Origin: Sialis fuliginosa
Lineage: Eukaryota > Arthropoda > Insecta > Megaloptera > Sialidae
Length of the DNA: 64,000 bases
NCBI GenBank assembly: GCA_961205875.1
Contig: OY540814.1
Coordinates: forward strand, 27,658,151 to 27,722,150
Reading direction: 5' to 3'
In this document: piece after piece, positions 1 to 64,000 of the stretch
Layout: every line of letters starts with the position of its first letter
Position numbering within the stretch: the stretch's first letter is position 1
The notes under the pieces: generated by a model
What the model was told of the DNA's origin: nothing
Seen by the model: only the letters and a program-made list of their open reading frames with translations
Databases searched by the model: none
Program-made: the position numbers and the translations under genes

Positions 1-784
1 AATTTTCACACTGAATTATAAATATAGCTTTCAATAATTTGCATTGTATACAATTTATGTCTGTAATTTTAAGCACAAAGTAATATATTAAAGGTTATTA
101 AATGTACTTGTAGAAGGAGTGCCTGCCGAAAAACATTATTGAATATTTATAAATTTTAGTCTCCCAGGCTTTTACTCAACGCAAAAGTCTGTATCAAATT
201 TAAAATTTAATTTATGTATTTCATTCTTACGTTCTTTGTATCTCCTTACTTTAAATATTTAATCTAATGAGAAAGTAAATAATAATTTACATTTGTATTT
301 GTGTATATTTTTCACTTTTCAACGTTCGAATTTTTTAAATTTGATGACATTCCAAAATAAACACTTTTAAGAATTCTTTGGTCTCTTATCTATATACTGA
401 TATTCTCTATATCGTCTTTCCGTCTATCTCTCTGTCTAGAATTTTGAAAACAACGTTTTTATTTATATTTTATTTATTTTTTATTATTTTTTATAATTTT
501 ATTAACATTAAAAAAAATTTACTCGAAAATTCCTTTTAATAACGAATAACAGAGAATTTTTTTTATTCAAATTTAATATTAACTTTTTATGCAACTTTTT
601 AATAAAGTAATGTTTTTGAATTTTTGAAGAAAAAATTTATAAACAAACAAAATAAAATTCTCAGAATCATTGCCTAAATTTAAGCACTTTTGACCTCTTA
701 TGATTATTTTTGAAAATTAATAGTTTTCGAATAAAAAATTATTGAAAATCCAGAAACTTCTTTTTGTTTTGCTCTATATCATAA
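1..784. other. AT-rich noncoding stretch
   Basis: No convincing coding frame on either strand. The sequence is dominated by A and T tracts, and all open frames are short and without codon-like composition. I see no RNA gene or inverted-repeat element here. Confidence 0.6.
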
Positions 785-1050
785 AAAATGCACATTTTCA
801 GAAAAAATGTGTCAGGTAAAAGTCGCTTATTTTTCCTCGTAAATTACGAATCTGCAACAAAAAATATAAGTTTAGATTTGAAAAAAATAAAAGTTGAACC
901 TGAAACCCATTAAAGTGACCTTTTCAAGGTCAACCCATATTGTCAGTATTGAGCCCCCTCGAAACCATGAAACTTTTGCATGAAACATTTTCTCTGAAAA
1001 TTCGTTATTTTGGAAATAATTCGCTGGAAAGTCCTTGAAAAACACCCGGT
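785..1050 (+). repeat. Dispersed repeat, copy 1 (second copy near 19362-19545)
   Basis: This stretch shares ordered blocks in the same orientation with 19362-19545: a 'TCGTGAATTACGAATCTG'-like block, a 'TTCGAAACCATGAA' block and a 'TTTTGGAAATA' block, ending near a 'CACCCGGTATG' motif. Two diverged copies in one window mark it as an interspersed repeat. The CCGGGTAT-like end recalls inverted-repeat termini of insect DNA elements, but I could not delimit both ends. The 67-residue open frame crossing it is chance. Confidence 0.5.
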
Positions 1051-1914
1051 ATGTATTATGTTTTATTTTGTACAAAAAATTATAGTTTTATTGTCTTAAA
1101 CTTAGGTACTTTAATAAAAATAAAAATAATATGGATGAAATTCTCGTATATAAATGTTTTAAAAGTTTAAACTTTCAGCAAAGTAGATTTTCTAGATAGA
1201 AAATGTTATGAAACAAAAAGATTTCTTACCCATTTTTCGAGCGAAATTTATGTAAAAAAAAAACGAGACAGGAAATTTGATAAATTTTAAAACATTTAAT
1301 TTTTCTTATAAAATATCAGGAAGTTGACATTATTATACTTAAGTCTAAAAATACGACCCATTAATGATTTTGTTTATGCATTTTTATTACCTACATAACA
1401 TAATACGTACAATCTGTTGAAAATTCTGCAAAAGATTCAAATAGATGACGTATTTGTTAACATCAGTATAGTTTTTATTATATCGGAAACATTAAACTCA
1501 AATTTCAATGTCATAGTTATTTTTAGACGCCATAAATAACCTATAGGTACCATTCTATTTGTTCTATATGTGTACCTATTGATATATTATATTTATAAAT
1601 ATATCAACTGAAATTTGTTAAAATAATATGTAAACGTCATAATTATTTTCAATAATATTTTTTTTTTTTTTTTGTTTCGAAAAGTAAGTTATTTACAAGA
1701 AAACAAATTCAGACATTTTTTTGTAAGTGTTTTTATGTTTGTTTTTTTCATTTTATGGTTTATTATTTTAAAAAGGACTCTCCACAAAATCAATGTAATA
1801 ATAAATATATTTTTTGACTTTGATGAATAATAACTCTGAACTAGAAACACGGCTAGCAATAACGCTAATACTGAAAAATACGTTAGTTAATTACCTATGA
1901 AATTGACTTATTGT
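1051..1914. other. AT-rich noncoding stretch
   Basis: Only low-complexity A/T sequence, including a T run of about 17 near 1660. No gene, RNA or bounded repeat seen. Confidence 0.6.
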
Positions 1915-2104
1915 GGTTGCTCCAGTTACATTATTTTGGAAGTTATGAGATAATCTTTGTTTGTAAATACTACTCTGAAGGAATTTTTTCAATACCCTGT
2001 AGCTCAGAGGGTGTTGAAGATAGACCCCCATTTTTTACTCACAATGAGCCAAAAAATCAGCTCTTAAAATATCTGTATCCCAAACCGGACCACCCTGTAT
2101 ATAC
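1915..2104 (+). repeat. Dispersed repeat with ACAGGGTGGTC-like end, copy 1
   Basis: About 190 bp reappear in inverted orientation at 15386-15577 with moderate divergence. Shared blocks include the segment around 'GAGATAATCTTTGTTTGTAA', the 'CAGAGGGTGTTGAAGATAGA' block and the terminal 'CCGGACCACCCTGTATATA'. The end resembles the ACAGGGTG-type termini common among insect nonautonomous DNA elements. The 75-residue open frame in it is a shadow of the repeat. Confidence 0.65.
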
Positions 2105-3589
2105 GATTCGAAAATGGACAGATTTTTTAGTTATTTAGAAAAAAAACTGTAATTTACATTGATTTTGTGCGAAGTACTTTAGTCGTTTTATTTAAAAAAA
2201 TATATTTTATTTAAAAAATATAAGTTCAAGAAAAATTCTAGTTAAAAAGTACTAACAGTGAAATACAAGAAAATATTCTTAAATTTCTAAGCACGTTCTT
2301 ATAAAAACGAGTTTAAATTTCCCCTTCAAACTAGCTTGAGACGAATCAGGGTCAAAAAGAATGAGTATTAATTAATCTTAAAATTAAATATATATCAAGT
2401 TGGTAATTTTAAGATTAACCTGTGCCATTAAAGACATTTATTATATTTGATTTGTGAGATTTTTTTAACAGAATTATTTTTTACGTGAAAATTTCCTTGC
2501 GCGTGGTTGAAATATTATCTCGTTATTTATTTTATGTTTTATAAAAAATGATTTTTCATCTTACATAGTTTTGTACTTTTTAGATAAGATTACTTTTAAT
2601 TTATGTCCAAAAATTGGAGTTAACATTGTTTATAAAAAATGCTACCTATAGTAACTCAATGTGGAAAAATTTACAATATTTTCCTATTAAATATTTTAAT
2701 ATACCTACATAAGTAACACTTTAAATCCCCCCTTCCTTCTCCCGAAAGCCTTAATAACAAAAATGGACGCCCCAATTAAAAATTTGCATATTCCTTAATT
2801 AATCTAAATTGAACTATATAACGATAAAATTAAATGTATATACACTTTAACCACAATGTGACTTGATGACACTTGTTTCAATTTAATAAGAAGTCATCAT
2901 CAGGAGTCTAATGGTTCCAGACTTATTAACAATTGATTAAATAACACACTCGGTGGGACGATACGAAAATATTGGAGTGGAATAATCAAAAAAAGAAGAA
3001 ACCATACGTTGTTGTCTAGAAACATGCTGAACTGAAATTGCACCTGAAATGTTGATGCACTTGAATGTTAACAACATGGAAACTTAAATTACAAAATCTT
3101 GTTAACATAGTTACAGATTTTCTCAAAGTTTTCATACACACCGTCACATATATGTTCTATAATCTTTGTTTGTTTATAATAAACTCAACTAACTACTCAG
3201 AACAATATATCTAAGTTTTCTAGAACAACAAAACCAATCATGTCATTTATTTTCTCTCATTTTCACCTCCCCCCCCCCCACTACCCCTCAATTCATAACT
3301 CTTCTAAAGCTTCGTAAGGTATTATTAAGTTACTTAAAGATATCAAAAATTTAAAAGCGAACTTAAAAATTACTTAATCAATAAAATTATTATAATTTAA
3401 TTGAATTATATACATATAATACCTAATAAATGTATTACATAATTAATAATTCAAGCTTTAAGTTGATCTTGATTTGAGTTCTGGCTTCTGAGTAGAAGCC
3501 ACGTCGATTTTATTATTATTTTATTTTATTTAAACTAAAATTCAAATAACGAAAAAAAATGGAAATACGAGTTATTTGATATTTTTCTC
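2105..3589. other. AT-rich noncoding stretch
   Basis: No coding signal. A short C run lies near 3270 and 'TGATGACACTTG...AAGTCATCATCAGG' near 2860-2910 forms a weak inverted repeat. Otherwise nothing is recognised. Confidence 0.55.
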
Positions 3590-3925
3590 GACCAACGTTT
3601 CGTTGCATATTGCAGTGGACATCTTCAGATCCTGAAACGTGGCCGATTTTTCTCTATTTCGCACTGTTTCAAAATAATTCGAAAAATTCCAAAATCGACG
3701 TAGGTAAACATCTGTATCCGGTTGAAAGATCTTTTTCAAAAATAGGACGTTTTCTTCCCAGACAAAAATTAATCTTAAATATAAAATTTCATTATTCTAC
3801 GAATTGTCGTATTTGAGTTACAACGATTACAGACAGACAGACAGACGTACACACAGACATCATGGCGAAAATAGTTTTATACTATTGTATATTTCATATA
3901 CAAGGTATAAGAAAGTAATATACTA
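3590..3925 (+). repeat. Dispersed repeat family A with (GTCT/AGAC)n core, copy 1
   Basis: This copy runs from the 'GATCCTGAAACGTGG' region through 'CATCTGTATCCGGTTGAAAG' and an ACAG microsatellite (3830-3845) to 'CATCATGGCGAAAATAG' and a terminal 'CAAGGTATAAGAAAGTA'. Inverted copies lie at about 44160-44665 and 56625-57070, with a short piece near 63062-63125. The family is unnamed here. The 68-residue open frame at 3610 is not a gene, since its counterpart at 56.7-57.0 kb is on the other strand and interrupted differently. Confidence 0.7.
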
Positions 3926-4769
3926 TTGTATTTTTTGTAAAATATTCCGTAAATATATAATTTCATAATCCAAAACTAGTTTCATATGAACATATTTTAC
4001 AATAATTACGTAATTGACCCCCCCTCCCTATATGTGTAATTGTACTCATCCCTTATTCAATCTATCATCGGCGACAATAAACGAAATCGATCGATAATAG
4101 AGGATTTACTTGTGATAGAATATACATGTGCAATACATCAAATATCTTGAGCCCATTCTTTGTTTTGTTCGTGCAGATTTACGCAAGGTACAGCGAAAGG
4201 GGGCAGGGGGGGGAGGCTGCGTGATTGATTGATTTGAACCATATGTTGCTCGAAAGTTGTTTATATGCAATCCAGCACAAATAACATGTATATGTGTTTG
4301 TACGGTACATTGTTAGATATAGAGTCAATCGACGTGAAAAAGTACATAAAAAAGGATTTGTTTATTTGTGCGCTGTCAAATCCCCGATGTGATTCTTCAC
4401 GCCCTGTGTTTATTTAAATGGGTTTATATTAGACTTTATTCTTGTTGGTGGTGAAAAATGGTTTTATTGTGTAGTTCTAGATGTAAAGGTCACGGATGGG
4501 GAACTGTCATAAATTTGATGCGACGTTTACAGCAGATAAAATAAGAAAATGTAAATTTGTTGTATTTGTGGGAATTTTAAATAATATGATATGAAATATT
4601 GGGGTTGTCTGATCATTTTTTTAAAGTGTGTTTAAAGAAATTAACCAACATCATTAAAAATTCACGTTTCTAGATCCAGTGGTTTAGGTTGTGCGTTGAT
4701 GAGTCAGTCAGTTTTTTTTAAATATAGATATACATAGTACATGCAGAGGCCCACAAAATAAAAATTAAT
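3926..4769. other. Noncoding stretch with GTTGATGAGTCAG motif
   Basis: No coding frame. 'GCGTTGATGAGTCAG' at about 4693 recurs near 18305, next to A/T-rich 'ATACATATA' sequence, suggesting short remnants of one interspersed repeat. A GC-richer patch lies near 4190-4220 (G runs). Confidence 0.45.
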
Positions 4770-5060
4770 TTAAAAAAAAACTACAAAGGCAACTTTGGTT
4801 TATATTCTTTGTGGCATATCTCAGCTATACAGAAAGTTATGTGCAAAGAATTAAAATTTAATTCACACGTTTTGACATCGACCAACAGGGGAATCTGTAG
4901 GGGTGACACATCACTTATTAGGCGATTCATATTTTCAGGTCGCTTTAATTATGATGTGAGTTTTTATAATTCTTTTATGAACAAATTAATTTTTTAGTTT
5001 CAAGCTTGTTTCACTTTTACCCCATTTTTTTGGTGTTTCATATTTACCCCGCTCGACCCT
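4770..5060 (+). repeat. Dispersed repeat related to 25060-25390
   Basis: 'CTACAAAGGCAACT' followed by 'AAGTTATGTGCAAAGAATTA' occurs here and again near 25315-25385. 'TTTCACTTTTACCCC' at about 5008 matches the reverse complement of 25070-25085. The two regions are therefore pieces of one interspersed element, rearranged relative to each other. Open frames here are accidental. Confidence 0.45.
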
Positions 5061-5132
5061 ATATATTTATGTGTCAGAACGTACTATCACTTACCATTTA
5101 GCAAAGAGCAAAATGTGAAAATATTTTTATAG

Positions 5133-5222
5133 TCCTGAAGGATGCTATTAAATGTCTACAACTAATTTGACAGTCTTCCAAGGACGTGTGTCTCGGGAAA
5201 GTGAAAATTTCAAAGGCGAAGT
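5133..5222 (+). other. Candidate first coding exon of an unidentified gene
   Basis: An acceptor-like 'ATATTTTTATAG' ends at 5132 and a consensus donor GTAAGT starts at 5223. An ATG at 5152 lies one codon after an in-frame TAA and opens a frame that stays open to the donor (23 codons plus 2 nt). It begins MSTTNLTVFQGRVSRE, and its composition is more coding-like than the surroundings, with charged and polar residues and a locally higher GC content. Without splicing the frame stops 2 codons later. I do not recognise the peptide and found no partner exon, so this may be a noncoding exon or chance. Confidence 0.22.
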
Positions 5223-6639
5223 GTAAGTGTAATTATCAATTAAATTAATGCCATTATTAACATTTGGTTTGATTCAATTAATTCACTTTGCTTTTGTATG
5301 AAAGAACCTGGAACTTGGCGAAAGAGATTTCTTAATACTGTTAAAATGCGAGTGTAAAAGAAAATTAACTTTTTTATAAGAAAAAACATATTAAATATTT
5401 GTATGAAAATTTAGGGGTTTGAAACATTGTAAAAAAATATAATTCAAATATCGATTATTTAAAAAATAAAAATTTTTTTCATAAGAATTACAAAATAGAA
5501 GCCCACCAATTCCAAAAAAATATCTTTAAGTGACCAAGACTGGCCCCAGTACCTTATACATTATTTAATTAATATTTAAATATATTCAAATCAATTTAAG
5601 ATTTGTTGTATTTTAATGTGTCAAAATCACAACTAATACATTTAAAAATTCATACAACGAAAAAGAAAGCTTTGCATTTTTAACTTGGTTTCGTATTTAA
5701 TGTGATTGATGTATTATGTATATACTTCAAAGTCACAGCCGCCTCAAAGGAGCTAAAGCTTAATATTAAAAAGGGCGTTGACAGTGAAAAGATAAAAAAT
5801 GAACGTTATTTACTCGAATTTAAATTTTGACTTTATTCGAAAAGCTGTGAATAGATTTTATAAAGAATTCACTGCACTTCCTGTTAGATAACAACTTTAA
5901 ATTTTAACCTCATAAATTATTAATAATTATCTATAATTCATTTCAAGTGTTTTTTATTTAAATTAAACATGTTAACGCTACCAAACCCGATTTTCATTTT
6001 TTATGTTAGTAGTTAAATTTTTAAAAGAAAAATTCGTAATGTTTTATTTTGAACATCCTGTATGTGTTTTGTATAATAATACAATCATAATAATAAAAAT
6101 ACAATATAAACTAACAAAGAAACAAAATATATGTTTTTCCTGTTATATATATATGTTATATCTTATACATACTTATTTATTTATTTTATTTTGACCACAA
6201 AACTCATTCTTCATCAGACTTCCTCAATTTATCGATTCCTTGTGTATCTTATAAGGATACTGAATATTTTAAATTTCTATTTACTTTTTATAAAGCGGAG
6301 GTTCGTTGCATGAAATAAAAAATATATAAATACGAAAGAATATGATGACCATCTCGAGGTTATTTGGTTTCAGTTCAACAATTTCTTCGATAGAAGTTTC
6401 AAATATATATTACGTACATTTTATTCAAAATGTAATTTGTTCTGGATTTCATATGAAACATTTACTGTCACATTTTACGATGTAAAAGATAAAGATATTT
6501 TCTTGTATCGATTTATTGAACTAGTTACTTTTCAATGAACTATAAAAGGATGGTGATGATTTATTTTTCTTCTTATTTTCTTATTTTTAAGTTGATATTT
6601 CTGTGACAAATTCAAGGTGGTGGGTGAAATATAACCCAA
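5223..6639. other. AT-rich stretch with a MITE end fragment
   Basis: Mostly featureless A/T sequence. At about 5500-5556, 'CCAAGACTGGCCCCAGTACC' is one terminus of the AAGGTACTGGCACCAG MITE family (fuller copy at 31912-32112). The partner terminus is not visible. Confidence 0.5.
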
Positions 6640-7000
6640 TATGTTAATTATATAGAAAATTACTTGAAAAGTTGAAATTTTCAATGCGCAGGTCTATATC
6701 TCAAACCGTTCTTGAAATATGACCTCTCAAAATTTTCGATTTTTTTTAATTTTGGAGAAAAGCGCTGTGACTTTTAAACGGGTCATCGGATTTGATTTTA
6801 GTTGACGGATTTGAAATCAATGTGTCAAAATCTATATAATGACATGTATAATACTTTGAAATTTTTTGGCCAAAAATTTTTTTTAAATGTTTTATTATAC
6901 ATGTCATTATATAGATTTTGACACGTTGATTTCAAATCTGTCAACTAAAATCAAATCCGATGACACGTTTGAAAGTTACAGCGATTTTTTTCTAATATTT
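6640..7000. mobile_element. Degenerate foldback (palindromic) element, third copy
   Basis: A near-palindrome: arms at about 6755-6850 and 6895-6995 are inverted copies (for example 'AAAATCTATATAATGACATG' against its complement), centred near 6872. The flank 'GCAGGTCTATATCTCAAACC' and the arm sequence match the larger foldback elements at 15674-16417 and 40031-40910, but this copy is truncated and more diverged. Confidence 0.7.
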
Positions 7001-7919
7001 TGAACCAGCAGGCTTTAGCCGCGTCATTTTTAATTTCGGGAAAAAAAGTCATAAAGTTTTATTTTTAACATCCTTTATAATTATATCAAAATGAGTAATA
7101 TAACTTACTAACATAAAAACAGTAATTAAATAAAATTATAAAAAAGGACTCAAATAGAGATCAAAGGAAAAATAACCTTTTTACAAAAAAACTGTAACCT
7201 ATTGACAAATTCACAACGCCATACTTTATCAATACATCAACCCTAAACACAGAATCTAAATTTAACTGAACAGGAGTGGTCTTAGGAATACGTCAACCTC
7301 TAATCCTATTGTTCAATTACCCAAATCAGAAAGTTTCGATTTCGCAACATTTAGCACGCGCATATAATAGCGTGCGAAACCGTGTAAATCAAACCAACTA
7401 GCACATATATACATAATACATTATGTGTGGGACGTAAAAGGATCAACAGGTAATAGGTGGCGCACGTAGAAGTAGAAGGGGGGGTTGAATTAAATCACAG
7501 TTTATTTAATTAATATATTTTTTCTACAACCGTGTAAAAAAGTAGGCTTTTTCAATGACATTTCAGTGTGTAAAGTAGTACTTTTGCGCTCGCCGTGCGC
7601 AAAAGTGTTTCCATAGTAACACATATGTACATTTTTTTACGATTAATGAATTTTATAGGTATTATAGTATTAAACAAATTACTAAAATTTAAGTACTATA
7701 TTAATTATTGTAATAAACAAAATTATTAATGAAATAAAATAAAATATAAACAATACCTTAAGGTTTTTTCTTGGCACAATTCATGGTATTATGTGTAATT
7801 TTCATATATCAATTTAGATTTTGCAGATAGTAAATTTAAAATTACAGAATTTGCAGCTTCTGATATCTCTGGTGGTGCACATTTATGTTCTTTCTCAGTA
7901 TCACAACTTATCCATCTTC
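7001..7919. other. AT-rich noncoding stretch
   Basis: No coding signal. 'TTTTGCGCTCGCCGTGCGCAAAAG' near 7582-7605 is a short GC-rich inverted repeat that could form a hairpin, with no other support for function. Confidence 0.45.
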
Positions 7920-7924
7920 CTTAA

Positions 7925-8180
7925 TATATATAAAGCTCAACGTCTCTCTGTCTGTCTGTCTGTCTGTCTGTCCGTTAGTTACCTTATCACTCGAGAACCA
8001 CTTATCCGATTTACGTATTTTTTTTTTTAATTCATAGGTACGTTCTCTGGCCAGGTTATAGGCTATATTTTTTTACGTTAGCAGTGACGATAATAGTAAA
8101 TCAAGTCGGAAAAAATTTTGCCGTCGGCGCGCTGTTTTGTAATACGCTGCCTAAACCGTTTAATATAGAACAAAATAATG
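7925..8180 (+). repeat. Interspersed repeat of the 'ACTCGAGAACCACTTATCCGA' type with (TCTG)n
   Basis: 'AAAGCTCAACGTCTCTCTGT' leads into (TCTG)n and then 'CTCGAGAACCACTTATCCGA' and 'CAGGTTATAGGCTATATT'. This order (microsatellite, 'one's own sites' block, 'ATAGGCTA') resembles a widespread class of short insect repeats often classed as SINE- or Helitron-like; I infer this from memory. A shorter relative is at 51790-51880. Confidence 0.5.
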
Positions 8181-8477
8181 TATTAAATAATTGTGCAGAA
8201 TCAAAAGTTCTACAATTAAGTCCGCGACACCATATGTCTAACTTTTATATTTAAGCCACAATTACTGCTTTTATGTTATTAAGAAAACATAAAATATTTG
8301 GGTTCTGTTTACGTGGAATTATGACATGCAAAACATTAATACTTATCGAAATAAATGATTTCATCGTCATAAGTACTTAATGTAGATATAATTTGCCATT
8401 TACAGCATCCAATTTGGTCGTATAGGTTAGAAAATATCGAAATATATGTTATACGGAAAAATATTATTCGTGCGATG

Positions 8478-8485
8478 GTGACCCG
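8478..8485. repeat. Left 8-bp target site duplication of the 4.8-kb hAT element
   Basis: GTGACCCG immediately precedes CAGAGCCGGCC at 8486 and is repeated exactly at 13304-13311 just after the right terminus. Eight base pairs is the target duplication length of the hAT superfamily. Confidence 0.85.
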
Positions 8486-8625
8486 CAGAGCCGGCCTTTG
8501 CGATTCTGGCGCCCCAGGCGAGATTTTTTTTGACGCCCCCCCCCCCCCCCTCCACCGCCACAGTGACGATCATTAAAAATTATCCGCACAAAAAAAAAAA
8601 AAAAGCGTGAGAAAATTATCTTGCA
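8486..8625 (+). repeat. Left-terminal block of the hAT element (duplicated at 12612)
   Basis: About 140 bp: CAGAGCCGGCC, then 'GGCGCCCCAGGCGAGA', a C run of about 15, 'CCGCCACAGTGACGATC', an A run and 'GAGAAAATTATCTTG'. The same series recurs at 12612-12745, differing mainly in the homopolymer lengths. The GC-rich motif GGCGCCCCAGGCG is echoed at the right end and in the element at 59228-59806. Confidence 0.85.
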
Positions 8626-9379
8626 GGTGACTGTACATTGTGATTCATATTATTTATTTGATTTTTTTGTTTCGGTTCTGATATTTATGTAATGGTTTTT
8701 ATTTGTTAACGTATGTTTACATCATGCACTTGTCGAAAGAGCAATAAAACTAAGTTTTGTTAACGAATGTACATATCCTCATTGTTTATAGTTAATAATA
8801 ATTATATAATTTATAAAAATATAATTTTAATAATAAAAAAAAGGTAATATTATTCTCTCCATTATATAACAAGTGATTTTTTTTTAACGTAATAACTGAA
8901 ATCAGATGTTTACTCTTGTAAATTTTTGAATTAACGAATTATTTTTGAATTAAGAAAAAATGTTTTAGATAAAAAATGTCGAGTATTTTATTATCTATAA
9001 TTTATTCCCTATACATTTTTTTCCAACATTTATAATTTAACCAGAAAGAAATTTTTTATGTAATTATTTAGATTCACCTACACTGTTCACTATCAGTATT
9101 ACGTATAAGAAAGTCCCATGGTACCTATGGCAAACAAGCACACTGTTTAATCTCTGTACTACGTATAAGAAAGTCCCATGACACTTATGGCAGATATTTC
9201 TCCTCTGTTATGAACCATTTGAATTATAATAAAATTGCATGACGTTAACATTTGTTTACAAAGTCAAAAAAATGAAATAAACTTTTATTTTCAAAAAAAG
9301 ATTTTTTTTACTATTTTTCCCTTAAATCTAGCCTACTTCTGCTTCAAAAAATTAATATTTCGTTAAAATAAAAAAAATC
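8626..9379. other. AT-rich interior of the hAT element
   Basis: Noncoding filler between the left terminus and the satellite. It contains two direct copies of an approximately 60-bp motif at 9079-9130 and 9139-9190, both with 'TACGTATAAGAAAGTCCCAT' followed by 'CTATGGCA' or 'TTATGGCA'. Confidence 0.6.
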
Positions 9380-9396
9380 ATGCAATTAAGGGTTAA
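9380..9396 (+). repeat. Left half of 17-bp inverted repeat bounding the satellite
   Basis: ATGCAATTAAGGGTTAA here is the exact reverse complement of 12529-12545. The TTAA at its inner end is also the first TTAA of the satellite array, so the halves joined at one shared TTAA would form a 30-bp perfect palindrome. Confidence 0.8.
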
Positions 9397-12300
9397 AGAT
9401 AATAGTGTAAGCTACATTTAAAAAAAAAACTGGAGTCTCCTCGATCGCGCCAAGTTGAGATATTAACTATTCAATTTACTTATTTGTTAGCGTATGAGTT
9501 TTAATTTGTTTTTTTAGTTTTAACTTGTTTTAAAAAAGGGAAGGAGCACGCGAAGGTCTTTAAGTGCGTGATGCTCTTAAAGATAATAGTGTAAGCTACA
9601 TTTTAAAAAAAAACTGGAGTCTCTTCGATCGCGCCAAGCTGAGATATTAACTATTCAATTTACTTCTTTGTTAGCGTATGAGTTTTAATTTGTTTTTTTA
9701 GTTTTAACTTGTTTTTAAAAAGGGAAGGAGCACGCGAAGGTCTTTAAGTGCGTGATGCTCTTAAAGATAATAGTGTAAGCTACATTTTAAAAAAAAACTG
9801 GAGTCTCTTCGATCGCGCCAAGCTGAGATATTAACTATTCAATTTACTTCTTTGTTAGCGTATGAGTTTTAATTTGTTTTTTTAGTTTTAACTTGTTTTT
9901 AAAAAGGGAAGGAGCACGCGAAGGTCTTTAAGTGCGTGATGCTCTTAAAGATAATAGTGTAAGCTACATTTTAAAAAAAAACTGGAGTCTCTTCGATCGC
10001 GCCAAGCTGAGATATTAACTATTCAATTTACTTCTTTGTTAGCGTATGAGTTTTAATTTGTTTTTTTAGTTTTAACTTGTTTTTAAAAAGGGAAGGAGCA
10101 CGCGAAGGTCTTTAAGTGCATGATGCTCTTAAAGATAATAGTGTAAGCTACATTTAAAAAAAAAACTGGAGTCTCTTCGATCGCGCCAAGCTGAGATATT
10201 AACTATTCAATTTACTTCTTTGTTAGCGTATGATTTTTAATTTGTTTTTTTAGTTTTAACTTGTTTTTAAAAAGGGAAGGAGCACGCGAAGGTCTTTAAG
10301 TGCATGATGCTCTTAAAGATAATAGTGTAAGCTACATTTAAAAAAAAAACTGGAGTCTCTTCGATCGCGCCAAGCTGAGATATTAACTATTCAATTTACT
10401 TCTTTGTTAGCGTATGAGTTTTAATTTGTTTTTTTAGTTTTAACTTGTTTTTAAAAAGGGAAGGAGCACGCGAAGGTCTTTAAGTGCGTGATGCTCTTAA
10501 AGATAATAGTGTAAGCTACATTTTAAAAAAAACTGGAGTCTCTTCGATCGCGCCAAGCTGAGATATTAACTATTCAATTTACTTCTTTGTTAGCGTATGA
10601 GTTTTAATTTGTTTTTTTAGTTTTAACTTGTTTTTAAAAAGGGAAGGAGCACGCGAAGGTCTTTAAGTGCATGATGCTCTTAAAGATAATAGTGTAAGCT
10701 ACATTTTAAAAAAAAACTGGAGTCTCTTCGATCGCGCCAAGCTGAGATATTAACTATTCAATTTACTTCTTTGTTAGCGTATGATTTTTAATTTGTTTTT
10801 TTAGTTTTAACTTGTTTTTAAAAAGGGAAGGAGCACGCGAAGGTCTTTAAGTGCGTGATGCTCTTAAAGATAATAGTGTAAGCTACATTTTAAAAAAAAA
10901 ACTGGAGTCTCTTCGATCGCGCCAAGCTGAGATATTAACTATTCAATTTACTTCTTTGTTAGTGTATGAGTTTTAATTTGTTTTTTTAGTTTTAACTTGT
11001 TTTTAAAAAGGGAAGGAGCACGCGAAGGTCTTTAAGTGCGTGATGCTCTTAAAGATAATAGTGTAAGCTACATTTAAAAAAAAAAAACTGGAGTCTTTTC
11101 GATCGCGCCAAGCTGAGATATTAACTATTCAATTTACTTCTTTGTTAGCGTATGAGTTTTAATTTGTTTTTTTTTTTAGTTTTAACTTGTTTTTAAAAAA
11201 GGGAAGGAGCACGCGAAGGTCTTTAAGTGCGTGATGCTCTTAAAGATAATAGTGTAAGCTACATTTAAAAAAAAACTGGAGTCTCCTCGATCGCACCAAG
11301 CTGAGATATTAACTATTCAATTTACTTCTTTGTTAGCGTATGATTTTTAATTTGTTTTTTTAGTTTTAACTTGTTTTTAAAAAGGGAAGGAGCACGCGAA
11401 GGTCTTTAAGTGCGTGATGCTCTTAAAGATAATAGTGTAAGCTACATTTTAAAAAAAAACTGGAGTCTCTTCGATCGCGCCAAGCTGAGATATTAACTAT
11501 TCAATTTACTTCTTTGTTAGCGTATGATTTTTAATTTGTTTTTTTAGTTTTAACTTGTTTTTAAAAAGGGAAGGAGCACGCGAAGGTCTTTAAGTGCGTG
11601 ATGCTCTTAAAGATAATAGTGTAAGCTACATTTTAAAAAAAAACTGGAGTCTCTTCGATCGCGCCAAGCTGAGATATTAACTATTCAATTTACTTCTTTG
11701 TTAGCGTATGAGTTTTATTTTGTTTTTTTAGTTTTAACTTGTTTTTAAAAAGGGAAGGAGCACGCGAAGGTCTTTAAGTGCATGATGCTCTTAAAGATAA
11801 TAGTGTAAGCTACATTTTAAAAAAAAACTGGAGTCTCTTCGATCGCGCCAAGCTGAGATATTAACTATTCAATTTACTTCTTTGTTAGCGTATGAGTTTT
11901 AATTTGTTTTTTTAGTTTTAACTTGTTTTTAAAAAGGGAAGGAGCACGCGAAGGTCTTTAAGTGCATGATGCTCTTAAAGATAATAGTGTAAGCTACATT
12001 TAAAAAAAAAACTGGAGTCTCTTCGATCGCGCCAAGCTGAGATATTAACTATTCAATTTACTTCTTTGTTAGTGTATGAGTTTTAATTTGTTTTTTTAGT
12101 TTTAACTTGTTTTTAAAAAGGGAAGGAGCACGCGAAGGTCTTTAAGTGCGTGATGCTCTTAAAGATAATAGTGTAAGCTACATTTAAAAAAAAAACTGGA
12201 GTCTCTTCGATCGCGCCAAGCTGAGATATTAACTATTCAATTTACTTCTTTGTTAGCGTATGAGTTTTAATTTGTTTTTTTTTAGTTTTAACTTGTTTTT

Positions 12301-12532
12301 AAAAAGGGAAGGAGCACGCGAAGGTCTTTAAGTGCGTGATGCTCTTAAAGATAATAGTGTAAGCTACATTTAAAAAAAAAACTGGAGTCTCCTCGATCGC
12401 ACCAAGCTGAGATATTAACTATTCAATTTACTTCTTTGTTAGCGTATGAGTTTTTATTTGTTTTTTTAGTTTTAACTTGTTTTTAAAAAGGGAAGTAGCA
12501 CGCGAAGGTCTTTAAGTGCGTGATGCTCTTAA
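9393..12532 (+). repeat. Satellite array: 17 tandem copies of a ~184-bp unit
   Basis: Units start at TTAA positions 9393, 9577, 9761, 9945, 10129, 10313, 10497, 10680, 10864, 11049, 11240, 11423, 11607, 11791, 11975, 12159 and 12345, ending at 12532. Most are 184 bp, and the 191-bp unit has longer A and T runs. Each unit begins TTAAAGATAATAGTGTAAGC, contains 'TCGATCGCGCCAAGCTGAG' and ends 'GTGCGTGATGCTC'. Inner units are nearly identical; the first and last differ most, as expected from unequal exchange. A GTGCGTG/GTGCATG change varies among units. No open frame persists through a unit. Diverged relatives lie at 47965-48215 and 59520-59740. Confidence 0.95.
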
Positions 12533-12545
12533 CCCTTAATTGCAT
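12529..12545 (-). repeat. Right half of 17-bp inverted repeat bounding the satellite
   Basis: Exact reverse complement of 9380-9396, beginning with the final TTAA of the array. See the left half for the implied palindrome. Confidence 0.8.
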
Positions 12546-12611
12546 CTTGTTAACATTCGTGAACAATGTTTTCAGAGGTATCTATTAGCAAAAATGTACA
12601 ATATTTTTTAC

Positions 12612-12745
12612 CAGAGCCGGCCTTTGCGATTCTGGCGCCCCAGGCGAGATTTTTTTTGACGCCCCCCCCCCTTTCCACCGCCACAGTGACGATCATTAAA
12701 AATTATCCGCACAAAAAAAAAAACGTGAGAAAATTATCTTGTTAT
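12612..12745 (+). repeat. Internal second copy of the hAT left-terminal block
   Basis: Repeats 8486-8625 closely, from CAGAGCCGGCC to 'GAGAAAATTATCTTG', with shorter C and A runs. The 8 bases before it (TTTTTTAC) do not match those after the right end, so this copy is not the boundary of the last transposition event. The 60-residue open frame over this block is chance. Confidence 0.8.
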
Positions 12746-12815
12746 TAATTCATTAGTGTAATATAATAATATAATATAACATATAATTGATAAATAATAT
12801 ATAATATAACTAAAA

Positions 12816-13079
12816 TTATATAAAAGATTTCTTCCTGGCTTTCATATCTGCAAAATTATCGATTGCTGTCTCAAAATTGAGGTTTGCTACAACCTTATTT
12901 TCAATTGAAAGAATAGCCAAATTATTCAACCTATCTTCTATCATAGCCGATTGCAAATAAGTTTTTATGAATTATTTTAATTTACTAAAACTTCTTTCAC
13001 CACTAGCTACACTAACCGGAATTGTTACAAGAATTAGCAAAGCCACCCACAGATTTGGCACTGTGCTTTTCAAGTTTAG
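12816..13079 (-). pseudogene. hAT transposase C-terminal dimerisation domain, decayed
   Basis: Read on the minus strand, the sequence gives 'VPNLWVALLILVTIPVSVA', then 'SGERSFSKLK', an internal TAA, then 'IKTYLQSAMIEDRLNNLAIL' and 'SIENKVVANLNFETAIDNF', ending at a TAA (12816-12818). The PVSVASGERSFSKLK pattern followed by an ERL/DRL-NLAILSIE motif is the hallmark of the hAT C-terminal dimerisation domain, as in ZMYM1-like insect transposase relatives. The upstream RNase H-like domain is missing, and the stop sits near an extra codon within the domain, so no active protein is made. It reads from the right terminus inward and is the only coding remnant inside the 4.8-kb element. Confidence 0.85.
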
Positions 13080-13229
13080 TAAAAAAATGTTTAATAAATA
13101 ATTTATTTTTGATATTAAACATTTTATTAAGTAAAATGAATTATTTTGCAGAAAAAATCAAAACTATTATTCAAAAAATATATATAGCTTAAATTTGGCG
13201 CCCTAGAACAGAACATAGAAAAAAAGTTT

Positions 13230-13303
13230 AAAATAATTGGCGCCCCCACGAAATTAGCGCCCCAGGCTGTCGCCTGGGTCGCCTGGCCGTTCGGCCGGCC
13301 CTG
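13230..13303 (-). repeat. Right-terminal block of the hAT element
   Basis: GC-rich end containing 'GCGCCCCAGGCTGTCGCCTG' and finishing GGCCGGCCCTG at 13303. The terminal 11 bases are the inverted counterpart of the left end, with one difference. Internal 'CCAGGC...GCCTGG' segments can form hairpins, typical of hAT subterminal regions. Confidence 0.8.
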
Positions 13304-13311
13304 GTGACCCG
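13304..13311. repeat. Right 8-bp target site duplication
   Basis: GTGACCCG, identical to 8478-8485. Confidence 0.85.
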
Positions 13312-14216
13312 TGTATGGCGATGGAACGTACCAACTAGAAGCGCAGGGCAGAGGGAAGGGAACAGGCCGGTATTCTTTTGATTGTCAATTGTTTATTTTG
13401 TTTTCAATAATTAACTTTTAAATTTAAATAGAACAAAAATTATTTATACTTTTTGTTCTGATTCGTTTTTGTTAGGTAGGTAATTGAAGTGTTATTTGGT
13501 TTTTATTACATTAATAACTAATCGTGTTTGTAATTAATTCAACTATATATTTTTTAAATCCTAAACAATAATTCCGTAGTCCACGCGAGCGATGCCGCGT
13601 GGGCCCAGCTAGTATATTATACAATAACAAATTATGAAACTCATTTGAATGAAAATAGAACTGTTTTTCGGTTTTTGGTTCAGTTCCGGTTCGAAGCCCT
13701 GCTTTTTTTAATATATATTTTACTGGACATCGAGTTATATCCATTTTTTGATGCTAAAAAATTTAAAATCCATTTATATAAACTACCTCATCCAGAGCTT
13801 CAAAAAAATGCAAATCCTCGCTAATTAAAAATGAAATAGATAATTCAAAATTTTTATTCATGTTCTGAAATAATCCCTAATTCAGATCGATAACAAAAAT
13901 CGCCTTTTATAACTTATAAATTAAATATGCACCCTAATCTTTTAATTTATTTATGTTAATAGATACTGAAAGTATTATTAACCAATCATAAAAAACGTTA
14001 TTTTTCTAAATGTGACATAAATAACGAAGGATTATTCAGAAATATTCAAATCAACTACACAAAAATAGAAATTACCATGTATCACAAAATGTATTCATTC
14101 AAAATTGTATTGTATAAATTTTATGTAAATAAAAAACAACAATTTTAGTTGGGGAAAATCTGTACAAAAAACGACTTTATCGGTTGTTTTAATCAAACAA
14201 ATTACAGTGTACTTAC
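13312..14216. other. Noncoding stretch with short interspersed repeat tail
   Basis: At 13565-13618, read on the minus strand, 'TATACTAGCTGGGCCCACGC' followed by 'GGCATCGCTCGCGTGGA' is a typical insect interspersed-repeat tail (the 'ACTAGCTG-CCCGCG' type, known to me from many arthropod genomes). The 77-residue minus-strand frame at 13511-13744 lies over it and is not a gene. The rest is AT-rich without signal. Confidence 0.5.
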
Positions 14217-14241
14217 CTGTCCGTGACATTGAACTAGACAT
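14217..14241 (-). other. Candidate tiny first coding exon (minus strand)
   Basis: On the minus strand an ATG with A at -3 opens MSSSMSRT and runs straight into a consensus donor, ACAG|GTAAGTAC (donor at 14211-14216 on the plus strand). Start context and donor are both good, but 25 nt is little evidence and no downstream exon was recognised on the minus strand. A chance match is quite possible. Confidence 0.15.
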
Positions 14242-15385
14242 ATTTAACTTGTTTACTTTATTTACTTTCTTATCGTTAATTTATGTAAAAGAAAACATAC
14301 ACACATTTTAGCGTGATCTGATTTTTTGTAAAAACTATTTTTGTAACCTCGTAAAGAATATTTTACTGCACAAATATTTTATAACGCCGTTAATTTTTTT
14401 GTTACATACATACTGCGATAAATTATATAAATAACGTATTTATTATTATTTTTTTCATTATACTAATTAATATTTTATGTCATAGTTTTTTGATTGCGTA
14501 GAGAAAAAATAAAAAATATAATGTCTATTATTTTTTATTTCTTAAAACATATTCTTAGAGATACTCTGACAGCCCGAATCGAGGAGTGGATATCTTACAA
14601 CTTTTTATTTATATTTTATTTTAAATTTGAAACAAATCGTATTTATATAATTGTAATAAAAGAGTTGAAAATTTGATTAATTCATTAAAGTGGTGTGCAT
14701 TTAATAGCCAAGCTATGGTATTTTTGATTAGTTAATTGCCATATGATATATTTAAAGATAAACATAGAAATATATTTATAGATGTGATATTTAATACTTA
14801 ACAAAATTAATTAATTAAAGTAAGAATAACATTCCTACGTAAATTGTATTTTAAAATTAATTAATTAGTCATCATAACATATCTCTACATCAAGATAAAA
14901 GTTTTCAAGAAATCATTATCTCTAAAATTAGAGTAATATTTAAAAACCCACGTGTTGTTGACTTCACAGTCTTCTAACTTATGTGGAAATATACCTTATA
15001 CATATCATATTGTACACTTCATTTTAATTAAATGTTCGCAGAATATTACTTTTATTTGAATGAAAAATGTTATCTCATTTTGAATTTTTTTTCTTATATG
15101 TACATATTCAAAGAGCGAGTGTCAAAAGAAGTTGGGGAAAACTCATTATTTTTATTTGGTTTCTAGACGTACTTTATATGTATATTTGAAACCGTATGAA
15201 AACTGAATATTTAAATGTCGCTTCTAATTATAATGTTGACAGAAAAAATGAAACGTTCAGAAAATGGTATGGTATTTATCTCATGTATTAAATTTGGAGT
15301 CTATCTCAATTTGTTTTGTCGTTTTTGAGTTACATGACGAAAATAATCAGGGTCAAATGGATATTTCTATAAAAATCTATTTATA
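14242..15385. other. AT-rich noncoding stretch
   Basis: Nothing recognised beyond A/T-rich sequence; open frames are short and low-complexity. Confidence 0.6.
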
Positions 15386-15577
15386 TATACAGGGTGGTCT
15401 GGTTTGGCATACAGATATTTTAAGAGCTGATTCCTTGGTTCATTGTGAGTAAAAAATTGTACGGGAAGGTGGGGTCTATCTTCAACACCCTCTGAGTTAC
15501 AGGGTGTTTAAAAACTTCCTTCAGAGTAGTACTTACAAACAAAGATTATCTCATAACTTCCAAAGTAACGTAACTAG
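15386..15577 (-). repeat. Dispersed repeat with ACAGGGTGGTC-like end, copy 2
   Basis: Inverted, diverged copy of 1915-2104. It begins 'TATATACAGGGTGGTCTGG', carries 'GATATTTTAAGAGCTGATT' in the opposite order to copy 1, and ends near 'CTCATAACTTCCAAAGTAA'. Confidence 0.65.
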
Positions 15578-15673
15578 AGTCAACAAAAAAAAACTAGTTA
15601 TGAAACACCTTAAGTTCAAGCTTTTACTTTTTTAAATAAATTCTTATATATTTATATAGTTACTAAATGATTT

Positions 15674-16617
15674 TACGTCTTATTTTCATGTATTTTAGTC
15701 GATATTTGTATGACGAGTTGAAGTTCACTGCAGGAAATTTCACTAAAAATTTTCGAATTTTTGATTTCGTTAAATGTATGTTTATTGTATAGAAAATGAC
15801 GTGAAAAGTTGTTTGTTCCAAACCGCAGGTCTGTATCTCAAACCGTTCTCGAGATATAGCCTCTCAAAGTTTTAGTTTTTTCAAATTTTTGGAGAAAAAA
15901 GGCCATAACTTTTGAACGCGTGGTCGGAATTCATTTTAGTTGGCGGATTTGAAATCAGCGTGTCAAAATCTATATAGTGACATGTATAATACTTTAAAAT
16001 CCGACAAAAAAATTTTGGCCAAAAATCGACATTTTTTTAAGGTATACCCCTTTGAATTTTTTCGATTTTTCACGAAATTTTTTTTTCCGAGTTTTAAGGT
16101 ATTATACATGTCATTATATAGATTCTGACACGCTGATTCCAAATCCGTCAACTAAAATCAATTCCGACCACGCGTTCAAAAGTTATGGCCATTTTTCTTC
16201 AAAATTTTGAAAAAACTGAAACTTTGAGAGGCTATATCTCGAGAACGGTTTGAGATACAGACCTGCGGTTTGAACAGTTAAACTTTTCACGTCATTTTCT
16301 ATACAATAAACATACTTTTAACAAAATCAAAAATTCTAAATTTTTTAGTGAAATTTCCTGCAGTGAACTTCAACTCGTCATACAAATATCAACTAAAATA
16401 CAAAAAAATAAGACGTACAGGTTTTATAATTGAGTGTGTAAATTAATATTAAATGCTATTTTTAATTTTTGGTTAAAATGTTTGAGTTGCGCATAAAGAT
16501 AAATATTTTATTAATATTTTTAAATTATTTATTAACTAAAAACAAAGATTTGTATTAATTTACCCATAAAGTAAGGGAAGCACTGCTTCCCCTGCTTCCA
16601 TGGACGCTTCGCCACTG
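15674..16617. mobile_element. Foldback element, copy 1 (~370-bp arms plus tail)
   Basis: 15674-16417 is a near-perfect palindrome centred at about 16045, with almost no loop. Landmarks mirrored in both arms include 'TTGTATGACGAGTTGAAGTT', 'CACTGCAGGAAATTT', 'GAGAACGGTTTGAGATACAG' and 'ATCTATATAATGACATG'-like motifs. A single-copy tail follows (16418-16617), ending 'GACGCTTCGCCACTG'. The same tail and end occur in the second copy (40031-41034). CACTG/CAGTG ends resemble hAT termini but no target duplication was found. The matching ~62-residue frames on both strands arise from the palindrome and are not genes. Confidence 0.85.
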
Positions 16618-17082
16618 CAGTATATTAAGAATAAGGATAATGTACATTTACTTAATATGACCGTATAAGAAAGTAAAACATACTCCATTTCATTACGAAA
16701 GAAAATCATTAGCATTTACCATTCAGCCACTATTATGTATTTTTATGTTAAGGAGATTCATTTCAATATAACAGTTTACAAAGCATTTTAACTACTTACT
16801 TTTCATTCGTAAAATAACAAAGAAAATAATACGGATAATATTACAAAAGAATTCGTTCCAGCTCATTTAAATATATTTTATAATGTGCATTCATTTTTTC
16901 ATTTACTAATTTACCTATCGTCTGATTTCAAATTATATTTCCGGTAATATTAAATTTAAAATATTACAGTAGAATTACTAAATAATATATTCTTGTTAAG
17001 GATTTGAAAGGTGAATTAGAACACGAAGTATTAATAATCTGATGTACATTTATTTAGTACTTAAGTACATTAATACTTAAAT
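16618..17082. other. AT-rich noncoding stretch
   Basis: No gene or bounded repeat recognised. Confidence 0.6.
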
Positions 17083-17590
17083 AAAACGGCCAAGTGCGTG
17101 TTGGGCACGCACATCATAGGTTTCCGTAGTCATTACGATTTATAAACAAGAGTTATTTCAACGAACATTCTGATAACGACATTTGAATGTAAATATATCG
17201 TGACTGAAGGGTTAAAATCGAAAGGTCATATAACATTTTTTGTTGCATTTTAGAAGACCTATCTAAAGACACCCCACTTAATGGATTACGTGAATTTTTT
17301 TTAATGGAAGTGTTAATTGGGTGTATATTGTGACATGATATTGTCAGAAATCATGGCGTGCAAATCTTGTCAGAAAGAACGTGACATGCTAATCTTGTCA
17401 GAAAGAACGGAACATGCTAATCCTGTCAGAAAGAACGTGACATGCTAATCCTGTCAGAAAGAACGTGACATGCTAATCCTGTCAGAAAGAACGTGACATG
17501 CAATCCTGTCAGAAAGAACGTGGCATGCTAATCCTGTCAGAAAGAACGTGACATGCTAATCCTGTCAGAAAGAACGTGACATGCAATCTA
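17083..17590 (+). repeat. Interspersed repeat with 28-bp minisatellite, copy 1
   Basis: The head 'AAAACGGCCAAGTGCGTGTT' plus 'GGGCACGCACAT' is followed by about 240 bp that match 21840-22060, including 'CTATCTAAAGACACCCCACT'. Then about nine copies of a 28-bp unit follow (17343-17590), each containing GTCAGAAAGAACGTGACATG. The head recalls a GGCCAAGTGCG-type repeat I remember from insect, especially moth, genomes; that link is unverified. No protein frame runs through it. Confidence 0.85.
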
Positions 17591-19276
17591 TCTAAAAAAT
17601 ATGGTTCTATGATAATTCAAACTAAAAAAATGTAAAAACTTATCAAATCACATTTTTTGCGAAAAATGTCAAAAAAGTGCTTTTTGTGAATAAATGAGTT
17701 TTAAAGTGAAGGTAATCTACGCGACTTATTTCTTGAAAATACCTACAAAAACTTAAAAGTTAGTTTAAAAAATGAAACTACTAAATCTACATTGAAATTT
17801 GTTTATAATTTTTCTTGTCAATCAGTTTAAAATTTGTCGAGTGAAAAGATTCAAATAAGAAATTCATTTAAAATTTTGCACTTCATTGACCAGTAAAGTT
17901 TTAATAAAGCTTTAGAGTAAATGTGACCCTGAGAATTATTCTTTGTTTTCCGCTAAAGAAAACGTCGCTATGAGATGATAACGATTACATTTAAGGCCGT
18001 AGAAAGGAAAGACGGGATAAAAATTATTCACTCTCCATTTAACAGTGAGGCTTGCAAATGAAATGTTTTTAAAAATATTATTGTAATATCGTGAGAAGTT
18101 TACAAATAAATTTTTGGGAAATCAATAAAAAAAGTTTTTATTTTTTTTCTATAAGTTGATTAGAAATCTAATTTCATGACATTTTCCTATTTCGTAAATT
18201 ATATACCTATTAATTATAAATTTATTTGAGAGTACTCCTCCCTAATATTATGCGAAAAAAATTATAAAATATTTTTAGAAATTTTAGTATTTGTTTTCAT
18301 GAGAGCGTTGATGAGTCAGGCACTAGGACTTATTTCTTTATACATATAAATTTATAAAGTTTTAAATACAGAGAGAGTTACTTTCGCATCTGTAATATTA
18401 GTATGAATTTGTTTGATAAAATGCAAATGTTGTTCAAAGAATAATAATTACAAAAGTAAATAACATAGTTTTTCTACTATTTTTTTTAACTTCTGTGTAC
18501 AATTGTTCTATAAAAAGAAGAAATACATAAAACTACCAGCTAGTAAAGCTGTTAAACATAATCCTTATTTGCATTTCTTATCTTCAGTAATAAAAGACTA
18601 CATATATTTTATACAGTATTTATTTTTTAGCACGATTTATTCATATTTAAAGTTTTTTTAAAAACAACTTTATTATTATTTATATGTTCCCACTTTTCTA
18701 CTTTTTAGTAATTTAAGTGTGATGTAAGAGTATTCTATGCTTTTCCTTTATATTACCCCCACCTCTACCATCTGTCAACCCTTAAATACAGCAGCATAAA
18801 GAAAAGCTGATTTTCAAAGGAAATTTTGTACATATACCCAACCTAATTAATATAATAAACAAAGTGACAATAGACGTAGGTTTCTATTTAAGTGGTTGAG
18901 GCATAATTACAACTATGCCTTGAGTCCTTTTTTGTACTATGATTATTATTGATACCTATATAAATGTCTAGTGTTATAAACGAGCTAACAAAATTTGCAA
19001 ACTTGCAAGCACTTTAAATAGAGGTTCCAAAATTATCTGACAGTTCCCTTGAAGTATCATGAAATAAGTGTTTGACAAGTTTCGCATACAAACGGTATTA
19101 ACAGTGGTGATATGAAAATTATTTAGTACGGACAGTCGTCAACTGTGTTACAATAAGTTGAAGTATCACAGCTCTAAATTCCATAAGTAATCCATAGATA
19201 ATATTACAGAAATAATGTCCCATTTGAAAGTGCTTGCAAACTTGAAAATTTGTTAATTTATAATTTTTTTTTTCAG
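17591..19276. other. AT-rich noncoding stretch
   Basis: No coding signal. 'GCGTTGATGAGTCAGGCACT' at about 18305 repeats a motif at 4693. 'AAAGTGCTTGCAAACTTG'-like motifs at about 19000-19010 and 19230-19245 are inverted to each other ('AAACTTGCAAGCACTTT' and its complement), marking a small inverted-repeat element of about 250 bp. A similar motif is near 43575. Confidence 0.45.
19000..19250. mobile_element. Small inverted-repeat element (MITE-like)
   Basis: 'ACAAAATTTGCAAACTTGC' near 18990-19007 and its near complement 'GCAAACTTGAAAATTTGTTA' near 19233-19252 bracket about 250 bp; 'AAGCACTTT' and 'AAAGTGCTT' also mirror each other. Single ends of the same type appear near 29740-29775 and 43570-43590. 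No target duplication was confirmed. Confidence 0.45.
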
Positions 19277-19361
19277 AAAATGTGTTTAATCTGCAGTCTA
19301 TTGGTATGTTTTATTCAGTAATTATATTTTTTATATTGTTTTTATTTCTATTTATCATAAA

Positions 19362-19545
19362 AATGGACATTTAAAAAAATGTTTCAAACAAAAGTTGTTT
19401 ATTTTTTCTCGTGAATTACGAATCTGGGGACCTCATCAAGGAGACGTTTTTAAGGTCACTCCATTGTATTCGAAACCATGAATATTTTGTCTGAAACTTG
19501 TAATTTTGGAAATACTCCATTAAAAAGTCTTTAAAAAAACATGCC
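19362..19545 (+). repeat. Dispersed repeat, copy 2 (of 785-1050)
   Basis: Shares ordered blocks with 785-1050, including 'CGTGAATTACGAATCTG' and 'TTCGAAACCATGAA'. It is shorter, through small deletions. Confidence 0.5.
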
Positions 19546-21424
19546 ATCTTAATATTGAGAAACTTAAAACTAAATATGTAGGTCTGGTATTATTAAACTC
19601 CTGATGTTGGCTTCTTGTGAAGTCAAAACACGTGTCCAGAACATGGTTTTATTGTGGTGCCACAATGAAAATAATGAAAATATGGTACAACTGTAACTAC
19701 ATCAAACTTTCTTCTATAAAAGTAGAAATAAAAAACCCATGTTGTTATTATTTTTAATTTTAGTTTTAAGTGATAGTGGCTCTGGCTATAATATAATAAT
19801 ATAATATTTAATAGTGGATATAATTTTAAATAATATATATCTATTTGTTATCTTACCTTTGATTTGAGACTGCGCTGGATTTTTATATCTTGATGATTAA
19901 CATATAAAATCTCATTTATTAACTTCTGTTTTTATTATAGTCTAACCGTAAAGTTCACTTAACACCGAAGAAAATGTATGTACTACTAATAGTCAGAAAA
20001 AATATCGCTTTGTGATAAATTTTACAGTCAATTGTGTGTGGAATATTATTAAATCTTGAAAGCAGATTACGTCTTTCGCATTTCTGAAATATTTTGGTAT
20101 TGATTCGATCTTTAAAGAAAATATTTTTTTGTTTTTAGAATTTAAATATTTGAATGAAATGTATATTTTCTTTTGCCTCTTTTGTAGAAAATTAATGAAT
20201 CAATGAAAAGTAGGGATTTTAATTTTTTAAATGTTTTTTCATTTATTTATGAGGCCATTTTTACCTATTTTAGAGAGTTTTGAATATGTTTGGAAATTTC
20301 TGAATTAAAGTTGGTTTAAAGTTCTATTCAATTTTTTTTTAAATATGTAAAGATCGATATTTTTAAATTATAATTCAGTAATGCTAACAGTAATGCTAAA
20401 ACTAATATTCACTTTGATTTTAACTTAAAAAATGACATGTGTCAGACTTTTGAATTTTCGAATATTCAATATATCAGATATAGGAAATATGGTATACAAA
20501 TAATATTTGTTTTCATATAAAACTTATATTGCTTAGGCACGTATTTGAGTTATATATAGAAAGCAATTAAAATATTCTCGACAGCAAAATCAGATAACAA
20601 TAATAGCATTGTCGAATCAATAAATTTCATATAAATCTCGTAAACAGAATTAGAAGAAAGTAAGCAATATAACATATTATACAGATATATTATATATATA
20701 TAGAATTATTTCGCGTGTTGTCGAGTGTTAATTATGTCCTAAAAGGTGGATAGATTTATAGAGAAGAAAATAAATCCATGCCAAAATAAATAAATAAACA
20801 GTTAAAGCATTTAGAGGGTTTTTAAAACATATAATTTTAAAAATACATATAAAATAAATAATTAATTTTTTTTTTAACTTCGTGCTTTCTTTTGCGTTAT
20901 AATCTCATAGTTTTATGAAAAAAAGTTTCTAGAAAATGAAAATTTTAAAAGATATCGAAATTTTAGATATACCATTCGACAGAGAAAGAAAAACTGAGTG
21001 AATTTGCACCAAAAACAAAATTTTGTATTTTTATCCCTTACGACAATGTAGACCAGAATACGCGAAGGTATTTTAAGGGGTACGTGACATACTTATTAAT
21101 GTTTTTTTTTTATTAAATATGTTTTGAACAACATATGCGATTATTAAAATTCTTTAATTTTATTTCGGTATTAATTTTTCAAAAAATTTACTAAACGCCC
21201 CCAAACCTAAGGGTAGTAACACTTAATTCTCAAAAAAAGTACATGGTGATTCTAACTTAATAAGTAAACACTACCTTACAACAACTGTTAAATATATATT
21301 TATTATTATTTTAGACTAAAATATATTTCATCGAGAAAATTACCAATAAAAAAAGTTTAAAAAATATATCACATACATGAATAGAGAAAAGCCCTTAATC
21401 ACATGATAGATACATAGAATCTAT
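19546..21424. other. AT-rich stretch with weak exon-like signals
   Basis: Mostly low-complexity A/T. At 19941-19975 an acceptor 'TTTTTATTATAG' precedes a 35-nt segment open in one frame (SNRKVHLTPKK), followed by GTATGT. A strong acceptor 'TTTTGCCTCTTTTGTAG' ends at 20187. These could be exons of a small or noncoding transcript, but nothing else supports them. Confidence 0.35.
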
Positions 21425-21640
21425 CACCTGCAGTTAACACAGAATCACCCGGCACCGATCGCGTGGTTCTGACAAATCGCGTCGAGCATAAACAACACGA
21501 GCTCACGCGCACGCGAACGAGCGTAGATGACTGGCGTGCTCCACGCCGACGACCGGCAGTTTACATCTCCGCACCACAGACTTGCAACTAGCGCCGCAAC
21601 TAGACCGCTATCTGGATCAAGGTCTGCAGGTGATGCGAAA
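21425..21640. promoter_or_regulatory. CpG-rich island, candidate promoter or first exon
   Basis: About 200 bp with far more G, C and CpG than the surroundings. The inverted motif ATCACCTGCAG / CTGCAGGTGAT lies at the two edges (about 21424 and 21627). The longest open frame of the window (115 codons, minus strand, 21445-21792) crosses it, ending in a CpG-rich stretch that reads 'LVAALVASLWCGDVNCRSSA'. It has no similarity I recognise, and its first third is ordinary A/T sequence, so I do not call it a gene. On the minus strand 'CTGCAG|GTGATAG' could act as a donor. CpG patches of this kind in A/T-rich insect DNA often mark promoters or young insertions. Confidence 0.3.
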
Positions 21641-21839
21641 AAACGCCAAATACTACTTTTATTTATATGTACATATATACATACGTATTTTACCCTCTCT
21701 TTAGCCATCTGATTGTTGTACTGGAAAAAAAATAAAGGTCGATTTCGTAATCTTGTATCTGAGTTGTATATTTTGTTGATGTTTGATTGCATTTTTATTA
21801 ACTAAGGGAGGTTGTGATTAGGGTTATGTACCTCAAAAT

Positions 21840-22200
21840 AAATAAAACGGCCAAGTGCGTGTTGGGCACGCACATAATAGGTTTCCGATTTATAAACAAG
21901 AGTTATTTCAACGGACGCTCTGATAACGGCATTTAAATGCAAATATATCGTGACTGAAAGGTTAAAATCAAAATGTCATATAACATTTTTTATTGCATTT
22001 TAGGAGACCTATCTAAAGACACCCCACTTAATGGATTAAGTGAAATTTTTTGCAAATCTTGTCAGAAAGAACGTGACATGCTAATCCTATCGGAAAGAAC
22101 GTAACATGCTAATCCTGTCAGAAAGAACGTGACATGCTAATCCTGTCAGAAAGAACGTGACATGCTAAACCTGTCAGAAAGAACGTGACATGCTAAAATT
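21840..22200 (+). repeat. Interspersed repeat with 28-bp minisatellite, copy 2
   Basis: Same head (AAAACGGCCAAGTGCGTGTT), middle and minisatellite as 17083-17590, but only about five 28-bp units (22055-22195) and a small deletion in the head. Copy-number difference at otherwise matching flanks shows the array length is unstable. Confidence 0.85.
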
Positions 22201-24168
22201 GCTTGCTTTTGCATTTTGACATAGTCTAATGAAAATTACAAAAAATCGACTTCTTTTCTATGTACTTATATAATTATTACCTTGATTAATATCAGTTTTT
22301 GTCAATTAAAATTTTTTATTTTATTTGAATATGAAAATAGAAAAATCACATATGACATACCCCCTTCCCTTATTTCTAGAGCTAATGCATGCAAACTGTT
22401 ATGAAAATGCATATATAAATATTATAATGTTTTTCTACGTACTGTTTTAAATTACTTATAGAACAATCTATAAAGCATAGCTATATTGTATGTTTTTAAT
22501 TAAAAAAAGTCCGATTCACACTATAGCTCTGTGGTAGTCATAAATTGGCGCGTGCTCACATTTTGCTCCTTTGGAGAATGCGCACAGAGATAGTGGCTGG
22601 AGATACACACATACACACACGGGCAATTGATCTAAATAAAATTATTCCCAGCACCAATCCTTACTTCAAATGTATGAGCTTGAACGTTAATACCGCATTT
22701 GTTATAGCTAAATGCAGAATGTCAGCGAACGTCTTAACGAGGACTTGGTCACTCGCATTATGAATGATGATGTATTTAAAGGCTACGTTAACATGTTGAA
22801 GACTCGAATTTGAATATTAAAAAAAATCGTGTATTTTTGTATGAGATATATTAATAATATTGCTAATAAGAGAAATAAAAAAAACTTTCCGTTTCGAATT
22901 TATCTATTTGCTAATGTCTTGCACGTTTAAGTCATGAACTACTGAATGGATTTTTATGAAACTTGATATTTGTGAGCTGTGAGGGTGATACCTCAAAATT
23001 ATTTTGTAAAAATTTGTTTTTATTTTTGCCAATCTCTAAAATACGTAACCACCCCTTAAAAACTATATAATATATGCGTGTCTGGCAGACAGAAAACTGT
23101 AAATCAAAGTATATCAAATGTTAAACCTTTGTCGTAGAAATAATACATAACTTTGAAAATGAGTACAATAAACATTGTTTATATTTTACATATTACACGC
23201 CCTAAAACAACAAAACCATCCTATAATACGAACAATGAAGATATACTCAAATCATTTCCAGCCAAACAACAATTAAGAATAAATATAATAAGTAGTAAAA
23301 CTTCTCTTTAAACTATAAAATATATATATAAATTCCCTCTACTTTCTTCCCCCATCACTAGACGCTAGTTTAAGGTTATATTTATCTTTTTAAAAGAAAA
23401 TATTATACTATTCAAAGGTCTAACCCTATACTAAACAAAATTTGCTCTGTATTTTTTAATTTTTTACCAATGATCTTTTTTGCTCTTCACTTCACAATTT
23501 TACATAATTTCAGGTTCGCCTGCCCCCCCCCCCCTCTCTTGGTAACGCCACTGATGCTATTAATACAAAAAAATAGTTTTATAGTTTAATTTGATGAGAA
23601 GTCGATTTTTATCAAGTGTGTGGGGGGGTATAGGGGAAATATACTTTTAAAAAGCTTGTACTGTAATTTATAAATGATTAAATCGAAAAAGCAAGTTCCT
23701 CTTCTCCAACTGGATTAAAAATCACAGACCTTTTTAATTTTAATGAATATTCACGTTATAGGTTTCCTGATATTCAGCTATTTTTTGACAAGAGCCATTC
23801 AAATTTTAATTCTCGATAATGCTCTTCAAGAAAGCGAATTAATTTACAAAAGTCAAGTGTATGAAAATTACGCTTTGTCGCAGAACATGAAAATTGTAAA
23901 TATTTATATGAATATTGTATATTTTCATCTTGTAAGTTCTTCACAGACAAATGTTCTAGCAAGAGTTTGAATGTCGTGTACCCAACTGTTCCCACAGGAT
24001 TACGTTATTATGATATCGATATATGTACGGTTGCCAAATAAAACACGAAGTAGTACAGTTGTTGTCAAGTCAATAAACTTTATTTCCGGTTTGAACTTTC
24101 AATAAAATTTAACAAAAATTTAATTTAAATTTTACCCGACTACTCGAAGCCAAAAGGAGGGTTATACA
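22201..24168. other. AT-rich stretch with one hAT-like right end
   Basis: No gene recognised. At 23521-23554 a C run followed by 'TCTTGGTAACGCCACTG' is a CAGTGGCG-type terminus (read inward on the minus strand) without a visible partner. 22940-22980 ('GAACTACTGAATGGATTTTT') is a fragment of a common short insect repeat. Confidence 0.5.
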
Positions 24169-24530
24169 CAGTGCCGTAACTACAGGCTCGGGGGCCCTGG
24201 GGCAAGAAGAGACCGAGGGGCCCCCAAAATATAAAAAATTGAAGACCTTTTTTTATCCTTTAAACATATTAAATGTCATTTTGACATTTACATAAATTTA
24301 GATTTATATAAATTGAAATTGTCAAAAATTTTAAAATATACGAAAACATAATCAGGTGCGTTTTAAGTAAAATTAAAATTTCAAACTAATATTTTTTAGT
24401 AAAATTGTATAAAAATTAAATGGTTAACCAATTCCAGGCAATTTATTTAAATTGTTGAATAATTAACTACCTTTGGTGAATTTAGCACGAGGAAGCACTG
24501 TGCATTTACTTGGCAGATGTTTTTTATTAG
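24169..24530 (+). mobile_element. hAT-like element, left-end fragment
   Basis: Starts CAGTGCCGTAACTACAGGC and is followed by a GC-rich 'GGGGGCCCTGGGGCAAG' and 'AGGGGCCCCCAAAATA', a typical hAT-style subterminal region. A right end was not found, so this is probably truncated. Its inner part includes the 60-bp segment shared with 62517-62576. Confidence 0.5.
24466..24525 (+). repeat. 60-bp segment identical to 62517-62576
   Basis: From ACTACCTTTGGTGAATTTAG to TTGGCAGATGTTTTTT the two places are identical, while the flanks are diverged. An identical core in old-looking flanks points to a recently copied or constrained element piece. Confidence 0.8.
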
Positions 24531-27344
24531 AGCAATACTTTAAGCGAAATTTGACACCAAACATTAAATTAGCTTAATTTAATATGCGGAATGTAAACTA
24601 GCATGGACAGAATAAAATTTTTATTTGATCGAGTAAATTAATATTGTTTAGAATTTTTCCCTCTCCTGGAAAATTTTGTACGGACACGTATTAAATAAAG
24701 TAGAACTGATTAATTTTATATACTATATTGTTATTTATCTGATATATTATATAATTTATCCGATCTGAAATGCCCGGTTATGTGTATTTTTATCGGAAGA
24801 AGAGATTTATTATATTGTAGAAAGTATTTCGGTAAAACTGTATGGGGAAGAAAAACGCCGACATAAAACCTATATCTAATACGGCCATAAAATTTAATGA
24901 CATAAATGTCTTATGACAATGACTGGTCGTAGCTAATAATTAAATTTATTTGGAAAGAAAATCGAAAGCAGAACACTTCAAACGACTTTTTTTCATTAAT
25001 TTATTAGGATTTAGTATTATACTAGCATTGACGTATTTTTATTATTTGTATATTTCAAATAAACTGGGGTAAAAGTGAAACAAAATACAAATCTTTCAAG
25101 TTTTTTGACAGTTAAAGATACAAATTCATACTTTAATTTTTTCTTATAGATGAGCTTATGAATAACCATTTTAAATACTTACGTCATTTGAACTGTACGA
25201 TACAACACGGATTTTAAAAATGAAAAAAGTGTATTTCATTTTTAACCTCTAATTTGCGAAAAAGTGAAACAGGTCTCTAATGGAAAATATTTCTCGAAAA
25301 ATTAAAAGAAAAGCTACAAAGGCAACTCAAATTAATATCTGAGCTATAGGTACTGAAAGTTATGTGCAAAGAATTAAAATTTAGGTTATATATATAAAAC
25401 AGTTTTCTTTGTTACCAGTCTCAACTTTTTTTTTCTCCTACACACCGTTTAAAAAATAATAAAATCACAAATGTATTTTTCTTTGCGTGTTAGTATCTTG
25501 AAATGATGTGTGGGTTGATACATTAATGCATAACACTGTCCATTTATAATTACAAAATATTACGAACCAGCCAATAAAAAAAGAATAAACCTTTTTTCCA
25601 GAGAAGTTTACAGTAAAAGTGGTATTTCATTGTTTTAGAAAATAGAATTATAGTGATATATACATTCCGAGTTTCACTTTTTTTCCGCTGACCCAAGCTG
25701 AACTTACTACATACAGCAGCAAAGGATGCGGAACCAATAACTCTGTCTCATTCCCGTCTACAGAACGAGATTTATTGTCTTTTTTCTACCAAGGGCTTCG
25801 ACCTGGAGGTGAAATAAATATTACATAATATATATAAATAGATACACATTATGTTAATATTTTTTATCAGTTCGCTCCACTGATTTTCCTCGTTGCTAAA
25901 ATGTAATCGAAAAATGCCGGAATTTCTTATAAAACGTAATCGATGCCGGGCTTGAAAAAGTGAACTAAACAACTGGAATAAATGGATTTTTCTATACTCA
26001 ATTTCGTGGCTATAAAATGGTGTATATATATAATTAATTTTATTTGTAAATTTTTACCACGAAGGTATTTTTCCATTACCTTGTCGATTTTCTTTAAATA
26101 AACTATGGGAACATGAAAACTCGGTAAAACTTGTGACCTAGACCGAGAAGTCTTGGCTTTGTGCAAATAACCTTTTTTGCATACAGAAGTTTGATTTATA
26201 CAATAAAAAACTTTTTAAAAAAAAACTGAAAAGTATATAATAATGAAATTTAACAGTTTTTGAGGTCGGTTTTCAGTTTTTTTCTTTCTGTATTTCTAAT
26301 TTGTAAATGACCCACACAAAAAGTACGATATGGGCTGTTAAATAAAGTTAAAAACATAGCTACCTCTCAAGACTTAGGCGTAAGAAAACATAAGAGTGAA
26401 AGAGAAAAAACGATTAGCTTTGTTTAGAAATCAGAGCAGACGATCTGAGAACGCCCTTGTGGGAAAAGTTAACGTTTATACCCGCACCATCTCGCACCGT
26501 TTGATCGGGGATGAATTCTATCTCCATGTGGTAATTTTTTTTACTTGATTTCGATTTTATTTCAACTTCTTTCGTCAACGCTGCGGTTTTTTTTAATAAA
26601 GTTAAGTGCACAAATGTGAATACGCGTAAATTATTATTTTATCTGGTTCTTTTAACCGTGTATAATTGATTTTATGTAAAGTAGGGGGTTTGTGCTTTTA
26701 TAAATTATGTATATAATTTTTTGATTATGCAATATTGAATTAATATCATCCCGCCAGTGGAGGCGTGAAAAATGTCGAAGTCTTTTTCAGAAGTGTTTCT
26801 TCAATTTAGTTGATATCTCTGAACCGTTTGACCTGGATATTAATGATTTCGTTTATATAAAGTCGAGACTCGAGAGAATATATTAAACACGGTTTTTCAG
26901 TTCATATAAAGATAAACATTTACCACAAAACAAATAGAACTATTTCATTACTGCACATCTGTGGTAGAATGTACAAAAAGAAACCAAATAAGAAAAGTTC
27001 CATATAATGGTGCAATAATAAAGTTATCTGGGATGCTGTATAGGTAGGTAGATCTGGTAAAGTTTGCTCTATCTAAATATAACTACGACATCTATTGTCT
27101 GACTCGCGACCCGATGAAACTACTGATCAAGTTCTATGTCTGTCTGTAACGATATGCATACAATCGAGACAGTGGTGTGTGTTTAGTTATTTTTATAGGA
27201 AAATATGTATATTTTACGATATATGCTGAAAACAGAAAAATAGATAATTTTATTTTAAAAATTGTGACCTTCCCTGAATCAAAACATTTTTGATAATATA
27301 TTTAGTTAGCACTGAAATCGTGGCAACAGCGCAAATAGCTTGAT
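24531..27344. other. AT-rich stretch with repeat fragments
   Basis: 25060-25390 carries pieces related to 4770-5060 ('TGGGGTAAAAGTGAAACA' and 'AAGTTATGTGCAAAGAATTA'). At about 26205-26280 'AAAAACTGAAAAGTATATAA' and the mirrored 'GGTCGGTTTTCAGTTTTTTT' form a small inverted-repeat element, with relatives at 29158-29225 and 44095-44155. Open frames at 25.8-26.6 kb show no domain I know. No gene is called. Confidence 0.45.
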
Positions 27345-27625
27345 CAGTGGCGTAACCAACGGAAGGGAGGGCAGTCTAAAAGTAGTAAGGAGTGACAGGT
27401 ATTTTATTTACACCTGGTATTACCAAGTTTTACTAAATGTGTCTTTAACTAACTCTCATTATGCTTAAATCTTGGAAGCCTAGCAATTAACTAAAAATTA
27501 TCTAAAATATACATCATATGATATTTAAATCACATTTGTAATACACCAAATCTACTTTAAAGTAGCATTAATTTTTTTATATTTTACAACTGAGCGCTAT
27601 TTAAAAAATGCACTGTACGCCACTG
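27345..27625. mobile_element. MITE with CAGTGGCGTA ends (hAT-like)
   Basis: CAGTGGCGTAACC at 27345 and its inverted partner GTACGCCACTG ending at 27625 bracket 281 bp of noncoding DNA. The first 8-bp flanks (AGCTTGAT and TCTGAATG) do not match, so the target duplication has decayed or the ends belong to two insertions. Confidence 0.5.
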
Positions 27626-28337
27626 TCTGAATGATAACATCTATGTAGCACATACCTACATAGACAATAAGTGATCCCGCACGTGTACCTACTTAATTGT
27701 GGTTAGTCGATGTCAGTGTGAAACACTCCCGAGGGCTAGCCTTACAGCCCACGGTGGACAGCTTAGCGCATTGTGTCCAGGTACCCAGTAGGTACCTTGA
27801 CTTCCGGTGCAACCGGAAATTGTACTAGTTGATTATTGATTGCCTATGTGGGATGTACTCAACCAGCTTTTGCTTGTTTTGCAATTTGTTTTAATCAACG
27901 AGAAAGAAGTACTTACCTGATGTATATTTATTTTCTTAGTAATATTATTTTTATAATGTTTTAAACTGTTTTAGTTAAAAATAAGTTCCATACCAGAATA
28001 CATAGATATCTGCTTTTAATTACAAACAAAACCCTTATTAAATATATTATAATGCATTTAAGTACAAAATAATACAATATAATTTCAACAATGAAACAAT
28101 TCTAGATAATGGCGAAACTAAATTAGAATCATCAATTCGAAATTCAATTTCTGCATATCGATGTTTAATCAAGTGATACAGGCCACATCAAGTAAAATTA
28201 ATTAAAACATATCGAAGCGTGTCATTATAACGAATTCGGTTACAAATCCACCGCAAACACTCGTCAAAATTGATACAGATTTGATATATCATGCACGTTA
28301 CACGATTTGGGACAGATATTAACAGTAATCTTCATTC
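27626..28337. other. Noncoding stretch with a GC-richer patch
   Basis: 27690-27835 is GC-richer, with 'ACTTCCGGTGCAACCGGAAA' forming a short hairpin and 'GGTACCCAGTAGGTACC' a second one. It may be part of a repeat; no coding frame. The rest is A/T-rich. Confidence 0.4.
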
Positions 28338-28735
28338 CACGTTCTTTTTGACAGAATTAACAAAATTTACATATCACATTCTTTCTTGCAAGATTAGCAT
28401 GTCACGTTCTTTCTGACAGGATTAGCATGTCACGTTCTTTCTTGCAAGATTAGAATGTCACGTTCTTTCTGACAGGATTGGCATGTCACGTTCTTTCTGG
28501 CAGGATTGGCATGTCACGTTCTTTCTGACAGGATTAGCATGTCACGTTCTTTCTGACAGGATTAGCATGTTCCGTTCTTTCTGACAAGATTAGCATGTCA
28601 CGTTCTTTCTGACATGATTTGCATGTCACGATCTCTGACAATATCAACATGTATTCCATAGACTGAAAAGTATATTCAAAAAAAATTTCACTTAATCCAT
28701 TAAATGGGGTGTCTTTAGATAGGTCCAAAAAACTC
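28338..28735 (-). repeat. Interspersed repeat with 28-bp minisatellite, copy 3 (inverted)
   Basis: Ten to eleven 28-bp units (28338-28632) in the opposite orientation, containing CATGTCACGTTCTTTCTGAC, are followed by 28690-28725, which complements the 'CTATCTAAAGACACCCCACT' block of the other copies. The conserved head is missing. Some units carry 'TTGCAAG' for 'TGACAGG'. Confidence 0.8.
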
Positions 28736-31700
28736 GTCGCTCGCTCCGTTCCAAACCTACAGTATAATACCGCTGCTTATACCCACCGAGTCGTGCGAGC
28801 TTCCTGCATTACCTACCTGTAAAACGATGATAATTAGGCTAAATTTAATCGGTGTGAAAACCATTTTCGATTTCGTGACAATGTTCTGAAATCTGAAAGC
28901 GATCTGATATTATTGGAAAATTAATTAGATAATCACTAGGGTCATGGTGGCACATGTTAGGCCTTATTAACACTATAGAGCAGTGGTCCTCAAACTACTT
29001 AATGTCCGTATATAAAAATTGACCTACCAAATTATTCCGAAAAAGGCTAAGTAAAGTTCTGAATTGATTAAAATATAAAAAAAACTACTTGATGCTAAAA
29101 AAAAGATGCTAAAGATATTAAAAAGTATAGCAATTACAATATTATATTTTCTTTCTTAAAAACCGACTTTAAAAACTGAAAATTTAATTATTATATACTT
29201 TTCATAATTTTTAAGTTTTTTGTTTTTCCCTTTTGAGTGACGTATCTTTGAATTTCCATAATCATATTCTGATAAAATTTATATGGGACCATCTCGGGTG
29301 TATACTCTTACAAACAAATAAAAAAATCTTGATAATTTCTATTTTTGCACCCCATTGTAAATGATACTAATAAATTCACGTGCACACAAAACATTATATT
29401 ATAATACCTATGTATACATAATATTATATGTATATAAATTTTACCTCATTTGCAAATGCATTAAACATATATTACTATTAGTAATTCTAATTATATTTAT
29501 AGAAATAAAATTAATTTAACAACTAAATTCTCGCTCACGTTATTATTGTAATCATATTATACATATTTATGTACACCTGCCCCAATTACAATTTGCAAAA
29601 TACAATTAGGTATATACTTTTAAGCTCTATTTGATATAATTTTAGAAATAAACCATTTTTAATAAAATATGACAGTTCCATGACTATTATTGACAATTTA
29701 GTAAGTAAACACCAATAATAATAAATAATTAATATTCCATTGAAAGTGCTTGTTAACTACAAATTTTGTTAGCTCTTTTATAATACCGGACATAAAACTA
29801 CAAAACATATTTTGTCACAGTTTTGGAAGAAAATTCTTTATCTTTTTTGTCCAAAGCTAACGACAAAGGAATTTCAGTACCTTTTGTTTTCTCTTTTCTC
29901 TATAAAAGATATTTATCTACGTATAGTGTCCTATAGTCATTTAATTACCGATCTCCCTTTAGCTAATTTCTTTCTGTATCTAAAGTCAATACTTTTATTT
30001 ATATCAGAGACTATTTTTTTTTACTGTGTATTTTATTGTATAAATGTTATTATATCTACTTACCTACTTAATTTTATTGTTCATTATACCTATTAATTAA
30101 TTAGAATCATTTTAAATATAATATTTTTAAACAATTTTTACCTAAAAAAAATTTCTAATATACCCCGTTTCAAAAATAATCCGAAAATAATCAGAATGGA
30201 TTCAGGAAACATCAAAATCTTGAATTAAAAAAAAACGACCCCGCGCTTTTAAATGCTACAAAAAAATATGTCATGATAAGCAAATCAAAAAACCATAATA
30301 AACAGCGAGGGTTGCTATTTATATTTCTGGTCTAATAATGAAAAAACGAATATTGATGATCGAAATTGGTTTTATTGTTTTTCAAAATATTCTCTATATT
30401 GAGTGAAAACTGGAATAAAATCCGTTCAGTAGTTATTGATAAAATTACGCACAGACAAACAGACAAACGCGGCGGGGAATTTTAAAGTATAAATAATACA
30501 AGACCACGCAAAAAATAAAACATGATGTGTTTTCTATATACTTTGTGTCTGTTGCAAGAAATAAATTATCACGTTATTAATGTAAAACGTTCGTTGGTGA
30601 CATGCAAATTAATTTTACTAAACAATTTTTCATATGAGAAAATTTATATATTTTTTTCTGACGTGTTTTTCCACGAATTAATTTATAAAGGACATATTTT
30701 TTCATTTAAATCATCCGAAATGTGTTATTTTGATTAAAGAATAAATCAGCGATATATATTTTTGATGAATCCACCTCATTACGTAGGAGTTTTCATCAAA
30801 ACAATGGAAGGGATAAAATTTGATTACTTTTTGTGTTCTACTTTTCGCATTTTGTCTGTTTGAGGAATAATCATTTGGTACTTATTCAAATATGAGAATA
30901 CTTCATTAGCAAAAGTGGTTTCAAGGAAATAATGGAAACGATTATATTATTGAAGAAAATTTGTAATGGATACTATTCAAAGCTTTCTAATTATTTTAAA
31001 AATGGTCGTGGACAATTAAATAAAAAATCATTTTAAAGATTTAAATCTCTTCTTTTTAATGATTTTTACAAATTTAAACTTTCATTTTTCGAAAAGTTAT
31101 GGGATTATAATATACATAAAGCAAAAAATAATAGATTTTTTTTTGTTAGGGTGTATTTGAAAAAAATGTAGTTTCAGCTACGAAATATTTTTTTAGATTT
31201 GATTTCCTAATTTTTTCAATATCATTATTTGACATCTAAGCATAAAACCATGGCCCCACAAAAAGGGGTCTGATGCGGCAAGCTTTTTTTGCTCATTTTA
31301 ATTTTAATTATTATATTATCATAGTAACTGCTTTATAACATTGTTCAATTTTGACGATTCTTTCTTTTATATATTTTATATCGTAGTACTTATAGCGACC
31401 ATAACTGGTACCAGTACCTTATTATAAGTGACGAAAATCCTTAAAATTTAATGTGAAAATGAAATTCCAGGAAAGAATTTACCCAACATCATAAATTACA
31501 TTTGTTATTTACAAAAAATCTCTACAATAAATTTTACATATATGTACAACAATGTAACACCCGTAGATACAAGAAAGGATTTGTCTGGAATATCACGAAA
31601 ACTTTCTAAAATATAAAATACTATTGCAAATGTCATACGGGGATAAATTCGTGCAAGGATATTGGTAAGATGTGCGAAACAAATCCTCTGAAATCCCGCC

Positions 31701-31911
31701 TGGGATACAGTACGTGTGTATTGGATGATCACACACACACACCCACCCCGACACACACCCACCACAACAGCTCCTGTCAACTGTCCTTACTTTTAATCCG
31801 TTTCATCATTTTGGGCCGTGATTTGAAAATAAATAACTATTGCGTGTTCAAGAAATGTCACAAAGGTTCACGGCCAAGAGAAATGGATTAAAGAAAAGCC
31901 TGTTTATGTAT
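28736..31911. other. AT-rich stretch with repeat fragments
   Basis: 28982 begins 'CAGTGGTCCTCAAACTACTT', a left end of the CAGTGGTTCTCAAA hAT type (complete MITE at 53518-53695). 29158-29225 is a small inverted-repeat fragment. 30365-30490 ('CCGTTCAGTAGTTATTGATA', then 'GACAAACAGACAAACGCGG') is a short insect repeat. 31380-31425 ends 'TGGTACCAGTACCTTATTAT', a terminus of the MITE at 31912. A (CA)-rich tract lies at 31731-31765. None of the 70-95-residue frames resembles a known protein. Confidence 0.45.
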
Positions 31912-32112
31912 AAGGTACTCTGACACCAGTCTTGGATCATACCCCAGTGTTGGACACTTGTTTAATTAAATGTTTAACAGTAAATTTGATGACAATCGGC
32001 CAATAGGTGTTAAAGTGGTGGACATTTAAACTAAAAATTTTTTTTAAAGTCCACCAATCCCAAAAACAGTATACTTTGCTCTTAGAGCGTCCAAGACTGG
32101 TGCCAGTACCTT
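31912..32112. mobile_element. MITE with AAGGTACT...AGTACCTT ends
   Basis: Inverted ends 'AAGGTACTCTGACACCAGTC' and 'GACTGGTGCCAGTACCTT' bracket 201 bp, with 'CCAATAGGTGTTAAAGTGGT' in the middle. Related copies or ends are at 5500-5556, 31380-31425, 56140-56335 and 63012-63286. The target duplication is unclear, perhaps TA. Confidence 0.7.
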
Positions 32113-32246
32113 AGTTAAACTGTATGTAGTTTTCAGGAAAAGTCCTGAAGGTGTGCGTCTACCCACACATGAAATTAGAAATTTTCTATACGTAACAAAT
32201 TAATTTTGACCTGCGGTTTGAAAATTTCAACTTTTCATGTCATTTT

Positions 32247-32420
32247 GCTTCCTCGCAATATCGAAGATACAAGAAGCTTTGTGATCGTTTCAGATTGAGA
32301 CAAAAAAAATGTTCTCCGATTTTAAAATTTTAAATTGATTTATCCGTTTAACGTCAAGGCAAACACTTTTCGTTCTGTGTCTGTCTGTCTGTCTGTGTGT
32401 CCGTCTGTCCCCTGAATCCT
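32247..32420 (+). repeat. Direct dispersed repeat, copy 1 (copy 2 at 52191-52365)
   Basis: About 160 bp closely matching 52191-52365: 'TTTGCTTCCTCGCAATATCG', 'GAAGCTTTGTGATCGTTT', 'ATGTTCTCCGATTT', a (GTCT)n tract and 'GTCCCCTGAATCC'. It lies about 350 bp upstream of the carrier gene start and ends before its 5' leader. Confidence 0.8.
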
Positions 32421-32659
32421 TTTCACAATTTGTAGGCACCATTTTGACGTAATATATTATTAGTTTACTTTATTATATATATTATTTTTTATATAAATAA
32501 ATAAAAATAATGATAATCTCACTCCCGTGGGTAAAATGTCGGCGCCTATGTGAATACCTGCAACTTACAATACATTCTTGTATTTTTAGTAGAATTATTA
32601 ATTTTCTTATACAATTAAATCAATTTTAATCGCATAATTGATCAATTATTTCATAACAA

Positions 32660-32869
32660 AACGTAACAATGGAAAATTTTATTATTTATTCTATGCGTCA
32701 GTCATAGATAAAAGATAATATACCATGTGTTTACAAAAGTTGAAATGTCAAAAAAATAAGTGAGGTTAAAGAGGTTACAGTAAGTGGTAAGTTTTGCAAT
32801 CAATGTTTAAATATAAATATTATTACTAAATATAATATTTTAGGTTTATTGAACCAACTTACTTGTAAA
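32660..32869 (+). promoter_or_regulatory. Proximal promoter, 5' leader and leader intron of the carrier gene
   Basis: Immediately upstream of the carrier ATG, 'AGTGAGGTTAAAGAGGTTAC' precedes a donor (GTAAGT at 32780, or a second GTAAGT at 32787). An acceptor 'ATAATATTTTAG' ends at 32843, 26 bases before the ATG. The implied intron of 57-64 nt matches the 61-62-nt coding introns, which supports a spliced leader. No TATA box is evident and the start of transcription is not visible. Confidence 0.5.
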
Positions 32870-33953
32870 ATGGAGCTAAGTAAAGACTGGCGCCCATTTA
32901 TTTATGGGGGGTTAGCTTCAATTACTGCAGAATTTGGTAAGTTTTTGTAAAAAATATGATGAAAATCATTGTATGTATTCTTTTAAATTAATTTAAAGGT
33001 ACATTTCCTATTGATACTGCAAAAACTCGACTCCAAGTTCAAGGCCAAGTGTTAGATAGTAAACACGCAATTTTAAAATACCGAGGAATGACAGATGTAT
33101 TTATTAAAATTATTAAAGAAGAAGGTGGCCGATCTTTATACTATGGGTTAGTATTCAAAACTATTCTTTTAAAAATCTGTTTAATTAATCATTCAACATT
33201 TTTCTAGAATCGCACCAGCTGTTTTGAGACAAGCCACGTATGGTACAATAAAATTTGGTACATACTACTCTTTAAAGAAAATTATTGTTGATAAAAACGT
33301 AGAGAACTTATGGGTAAATATAAGCTGCGCAGCGGTAGCCGGTGCGGTATCAAGTGCCATTGCCAATCCAACCGACGTATTAAAAGTCCGTATGCAAATA
33401 CACGGGCGGCACGGACTCTCAAAAAGACTGATGCAATGTTTTGTTGATATCTACAAGACTGAAGGTGTTGCGGGGCTCTGGCGGGTAAATTAAACTTCAT
33501 TGTTTTTTTATTTTCCAATTAAAATGCGTAAAATTAACTTCACAGGGTGTGGGGCCAACTTCTCAGCGAGCTGCAGTGATAGCCGCTGTAGAGCTACCTG
33601 TATACGACTTCAGCAAGTTCTATTTGATGGACACGTTTGGGAACAACGTGACAAATCATTTCATATCAAGTTTCATAGCAAGTCTTGGTAGTGCCGTCGC
33701 ATCAACTCCACTAGACGTGATACGGACGAGGCTCATGAATCAAAGAAGGCTGAAACAGGGCGTAGTTAGTACCGTGGTGCTTGTCCCATCTGATGTGCAT
33801 ATCTATTCTGGTACAGTTGATTGCTTTATGAAAACAGTTAAGATGGAGGGGTTCCTTGCATTGTATAAAGGGTTTATACCGACATGGTTTCGAATGGGGC
33901 CTTGGAATATCATTTTCTTTATCACGTACGAACAGCTGAAGAAATGGTATTAA
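32870..33953 (+). CDS. Bmcp: Mitochondrial carrier, Bmcp/UCP5 type (SLC25A14/SLC25A30)
   Basis: Four coding exons, 32870-32936, 32999-33146, 33208-33484 and 33546-33953, join in frame to 299 residues; introns of 61-62 nt are all GT-AG. The protein should sit in the inner mitochondrial membrane with six helices. Three SLC25 signatures are complete: [10 protein letters not shown] (P26), [10 protein letters not shown] (P126) and [12 protein letters not shown] (P219), each followed by a short matrix segment and glycine-rich EG motif. The start [20 protein letters not shown], the stretch [14 protein letters not shown] (79-92) and the end [19 protein letters not shown] are typical of the Bmcp/UCP5 branch, known in mammals to move sulfur oxyanions and phosphate and once described as uncouplers. 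Length equals the family norm. The ATG is the first in the leader exon and matches the family start. No frameshift or lost signature residue; likely functional. The exact substrate is inferred. Confidence 0.95.
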
Positions 33954-34348
33954 ATTGGCCCCAATTAGATTAATTGTAGTGCAATTTTATGTTTTTTTAT
34001 TTATTAGTGAAATTATTTTTACAGTATTTATCTCAAATATTTTATACGAGTACGATTAACGTTTATTTATGCCAAAAATATGATTGAAATTGAATGAATT
34101 ATTTAAGAAAAGAACAGGGTATGATTTAAGAGTTTTAGATAGGGCCAAGCGTTGTTACGTCGTATATAGATCTAATAATAATCCAATATTGAATTAATAT
34201 TTATGTTTAAACTTTACGGTAGGACGAAACGTATGTACATATTATTTTAAAGTACTTACGATATTGATAGGTAAAAAGACTCGTGTGTTTTTAGTATGAA
34301 TGTATATTTTATTAAAGAATTTATTATTATAAATCGACCTGAAATAAA
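33954..34348 (+). other. Probable 3' untranslated region of the carrier gene
   Basis: A/T-rich sequence after the TAA at 33951-33953. The first clear AATAAA lies at 34343-34348, which would give a UTR of roughly 400 nt; another AATAAA is at 35186-35191. Where the transcript really ends cannot be told from sequence. Confidence 0.4.
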
Positions 34349-35372
34349 AATTGAAAATGTATTGAAAAATATTCGCTCATACTCGAATATAAATTGATGT
34401 ATTCTAATCATTTTTACACTGTATTGAGGTGCTATTTGTGATTTTTTGAAACCAAATATTTTTACGATGATTCCTTGCCATTTATTATATTCTTGTACGG
34501 CCAAAGTTAATTTATTGTTGTTATTGAACTGACGGAATATTTTAGTTAAAAATTTGATAGTTTATAATTGTTAAGCTTTTATTTTATATACAGTACAACC
34601 TAAGTATACTTCCTAAACGTTTTTTTTTCTTTGTTATTTCCCTTGCACCATAAGACACTTGTTTGAGGTTAGGTTTTACTTTGCAACAATGACTGTCACT
34701 TGAGTTTTTAAAGCTTTTTAAATGAATACATCACACTTATGCTGTTAATATAAATTAAAAATAGGTAAATTTCAAACAGTTTTATAATTTAACTTAATGT
34801 GGAGTGAGTTTTTATCAAGTAAATACTTTTATAGAGTTTATCAGAACTCAAGTTTATACGTTTAGGGAGGTTATGTTACGTTAAAGGTACAAGCTGTACA
34901 TTTTTCTTATATTTGATTTTTTCTGAAGCATTTTTCTGCATTATAGATTGTTATTTATTTATATATTTATATTGATGATGTAGCTACTGATTTATTTTAT
35001 TTATTTATGTTTTGTTTTCAAACAGTATTTCGAAAACTAAATTACGGCTTAGGCTATAAATTAGTTTTTATCACTTGTATGCTAATTATTGGAAAACTTT
35101 AATTAATTTAAATAATTTTATCAGTTGAGTTGCTTTTATTATTAAACTTACTTTGTAATATTGAGTATTGTTTTTGTCATTACATAATAAACAATCTTTG
35201 TATTATTTTTAGAAGTGATTTTACAAAATAGAAGGTGCTTTTATTAATATTTCTTAATAATTTAATTACTTATATATACATTTTATTTATTTGAAATTAG
35301 TATTAATTATGCCAAGTACAATACATAATTATTTAATTCAATTGTTGTTGTATTGTTTAACAATATGCAATA
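34349..35372. other. AT-rich noncoding stretch
   Basis: Nothing recognised except the AATAAA at 35186 and a 'GAGGTTAGGTTTT' motif near 34668, a sequence often seen near insect promoters. Confidence 0.5.
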
Positions 35373-35535
35373 TAAAGGTGAGTTTTTTATCTTAAGACCT
35401 TGAAACCTCCACTTATGATCAAAATTGTCATTTCCGTTGGATTTACAAATTATTTACCAAATATTTCCGTAAAAATACTTAGTTTTTCAGATATTAATTA
35501 AGCAGTCTCAAGATTAAAAACTCACCTGTACATAT
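35373..35535. mobile_element. MITE with AGGTGAGTTTTT ends
   Basis: 'AAAGGTGAGTTTTTTATCTT' at about 35376 and the inverted 'AAGATTAAAAACTCACCTGT' ending near 35530 bracket about 160 bp. The GTGAGT inside the end only imitates a splice donor. Confidence 0.6.
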
Positions 35536-35689
35536 AACTTAATTATGAGAAATGAGAGGAACAGTCGTATTATTAAAACCAAATATTTTAATTATTCTGG
35601 TTAGATAAACTTAATTAATTGCACTTTAAAATTTACCATCGCTAAAAGGTTCGTGACTGTAAATATTGTCGTATTCAAGGTATGTAAAG

Positions 35690-35870
35690 TACAAGGTAGC
35701 CTCAGTAGCTCGGCGCGACAGAGGGGAAATACGTCATCTGGGGTGCCCAAATGTAGAGAGGGGGAATAATTTGACCAATCATAACAAATGTAGTCTTGTA
35801 ACTCAGCGCGAGAAGGGGAAACACGTCTACCCAAGCTGATTGGTCAAAAACTACAGAGGCAATTTGTGCA
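35690..35870. repeat. GC-richer duplicated block with inverted CCAAT motifs
   Basis: 'CTCGGCGCGACAGAGGGGAA' plus 'ATACGTC' at about 35708 is repeated as 'CTCAGCGCGAGAAGGGGAAA' plus 'CACGTC' at about 35801. 'TTTGACCAATCA' (35771) and 'TGATTGGTCAAA' (35840) are exact complements. The block could be a repeat remnant or a small regulatory region; 'TGATTGGTCAAGG' also ends the foldback at 42979-43413, which favours a repeat. Confidence 0.45.
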
Positions 35871-35903
35871 TTTACTAACCTTGTGTCATAATATTGTAAT
35901 AAA

Positions 35904-35989
35904 TACAGGCGTCCGGTAAGTAAGTGAGTATTATTTTTTTAACAGATTATGAAATAAATTTTGTGTATTGACTTACGGGACAGCCTGTA
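35904..35989. mobile_element. Short MITE with TACAGGC..GTCC ends
   Basis: 'TACAGGCGTCCGGTAAGT' and the inverted 'ACTTACGGGACAGCCTGTA' face each other across 86 bp. A related single end, 'TTACGGGACATCCTGTATA', is at about 36580-36600. Confidence 0.55.
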
Positions 35990-38000
35990 TGTATTATTTA
36001 TGTACATAAAATAGGTATAGTGAGAGGGTGTTATGTACTAAGCAATTTTTCATTAAAATTGCGTTTAATCTGATTTAGTGAATTTTTCATGCATTATTTA
36101 TTATTTACTATGTTGTTTTTCGTGTTTTGTTTACAGTTTTTGCTGTATTAGGTACCAATTTGATTAAGTTTTCTACCGCGTCACTATTGTATTATATTTG
36201 TTTGAAAAGTCGCATATATTTTTTAGTTTTTTGGTTCGACAGTTTTTAAAAAAAATATTTTTTTTATATTACCTGGCTTATTTTAAGAACTTTTCATTCT
36301 TTGCAAATTTTTCTAAAATTTGATCATTTGACTTTAGGATAAATACAAAACATGTTTGAGTGTCCTTTGGAACAGAAATTATGATTATGATACAATTTTC
36401 GATCAATATACTTTGAACTACCATTTCCCCAAGTTATTTCAACCAAAAGGTTGCTTTTTGGGGTCCTTGTCCTTTCTATTTCTCTACTGCTAAAAAACAC
36501 CTCGTTTGCAAACATAGGTTTATTTACAAAAAGCGATTGTTTTAATGTCCTCGACAACTCCTGAAAGTTTGTTGTTATGTTTACGGGACATCCTGTATAT
36601 TCTTTATGTTTGAAAACTAAATGTGATAGAGAATTTAGACTTGGTATATTCATAGTTTGTTTTCTAACAGTATTAATTATTTAAAATTAATTATTTACTG
36701 TAAAAATTTTCAGCAGCACCCATAATAATTAATTTTTACAACAACATTGTTCGAATTGAAAGGTTTTATCAAAATAATCAATTATTATTTGCTTTTGTAT
36801 TGAGAGGACAAAGAAAACCGCATAAAAATCGGTTCGAGTTACAAGCGGAAAAAAAGACAGAGATACGTTATATTTTGTTTCCTTTTCTATTCGAACACTG
36901 GACATAATTTAATAATAAAATGTATTATGAAAAAGCACAGTTAGGAAAACATATTTATTTGTTATCAAAATAATAATATTTATATGAAATATATATCTAA
37001 GAGCGTATTCAGGTCCGTCTGAAGGGGGGTGGAAAGTAAAACAGCTCCCTAATGCTGCCATAAATTTCTATTCCACGTTTTTTGGGTCGACTTTTCTCGC
37101 GCCGGGCCTGTATTAATTTATTATTTTATTTAGGGGAAAAAACTAATGGAATTATTAAATGTTAATAATTATTTCCCCTCACCTCTTTAAGATCTATTTT
37201 CTTGAATTAATCTTGTTGGTATTATAATGCACATTGTTTCATTTTAAGAATAAGTAAAAAATATTTATTGAAGTTGTTTTTTTGTAATGTTTTCATTGCA
37301 AAAAATATTTGTTTTCAACTATTATATTTGTTATTATTTATATAATATGTAGTTCCTTTAGTCAATTATTGTAGTGTTCAATAAAAATGATATTTTTGAA
37401 AATATTCTTTTTTAATAAATAAATAAAAATTGCAATTCCTTTTAATAATTTCAGGTTGAAAGAAAAAATATTTTCGGTAAATTGGGCTGAAATTTCTCTT
37501 CAGTCCACCCCTGCTTTTAATCGATAGCATACGTGTGGAAGATAATGTAGAAATGTTTTTGATCATGTTGATTCAGTTTACTGTTTTCTCGCTAGATGCT
37601 ACAAGTGTCGTTTTTTTTTTTAAATATAACAGTCGAATCTAACAATGAGAGCTTTTTTTAAATATTAGTTATTATTTCTTGTTGATCGAACAAGGAGTTT
37701 TTATATCATTTATATTTGTAGGTACCGGATATACAGTTATTAACAAAAACAATATCCATTATTATTATAATTTGTAGAGTAAAAAAGCTATCGTAAGAAA
37801 ACCAAAAATAATTTAATTCGCGACAGCAAAAATTTTTTTGGATTTTTCAATGCCACTTTTCAGGACCCAAAAATACGAAAGAAAAACATAATCCCATTAG
37901 TTAAGAGCACAAGACCTTTTTTGTGGCACTGTGTAATTGTATACCTTTTTCTTTACAACTAATTATAAATGAATAATGCTTTCTTTTGTATTGTCATTCG
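35990..38000. other. AT-rich noncoding stretch
   Basis: No coding signal. A TE end-like motif lies near 36580-36600 and a GC-richer piece ('CTCGCGCCGGGCCTG') near 37095-37110, reminiscent of the GC-rich hAT termini but unpaired. Open frames show no domain I know. Confidence 0.5.
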
Positions 38001-38008
38001 TTCCGAAA

Positions 38009-38211
38009 TAGGGTGACCAGATTTTAGTTTTTGTAAACCCTGACATTTAAATGAAGATCCCTTTTTTATTTTATATTTTTTCATTTTATTCTTTTTTCAT
38101 AAAATGTATTACCTTAATCTGCACTTTTGCGCCCCCTGCTCTATTTTTGACGACCTTTTTTTTGCAAAACCCGGAGAAATTGCACCGAAACCCTGAGACC
38201 TGATCACCCTA
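38009..38211. mobile_element. hAT-type MITE, TAGGGTGA ends, 8-bp target duplication
   Basis: Inverted ends TAGGGTGACCAGA and its partner TGATCACCCTA bracket 203 bp. The flanks TTCCGAAA (38001-38008 and 38212-38219) are an exact 8-bp direct repeat. No coding capacity. Confidence 0.9.
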
Positions 38212-38389
38212 TTCCGAAATTTCCCCCATTCTACATTCATAATACAAAAATTAATTGTATTTTAATGAAAAACAATGCAAGTCATTTTTATCAATGACGG
38301 TGACTCATTAATGAAAATTACAACATCCTTTTCGTTGTTTTATAAAAAGATCAATAACATTTTGTATTGTAACAATTAGAACGATCACG

Positions 38390-38876
38390 CACGATGTTCA
38401 CAACAGTGACACCGCTTCAACTGCGCATGCGCGACTATACACTGCACTTTTAACGACATGTCTATCGTAAACACCTGTAACAACAATCTAACCTCACATT
38501 CATTACCAATTACTTGTACTGTATAGGGAAATAAAATTTCTTTCAGGTATCTACACGTCTGAAAAATATTGTAGGTTAGGTTAACTCATACGTTTAATTT
38601 ATCATTAAGTACTAAATTAATTAATCTAAAGTGTCCTTTGGTATAAAGTGTGACTTAAATTTTGTATTGTAAGTTTAAAAATTAGCGAACGATCAAAATT
38701 ATTGTTTTGTGCTTGACACAGTTACATCGGTGATGAAAATGTCGTGATTGAAATATTAATTATTTTGTATTTATCGTGGACTTGTGGTTCGAATATGCTG
38801 TTTTGAAAAGTCAAAACAAATATTATGCGAATTTTGTGAAGATAAACAACGGATTTTTTTCACGAGAAGGTCTGCA
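38390..38876 (+). promoter_or_regulatory. Candidate promoter and noncoding first exon
   Basis: CTGCGCATGCGCGA at 38421-38434 contains the TGCGCATGCGC palindrome bound by NRF-1 (ewg in flies). 'CTAACCTCAC' and 'TAGGTTAGGTTAAC' follow within 150 bp, motifs often enriched near insect promoters. At 38877 a strong donor, CTGCAG|GTATGT, closes a possible first exon. A short upstream ATG frame (MKMS) ends at once, so the exon would be untranslated; a frame open to the donor has no ATG. No downstream exon was identified. Confidence 0.35.
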
Positions 38877-40030
38877 GGTATGTTTTTTATTGTGGTTTTA
38901 TTATTATTTTGAAGTTTTATTGTTGTGGGTTATTTTATTAAGGTATATGTACCTGTAATACACACAGAGGTGTCCTAGAATGCATTTATAAAGTATATTT
39001 GTATAAAAAAGTATTCGATGTAACACATATGTATATTATTTATATTATTATAAGACGTTTATTACCGTTAAATTAAATATTAACAGTATCTTAATTAATT
39101 TATTACATAGGGAGTAAGGGGGGCCCAACGCAGCGAGTCAACATGCTTTTTTTGTCGTCTTTCTTAGCAGGAGGGGGCCCGCGATAGGACGTGGGGGCTT
39201 TGATTGTATTTGCATCTATTGTAGCTTTTTAATAGGTGGGTTTTTACCTGAGTCATAAAAATGTGCATGTTTTAAATCGATATATAAAAAATACTGTTTG
39301 TAAAATTTAAAATTTTGTATTGTTATATTGCAATAATCATTATTTTTGTATCTAAAAATTCCCAGTGGCTTCGTCCGCGTACATTTCAAAATCACATTTT
39401 AAAAAATAAATTTAATATCTTTTTTTTTGTGTTGTTTGTTTGGTTTTTCTACTAACAGTAAAATGTTAAATATGTAAGTGTTGTATTGTGAAAATTGCAG
39501 ATTTTTCTCGATGATTTAACTATGTGTTTCATTGGAATTTAACCGTCAATACAACATTCTGTCATATAAGCCCATATTAATTTTTTTTAAAACTTTCAAC
39601 TATGTAATTTTTTGTGGGTACTTAAAATTTATTAAGGAATAACTTCTCAAAATTTCAACTTTTTCTCGGTGAAGTTACATACCTGCCATGTATAATATAC
39701 ACATTTTGAATGGTCTAAATTTGGCCCTGTATACGTATATAGGTACACGTTTGTATCAAGTACATCCCTGTTGTCATTCAATCCTTGCGTCCTCGAAGCT
39801 TACAACCCTATCCCAATAATATCAACCCAACTATGTCGTGTAGATGCAAAAATACATAGAATGGCACTGAGGTCGTTGACCACTAATATTTATTGTATGA
39901 TGTATAAAAGGGGTGCATGGGTAATTTATTATACATATTATAGTCTTCATAAATTTTCAATATCGACATAACATGTTTCCATAGAACTATAAAGTATTGA
40001 ATGCAAAAGTGAAATTAAAAAGAATAATAA
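38877..40030. other. AT-rich stretch, GC-richer patch near 39115
   Basis: 39110-39205 carries 'GAGGGGGCCCGCGATAGG'-like GC-rich sequence, probably a repeat end. At 39459-39473 a strong acceptor (ACTAACAG) and GTAAGT bracket 15 nt, too little to judge. No gene recognised. Confidence 0.45.
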
Positions 40031-41034
40031 CAAACATTTTAATCAAAAAAAGCATTTAATATTAATTTAAACGCTCAATTATAAAACTATAATACCTCTA
40101 CGTCTTATTTTCTTGTATTTTAGTCGATATTTGTATGACGAGTTGAAGTTCACTGCAGGAAATTTAACTAAAAAATTTTGAATTTTTTATTTCGTTAAAA
40201 GTATGTTTATTGTATAGAAAATGACGTGAAAAGTTGTTTGTTTCAAACCGCAGGTCTGTATCTCAAACCGTTCTCGAGATATAGCCTCTCAAAGTTTTAG
40301 TTTTTTCAAATTTTTGGAGAAAAAAGGCCATAACTTCTGAACGTGTGGTCGGAATTGATTTTAGTTGACGGATTTGGAATCAGCGTGTCAAAATCTATAT
40401 AATGACATGTATAATACTTTTAAATCCGACAAAAAAATTTTGGTCAAAAATCGACATTTTTTTAAGGTATACCCCTTTGAATTTTTTCGATTTTTCGCGA
40501 AAATTTTTTTCCCCAATTTTAAGGTATTATGCATGTCATTATATAGATTTTGACACGCTGATTCCAAATCCGTCAACTAAAATTAATTCCGACCACCCGT
40601 TCAAAAGTTATGGCCTTTTTTCTCCAAAAATTTGAAATAACTAAAACTTTGAGAGGCTATATCTCGTGAACGGTTTGAGATACAGACCTGCGGTTTGAAC
40701 AGTTCAACTTTTCACGTCGTTTTCTATACAATAAACATACTTTTAACGAAATAAAAAATTCAAAATTTTTTAGTAAAATTTCCTGCAGTGAACTTACACT
40801 CGTCATACAAATATCGACTAAAATACAGAAAAATAAGACGTAGAGGTATTATAGTTTTATAATTGAGCGTGTCAATTAATATTAAATGCTTTTTTTGATT
40901 AAAATGTTTGAGTTGCGCATAAAAATGAATATTCTAATAATATTTTTAAATGATTTATTAACTGAAAACACAGATTTGTATTAATTTACCCATAAAGAAC
41001 TGCTTCCCCTGCTTCCATGGACGCTTCGCCACTG
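40031..41034. mobile_element. Foldback element, copy 2 (~435-bp arms plus tail)
   Basis: 40031-40910 is a near-perfect palindrome centred at about 40470, starting CAAACATTTTAATC and ending with its complement. It is more complete than the copy at 15674-16617, and the left arm extends about 75 bp further, including 'ACGCTCAATTATAAAAC'. The tail ends GACGCTTCGCCACTG at 41034 exactly as in copy 1. The two copies are highly similar along the arms. The mirrored 62-residue frames are palindrome artefacts. Confidence 0.88.
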
Positions 41035-41327
41035 ATATATATATATTTACAATATTTGACCCACTTTCGCCTCTGGCTACGGACCTGACTGGAAACTATA
41101 ATTCAATTTTCACCACTTCTCACCGACTATATGATGATGGTCCCAGATTCGGTCAATACTTAACATTTGTATGTATGTATGTATGTATGGAAATAGTACA
41201 TGTACAGGGTACAGAATTTAACTACGGTATATAAGGATGTCAATGATATTTCGGATTTATGCAAATATTTTCATATTGAGGTTACGCCAAAAAATGTAAA
41301 ATCTATATCAATTTTGGCTTTTGGGAG
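41035..41327. other. Noncoding stretch with a short microsatellite
   Basis: (ATGT)n at about 41170-41189; nothing else recognised. Confidence 0.5.
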
Positions 41328-41645
41328 CTTTCACGGATTGCGATAAATTTTTTTTATCAAATTTAATGAATGACTTGTGTAGATTAGACTTTTATCTTCA
41401 ATTTGCTTTTTTTGTATCGCTGTACGACTATTTTTGACTGAGTTATTTGTGATCAAAGCAAAATTTGAACACCTATAATTACAAAGGCATATTTGGAAAG
41501 CTGAAAGTCTTTTTTTCATAACTCAGTCAGAAAAGGTCGTACAGCGATACAAAAAAAGCAGATTGAAGAGAAATATCTCATCAACAAATATCATTAATTA
41601 GATTTGATGTAAAAAAATTATCACGGCCCATGGAGGCTCTCAAAA
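41328..41645. mobile_element. Foldback element with ~150-bp arms
   Basis: Left-arm landmarks 'GTATCGCTGTACGAC' (41415) and 'ATCTTCAATTTGCTTTTTTT' pair with 'GTCGTACAGCGATAC' (41537) and 'AAAAAAGCAGATTGAAGA'. The outer parts near 41330-41375 and 41600-41645 also mirror each other, with divergence. No coding capacity. Confidence 0.75.
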
Positions 41646-42978
41646 TTTTCGAAGATCGCAATTTTTTTTTTAATAATTAAATTTAGTCAGGTTTATAATT
41701 ACCAAACCCAACTGTTGTTTGTGAAACCGTGCACAAGTTCATTTGACTTAACAATAAGTAATACAATTAAAAAGAAAATAAAGAATTCGCTATAATATCA
41801 TTTTATTTTTATATTCCCAATTATTTGAAGTTGGTTACTGCTAAATCGTTTTTATTGCAGATTTAATGGGGCGCCTTTACGTACTATACTATACTATATA
41901 CTTTATATTCTGTAAAACGCATACACATATATGTACATATGTATATAAGTTGGCGTTACATTATATATATGTATATGTATATATAGCGAACGCGCCATTT
42001 CCACCCTAGCAAACTCTCCTATAGTAACTTTACCAGCAATGCATTTTCAAACACATATAACGATCTCATATTTATAGAAGCAAATAGTTTTAAAAGCTTT
42101 GTTTTAATGCGTTTGGGCAAAAAAAGATTTTAAATACATTACATTGTTTGTTTAATTAATGAAGGACTGTGCAAATTACAGCTACACAAAAAAAGTGCGG
42201 AGCCAAAAAAGCGACAGATATGGTATTGTAGTATTGGTCGACCATGGAGAATTATTCTAGAATTTTTTTTAACATTTGGTTTTTTTGCTTAAAAGTTTTA
42301 AAATTTTTAAAATAATTCTGCAAGTCTTATTAGATCAAAATAAAAGTATACTTTTCAGTATTTTTAGATTTTATTTTTTTCTAAAAAAGTTTTTTTTAAT
42401 ATGAAAGAAAGATGAAACAGGATTAATATCATACGAACGAGACAAAACTTTACCTAAATCTCGTTTTGCAAACCACCATCATAATTGTAACAAACAAAAA
42501 AATATGTTTCCACACACATTACAATTTTCACCCCAACATTATTAAAAGTACATGTAAATTCATTTTTGTTAATTGTCTACCCGCAGATTAATGATAGGTT
42601 TTGTAACAAAAAATTGCAAATTGAACGGGTAATTGGATTTCCATAAAATGCTAAATTAATGCACACATGTACAGAAAACGCTACACAGATCAGCTTGCTC
42701 TCGCATAAATTGTATTTTAGATATTATCTATAAAATAAACAACCAGGGAATTTGCATATTATTGGTACCCTGATAAAACTAAGGAAGAAAAGGGTGAATT
42801 GTGTTTTAACCTTGCACTGTATGACTTTTTAGGGGTGAAGTAATTTATTTGATACTTAAAGATAAGAAATTAACAACATTCTGCTTATTTTTTTCAATAG
42901 TAATTTTTTTACGTTTACAATTTTCAAAATTTCTATTAACGATAAATATTAAATACCAAGGTATATAAAGCATATAGC
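41646..42978. other. AT-rich noncoding stretch
   Basis: TA/TG microsatellite-like sequence near 41925-41985; no gene. 42935-42967 ('AATATTAAATACCAAGGTAT') recurs inverted at 60010-60045, a dispersed repeat fragment. Confidence 0.5.
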
Positions 42979-43413
42979 TCCTTGATCAATCAGTGTTGAC
43001 GCGGGAATTGAAGACGTATTCAAATGATATAAATGTATAATAGAATATCAATTACAAAAAATTCCTTCATTTATTCTTGTTTTCGTATTTTTTGACATTT
43101 TAACATAACATACATTCGACATTGCAAAATCATAGAAACCTGTCAAAATTACAGAACGTATTACCAACTTATGAATAGTAAAAAATGACACTTCCCGAAT
43201 AGACAAAATTGTCTGTGATAGCTTTTTCATGATTTTGCAATGTCGAAATTGTACTTCTTTGATTGTATGTGTTGTTAAAATATCAAAAAATACGAAGACA
43301 AGAATAAATAAAGGATTTCTTGTAATTGATATTCTATTATACATTTATAACATTTGAACACATCTTCGTGGTGACGTCAATTCCCGCGTCAACGCTGATT
43401 GGTCAAGGATCTA
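42979..43413. mobile_element. Foldback element with ~165-bp arms
   Basis: 'TTGATCAATCAGTGTTGACG' plus 'CGGGAATTGA' at 42981 is mirrored by 'TCAATTCCCGCGTCAACG' plus 'CTGATTGGTCAAG' ending at 43407. Inside, 'AATATCAATTACAA', 'TTCTTGTTTTCGTATTTTTT' and 'GACATTGCAAAATCAT' pair with their complements. The single-copy centre is near 43145-43220. The 98-residue minus frame here comes from the repeat. Confidence 0.85.
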
Positions 43414-44159
43414 TACATAACTTGATGGGAGCCCCTCTCGACTTCGAAACGATTCAGAAGGCTTAGAATAAACGAGTCCATTTCTTTTTGCCCAGGCTGG
43501 TGTTGGAGTTCGTACCACTGTTCTAAATTTCAAAACAAATCCATAGAGGACATATCAGAATTTATACCGTATTGAAAGTGCTTGCAAGCTAGTATATTTA
43601 ATTTTATATTATATTAATAATTCAACTAAAAAAATAAATTTTCTGCAATAAGCAATAATTAGTTTGAATACCTATCATCTAATTAAAAAATCAAATTTTA
43701 TAGATCATATATGTTTTGGGCATTATTAATAAAATTTACATGTGTAGATGATTATAATATTGAATAATAATTATTGATAATAGTTATGGATAATTTAATA
43801 ACAAAATATTATTTATAAAATTAAATATTATGGTATCGTAACAATTATGTAAAATGTCAATTTTAATAATACATTTAATTTTAATGGTAGATATTACCAT
43901 AATTTTGTCATAAAATAAAGGTTTAAATATGGTTAAATTATTGGCATTTATACGAGAAATATTAAAATTTGTAGATACGTAGATTTTATATTGATTATTG
44001 GCTAATCTACCCAATAGGCAGGTTCGTCGAAATTTTTTTTTTAATATTATTAATTTTAATAAAATATAAAACAACTTTAAAAAAATAAAACCCACTTAAT
44101 TTAAAAAAAAAATTGAAAAGTATATACCTAATACAATTTTTGAAGTCGCTTTTTTACTT
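43414..44159. other. AT-rich noncoding stretch
   Basis: A MITE-like end ('TTGAAAGTGCTTGCAAGC') is near 43572. The 103-residue minus frame at 43.8-44.1 kb is very A/T-rich and rich in I, N and K; it looks like chance. Confidence 0.5.
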
Positions 44160-44665
44160 TCTTATACTTTTGTATATGAAATATACAATAGTAGAAGTAA
44201 GTATAGTGAAGCCGATTTTTTTCGAAATCCGGATTTTGATAGAATTATCTATTTTGAGCTTCCCTGAATCCATTCTGACTATTTTCGCCATGATGTCTGT
44301 GTGTCTGTCTGTCTGTCTGTCTGTGTGTCCGTCTATCGGTCTGTCTGTCTGGAAGCGCTGTAACCCAAATACGACAAATCGTAGAAGGGTGAAATTTTAT
44401 ATTTAAGATTAATTTTTGTCTGGGAAAAAAACGTCCTATTTTTGAAAAGGATCTTTCAACCGGATACGGATGTTTATCTACGTCGACTTTGAATTTTTTG
44501 AATTACTTTGAAACAGTAAAAAAATCGTAGGTAATATCAATATCTATAATTTATGTTCTATTCATTTTTTCGTAAAAACGAATTTTTGAACAAATATTTT
44601 TTTATTATAATTCAAATGGTTCATAACAGAATGGGACAGAATCTCAATTTGTTTTATTGTAGCAC
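44160..44665 (-). repeat. Dispersed repeat family A, copy 2
   Basis: Inverted relative to 3590-3925 and parallel to 56625-57070. Contains 'CTTTTGTATATGAAATATAC', a (CTGT)n tract (44300-44350), 'CGGATACGGATGTTTATCTA', and the tail 'TTTTTCGTAAAAACGAATTT' shared with copy 3. The 97-residue plus frame is made of the microsatellite and repeat. Confidence 0.75.
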
Positions 44666-45327
44666 TTTCATGGAATATACATCCTGATCTTTGGACGCCT
44701 CTGTCATCATTTGAGAAAGGGGGGGGGGGGGGGGGTAAAGGTTTGCGCTTTACATCAGTATGCATACTGGCGATATATTATAAGGGATTAAAAAGGTCAA
44801 ATGGTGGAAGCGAATAGCTCGTTACGGGTACATGACTCGACAGCTTTTCTAAGGCTTTGCACATCGATAACGCTGTTTGTTTTTCGAGAAAGTGCATGTC
44901 ATTATGTAGTTATAATGTTACAGTATAATAACTGCTTTTGTTTGTCGACTTAGCACACTTTGTTGGCTCAGCTAATGGACTGATTTTTCTACTTATTTAT
45001 GTTTTACATGTGAAAATGACCCTGTAAAAAATTGACGTAGAAATCATATGGGGGGGGGAGGTAATCTTGAGAATATGAATGCAACGAAATGAGTCCTATT
45101 TTGAATGTTTATATTTCTGATACTGATAATCATTAAGCAATAAATAAAACACCAATAATGTAGTTTCACTCATAATAAAACTAGTTTAACCCCCTAAATC
45201 TCTTAAAACAATATTTAACCCTTTACTGGTATCGTATATTTTAGAAACGTTACTGATATCGTGGGACATTTGCGGCCCCCACTGAAAACTAGCTTTTGGT
45301 AAGCTAGTTTAAATAATGAGGCTGGAT
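44666..45327. other. Noncoding stretch with a 17-base G run
   Basis: A G17 homopolymer lies at 44719-44735 and a shorter run at 45051-45059. No gene recognised. Confidence 0.5.
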
Positions 45328-45369
45328 AACACTGCGTTAAACGGAGCAGCTTTAAACGGGGGCTTACTG
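45328..45369 (-). mobile_element. pogo/Tigger-like terminus, unpaired
   Basis: Read inward on the minus strand it starts CAGTAAGCCCCCGTTTAAAG and continues 'CTGCTCCGTTTAACGCAGTG', and the plus strand shows TA directly outside. CAGT-start ends with TA flanks and 'CCGTTTAA'-type repeats are typical of pogo/Tigger elements. No left partner seen. Confidence 0.45.
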
Positions 45370-46563
45370 TAAATGTCTCGACATTCTTCCATAAGACTCC
45401 ATGTTAAAATATTTTGTAAGTTTTTCTAGTTAGTACGCACGTATTTTTCCGATTTCGAAATACGCGCGTAAAAAAGCTATAAATTCTATCTTGCAAGTGA
45501 CTAATGTTGGTACCACTGGACTACAAACACAACATATTAAATCAAAAACAAATCACAACAACGATTACTATTATTTTCAGCCATTAGATCTCTTTGACAT
45601 ACACAAAATGCTTTTTCATTAAGTGTGAAATAAAGCACATATCTCTCTCGTGGATCGCATGATGCATAGTAATTTGCATCACGTTTTTTTATTGTATTCA
45701 TGGTTTACAACACGCAGAATTTATATACAGGATGAATCATATCAGGTGGAGCAAACTTGAACAGTTGACAAAATATATTTCATGCAAAAAAGTTCTTGTA
45801 AATATACTTTTAAAATGCATCCTTATTTATAGATAGCAAAAGTGTATTTCTGTGTATTTTGTGTCAAAATACTAGATAAACTTCAAAGGGCCCACTGGCC
45901 CAATACATCTCTGGTCTAAATCATTGGTAAAAACTAAAATTCGATAACATGTGTTGTTTAAAATGTTTAAACCTAAACGAAATTATTAAACTTATCAATA
46001 TATAGAAACTGGTGTTAATATTCTATATAGACTATCACCGCTATAAATTTTTCAAATTGTGAACATATAAACAGCAACGAAATATGAGACCGCTACTGCG
46101 ATAAATGAACAATGCCGTTATTATAAGAATATTCTAACTTCCGGCTCGAAGGACCAAATGTTAAAGGTGATGTTAGTAGAGAAGTATGGTAGACATGTTA
46201 ATACTAAACTAGGTGTCAAATTTCATAACAGTATCACAATGGGTTCTAAGATATTAAATAAAAACAAATTTTAGGTAGTCTTTGGAAGTCTGTAGCTCCC
46301 TCACGAAGAATTTCCGGACACATGTTCATATGAACTTTTTTGCTTGAAATATTTTTCTCGATCAACTGTTCAATGTTATGATTCACCTGTATATGATACA
46401 ATCGAAATGGTAAATCGCACAATCATAAAACGATGTTTTCGATAAAAGCATTTTTTTTTATTTTCAGAGAACATCATTTTTTATAAGCATGTATATATTT
46501 TTCATATTGAAAGGGATGGAGTCGATAACAATAGAAATAATGTATTGTTTTTTTTTATTACAG
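45370..46563. other. AT-rich noncoding stretch
   Basis: No bounded element. 'TATACAGGATGAATCATATC' near 45725 is an ACAGG-type repeat end. Acceptor-like 'TACTATTATTTTCAG' at 45580 has no matching donor. Confidence 0.5.
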
Positions 46564-46608
46564 ATTTCACTTCTGGTTTTAAAGGAACTTCAATGCATAG
46601 CTAGAAAG
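46564..46608 (+). other. Candidate 45-nt microexon 1
   Basis: A polypyrimidine acceptor 'TTTTTTTTTATTACAG' ends at 46563 and the donor AAAG|GTAAGA starts at 46609. The 45 bases between are open in phase 0 (ISLLVLKELQCIARK). Two further 45-nt candidates follow at 48358 and 49123, also phase 0. Splice motifs are good but abundant by chance in A/T-rich DNA. Confidence 0.2.
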
Positions 46609-46827
46609 GTAAGATTTTTTTTGCGAATAATTAATTACATAAGGCTATTTTTTGAGGAGAGGGAGGTCTGTCAAAACTAACCAGGGGGGGGGGTCCGAAG
46701 CGCTATTTAATTATCAATTATTATTAAATAATGAATTCGTTTTTTTTTTAGATTGTTACAGTTTTTGACATCAAAAATAAATAAAATGAAAACCTTAGGT
46801 TCTTTCATAGCTTAAGAAGTGACTATT

Positions 46828-46963
46828 CAGTGGCGTTGGTTAAATTAATTTTTTTGAAGGTATTTTAAACTGACGTTTTCTCAAAACATACGTTTTTTTT
46901 AAACACAGAATATTTCGGGGGAGGGGGGATTGCGTCCCCCCCTCCCCCGTTACTACGCCACTG
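46828..46963. mobile_element. hAT-type MITE, CAGTGGCGT ends, 8-bp target duplication
   Basis: CAGTGGCGTTGGTTAA and the inverted GTTACTACGCCACTG bracket 136 bp. Flanks TGACTATT (46820-46827) and TGATTATT (46964-46971) match in 7 of 8 bases. Interior G and C runs (46917-46948) are complementary and could fold. Confidence 0.85.
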
Positions 46964-47012
46964 TGATTATTCACTAATTTAAGTAGTAAATTGCCACTAA
47001 TTCAGTTTTATA

Positions 47013-47303
47013 AAGAATTTGCTTGAGTGCAAAAGCAAATTAGCTTCCAGCTAACGCTATCTGCTAGGTATTAAATATAAATGACAACCACTCACAGATG
47101 TAGCGAATGAAATCGTACATATGATAACCTTGACGCATGCGAAATAAATAGAAATCAGCGACTGCCAAGTGTACCTCATACAATGCATTATTATAAATTT
47201 ATTACCACTGCTTTAAAATATCGAGCAATTTTATAACAATTTGACACCTAGCAGATAGCGTTAGCTGGAAGCTTATCTACTTTTGCACACAAGTAAATTC
47301 TTT
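47013..47303. mobile_element. MITE with ~60-bp inverted ends
   Basis: 'AGCTTCCAGCTAACGCTATC' plus 'TGCTAGGT' (47042-47069) pairs exactly with 'ACCTAGCAGATAGCGTTAGC' plus 'TGGAAGCT' (47246-47273). Outside these, 'AAGAATTTGCTTG' and 'AAGTAAATTCTTTA' also pair imperfectly. A fragment ('CCTCGCAGATAGCTTAGC') lies near 52666. Confidence 0.8.
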
Positions 47304-47964
47304 ATTAGAGAGTAGCTTCTGAAAAATTAAGAGAGAGAGAAACATTATATTTGTTTTGAAGCCAGGCCTTTGAATAAGAGCCGCGTACAAAAATAATACC
47401 ATTAAAGTAAATTGTTATTCTAGTCGTCCACTACCAACTTGTAGCATAGAACGGTACTCGGGCCGTGTTTTAAATAGGTTAATAGTACCTTGGTTTGTGT
47501 CCAAAATGCGCTCATCTCATTCGATCAATACATTTTTTTTAATTTAATTATAAAAATTCACAATAAAAAATGTAATGTTTTTGCTACTCGGTTTTTTTTG
47601 TCTTATTTTATATTGATAAAATGTAATGACTTTTAGAAACATATTTTTTGATATGTCTGGCTGGATATATTCATTTATGTTACTTTGAACAATTTTTTGT
47701 GCAAATGTTATTAAATTTAAAAAAAATATTTACATACTAAATATTTCTTTATACTAAAATCAATGCTGCACAATACATATGATTGGAGAAAAGAATTATG
47801 TACATATATATAACTGTACAGCACTGTAACTCACCCCCCCCCCCCCCCTCTGCGAGCGAAAAACTGTAATTTTTTTGTATAAAATAATGTTAAAACTTTC
47901 TTAATAAAGCAAAATCGTGGCGCACACTGGTGTAAACTATTTTTTTTTTAAAGTTTGATTCATA
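47304..47964. other. AT-rich noncoding stretch with C run
   Basis: C15 homopolymer at 47834-47848, preceded by 'GCACTGTAACTCA', which may be a hAT-like end. No gene recognised. Confidence 0.45.
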
Positions 47965-48215
47965 ACATTGTATTTGTTAATTTAGTTTATCAATTTATCA
48001 AATTAAATTTGTTTATAATAGGGGAAAGGGGTCGCGACGGTCTTAGGGTATTTATTATTCTTGAAGTGAATGGTGTAAGCTATATTTAAAAAAAAGTTTG
48101 ATTCTGTAGGATCGCGACAAGCTGAGATATTCATTATTCAACTTATTTGTTAATTTATCAAATTTAATTTGTTAATAATAAGGGAAAGAGGTCGAGACGG
48201 TCTTAGGGCACAAAT
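47965..48215 (+). repeat. Diverged relative of the 184-bp satellite, ~1.5 units
   Basis: Shares with the array the order 'TGGTGTAAGCTATATTTAAA' / 'GATCGCGACAAGCTGAGATA' / 'TTATTCAACTTATTTGTTA' / 'AAGGGAAAGAGGTCGAGACG' / 'GTCTTAGGG'. It resembles the units in 59520-59740 more than the main array. No hAT termini were seen around it, so it is probably a remnant. Confidence 0.8.
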
Positions 48216-48357
48216 TTAATGGTATAAACACATACAGTATATTGAGAAAAAAATTATATGTAATATTATCAAATACATATAATCCCTACGATATCGACAA
48301 AATATTGTTTTGTTATAAATTTATAATTGTAATTTAATACTACATTTTTTGTTCTAG

Positions 48358-48402
48358 ATTTACCTCTCCAAAGCTGAGCGTCTTTCACTTGACAGTCCCC
48401 TT
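48358..48402 (+). other. Candidate 45-nt microexon 2
   Basis: Acceptor 'TACATTTTTTGTTCTAG' ends at 48357 and donor CTT|GTAAGTGC starts at 48403. The interval is open in phase 0 (IYLSKAERLSLDSPL), with charged residues and balanced composition. Same length and phase as the candidates at 46564 and 49123. Confidence 0.25.
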
Positions 48403-48479
48403 GTAAGTGCATTATAATGTTTTATCTTAAATTATAGTAAAATTACTACGATATTATATTATAATTTTTTATAATTTTT

Positions 48480-48860
48480 ACTAGGTACGTAATTTTTTAA
48501 CTTTTCACTTCTAGCTTGTATTATATATTTTCAACGGTGAAATTATTTGTTACTTCCATGTTCCGAAGGAAATGTAAAGTATTGTAATACCATCGAAAAA
48601 TCGTATCCGAGAAAATGACAAATTCTGATTGTACTAACTTCAAAACGTAAAGAAAAGTTAATTTCCGCATGGCGGCTGTGCGTGTGTCTGTGTGTCTGTG
48701 CGGATGTAGAATTTTCTTTCGTTCACGATAACTACTGTAAAAATGCACCGATCTGAATTATTTTTGGGGAAAATGTTTGTCTCAGTGAGTACTCCGACCT
48801 ATTGATTTTGGTGCTAATCGGATTAGGGGTTTTGGAAATAATCGAAATTTTGTAACGTTT
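48480..48860 (-). repeat. Interspersed repeat with (TGTG/TGTC) core, probable
   Basis: 'CGGTGAAATTATTTGTTACT', 'TTTCCGCATGGCGGCTGTGC' and a TGTGTCTG tract are arranged like other microsatellite-bearing insect repeats in this window. No second copy was seen, so the call rests on style only. Confidence 0.3.
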
Positions 48861-49122
48861 TTCGTCTAAAAAGTGAATATTGCGAGTATTATTTCACTAA
48901 TTTTGATAAGATTTGGTACATTTGCAGTTCAATTGAATCTAAGGGACATTTATTATTTTTGTACGTGCCTAAACAGCCATTAAAGGGGTGAAAAACACAC
49001 TTAAAATTTGAATTTTAAATACTAATATGTCATTAATTCATGTTGCCTTGGAAACAAATGCAACTAAATTCAAATTGTCAAATTAGTTTTTCTACGAATG
49101 TGTATTATGTTTTGGACATTAG

Positions 49123-49167
49123 AAAACTAATATTTATATACAAATGGCAAAAAGAGCTGTAACCGTT
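49123..49167 (+). other. Candidate 45-nt microexon 3
   Basis: A weaker acceptor 'TTATGTTTTGGACATTAG' ends at 49122 and donor GTT|GTAAGTAT starts at 49168. Phase 0 frame is open (KTNIYIQMAKRAVTV). It would join in frame with candidates 1 and 2 if they belonged together. Confidence 0.18.
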
Positions 49168-49472
49168 GTAAGTATATATGTTTTTTTATGTATTACGAAA
49201 TTTATATTCATAGTAGTAGATTATATTAATAAAATATTTTTCAGAAAATTTATATTTAAAAATTATTTAAAAAAATAGAAAGAACATGGAAGTCATGTAT
49301 GGTTCTCCATACCGATATTTTTTTTTTGTATACCTGTATCTTTCCCTGCTTTTCAAATATCGTTAATTATTTGTTTATATAATTATTTTATAAAATATCA
49401 GAAAATCGAAATCTCAGCACAACACGTTCGACAAGTGTAAAAATGTCAACAACATCAAAAGACGCGTTTTCT
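49168..49472. other. AT-rich noncoding stretch
   Basis: Nothing recognised. Confidence 0.55.
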
Positions 49473-49622
49473 TAGAAAGCATCTTCACACTTATCTCCGC
49501 TTGCATAAAACCGGAAGTGCTATTGAAGGCGCTGTCTTCCGGTACGCTCGCCGTCGCCTGTTGCGCTCTCCTTGTATGGCTTCCCCCGTTTATCAGTTTA
49601 TCATAAAAGCTTGTAATTCTCG
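49473..49622 (+). promoter_or_regulatory. GC-rich patch with ETS-like site and donor
   Basis: Within A/T-rich DNA, 49505-49590 is CpG-rich and contains ACCGGAAGTG (an ETS-type site common in promoters) and a mirrored CTTCCGG about 30 bp later. A donor TCTC|GTAAGTCT lies at 49623. One plus frame is open across the patch and on past the donor to a TAG near 49677. It may be a noncoding first exon; the mirrored CCGGAAG/CTTCCGG could equally belong to a small repeat. Confidence 0.28.
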
Positions 49623-50152
49623 TAAGTCTATCCAGTACCGTTTATGTATTTTTACGGGTGTAGCGTCACTTGTATAGATTCATTTTTAATTTAATGCTGT
49701 AAAGCCAGTTATTTTAGAATTTCAATACATGATATTTCAAAGAAAATGTGTTGGGTGAATTTTTGAAAAAAAAATGTATTGAATATAATAATAACTTGGG
49801 TTCTACGGAATCAATTTTATTTAAATCGTGACCAGATAACGTGTTTGTTTATATATAAAAGAGAACCGCATAAAAATCGGATCAGCAGTTTTCGAGTTAC
49901 GGACAAATAGATGAAAATTCAAATATGAGTTAAATTTTTATGTGAAAGAAATAATAGTTTTCTTATTATTTTAGGGTTATTTAATACTATTAAGTAATCT
50001 AGATTCTAGATCAGGGAAAAGGGATGCATATTTTATCGATTTTATTTTAATGTTCTTAAAATATTTATTTAATCTAGAAAGTCTAATTTGTTCAAATTTG
50101 ATGGAATAATTAAGTTGAAAAATATCTATCATTTTTTATATAGGCTATATTT
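49623..50152. other. AT-rich noncoding stretch
   Basis: 'AAATCGGATCAGCAGTTTTC' near 49875 is a fragment of a common short insect repeat; nothing else recognised. Confidence 0.5.
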
Positions 50153-50160
50153 GTAATTAC

Positions 50161-50422
50161 TAGAGATTGGAAAAATAGTTTTTCAACTATTGCGTAAAAA
50201 TGCATTTATTATAATTTTTTATTAAATATTTCCACCGTTTTCAGAAAACTGGTTTGATTGAACACAATTTGAAATCAACTATTTTTAAAACTATTTGCGA
50301 CACTTTTTACTGCTTCGTTTGCACTAATTATTATTAAATCGTAAAAAAAAATATTTACCAACTAAAAAAAATTCAACTAGTAACTATTTCATTGAAAATA
50401 ACAACTATTTTTCCAATCTCTA
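50161..50422. mobile_element. hAT-type MITE, TAGAGATTGG ends, 8-bp target duplication
   Basis: TAGAGATTGGAAAAATAGTT and its exact complement ending at 50422 bracket 262 bp. GTAATTAC flanks both sides (50153-50160 and 50423-50430). The duplication is itself palindromic, so it could be counted as an extension of the inverted ends, but its exact length of 8 fits hAT. Confidence 0.85.
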
Positions 50423-50430
50423 GTAATTAC

Positions 50431-52190
50431 AAATATAAATTTACACCCACACATTCTAGAACATCCTTTGTATAAATCTGCGTTCCTGATACAGAGCTAA
50501 TGACATAGCATAGCTCCGATGTTCTACTTACTCATACAGCATGTTATTAGCTCTTATATTTGCGAGAGAGGATATGAGAACCAGGTCCGTATCTAGTTTG
50601 TGAAAAATTTATTCATTTTATTGGGCGTCATTTATACTTTTACCCCCCCCCCCTCTCCACACACACTTACACATTTTTACATATATCCATTTTTTTAGAT
50701 TTGTCTCTCAATACTTTTGGAGATATTTTTTATTCTGGTTTTCAACGATATGTAAAATTTATTATCGAAAATTTACAGAATTTTAAAAAAAACTGAAATT
50801 CGGGTTTTTGAATTTAAAATGAAAATTGATATAAAAATTATAATACTACATAAAAAAGTACCTATATATTGTACTTTGGCAAAAAAGTTATGACGATTTA
50901 AAAAAAACCACTATGACAGGTCAAAAAATCGTCAATGTTTTGCAATTTTTTTCACAGGTATAACTAATTATTTTAGAATCGGGTGTAGGATATTTTATTA
51001 AGTATATAATCAACTAATTCAATACCAATTTTTATTAAAAAATAGTGAAAATTTACAAAGTTATGAGCCTCAATGTGACGACGAAAAAAATATATTCCCA
51101 TCGAAATTTTTGTGAAGGTTTATCGAAGTTAAAAAAAATCAAAAATTATCAATATCTATATGAATCGTTATACGTAGTCATTTTTTTCACAAAATAATGA
51201 CTACATGGTCTCACTAAATTAGTCAATTTTCGGAATTTTAACATAATTATTTTTTTACATATTTTTGAATTATATACTTTTTAAAAAATGCCAAAAAAGT
51301 CGAATTTTTTTAACCGTTACAGTGGCTTTCTTTCTTAAGTACTACCTAAACCACGGGGAGTAATTCATCTCATTTAACCAATTGTATCTCTTATAGAAAC
51401 TGAGATCCCCATGCTGGGACATAATTGTATATTTCTGGTCTCGAGTAATTTCAGTCTCCAGATTCAACTCTGTTAGAATTGGTCCGTTCCATTATTCCGT
51501 TATCATTCTGTCGATCAACATTCGTTATATACGTACATACTTTTGAACCTTAAAATTCAAATGTATGAATCAAAATATATCGGAAAACGTTTTCCAATGT
51601 TTTTCGGTTTCCTCCACTTCCTTTTTTTCTGTTGTAACGTAAATGTTACCATTTGTATGAATTTGTTTTTATATAAAAGCATAGTTCAAGGATTTATTGA
51701 AAACTATAAGATTTACAACAATCTAGATTTAGAATCTTAAGAGAATAATTCAAAAATCATTCTTAAAGATAGACCAGACAGATTGGGTAATCCTTACATA
51801 TTATAAAATGCAACGTCTGTCTGTCCGTTAGTGCGCTTGTTACTCGAGAACCATTTATTCGATTTACGTGTTTAATTCATATAGTAACAAAAATCAATAA
51901 ATTAAAAGTATTATTCATTTTCAAAAATCATATCATATATTTAAATTAATTATATATTTGTATTAAAATTTACAATGACATTAACTCCTACAACAAATTA
52001 TCGAATTACATATGTACATATATATATATACCTAATAATAAGTAAAGTTTATAATATGAAGAGTTAAAACCCCGGGGAGAAATATAAATAAATCTTATTG
52101 TTGATATAAATTTATGCTATTTATGCCTGCTAAAACGTTATAAAACTATGTGAAAAATGTTTAAATATTATTCAATTTAACAAATGTAGT
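50431..52190. other. AT-rich stretch with a short repeat at 51790-51880
   Basis: 51790-51880 ('AACGTCTGTCTGTCCGTTAG' followed by 'CTCGAGAACCATTTATTCGA') is a shorter relative of 7925-8060. C run near 50643. No gene recognised in the rest. Confidence 0.5.
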
Positions 52191-52365
52191 TTTGCTTCCT
52201 CGCAATATCGAAGATACGAGAAGCTTTGTGATCGTTTTAGAATGAGACAAAAAAAATGTTCTCCGATTTCAAAATTTTAAATTTATCTTTTCGTTTTACG
52301 TCAAGACAAACACTTTTCGTTCTGTGTCTGTCTGTCCGTCTGTCCCCTGAATCCTTGTCACACGC
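52191..52365 (+). repeat. Direct dispersed repeat, copy 2 (copy 1 at 32247-32420)
   Basis: Close match to 32247-32420 with scattered substitutions. Beyond the shared part it continues with 'AACTCATGAACCACTGAACC' and 'GATATTATTGAAACTTGG', a common insect repeat block not present in copy 1. Confidence 0.8.
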
Positions 52366-53309
52366 ATAACTCATGAACCACTGAACCGATATTATTGAAA
52401 CTTGGTCGGAAGGTTGGGTCCTATTTCAAAATCATCAAATTTATTTTTTCAAGATATCTCAAGAACGACACATGTTACGTGAAAATGTTATAGAATATTT
52501 TTTGTAGAGCATTAAATTTCCTATAATATGGGTCTGCAACGTTTGTTGTAAAATATTCCCTTACAAAGAATTATCTCAATTTATTTTAAAAATTCGTGTT
52601 TTGTTTTTCTGAAATTTATATTTGCTTGGACATATTAAATGTCATTTATATTTAATACCTCGCAGATAGCTTAGCCTTTGTTCGAGAGTATATTCTGTAT
52701 AATACCCGACATTATTGTGTATACACACATAGATATTATATAATACATTAAGCACCTATTCATTGTGTTACTTGCCTTGCGAGATGTGAGCAGAAGCTCT
52801 TCTTAGAGAACGATGATCAAAAATGAATAAAACAAGCGAATGAGTGTGTGTGAGGGGGGGGGGGGTGTATTCAGCATTGCCGGAATGAGGAACAGACAAA
52901 ACAAGACCACTTCAATGCGGATGAAAATTTATGTGTGTGGAAAATATGAAAAGAACCTCAATAGTGACTTTTTCCAAGACAAAAAATGTTTACTTTATAT
53001 ACCTACATGTGTAACATTTTTTGTGACTATCTCCCCTTCCTCCTAAACCGAAAAATGTGATTTTTTTTTGTAAGATTTGTTTTCATTTTATTCTTATGTA
53101 CATGGGGAAAAAATAATTGTAATTGATAGATAATAGATCAGAAATATTGGCTGAGTGCGAAGTAGTGGCCAAATGGGAACTTGTGGCGGGCTCATTTTTA
53201 ACTAAAAATAAAAAGGTCAACACGATTAACCACAGTATTGTTATAAAGAATCAACTAAAAAATATATTTTTGACTATATTTTATTGAAATTATTTATTTA
53301 ATTACTTAC
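52366..53309. other. Noncoding stretch
   Basis: A fragment of the 47013 MITE lies near 52666 and a G10-11 run near 52855. No gene recognised. Confidence 0.45.
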
Positions 53310-53392
53310 TTTTCGTTTTGACAGCGCTATGTCAAAGCCCGCCCTAGTTGTAACCGCTAGTCGGCGCTGTCATCGCGCACGCTGCGAATAGG
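53310..53392 (-). promoter_or_regulatory. CpG-rich patch with minus-strand donor
   Basis: Read on the minus strand, 'GCAGCGTGCGCGATGACAGC' begins a CpG-rich segment that runs to AAAA|GTAAGTAA at 53309. A short frame from its ATG stops after nine codons. It contains a near-palindrome, GACATAGCGCTGTC. Either a noncoding first exon or a repeat. Confidence 0.22.
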
Positions 53393-53517
53393 AAAAATTG
53401 TAATGCGTATTAAAATCTTATCAAGTGTAATATTACTTTCACAATTAGAGAGAGACAAAAAAATACAATTACTCGAAATACTATTAATCAAATTAAATAT
53501 TCTAGAATCATTTAATT

Positions 53518-53695
53518 CAGTGGTTCTCAAAGAGTTTGCGCCTTTATAACAAAATCTTTCATCATTTTTTTTTTCGTTTAATTTTTTTTGGTGTTTTATT
53601 CATTTGTATATCTTGCTTTGACTAAGGGAGGGGCACCATGGAAAAACCTTAGTTCAAAAAAGGCGCCGCGATTCGAAAAAGTTTTGGAACCACTG
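53518..53695. mobile_element. hAT-type MITE, CAGTGGTTCTCAAA ends, 8-bp target duplication
   Basis: CAGTGGTTCTCAAAGAGTTT and the inverted 'TTTTGGAACCACTG' bracket 178 bp, and ATTTAATT flanks both sides exactly (53510-53517, 53696-53703). This terminus type is well known among hAT elements. Single ends occur at 28982 and 55951. Confidence 0.92.
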
Positions 53696-53921
53696 ATTTA
53701 ATTAATAAAATATTATCAAATTCTTTAAATTGATTAGAACTTAAGCGACAAAATGTGTTACTTTTTGTAAAAATTCATATATTTTATACATGACATTTAA
53801 AAAACTGACTATTTTATGCATCAAAAAAAAATTAATCTTCCGTTTTACAAAAATAAATTCTACTGTAATACAAGCTAAATAAAACAAATAGCAGCACATA
53901 CATACTCTGGAACTCTTGCGA

Positions 53922-54012
53922 ATCTGTGTTCCTCCATCCAACAAGTTAAAGCGCGTCGCCGTGACGCGCGCCGGCCGCCTCACAGACGCCGTCGAGACGG
54001 GGATGACTCAAT
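53922..54012 (-). promoter_or_regulatory. CpG-rich patch, candidate minus-strand promoter/first exon
   Basis: 'GACGCGCGCCGGCCGCCTCA' with 'GACGCCGTCGAGACGG' forms a CpG island. On the minus strand it leads to a possible donor CCAGA|GTATGTATG at about 53912. A frame open across it (MRRPARVTATRFNLLDGGTQ onward) passes the donor, so splicing is unproven. A (TG)n-GACGTC-(AC)n palindrome lies just upstream on that strand. Confidence 0.3.
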
Positions 54013-54019
54013 GCGTATC

Positions 54020-54047
54020 TGTGTGTGTGTGACGTCACACACACACA
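54020..54047. promoter_or_regulatory. (TG)n-TGACGTCA-(CA)n perfect palindrome
   Basis: A 28-bp perfect palindrome centred on GACGTC (54031-54036), with a TG run on the left and a CA run on the right. The centre TGACGTCA is a full CREB/ATF site, and the arms could extrude as a cruciform or Z-DNA. It lies next to the CpG patch at 53922-54012. Confidence 0.7.
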
Positions 54048-55163
54048 CACACCCACACACACCGACACAAGATGTGAACCGACATACATACCTACATCAA
54101 CAATTTGTGTTGAGTTATTTACAAATACAAATTACAATTATTTACAATTATCGTTGTTTCAAAGTTTCTGAGTTCGAGTAGAGTCTTATCGGTTCAAAAT
54201 AAAACCTGATGATTTTTTTACAGAAAAAAGTTTGAACGGAGCAAAATCAATAATCTTTATTCAATAAAACCTTGTACAGGCACTGAATGTGTTAGTAAAT
54301 ATAATATTATACATTCTACATATTAAATTCATTTAAATTATAATAGTTTTTATCTAATAAATGGTTTTTTTAACTCAATCTTGAACCTTGTCAAGGGGAG
54401 TTGTTTTATATTTTGTGGTAAATTATTACCGCTGTTTGCGGGCCTTTATTGACAAGAGTGAGATTGCCAGTTGGTGGAATTAAATCATTTTTATTTCTTG
54501 TGTTATATCTGTATGTGAGAATTTACATTTTCCGAAAATAAGTCTAAGTATTTTTTTAAGAATATGGAGCATTCAAGAATATATAAGTCATATATTGTTA
54601 ATATTTTTAATTCTTTAAATATCGGTTTACAATACTGTTATTTGTGCATTTTTTTATTGATAACTTACTACTGAATCATTGATTTTAGAGAAAATGTTTT
54701 TCGAAAAAAAAAATTCTCACGATTATTCTTACACGTTTTTCAAAATTGGGGGGGGGGGAACAGAACACTGACTGAGTTAAGAACTTTTGAGTGACATTGT
54801 TTTTTAAATGATGATAAAATTTCTTATTTATAGCATATGATAACATTTTAATAACTTTACATCAGCGAAAAAAAATATTTTAGCATTTAACGATATTCAA
54901 AATGTGTTGATATCACCCACGCGAAATTTCCGATATACGCAGATACTTTATGGGTGGGTGGGTGAGAGAACTCTACACCTACGTATTTTGTAAGCTTCTT
55001 TCTCCGTACACCTACACAGTGGTGTATATGAATGGGTAGTGGGTCTACTGTAAATAATTGAAAAAGTTAAAAAGTACATTAATTATAAATTTTAATTATG
55101 TTATTTTAACTAAATAGTTATATGAAAACATCATTGGCTGAATTATTAAGAAAAGAACGCCTA
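54048..55163. other. AT-rich noncoding stretch
   Basis: 'TCTTGAACCTTGTCAAGG' near 54381 is a small inverted repeat and a G run lies near 54750. No gene recognised. Confidence 0.5.
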
Positions 55164-55192
55164 CAGAAGAAGAAGAAGAAGAAGAAGAAGAA
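55164..55192 (+). repeat. (AAG)n microsatellite
   Basis: About nine AAG/GAA triplets immediately before the pogo-like left end. Confidence 0.9.
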
Positions 55193-56139
55193 CTAAATAC
55201 AGTCGGGACTCGTTTATTCTAAGTCTCGTTTATCTGAAATGCCGAGTTTCGTTTATTCGAAATTTTTCGTTAACCTTTCAAAAGTTAGTGTTAAAATCTA
55301 TTTTTATTAAATTTTTTAATAAAAACAAAGCTTCTCGTATCTTTCAGATATGGCGAAAAAGCAATTAGTATTATTAATAAACGAAATTTTAAATGGGTAA
55401 TAAATTATTATTAGGTATATTTCTTAGTGTCTTTTCGTTTAAGTTCTTATTTAATCATGAAAATGTAATTAAATGTATATAAAACAGTTAAAATTTCGGT
55501 TTACGGTTCAAAGAGCTTAAAAAAGTGATTCAGTTTTTAACCTATATAATATAATCTGAATTATTTATTTATTAATATCTAAATATGAATAATAATAAAA
55601 ATTATTATACGTCTATATGTAAATAAAAATTTTAGTTCTTATTTTTGGGTGTATATTTTCGACAAATGGATAGGAAAAATTTGAACCCATAAAATTTCCT
55701 AGCATCCTAGATTAAAGCCTAATCCAGTCTATTGGTTAATCCTAGTTGCATTACAACAAACATATGTATAGTAGGTAAATATGTGGTAGGTATCGATTCG
55801 TCTAATTGAGTAAACATGTTTAATTGATTTAGTCTATGATAGATGTAAATACACCACCCTATCGTGGTTGTGATAGCTCTATAACTGCTTGCATCTTCAT
55901 GTTATGTATGCTAATTCTAAGTATAGAATTATTCGTTTTTATACTGTATTGCAGTGGTTTCCAAAGGGGGCACCGCGGATTTGCAGGCTCATCCATCTCG
56001 ATATATGGTATTGCGAAGTATATTTTAGATTGTTTTCTTTATATTTTTTCTCCGGTAATGGATAAAGTAAAACCAGTGATGAACATTTGCTAATAAAAGA
56101 TACAAAAGAAAATATTAAATAATAAATTATACTAATAAT

Positions 56140-56335
56140 TAGTTTAAATGTCCACCATTCTGACACCTATTGGCCGATTGTCATCAAATCATGCTGTAAG
56201 ATAGTTAAATGTATATACATAGATTAATATTCAGAAATGGTAGTAATCAAATATCAACAAATATTTCTAATTCAGTACATTTAATTTAAAAATAGTCATT
56301 ACTGGGGTCATATCCAAGACTGGTGCCAGTACCTT
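56140..56335. mobile_element. MITE of the AAGGTACTGG family, partial
   Basis: Ends 'TCCAAGACTGGTGCCAGTAC' plus 'CTTATA' at about 56312-56337, and contains 'TGACACCTATTGGCCGATTG' plus 'TCATCAAAT', matching the middle of 31912-32112 in reverse. The opposite end is unclear. The 78-residue frame starting in its end (MPVPYNK) is chance. Confidence 0.55.
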
Positions 56336-56624
56336 ATAACAAAATGAGTTTAACTGCTAGACACAACATTATATTATTAAATCCGCCTATGGTTAGAACT
56401 TCAATTATGATTATAACCCGTAATTATCAAATGGGTAAAAGAAATAAAAGTTCATTATCGAAACGTCCATGCCATACCTCGTTACTACATAACCCACACA
56501 ACTCAGCAAATGCCGCGTGTGCTGCGCTAGGGTTGTACAATGTAATATTTATTTACTAAACTTAATTAGTAGCATTAGATGCATTTACTAAAAAAATAAA
56601 TTCGATTTAAAAAGTGTTTCATAT

Positions 56625-57070
56625 TTTTACTTTCTTATACCTTGTATATGAAATATATTTTTTTTGAAATCCGGATTTTGATGGAATTATCCATTTTAAC
56701 CTTCCCTGAATCCATTCTGACTATTTTCGCCATGATGTCTGTCTGTCTGTCTGTCTGTCTGTAAGCGCTGTAAATCAAATACGACAAATCGTAGAAGGAT
56801 ACAAAATTTTATATTTAAGATTAATTTTTGTCTAGAAAGAAAACGTCCTATTTTTGAAAACAATCTTTCAACCGGATACGGATGTTTACCTACGTCGATT
56901 TTTAAATTTTTCGAATTACTTTGAAACAGTGCGAAATAGAGAAAAATGGTCAAGTTAAAAATTGTAGGTAGGTATATCAATATCTATAATTTATGTTCTA
57001 TTCATTTTTTCGTAAAAACGAATTTTTGAAAAAAATTTTATTATAATTCAAATGGTTCATAACAGAGGAG
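56625..57070 (-). repeat. Dispersed repeat family A, copy 3
   Basis: Parallel to 44160-44665 with a (TCTG)n tract at 56736-56762, 'CGGATACGGATGTTTACCTA' and the tail 'TTTTTCGTAAAAACGAATTT'. It retains 'GAAATAGAGAAAAATGG', present also in 3590-3925 but missing at 44.5 kb. Confidence 0.75.
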
Positions 57071-58619
57071 AAATATCTGCCATGAGTGTCATGGGACTTT
57101 CTTATACATAATTTTTCATACGATATTTTTCACTTAAAATCACAGTGGTGGAAACAGAAAGAGCAAGGGGGCTGCCTCTCCCTGCCCCCTTCCCACGGGA
57201 ATACAATATATGGATGTCTACTTCTTTTCTTCCCCCCCCCCACCCACCAGACTTTTGTGTATTCAGAAGTACTGTAATTTGTATAAGCTAAAAAAATCTT
57301 CACAAATTTTAAATTTTTGGTACTTGATCTTTTACGTCTAAAAAATATCTGGCTAAGCCACTGTAAAATCTGATCCCTTAATCAAAAATAATGAATAGCA
57401 CTTAACAAACTTTTAAAATATATAATTTTTTCTGAAAACAACTGTTCAAAATAAAAAAATGTAATTTTTTTCGAACGCCCGGTATATTTCCATCAGTTCA
57501 ATGTAATATAAAATACAATACAAAAAGTAATTTTGTGTTCAACTATAAACGAATTTTTGATTGTCACTATGACATTTCCATTTATTTGCAATTACATTTA
57601 TACATATGTATATGCCTACTAGATATACATATACATATATGTATATGTGTATACATATATACAATAGTTAACATTTCTATAAATGTCAGCATTTGTGTTT
57701 TAGGTAAAACATGGATGGAATATATTCTATACCTACTTGAAATAGATTTCATAATAGCAACCCAAATTGTGCTTTGCATAGAAATTTTTGTTAACTATTT
57801 GATTTTGCTAATAGGAGGGTAGGATCTTTGTAAAATCTTACGAATCCTTAACTGGGAAATGTGGAAGGGAGAGGGGGAGGTCAAAGTAATTCTGACACAA
57901 GTATCTTCTTTTGAACTAAATATTTTTAAATATACGCCAAAACACTCACAGGTTTCATGACGCATTTTTTACGTCACGCCTATGTAAACACTCCTTGTCA
58001 ACAATAATAAATCCTTGTTTCATCACTAACATTTCTCGGTTTTAGTTTTGGTAACACAAAACTGAGTAAATTGATAATTTAAAACCACAAAATAATTTAT
58101 GAACAGTGCAGATATTAATGAAATAAAAATGATGTTTACTTAGCTGTGACGTCATCTACTCTGACTGGTGTTTTATCTAACATAAAAATAAATACATTTT
58201 TTAGAATCTTTTTAACGTACATATTTCATTATTTAAAATCATAATTTCAGTGATACTTTCTTACTCGCATCATGCCTATCACTTAACCGATTTCAATGCG
58301 GTTTTCACCAAAAGTTAGATCATTTTTCTGAGCAGTATCGTGACTATTAATATTTTATGATTTAACATCAAAAGATTTTAAAAAATAACTACTGAACGGT
58401 TTTTCACTAATGGATAGGTAAATTTTAGGTGTATAATATTTGAATATTTTGTGTAAATTTCATGAAGTTATATCGTGTGTTGTGGGCATGCTGGGTGGGC
58501 ATATTCAATTGAATTAATATCCCCGGGTAACACCGGGTCCAATGCGCTAATTAGCTATAACAATAATATTACAAATACTTCGCGATCCTGAAGAAACTAT
58601 TATCTCTAATTAATTATCT
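57071..58619. other. Noncoding stretch with microsatellite and repeat fragments
   Basis: GC-richer 'GCCTCTCCCTGCCCCCTTCC' and a C run near 57170-57240; an ATAC/TATG palindromic tract at 57600-57665; 'CACTTAACCGATTTCAATGC' near 58280 and 'CCGGGTAACACCGGGTCC' near 58523, parts of a short insect repeat. No gene recognised. Confidence 0.45.
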
Positions 58620-58830
58620 TTACACTTGTTCAGCCCTGGCTTACAAGCGCATGTCCGCGATATGCGACAACTAGCGAACGCACGCCGGCCGCTTCAGTGT
58701 CGGTCTGCACGCCGTCATACCCACCACTACCGGAGTACCCCTCACATACGTACATGTGTCTCTATGCGTACATACTACTGTCATCCCGTGTGCAGTGATT
58801 GCGTGAACGTTTGTGTTCGGAATATTTAAT
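58620..58830 (+). promoter_or_regulatory. CpG-rich patch, candidate promoter or exon
   Basis: 'GCGAACGCACGCCGGCCGCT' and 'GTCGGTCTGCACGCCGTCAT' stand out from the A/T background and share the CGCCGGCCGC core with the patch at 53.95 kb. A 67-codon plus frame and a 79-codon minus frame overlap here without recognisable similarity. Could be a promoter or a GC-rich repeat shared with 53.95 kb. Confidence 0.28.
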
Positions 58831-59227
58831 ATGATGTGGTATCTTTGTTTACTTAAGATGTAATTGAGGGGAGGGGGTATTTTTGTGCGAGGTCTCGGAG
58901 GTAGTGTCATGTTCTTAAATGATATCGATATAATTTAATATAATGTGAAATTTTAATACATGAGTTGAATTATTATTTAATATGTTAATCAACAAACTAT
59001 TTCCAATTTAAATTCAGATTGGAACTGTTGAAAATAAACTAAATTAATTTAAAGTGTGTTGGATTATTTTAATAAGTTAATAATAATATGAAAATGATTG
59101 GTCTTCAAGGTAATGATGAAAATTAATGTTTTTTGTATTATTATATTACCAATTTAACCCATTTGTTCTCGCGTACATTTTTCTTACAAAATCAAATGAA
59201 ATAAATATTATTTCCAAATTTTTTACT
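58831..59227. other. AT-rich noncoding stretch
   Basis: Nothing recognised. Confidence 0.55.
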
Positions 59228-59806
59228 CAGTACCGGCTTTAGGGAGGGGGGGGGGGGGCGAACCAGGGCGACCGCCTGGGGCGCCAGGCCAGGTGGGACG
59301 GTGCATAATGAAGTATAAGTCACTTTTTTGGTTCAAATCAGTGTACAGGTTGTAATTTTTTTTATCTTTAAATTTTTTGTCGATCAGTTAAACCCGATTA
59401 AGCAAAAAATATAGCTAAATATAAACAATGTTAATTTGTAAAAAAAAAAAAACGATTATTTGATAGCTGCTAACTAACAAATACTTATTCAGCAACCCAG
59501 AAAAGGTATTAACTGAGATACTAACTAATCAACTTATTTGTTAATTTATCAATTTTTATTTGTTCATAATAGGGGAAGGAGGTCTCGACGGTCTTAGGGC
59601 ATTCGATAGTCTTAAAGTTAATGATGTAAGCTATATTTAAAAAAAAAGTTTGAGTCTGTAGGATCGCGCCAAGCTGAGATATGAATTATTCAACTTATTT
59701 GTTAATTTATCAATTTTAATTGACATTTTCGGTGATTTTTTAACATTTTTTTTGGGCAAAAAATAAATCTCGCCCAGGGCGCCAGATTTGCCAAGGCCGG
59801 CACTGT
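59228..59806. mobile_element. Small hAT element related to the one at 8486, with ~2 satellite-like units
   Basis: CAGTACCGGCTTTAGGGAGG on the left and the inverted 'GCCAAGGCCGGCACTG' on the right bracket 579 bp. Flanks TTTTTACT (59220-59227) and TTTTCACT (59807-59814) match in 7 of 8 bases. Subterminal 'GCCTGGGGCGCCAGG' and 'CGCCCAGGGCGCCAGA' resemble the GGCGCCCCAGGCG blocks of 8486-13303. 59520-59740 contains about two diverged copies of the 184-bp repeat ('GATCGCGCCAAGCTGAGATA'). No coding capacity. Confidence 0.85.
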
Positions 59807-59838
59807 TTTCACTAGAATCGATGTTGTGATTTACGGTA

Positions 59839-59895
59839 CAGTAGCACCTCGTAATAACGGCTACTCGATTAACGGCGTTTCGCAATAATGGCTCT
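59839..59895 (+). mobile_element. pogo/Tigger-like left terminus, unpaired
   Basis: CAGTAGCACCTCGTAATAAC followed by 'GGCTACTCGATTAACGGCG' and 'CGCAATAATGGCTCTC', preceded by TA. The CAGTAG-ACCTCG-TAA-ACGG pattern is typical of Tigger-class ends. No right partner seen in the window. Confidence 0.5.
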
Positions 59896-62516
59896 CTTAA
59901 ATTTTATATTTCTATTTCTTTTTTAGTTGTAAATCATGTACTTACTGTACGTACTAAATATATATGTTTTTTTTTTACTATTCTTAAGTTGGCAATACGT
60001 TCTGTGATAAATATACCTTGGTATTTAATATTTATCATTAATAGTTAATCGTGATAGTGAAATAATTTTACTTTACTTTTAATTTCGAATATGACAAAAT
60101 ATGAACAAGGTGATAAGTGTTAATTATAATATGTATGTATTCTATCTGACCTAACCTCAAATCTATAGATATGATTTTCGTTGGGTTCGTAGCATGCAAT
60201 GAATATCAAAAAAATTAAAATCTTTTGAAAAATATTGTACAGTCAATGAGATGAATACAAAAAATTTCAAAAATATGTTCGTTTACACCATGACAAGGAG
60301 AAAAAATTACGAATAAACGAAACTCGGCATTTCAGATAAACGAGACTTCGAATAAACGAGTCCCGACTGTACTTTTAAATTTGGAAGATCATTACTGAGA
60401 AAAGTAAACAAATAAATTTACCTATGTCCAAACGTTCATCGTTAGGTCATATAATGTTTACTCTTGTATAGGTAAATGTAAACATATAGATGACCTATTT
60501 GAACCAGGTTGACTGAACATTACCGAACTGTTAGGTGTAAACTTTATACCCTCGTACAAAGAAGTAGTTTTCTTTCTTTATATGTTGTTTTGGTTGTATA
60601 CAGTACAAATGAAATGATATTTTACAGTAATGAAAATCAAAGTTAAATCTTGTTTATGTGTATTTCAACTCTTTTTACGTCGGGCTTTCCGTTTTCTTTT
60701 TTTTTATAGAAGCAATAAATAAATCTGAATGAGGAACGGGGTTATAATATTTTAATTTGAACCAGTTTTCGTGACTGTCAGAAGTTTTACATTTTTTTGT
60801 GTGTCTTATTTATGTAAATTGTTTTTGTATTAAATCATAATGTTTCGCGGAAAAACTATAGTATTTATTTTTACTTTCTTATAGCCATATACATATATGT
60901 TTTTTTTTTCGGTCCCGCAGGCCTGTTTTTTAGCTTTGGATCAAAAGTTAATTGTCCCAAAATTTCAGACTCATAAATCAAACCTGTGGACGGCGCAAAC
61001 CGAGTATTTTTCCCATTTGATTAACATGGGAAAAATTACTTTTTTTCTTACGCGTGAATATCTCGTTGAAAAAAAATTTTTTTTTAATTTAATTTTTCTA
61101 ATTGCTCAATTCATAAATCCAATAAATTTTAAGAAATGTTTATTTAAAAATTATCCTAAAAATTGGATTTTACTTTTTATGATAATGTTTAAACGAACAT
61201 ATCTTTAAAAATCTATGAATTGAGCACTTGGGATCTTTTTTGTAAGAAATTTAATTCTCTATGATATGCTGCTGTAAGAAATTAAAATAAATAAATTTCC
61301 AGTTGGGAAGTTAAAAAGACATCAGAAATGGATGAATTTTAAAAATTATTAAAAATATATTTTAATTAAAAGTTATATAGAGAATATTGTTGTCAAAAAT
61401 CAGTAATTGGAAAAAATCGAACTTTGAAATGATTTAATTCTGAATTGTTCCCATTAATTTGTTCGATTTTGTAATCCTAAAATTCCCAACGTCGCTTTTA
61501 ATTATTATTTGGCTGCTTTTCAAGATTTATCTTTTAAAGAATTTGTGTCAACATTGCATGGATTTCTAATAATTACTATAACAAATCCTTGTTCCATTTA
61601 TATTATTATTCTATGAAATATATATTTTGAATTGTGAAATATTTTATGGTATGAATTAAATATAGAAAATATAAAATTATTTAAAATTAATAGTTAATTT
61701 AACAAAATAAAACCAACCAATAAGAATTCATTCAAAATTAATTTCAAAATAAAACTACAGACAAAAAAGAAACTATTTTTTATTTATGAGTATTTTTATA
61801 AATATGATTAGGAAAACAGAAAAATTAGGTACCGGAAATTTAACAAAATAACTAATTCGATTCTAAATATGCATTATTAATTTGGTATTCAGATATAAAC
61901 CCCTCCTTACTAAATCTAGGATATTTTATAGGAAATGAATTCTCACTACAAACTTCCGCTTTGCGAACCACTGGCGCAACTGATTTTTTAAGGGGGGGGG
62001 GGGGGGGGGGAATTCACAAACATAGGTGCAATTACAGATATATGGTGTAACGAACTTCCCCCTCCTCCCTGCCCCATTAAATCGAAGTAATAATCAGGCA
62101 AAAAAATGAAAATATAAGAAATTACCCGAATTAGTAGAATACGCGCGAATATTGAGGAAGTCACAGTATTGCCAACGTAAGTACAAATAATGAATACGGA
62201 CGTGATATCTTACACACACACACACACACTCGTACAATGTTCGTTCACACTTTAGCCCTGTTTTTAATTCAAGAAACATATACATTGTCAGTTATATTGC
62301 ATGCCCTATTATAGGAAAATGTGATTGAAATAGACAGTGATGTATCTGTGCGGGGGAAGAAGGGGGGGGGGGGTAAACGGGATGCATGTATAATTAAAAT
62401 GCATCATTTTATTTCAATTCAAATTCACTTACTTCCGCGGTGTTTTTGAAGCTATTTACAATGGAGGAAAAATAAAATTAATTATTTCTGAATGTTTTGC
62501 TTCTATTAACTAATTT
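59896..62516. other. AT-rich stretch with repeat fragments
   Basis: 60010-60045 is an inverted copy of 42935-42967. The pogo-like right end is at 60300-60369. 'TACTTTCTTATAGCCATATAC' near 60870 is a family A end. A 19-base G run lies at 61992-62010, (CA)n at 62213-62229 and G runs near 62361-62371. The 103-residue plus frame at 60897 is F/K/I/N-rich and looks accidental. Confidence 0.45.
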
Positions 62517-62576
62517 ACTACCTTTGGTGAATTTAGCACGAGGAAGCACTGTGCATTTACTTGGCAGATGTTTTTT
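62517..62576 (+). repeat. 60-bp segment identical to 24466-24525
   Basis: Same 60 bases as at 24466 in the same orientation; flanks are only loosely alike. Confidence 0.8.
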
Positions 62577-63011
62577 TACTTTTAAATGTATTAATTTATT
62601 TACCTTTTGAATTCAAACCGTGTAAATGAATGAGGCTGACACTTCAAAATACGATTCATGTACATAACTCGATGTGGCGACGTTACAGCGTTGTCTTATT
62701 TGCCGTGGTTTAAAAATGAATAGATATTTATGGGAACATGTTTTGTATAATATAATAAATCGTCGGTAATGTCTATCAATAACAAAAAAGAATTAAATTC
62801 ATAAATATACCATATTCTATGAAAATATTTATTTACAGAGAGAAAAAATACAAAATTTGTTCCATACTTGAGAAGATCAAACGATTTTTTGTTATTGAAA
62901 TTCAATTTTATACAAGTCGAATCCGTTTCACCGCAGTTTCTTTGTAAGGAATACTTTACGTCTGAAATATATGTTATGCATTAAATATATCACGTTCCAA
63001 ATAAAATATTA
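62577..63011. other. AT-rich noncoding stretch
   Basis: Nothing recognised. Confidence 0.55.
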
Positions 63012-63286
63012 TAAGGTGCTGGCTCCAGTCTTGGCCGTTTTGAGAACAAGATTACTATTTTTTACGTTCTTATACCATGTATATGAAATATACAATAATA
63101 TAAGTAAGTATTGTGTAGCCGATTTTTTTCCGTTAATTAAATTAATTGTCATCAAATTAAGCTGTCTATAAATTATGATTTAATAATGGCAGTAATCAAA
63201 TATCAAGAAATATTTCTAATTTAGTACATTTAATTAAACAAGTATCCAACACTGGGGTATGATCCAAGACTAGTGCCAGTATCTTA
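63012..63286. mobile_element. MITE of the AAGGTACTGG family with nested family A piece
   Basis: 'AAGGTGCTGGCTCCAGTCTT' at the left and 'CAAGACTAGTGCCAGTATCT' at the right are inverted ends of the 31912-type MITE. The interior at 63062-63125 ('TTATACCATGTATATGAAAT') matches a family A end, so one element lies within the other. Confidence 0.65.
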
Positions 63287-63454
63287 CATATGATCGGATA
63301 GTTTTTTCACTGATAAATAATGCATACATTACCTTGAATATAGTTGTTTAATATTCTTTAGGTGATTGATAGATTCCTAAACAGAAATTATAGAGATACA
63401 TAACTAATAAAAATTCAAAGGTCAGCATAGTAGTCAATGCTATTTAACTTTTTA

Positions 63455-63635
63455 ATCCATACTAATATTATAAATGCAAAAATATCTTTATCTGTCTTTA
63501 TGTATGTTATTTTTTATGGCTAAACCGCTGAACCGATCTTTATGAAATTTTACAGGGAAATAGCTTACATTCTGAGACACTAAATTCCGCACGGACAAAG
63601 TCGCAGAAACAGCTAATTATAAATTAGTATGGAGT
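63455..63635 (+). repeat. Short interspersed insect repeat (SINE/Helitron-like)
   Basis: 'ATACTAATATTATAAATGCA', 'GGCTAAACCGCTGAACCGAT', 'TTATGAAATTTTACAGGGAA', 'AGCTTACATTCTGAGACAC' and 'CACGGACAAAGTCGCAGAAA' occur in the order typical of a very widespread arthropod repeat whose classification varies. The order is directly visible; the class is from general knowledge. Confidence 0.65.
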
Positions 63636-64000
63636 AAAAAAATTATAGACAGGTATATAACGAAATTTAAATTGTTCTTATCTCATTGTCAGTATCAATA
63701 CGGAAATGAGTCGAAAACAACCTTTGTATATGTACTTCATTAAGGTTCTTTAACTTTAAGATAACTTATAATTATTTTTGTTTTATACCAAATCGGAAGT
63801 ACGATTTTTAATATACGCGGTATAAAAAATCAACCCTTCGATATTAAAACGTGTATGTCTAGGATACATTGTAATATGTCGTACATCAAACGTACATTTT
63901 TAATCCTGGAAAAAACGACAGTAATAAGGATGTCTGTCATCTGTTAATCCATGTGGAAGGCGGATAAACTTTGGATTTAAAATAATCTCTAAGACCACTG
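63636..64000. other. AT-rich noncoding stretch
   Basis: Nothing recognised up to the window end. Confidence 0.5.

Follow-up and report, generated by a model that had tools for sequence, protein, structure and literature searches.

Two hAT transposons around a satellite array in Sialis fuliginosa: structures that point to capture and dispersal by a macrotransposon

Satellite DNA found at many unlinked chromosomal sites poses an old question, which is usually answered by circular DNA or by repeats internal to transposons. The question is raised by a 64,000-nucleotide stretch of Sialis fuliginosa DNA (assembly GCA_961205875.1, contig OY540814.1, positions 27,658,151 to 27,722,150 of the forward strand; hereafter the window), where an earlier note had described a complete hAT transposon holding a long satellite array. 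We asked what kind of element this is and how the array came to lie inside it, using the window and the genome it belongs to, of 392 Mb in 20 contigs. The features of the window are collected in Table 1.

Table 1. Features of the window (mini-hAT, 700-bp non-autonomous hAT element)
Feature	Position	Strand	Remark
Left target-site duplication GTGACCCG	8478..8485	+	Single-copy form spans the joined flanks at 149 places
Outer left end, the first 138 bp of the left-hand mini-hAT; body and right end missing	8486..8623	+	
Distal part of TTAA-target (piggyBac-like) non-autonomous element, end ATGCAATTAAGGG	8632..9392	+	L051 and L053 have the homologous element unbroken
Satellite array, 17 x 184 bp, TTAA at both borders (the unit's own GATGCTC-TTAA-AGATAATAG)	9393..12532	+	
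Proximal part of TTAA-target element, CCCTTAATTGCAT... to TTTTTTAC	12533..12611	+	
TTTTTTAC, hAT target site inside the TTAA-target element	12604-12611		
Right-hand mini-hAT, complete (692 bp), from left end through decayed body to right end GGCCGGCCCTG	12612..13303	+	
hAT C-terminal dimerisation region (PF05699), decayed	12975..13157	-	E 8.5e-6
Right target-site duplication GTGACCCG	13304..13311	+	
Diverged, dispersed satellite-unit copy	47986..48210	+	No hAT ends recognised adjacent, by eye
Older hAT MITE (CAGTGCCGGCC ... GCCGGTACTG), about 1.3 copies of a diverged satellite unit	59228..59805	-	

The whole transposed unit spans 8486-13303; its ends are of hAT type, it is flanked by an exact 8-bp duplication, and it holds 17 of the 184-bp units. 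The motif CAGRGCCGGCC, allowing one mismatch, matched four times in the window versus 0.05 expected; three matches were exact, at 8486 (+), 12612 (+) and 13293-13303 (-), and the fourth, at 59795-59805 (-), had one mismatch. Within the window GTGACCCG occurs only at the two flanks of the unit, a pair that is weak taken alone, two matches being reached in 3 of 100 shuffles. Joining the two flanks around one GTGACCCG gives a 36-bp sequence that matches at 149 places in the genome (at most 3 mismatches; reversed control, 0). These empty sites belong to a family of repeats and do not represent the window locus in a second individual. The decayed PF05699 region is the one hAT domain found, and the open stretch beside it, 12819-12971 (-), gave no hAT match. 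TRF reported the array at period 184 with 17.0 copies and 97% matches, and BLAST with one unit found 17 copies, 16 of them full length and the first one base short. The inverted ends, the exact duplication, the decayed dimerisation domain and the 17 tandem units that the note had listed were all recovered.

The second left end at 12612 is also present, as 12612-12741 and 8486-8623 match at 92.8% (BLAST), but it is not a stray copy, since a complete mini-hAT starts there. Similarly, the element is a hAT-type transposed unit, but calling it complete was inexact, because a deletion that is unique in the genome removed the body and right end of its left-hand member: the deletion junction occurs at one place, the window itself. 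We rejected this deletion as the mark of a spreading subfamily on that single occurrence. The suggestion that the second left end reveals the element's mode of assembly was right but too cautious; the structure is a two-transposon composite plus a split TTAA-target element.

The full form, seen in L031, L032, L033, L046, L048 and L049, consists of a mini-hAT, an inner segment and a second mini-hAT in direct orientation. L031, L032 and L048 retain both inner junctions intact, and in each of them both read TTTTTTAC, one shared target that is distinct from the outer duplications. The left inner junction was read in 8 of 9 composites or derivatives, with a T-run of 6 to 11, and was lost in L043. 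By this structure, the full form is a hAT macrotransposon, in which two elements use their outer ends and the DNA between them is carried along. The terminal inverted repeats of mini-hAT and composite are short and start with CAG (CAGAGCCGGCC / GGCCGGCCCTG). We sampled 24 array-bearing copies, the right end lying outside the fetched piece in 3; all 21 copies read at both ends had exact 8-bp outer duplications, all different, against a chance of about 5e-5 per site. Solo mini-hATs had an 8-bp duplication in 7 of 8 cases, three of these seven having the same flanks, and no right end was found in the solo copy L037. A deletion derivative, in which the array is joined directly to the right end, occurs at 8 places, and the seven that were read carry seven different exact duplications, which argues that the array-bearing piece itself transposes.

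We compared members of the mini-hAT family at diagnostic sites, which are few (12 columns, several adjoining homopolymer runs). L031 and L032 have common variants in the outer left half, a weak signal near such runs. The right-hand member of L033 is not of the same type as its counterparts in L046 and L049, though a 9-bp loss is common to all three; this mismatch was counted against the best explanation given below, the diagnostic sites not being tidy.

By its ends and target, the inner segment is a TTAA-target element that inserted into the satellite and is now split around the array. The unbroken element is 1052-1053 bp long, and its ends start with CCC and form 13-bp inverted ends. We liken it to piggyBac-type MITEs on the duplicated TTAA target, the CCC ends and the 13-bp inverted ends, a likeness of ends and target only. 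All 10 copies shown have TTAA at the proximal junction. The composite predicts intermediates without the mini-hAT, and we found three exact empty sites for it inside the TTAA-target element (control, 0). In two of these, L051 and L053, satellite units flank the site as expected, in the order satellite, unbroken element, satellite, and the limited stretch of those arrays that was read is satellite without mini-hAT. In L051 both sides of the element have TTAA; in L053 one side has TTTA instead. The filled site is seen in L042. We dropped an earlier reading of the inverted ATGCAATTAAGGG pair as the ends of an element holding the array, because in L051 and L053 this pair ends one element with the satellite outside it.

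Separate pattern searches, whose counts need not nest, gave 179 places for the start of the TTAA-target element (about 22 starts fit no class), the 3 empty sites, 44 places with an intact inner left end and 110 where this end lacks its tip. The loss is 9 bp, CCAGAGCCG; a 10-bp loss, CCAGAGCCGG, was discarded on the sequences. Three of the tip-less junctions stand in tandem at C12:14905531-14910323. Tip-less forms outnumber intact ones, so the composite probably became locked as a single unit, which was amplified. This locking effect is drawn from copy numbers, and clean outer duplications are present in unlocked composites too. The window copy is a composite of the unlocked class, later hit by its private deletion.

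How widely has the array spread? A 51-bp piece of the unit matched at 5417 places genome-wide (at most 3 mismatches), and the repeat is a satellite in the usual sense, forming head-to-tail arrays of similar units with many genome copies. Arrays hold 7 to 25 units, and the units are distinguishable. Compared between copies, first units differ by 1.2%; first and last units differ by 2.6%. This fits whole arrays being copied. On contig C1, among the matches listed, 9 of 10 array clusters lie at one of the listed ends of a hAT or TTAA element, and the cluster at 1574598-1577231 lies at none. Neither outcome that the note had named as refuting its reading was seen: the left terminus is common in the assembly (204 places for a 52-bp pattern), and the unit is not confined to places outside such elements. 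As far as these structures tell, the satellite is carried to many new chromosomal sites by the composite moving as one unit, which bears out the idea in the note that a mobile element carries and disperses it.

We weighed several explanations for these structures. Spread of satellites via circular DNA has been proposed in the literature, and circles of satellite with one mini-hAT, integrated by homologous recombination into resident solo mini-hATs, would leave outer duplications and an inner TTTTTTAC just like those of full composites. However, such recombination needs a second mini-hAT, which the deletion derivative lacks, and a single junction marks this derivative at all eight of its loci, with different duplications at the seven read. 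Moreover, young solo mini-hATs are rare, one (L050) versus nine array-bearing copies read on both sides in a sample of 20 loci, and the variants common to L031 and L032, weak as they are, also speak against integration of circles, which we consider unlikely. The window alone would fit an ordinary single hAT whose internal repeat expanded in place, with the second left end as a stray internal duplication, and transposons with internal satellites are known (PMC4079207). In its relatives, however, both mini-hATs are complete, with a left and a right end each, and a TTAA-target element is split around the array. We find this explanation very improbable, as it is refuted by L031, L032 and L048; an array simply internal to one hAT was dropped on the structures of L031 to L049.

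Tandem arrays are prone to misassembly, which would speak for an artefact joining repeats, yet the distinguishable units, the differing array lengths and duplications that agree at every copy read on both sides make it scarcely credible. Independent insertion of two mini-hATs on either side of a satellite block would account for both members being complete elements. Its probability is negligible, because the duplication pattern refutes it: the outer flanks are one duplication, the inner flanks are another, shared one, and the layout recurs at many sites. Capture of the satellite by a hAT macrotransposon is the best explanation and very probably correct.

Four steps of this history can be read from the sequences. 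A TTAA-target piggyBac-like MITE entered the 184-bp array at the unit's own TTAA, and a mini-hAT entered this MITE at TTTTTTAC. Stretches that begin with the left end of one mini-hAT, enclose the array and finish with the right end of a second one occupy many sites as single insertions, every one of them flanked by an 8-bp duplication of its own. The form that lacks 9 bp at the inner left end is the commonest. After the mini-hAT insertion, unequal exchange may have placed two mini-hATs in the same array, where hAT transposase supplied in trans would pair their outer ends. Without the inner tip, pairing of the outer ends would be favoured and the composite so locked, and arrays may lengthen and shorten through unequal exchange.

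The origin of the satellite may be older. The older hAT MITE in the window has flanks TTTTTACT / TTTTCACT, alike in 7 of 8 positions, and a second full-length copy in L045 has the exact duplication AATTCAAT. Old-type satellite units occur at 1931 places. That most of these lie within the older MITE cannot be claimed, because its end, taken from the window copy, was found at only 4 places (at most 3 mismatches). A cluster of old-type units in L045, at about 375-989, had no hAT ends seen adjacent. An older hAT element with related repeats hints at where the satellite arose.

The system belongs with Ac-type macrotransposons and with satellites borne by transposons, both of them known, in a form that is new relative to the sources considered here. 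In maize Ac/Ds macrotransposons, as PMC9910405 describes (see also PMC4270019), the outer ends of two nearby hATs pair and the intervening DNA moves as one; excision leaves a modified 8-bp duplication, and macrotransposons can multiply. Here, too, two hATs use their outer ends and carry the DNA between them. Unlike the alleles followed there, with enhancer and gene DNA inside, the cargo is a satellite, composite junctions occur at 154 places (110 + 44), and the commonest form has lost one inner end. In Tetris / TIR-220 of Drosophila virilis (PMC4079207), a DNA transposon with tandem repeats of about 220 bp is a source of satellite-like arrays, but those repeats lie within a foldback terminal repeat, whereas here the array is cargo between two hATs and is enclosed by the parts of a split TTAA element. 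MITE-borne satellites such as miDNA4 (Xenopus tropicalis) and Xstir, motifs spread by non-autonomous DNA transposons, are single MITEs with an internal repeat rather than two-element composites; the passages considered in the review PMC9659126 name no hAT macrotransposon.

Taken together, we lean, with modest confidence, towards a joint history kept in full in one genome. The satellite would have been born in an older hAT, expanded, and been invaded first by a TTAA element and later by a younger hAT; it would have been captured as a macrotransposon, and loss of the inner end would have made a single self-contained satellite-carrying transposon, whose lineage would be the satellite's main way of spreading. 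This suggests a third route for satellite spread, readable step by step, in which two neighbouring hATs capture a block and the whole transposes. The 9-bp end loss suggests a concrete route from a composite to a new transposon, and the ordered forms (empty, filled, composite, tip-less and shortened) make the route testable.

The hAT element at 8478-13311, with its 17 tandem 184-bp units, contains every part that the earlier note had described. Both inverted ends are exact, as are the 8-bp flanks GTGACCCG, and the hAT dimerisation domain is present as a decayed PF05699 region on the minus strand. The array and the second left end were also recovered (see the table). The idea of a single hAT transposon stood only in part: the satellite does lie within a transposed unit, but that unit is not a simple element. 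It is a composite of two mini-hATs, non-autonomous hAT elements, whose full form is a mini-hAT (about 700 bp, both ends), an inner segment and a second mini-hAT in direct orientation. Only 138 bp of the left-hand mini-hAT survive in the window, where a deletion has removed its body and right end together with ~220 bp of the adjoining segment. A pattern search found this deletion junction at one place in the genome, the window itself, so the deletion is private.

Features of the window and of related copies in the genome
Feature	Location	Strand	Remark
Insertion target	8467-8485 and 13304-13328		itself a repeat
Outer left end, CAGAGCCGGCC	from 8486		exact
Direct repeat inside the TTAA element	9080-9192		60-bp period, 1.9 copies
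184-bp satellite array	9393-12532		17.0 copies, 97% (TRF)
Second left end	from 12612		92.8% match to the first over 138 columns
Outer right end, GGCCGGCCCTG	ending 13303		exact
28-bp minisatellite TGCTAATCCTGTCAGAAAGAACGTGACA, three arrays	17354-17588, 22051-22196, 28370-28634		last array reversed
Dispersed repeat containing (TGTC)n, two copies	44200-44630, 56700-57112
Older hAT MITE	59228-59805	-	first 46 bp 84.8% match to mini-hAT end
Full composites, end to end (6)	L031, L032, L033, L046, L048, L049
Shortened derivatives (3)	L035, L043, L045
Inner mini-hAT with array upstream (3)	L034, L042, L044		outer left end outside the stretch
Mini-hATs without array (8)	L036 to L041, L047, L050
Three tip-less junctions	C12:14905531-14910323	one strand	spacing 2650 and 2102 bp
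Array cluster at neither hAT end nor TTAA-element end, among the matches listed	C1:1574598-1577231

Sites with a single GTGACCCG, which the earlier note had proposed to look for, exist: the 36-bp joined flank occurs at 149 places (70 + 79), with none for the control, and 93 of the 100 matches listed are exact. The duplication is therefore genuine, and the composite has landed within a member of a different repeat family.

We searched the genome (392 Mb, 20 contigs, window included) with the 52-bp hAT left end. Allowing up to 3 mismatches, it was found at 204 places (98 + 106; reversed control, 0); the 100 matches listed include 91 exact ones and 11 pairs on the same strand with a spacing of 3.0 to 6.4 kb. 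Twenty stretches of 10 kb were then assigned to classes, taken first in list order and not at random (from contigs C1 and C2, with one from C3). Only one of the eight array-less copies, L050, is of the young type (97-100% alike over parts), and the right end is absent from the L037 stretch. The solo mini-hATs of L036, L038 and L047 have their flanks and the duplication GGCATGTG in common, so they probably lie within copies of one larger repeat.

hAT elements duplicate 8 bp of their target, and piggyBac duplicates TTAA. From the sequences compared here, the order of events is readable in two layers of target duplications. The outer 8-bp duplications are exact in all 21 copies with both ends read (24 sampled), and all are different. 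These 21 comprise 9/9 fetched copies with both outer ends inside the stretch, the window, 7 of 10 short-piece samples (chosen because left end and inner junction were both listed; the right end lay outside the piece in three) and 4/4 further derivatives. The inner layer is shared. Both inner junctions are intact in L031, L032 and L048, and both read TTTTTTAC. The left one, whose T-run varies from 6 to 11, is present in eight of the nine composites or derivatives and lost in L043. At the right one, TTTTTTAC precedes an intact end in L031, L032, L034, L042, L044, L048 and the window, and TTTTTTA precedes a tip-less end (an inner left hAT end without 9 bp) in L033, L046 and L049; the three derivatives have lost this junction to deletion. 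Since the inner flanks are common to the copies, a single mini-hAT once inserted at TTTTTTAC; the outer ends of two copies would then have been used together. The flanks rule out both a simple single hAT element and two independent mini-hAT insertions.

The pattern with a single TTTTTTAC, the empty site of the mini-hAT, was found at three places, all exact (control, 0). In L051 and L053 the order is satellite units, TTAA, unbroken element, TTAA and satellite units, an arrangement hypothesised ahead of the search; the left side in L053 has TTTA in place of TTAA. The unbroken element, a piggyBac-like TTAA element, is 1052-1053 bp long with 13-bp inverted ends CCCTTAATTGCAT, the right one carrying one mismatch in L051. 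L052 holds the start of the element outside the satellite, interrupted by other DNA. The target of the TTAA element comes from the satellite unit itself, which includes GATGCTC-TTAA-AGATAATAG. In the composites this element is split, its distal part before the array and its proximal part after it; L042 reads array, proximal part, mini-hAT, start of the distal part, then other DNA. The (TGTC)n repeat matches the TTAA element in mixed orientation, at 97% over 77 bp (57034-57110) and exactly over 31 bp (44600-44630).

Separate pattern searches, which need not nest, placed the proximal end of the TTAA element at 179 places, the intact inner junction at 44 and the tip-less one at 110 (99 exact among the 100 matches listed), with ~22 starts unclassed. 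Tip-less junctions outnumber intact ones 2.5-fold. The missing 9 bp are the target copy's last base and the first 8 of the hAT end, CCAGAGCCG in all. Loss of the inner tip plausibly leaves only the outer ends for pairing. By their positions, the three tip-less junctions on C12 are probably composites in tandem.

Satellite circles might alternatively have integrated by recombination into solo mini-hATs, and full composites would then have the same flanks, outer and inner. Left unexplained are the scarcity of young solo mini-hATs among the copies sampled and the derivative junction, where the array runs directly into roughly the last 156 bp of the element. This junction occurs at eight places, and the seven sites read have seven different duplications. 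Recombination of circles with solos already in place would not produce such a junction, and the derivative is therefore the strongest evidence for transposition of the array-bearing piece itself. Outer-half variants common to L031 and L032 speak weakly against circles; the mini-hAT variants amount to 12 informative columns only, several beside homopolymer runs, and the right-hand mini-hAT of L033 does not fit those of L046 and L049.

Macrotransposons are described for maize Ac in the portion consulted of PMC9910405, and transposons with internal satellites in those of PMC4079207 and the review PMC9659126. The term hAT does not occur in the part consulted of a moth-satellite paper (PMC8042265). 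The literature searched, mostly without subscription papers, yielded no description of a hAT macrotransposon with satellite cargo, which does not prove absence.

Inside the older hAT MITE of the window are about 1.3 copies of a unit that repeats every ~160 bp and is 76-80% similar to the satellite. The flanks of this MITE agree at 7/8 positions; those of another full-length copy, in L045 (88.7%), form an exact duplication, AATTCAAT. It can fairly be inferred that the satellite started out as an internal repeat of an element of this kind; in the reverse direction, a fragment of an older satellite could have been taken up by the old MITE. The old-type unit occurs at 1931 places, and the share inside the old MITE cannot be called a majority because its 52-bp end is found at only 4. 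A dispersed element may likewise carry the 28-bp minisatellite, as matches between its three arrays run somewhat past them (for instance, 17061-17476 versus 21824-22196, 81%; 17256-17589 versus 28725-28391, 89%).

A 51-bp piece of the 184-bp unit occurs at 5417 places, roughly 1 Mb if each represents one unit. On C1 to 6.15 Mb, the extent of the 100 exact matches listed, nine of ten array clusters adjoin a hAT end or a TTAA-element end among the matches listed. Arrays read whole have 7 to 25 units, and in L032 an 11-unit block recurs with its variants in the same order, so arrays also change length. Units delimited by a boundary motif (168 units, 13 arrays) differ by 1.17% within arrays and 1.28% between them. 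Divergence is 1.2% among the first units of different copies, 2.0% among the last units and 2.6% for first against last (the window's second unit replacing its first, which was missed in splitting; three part-read arrays and three derivatives were left out of the first-unit and last-unit comparisons, respectively). The arrays have therefore been copied edges included, with hardly any homogenisation at individual loci.
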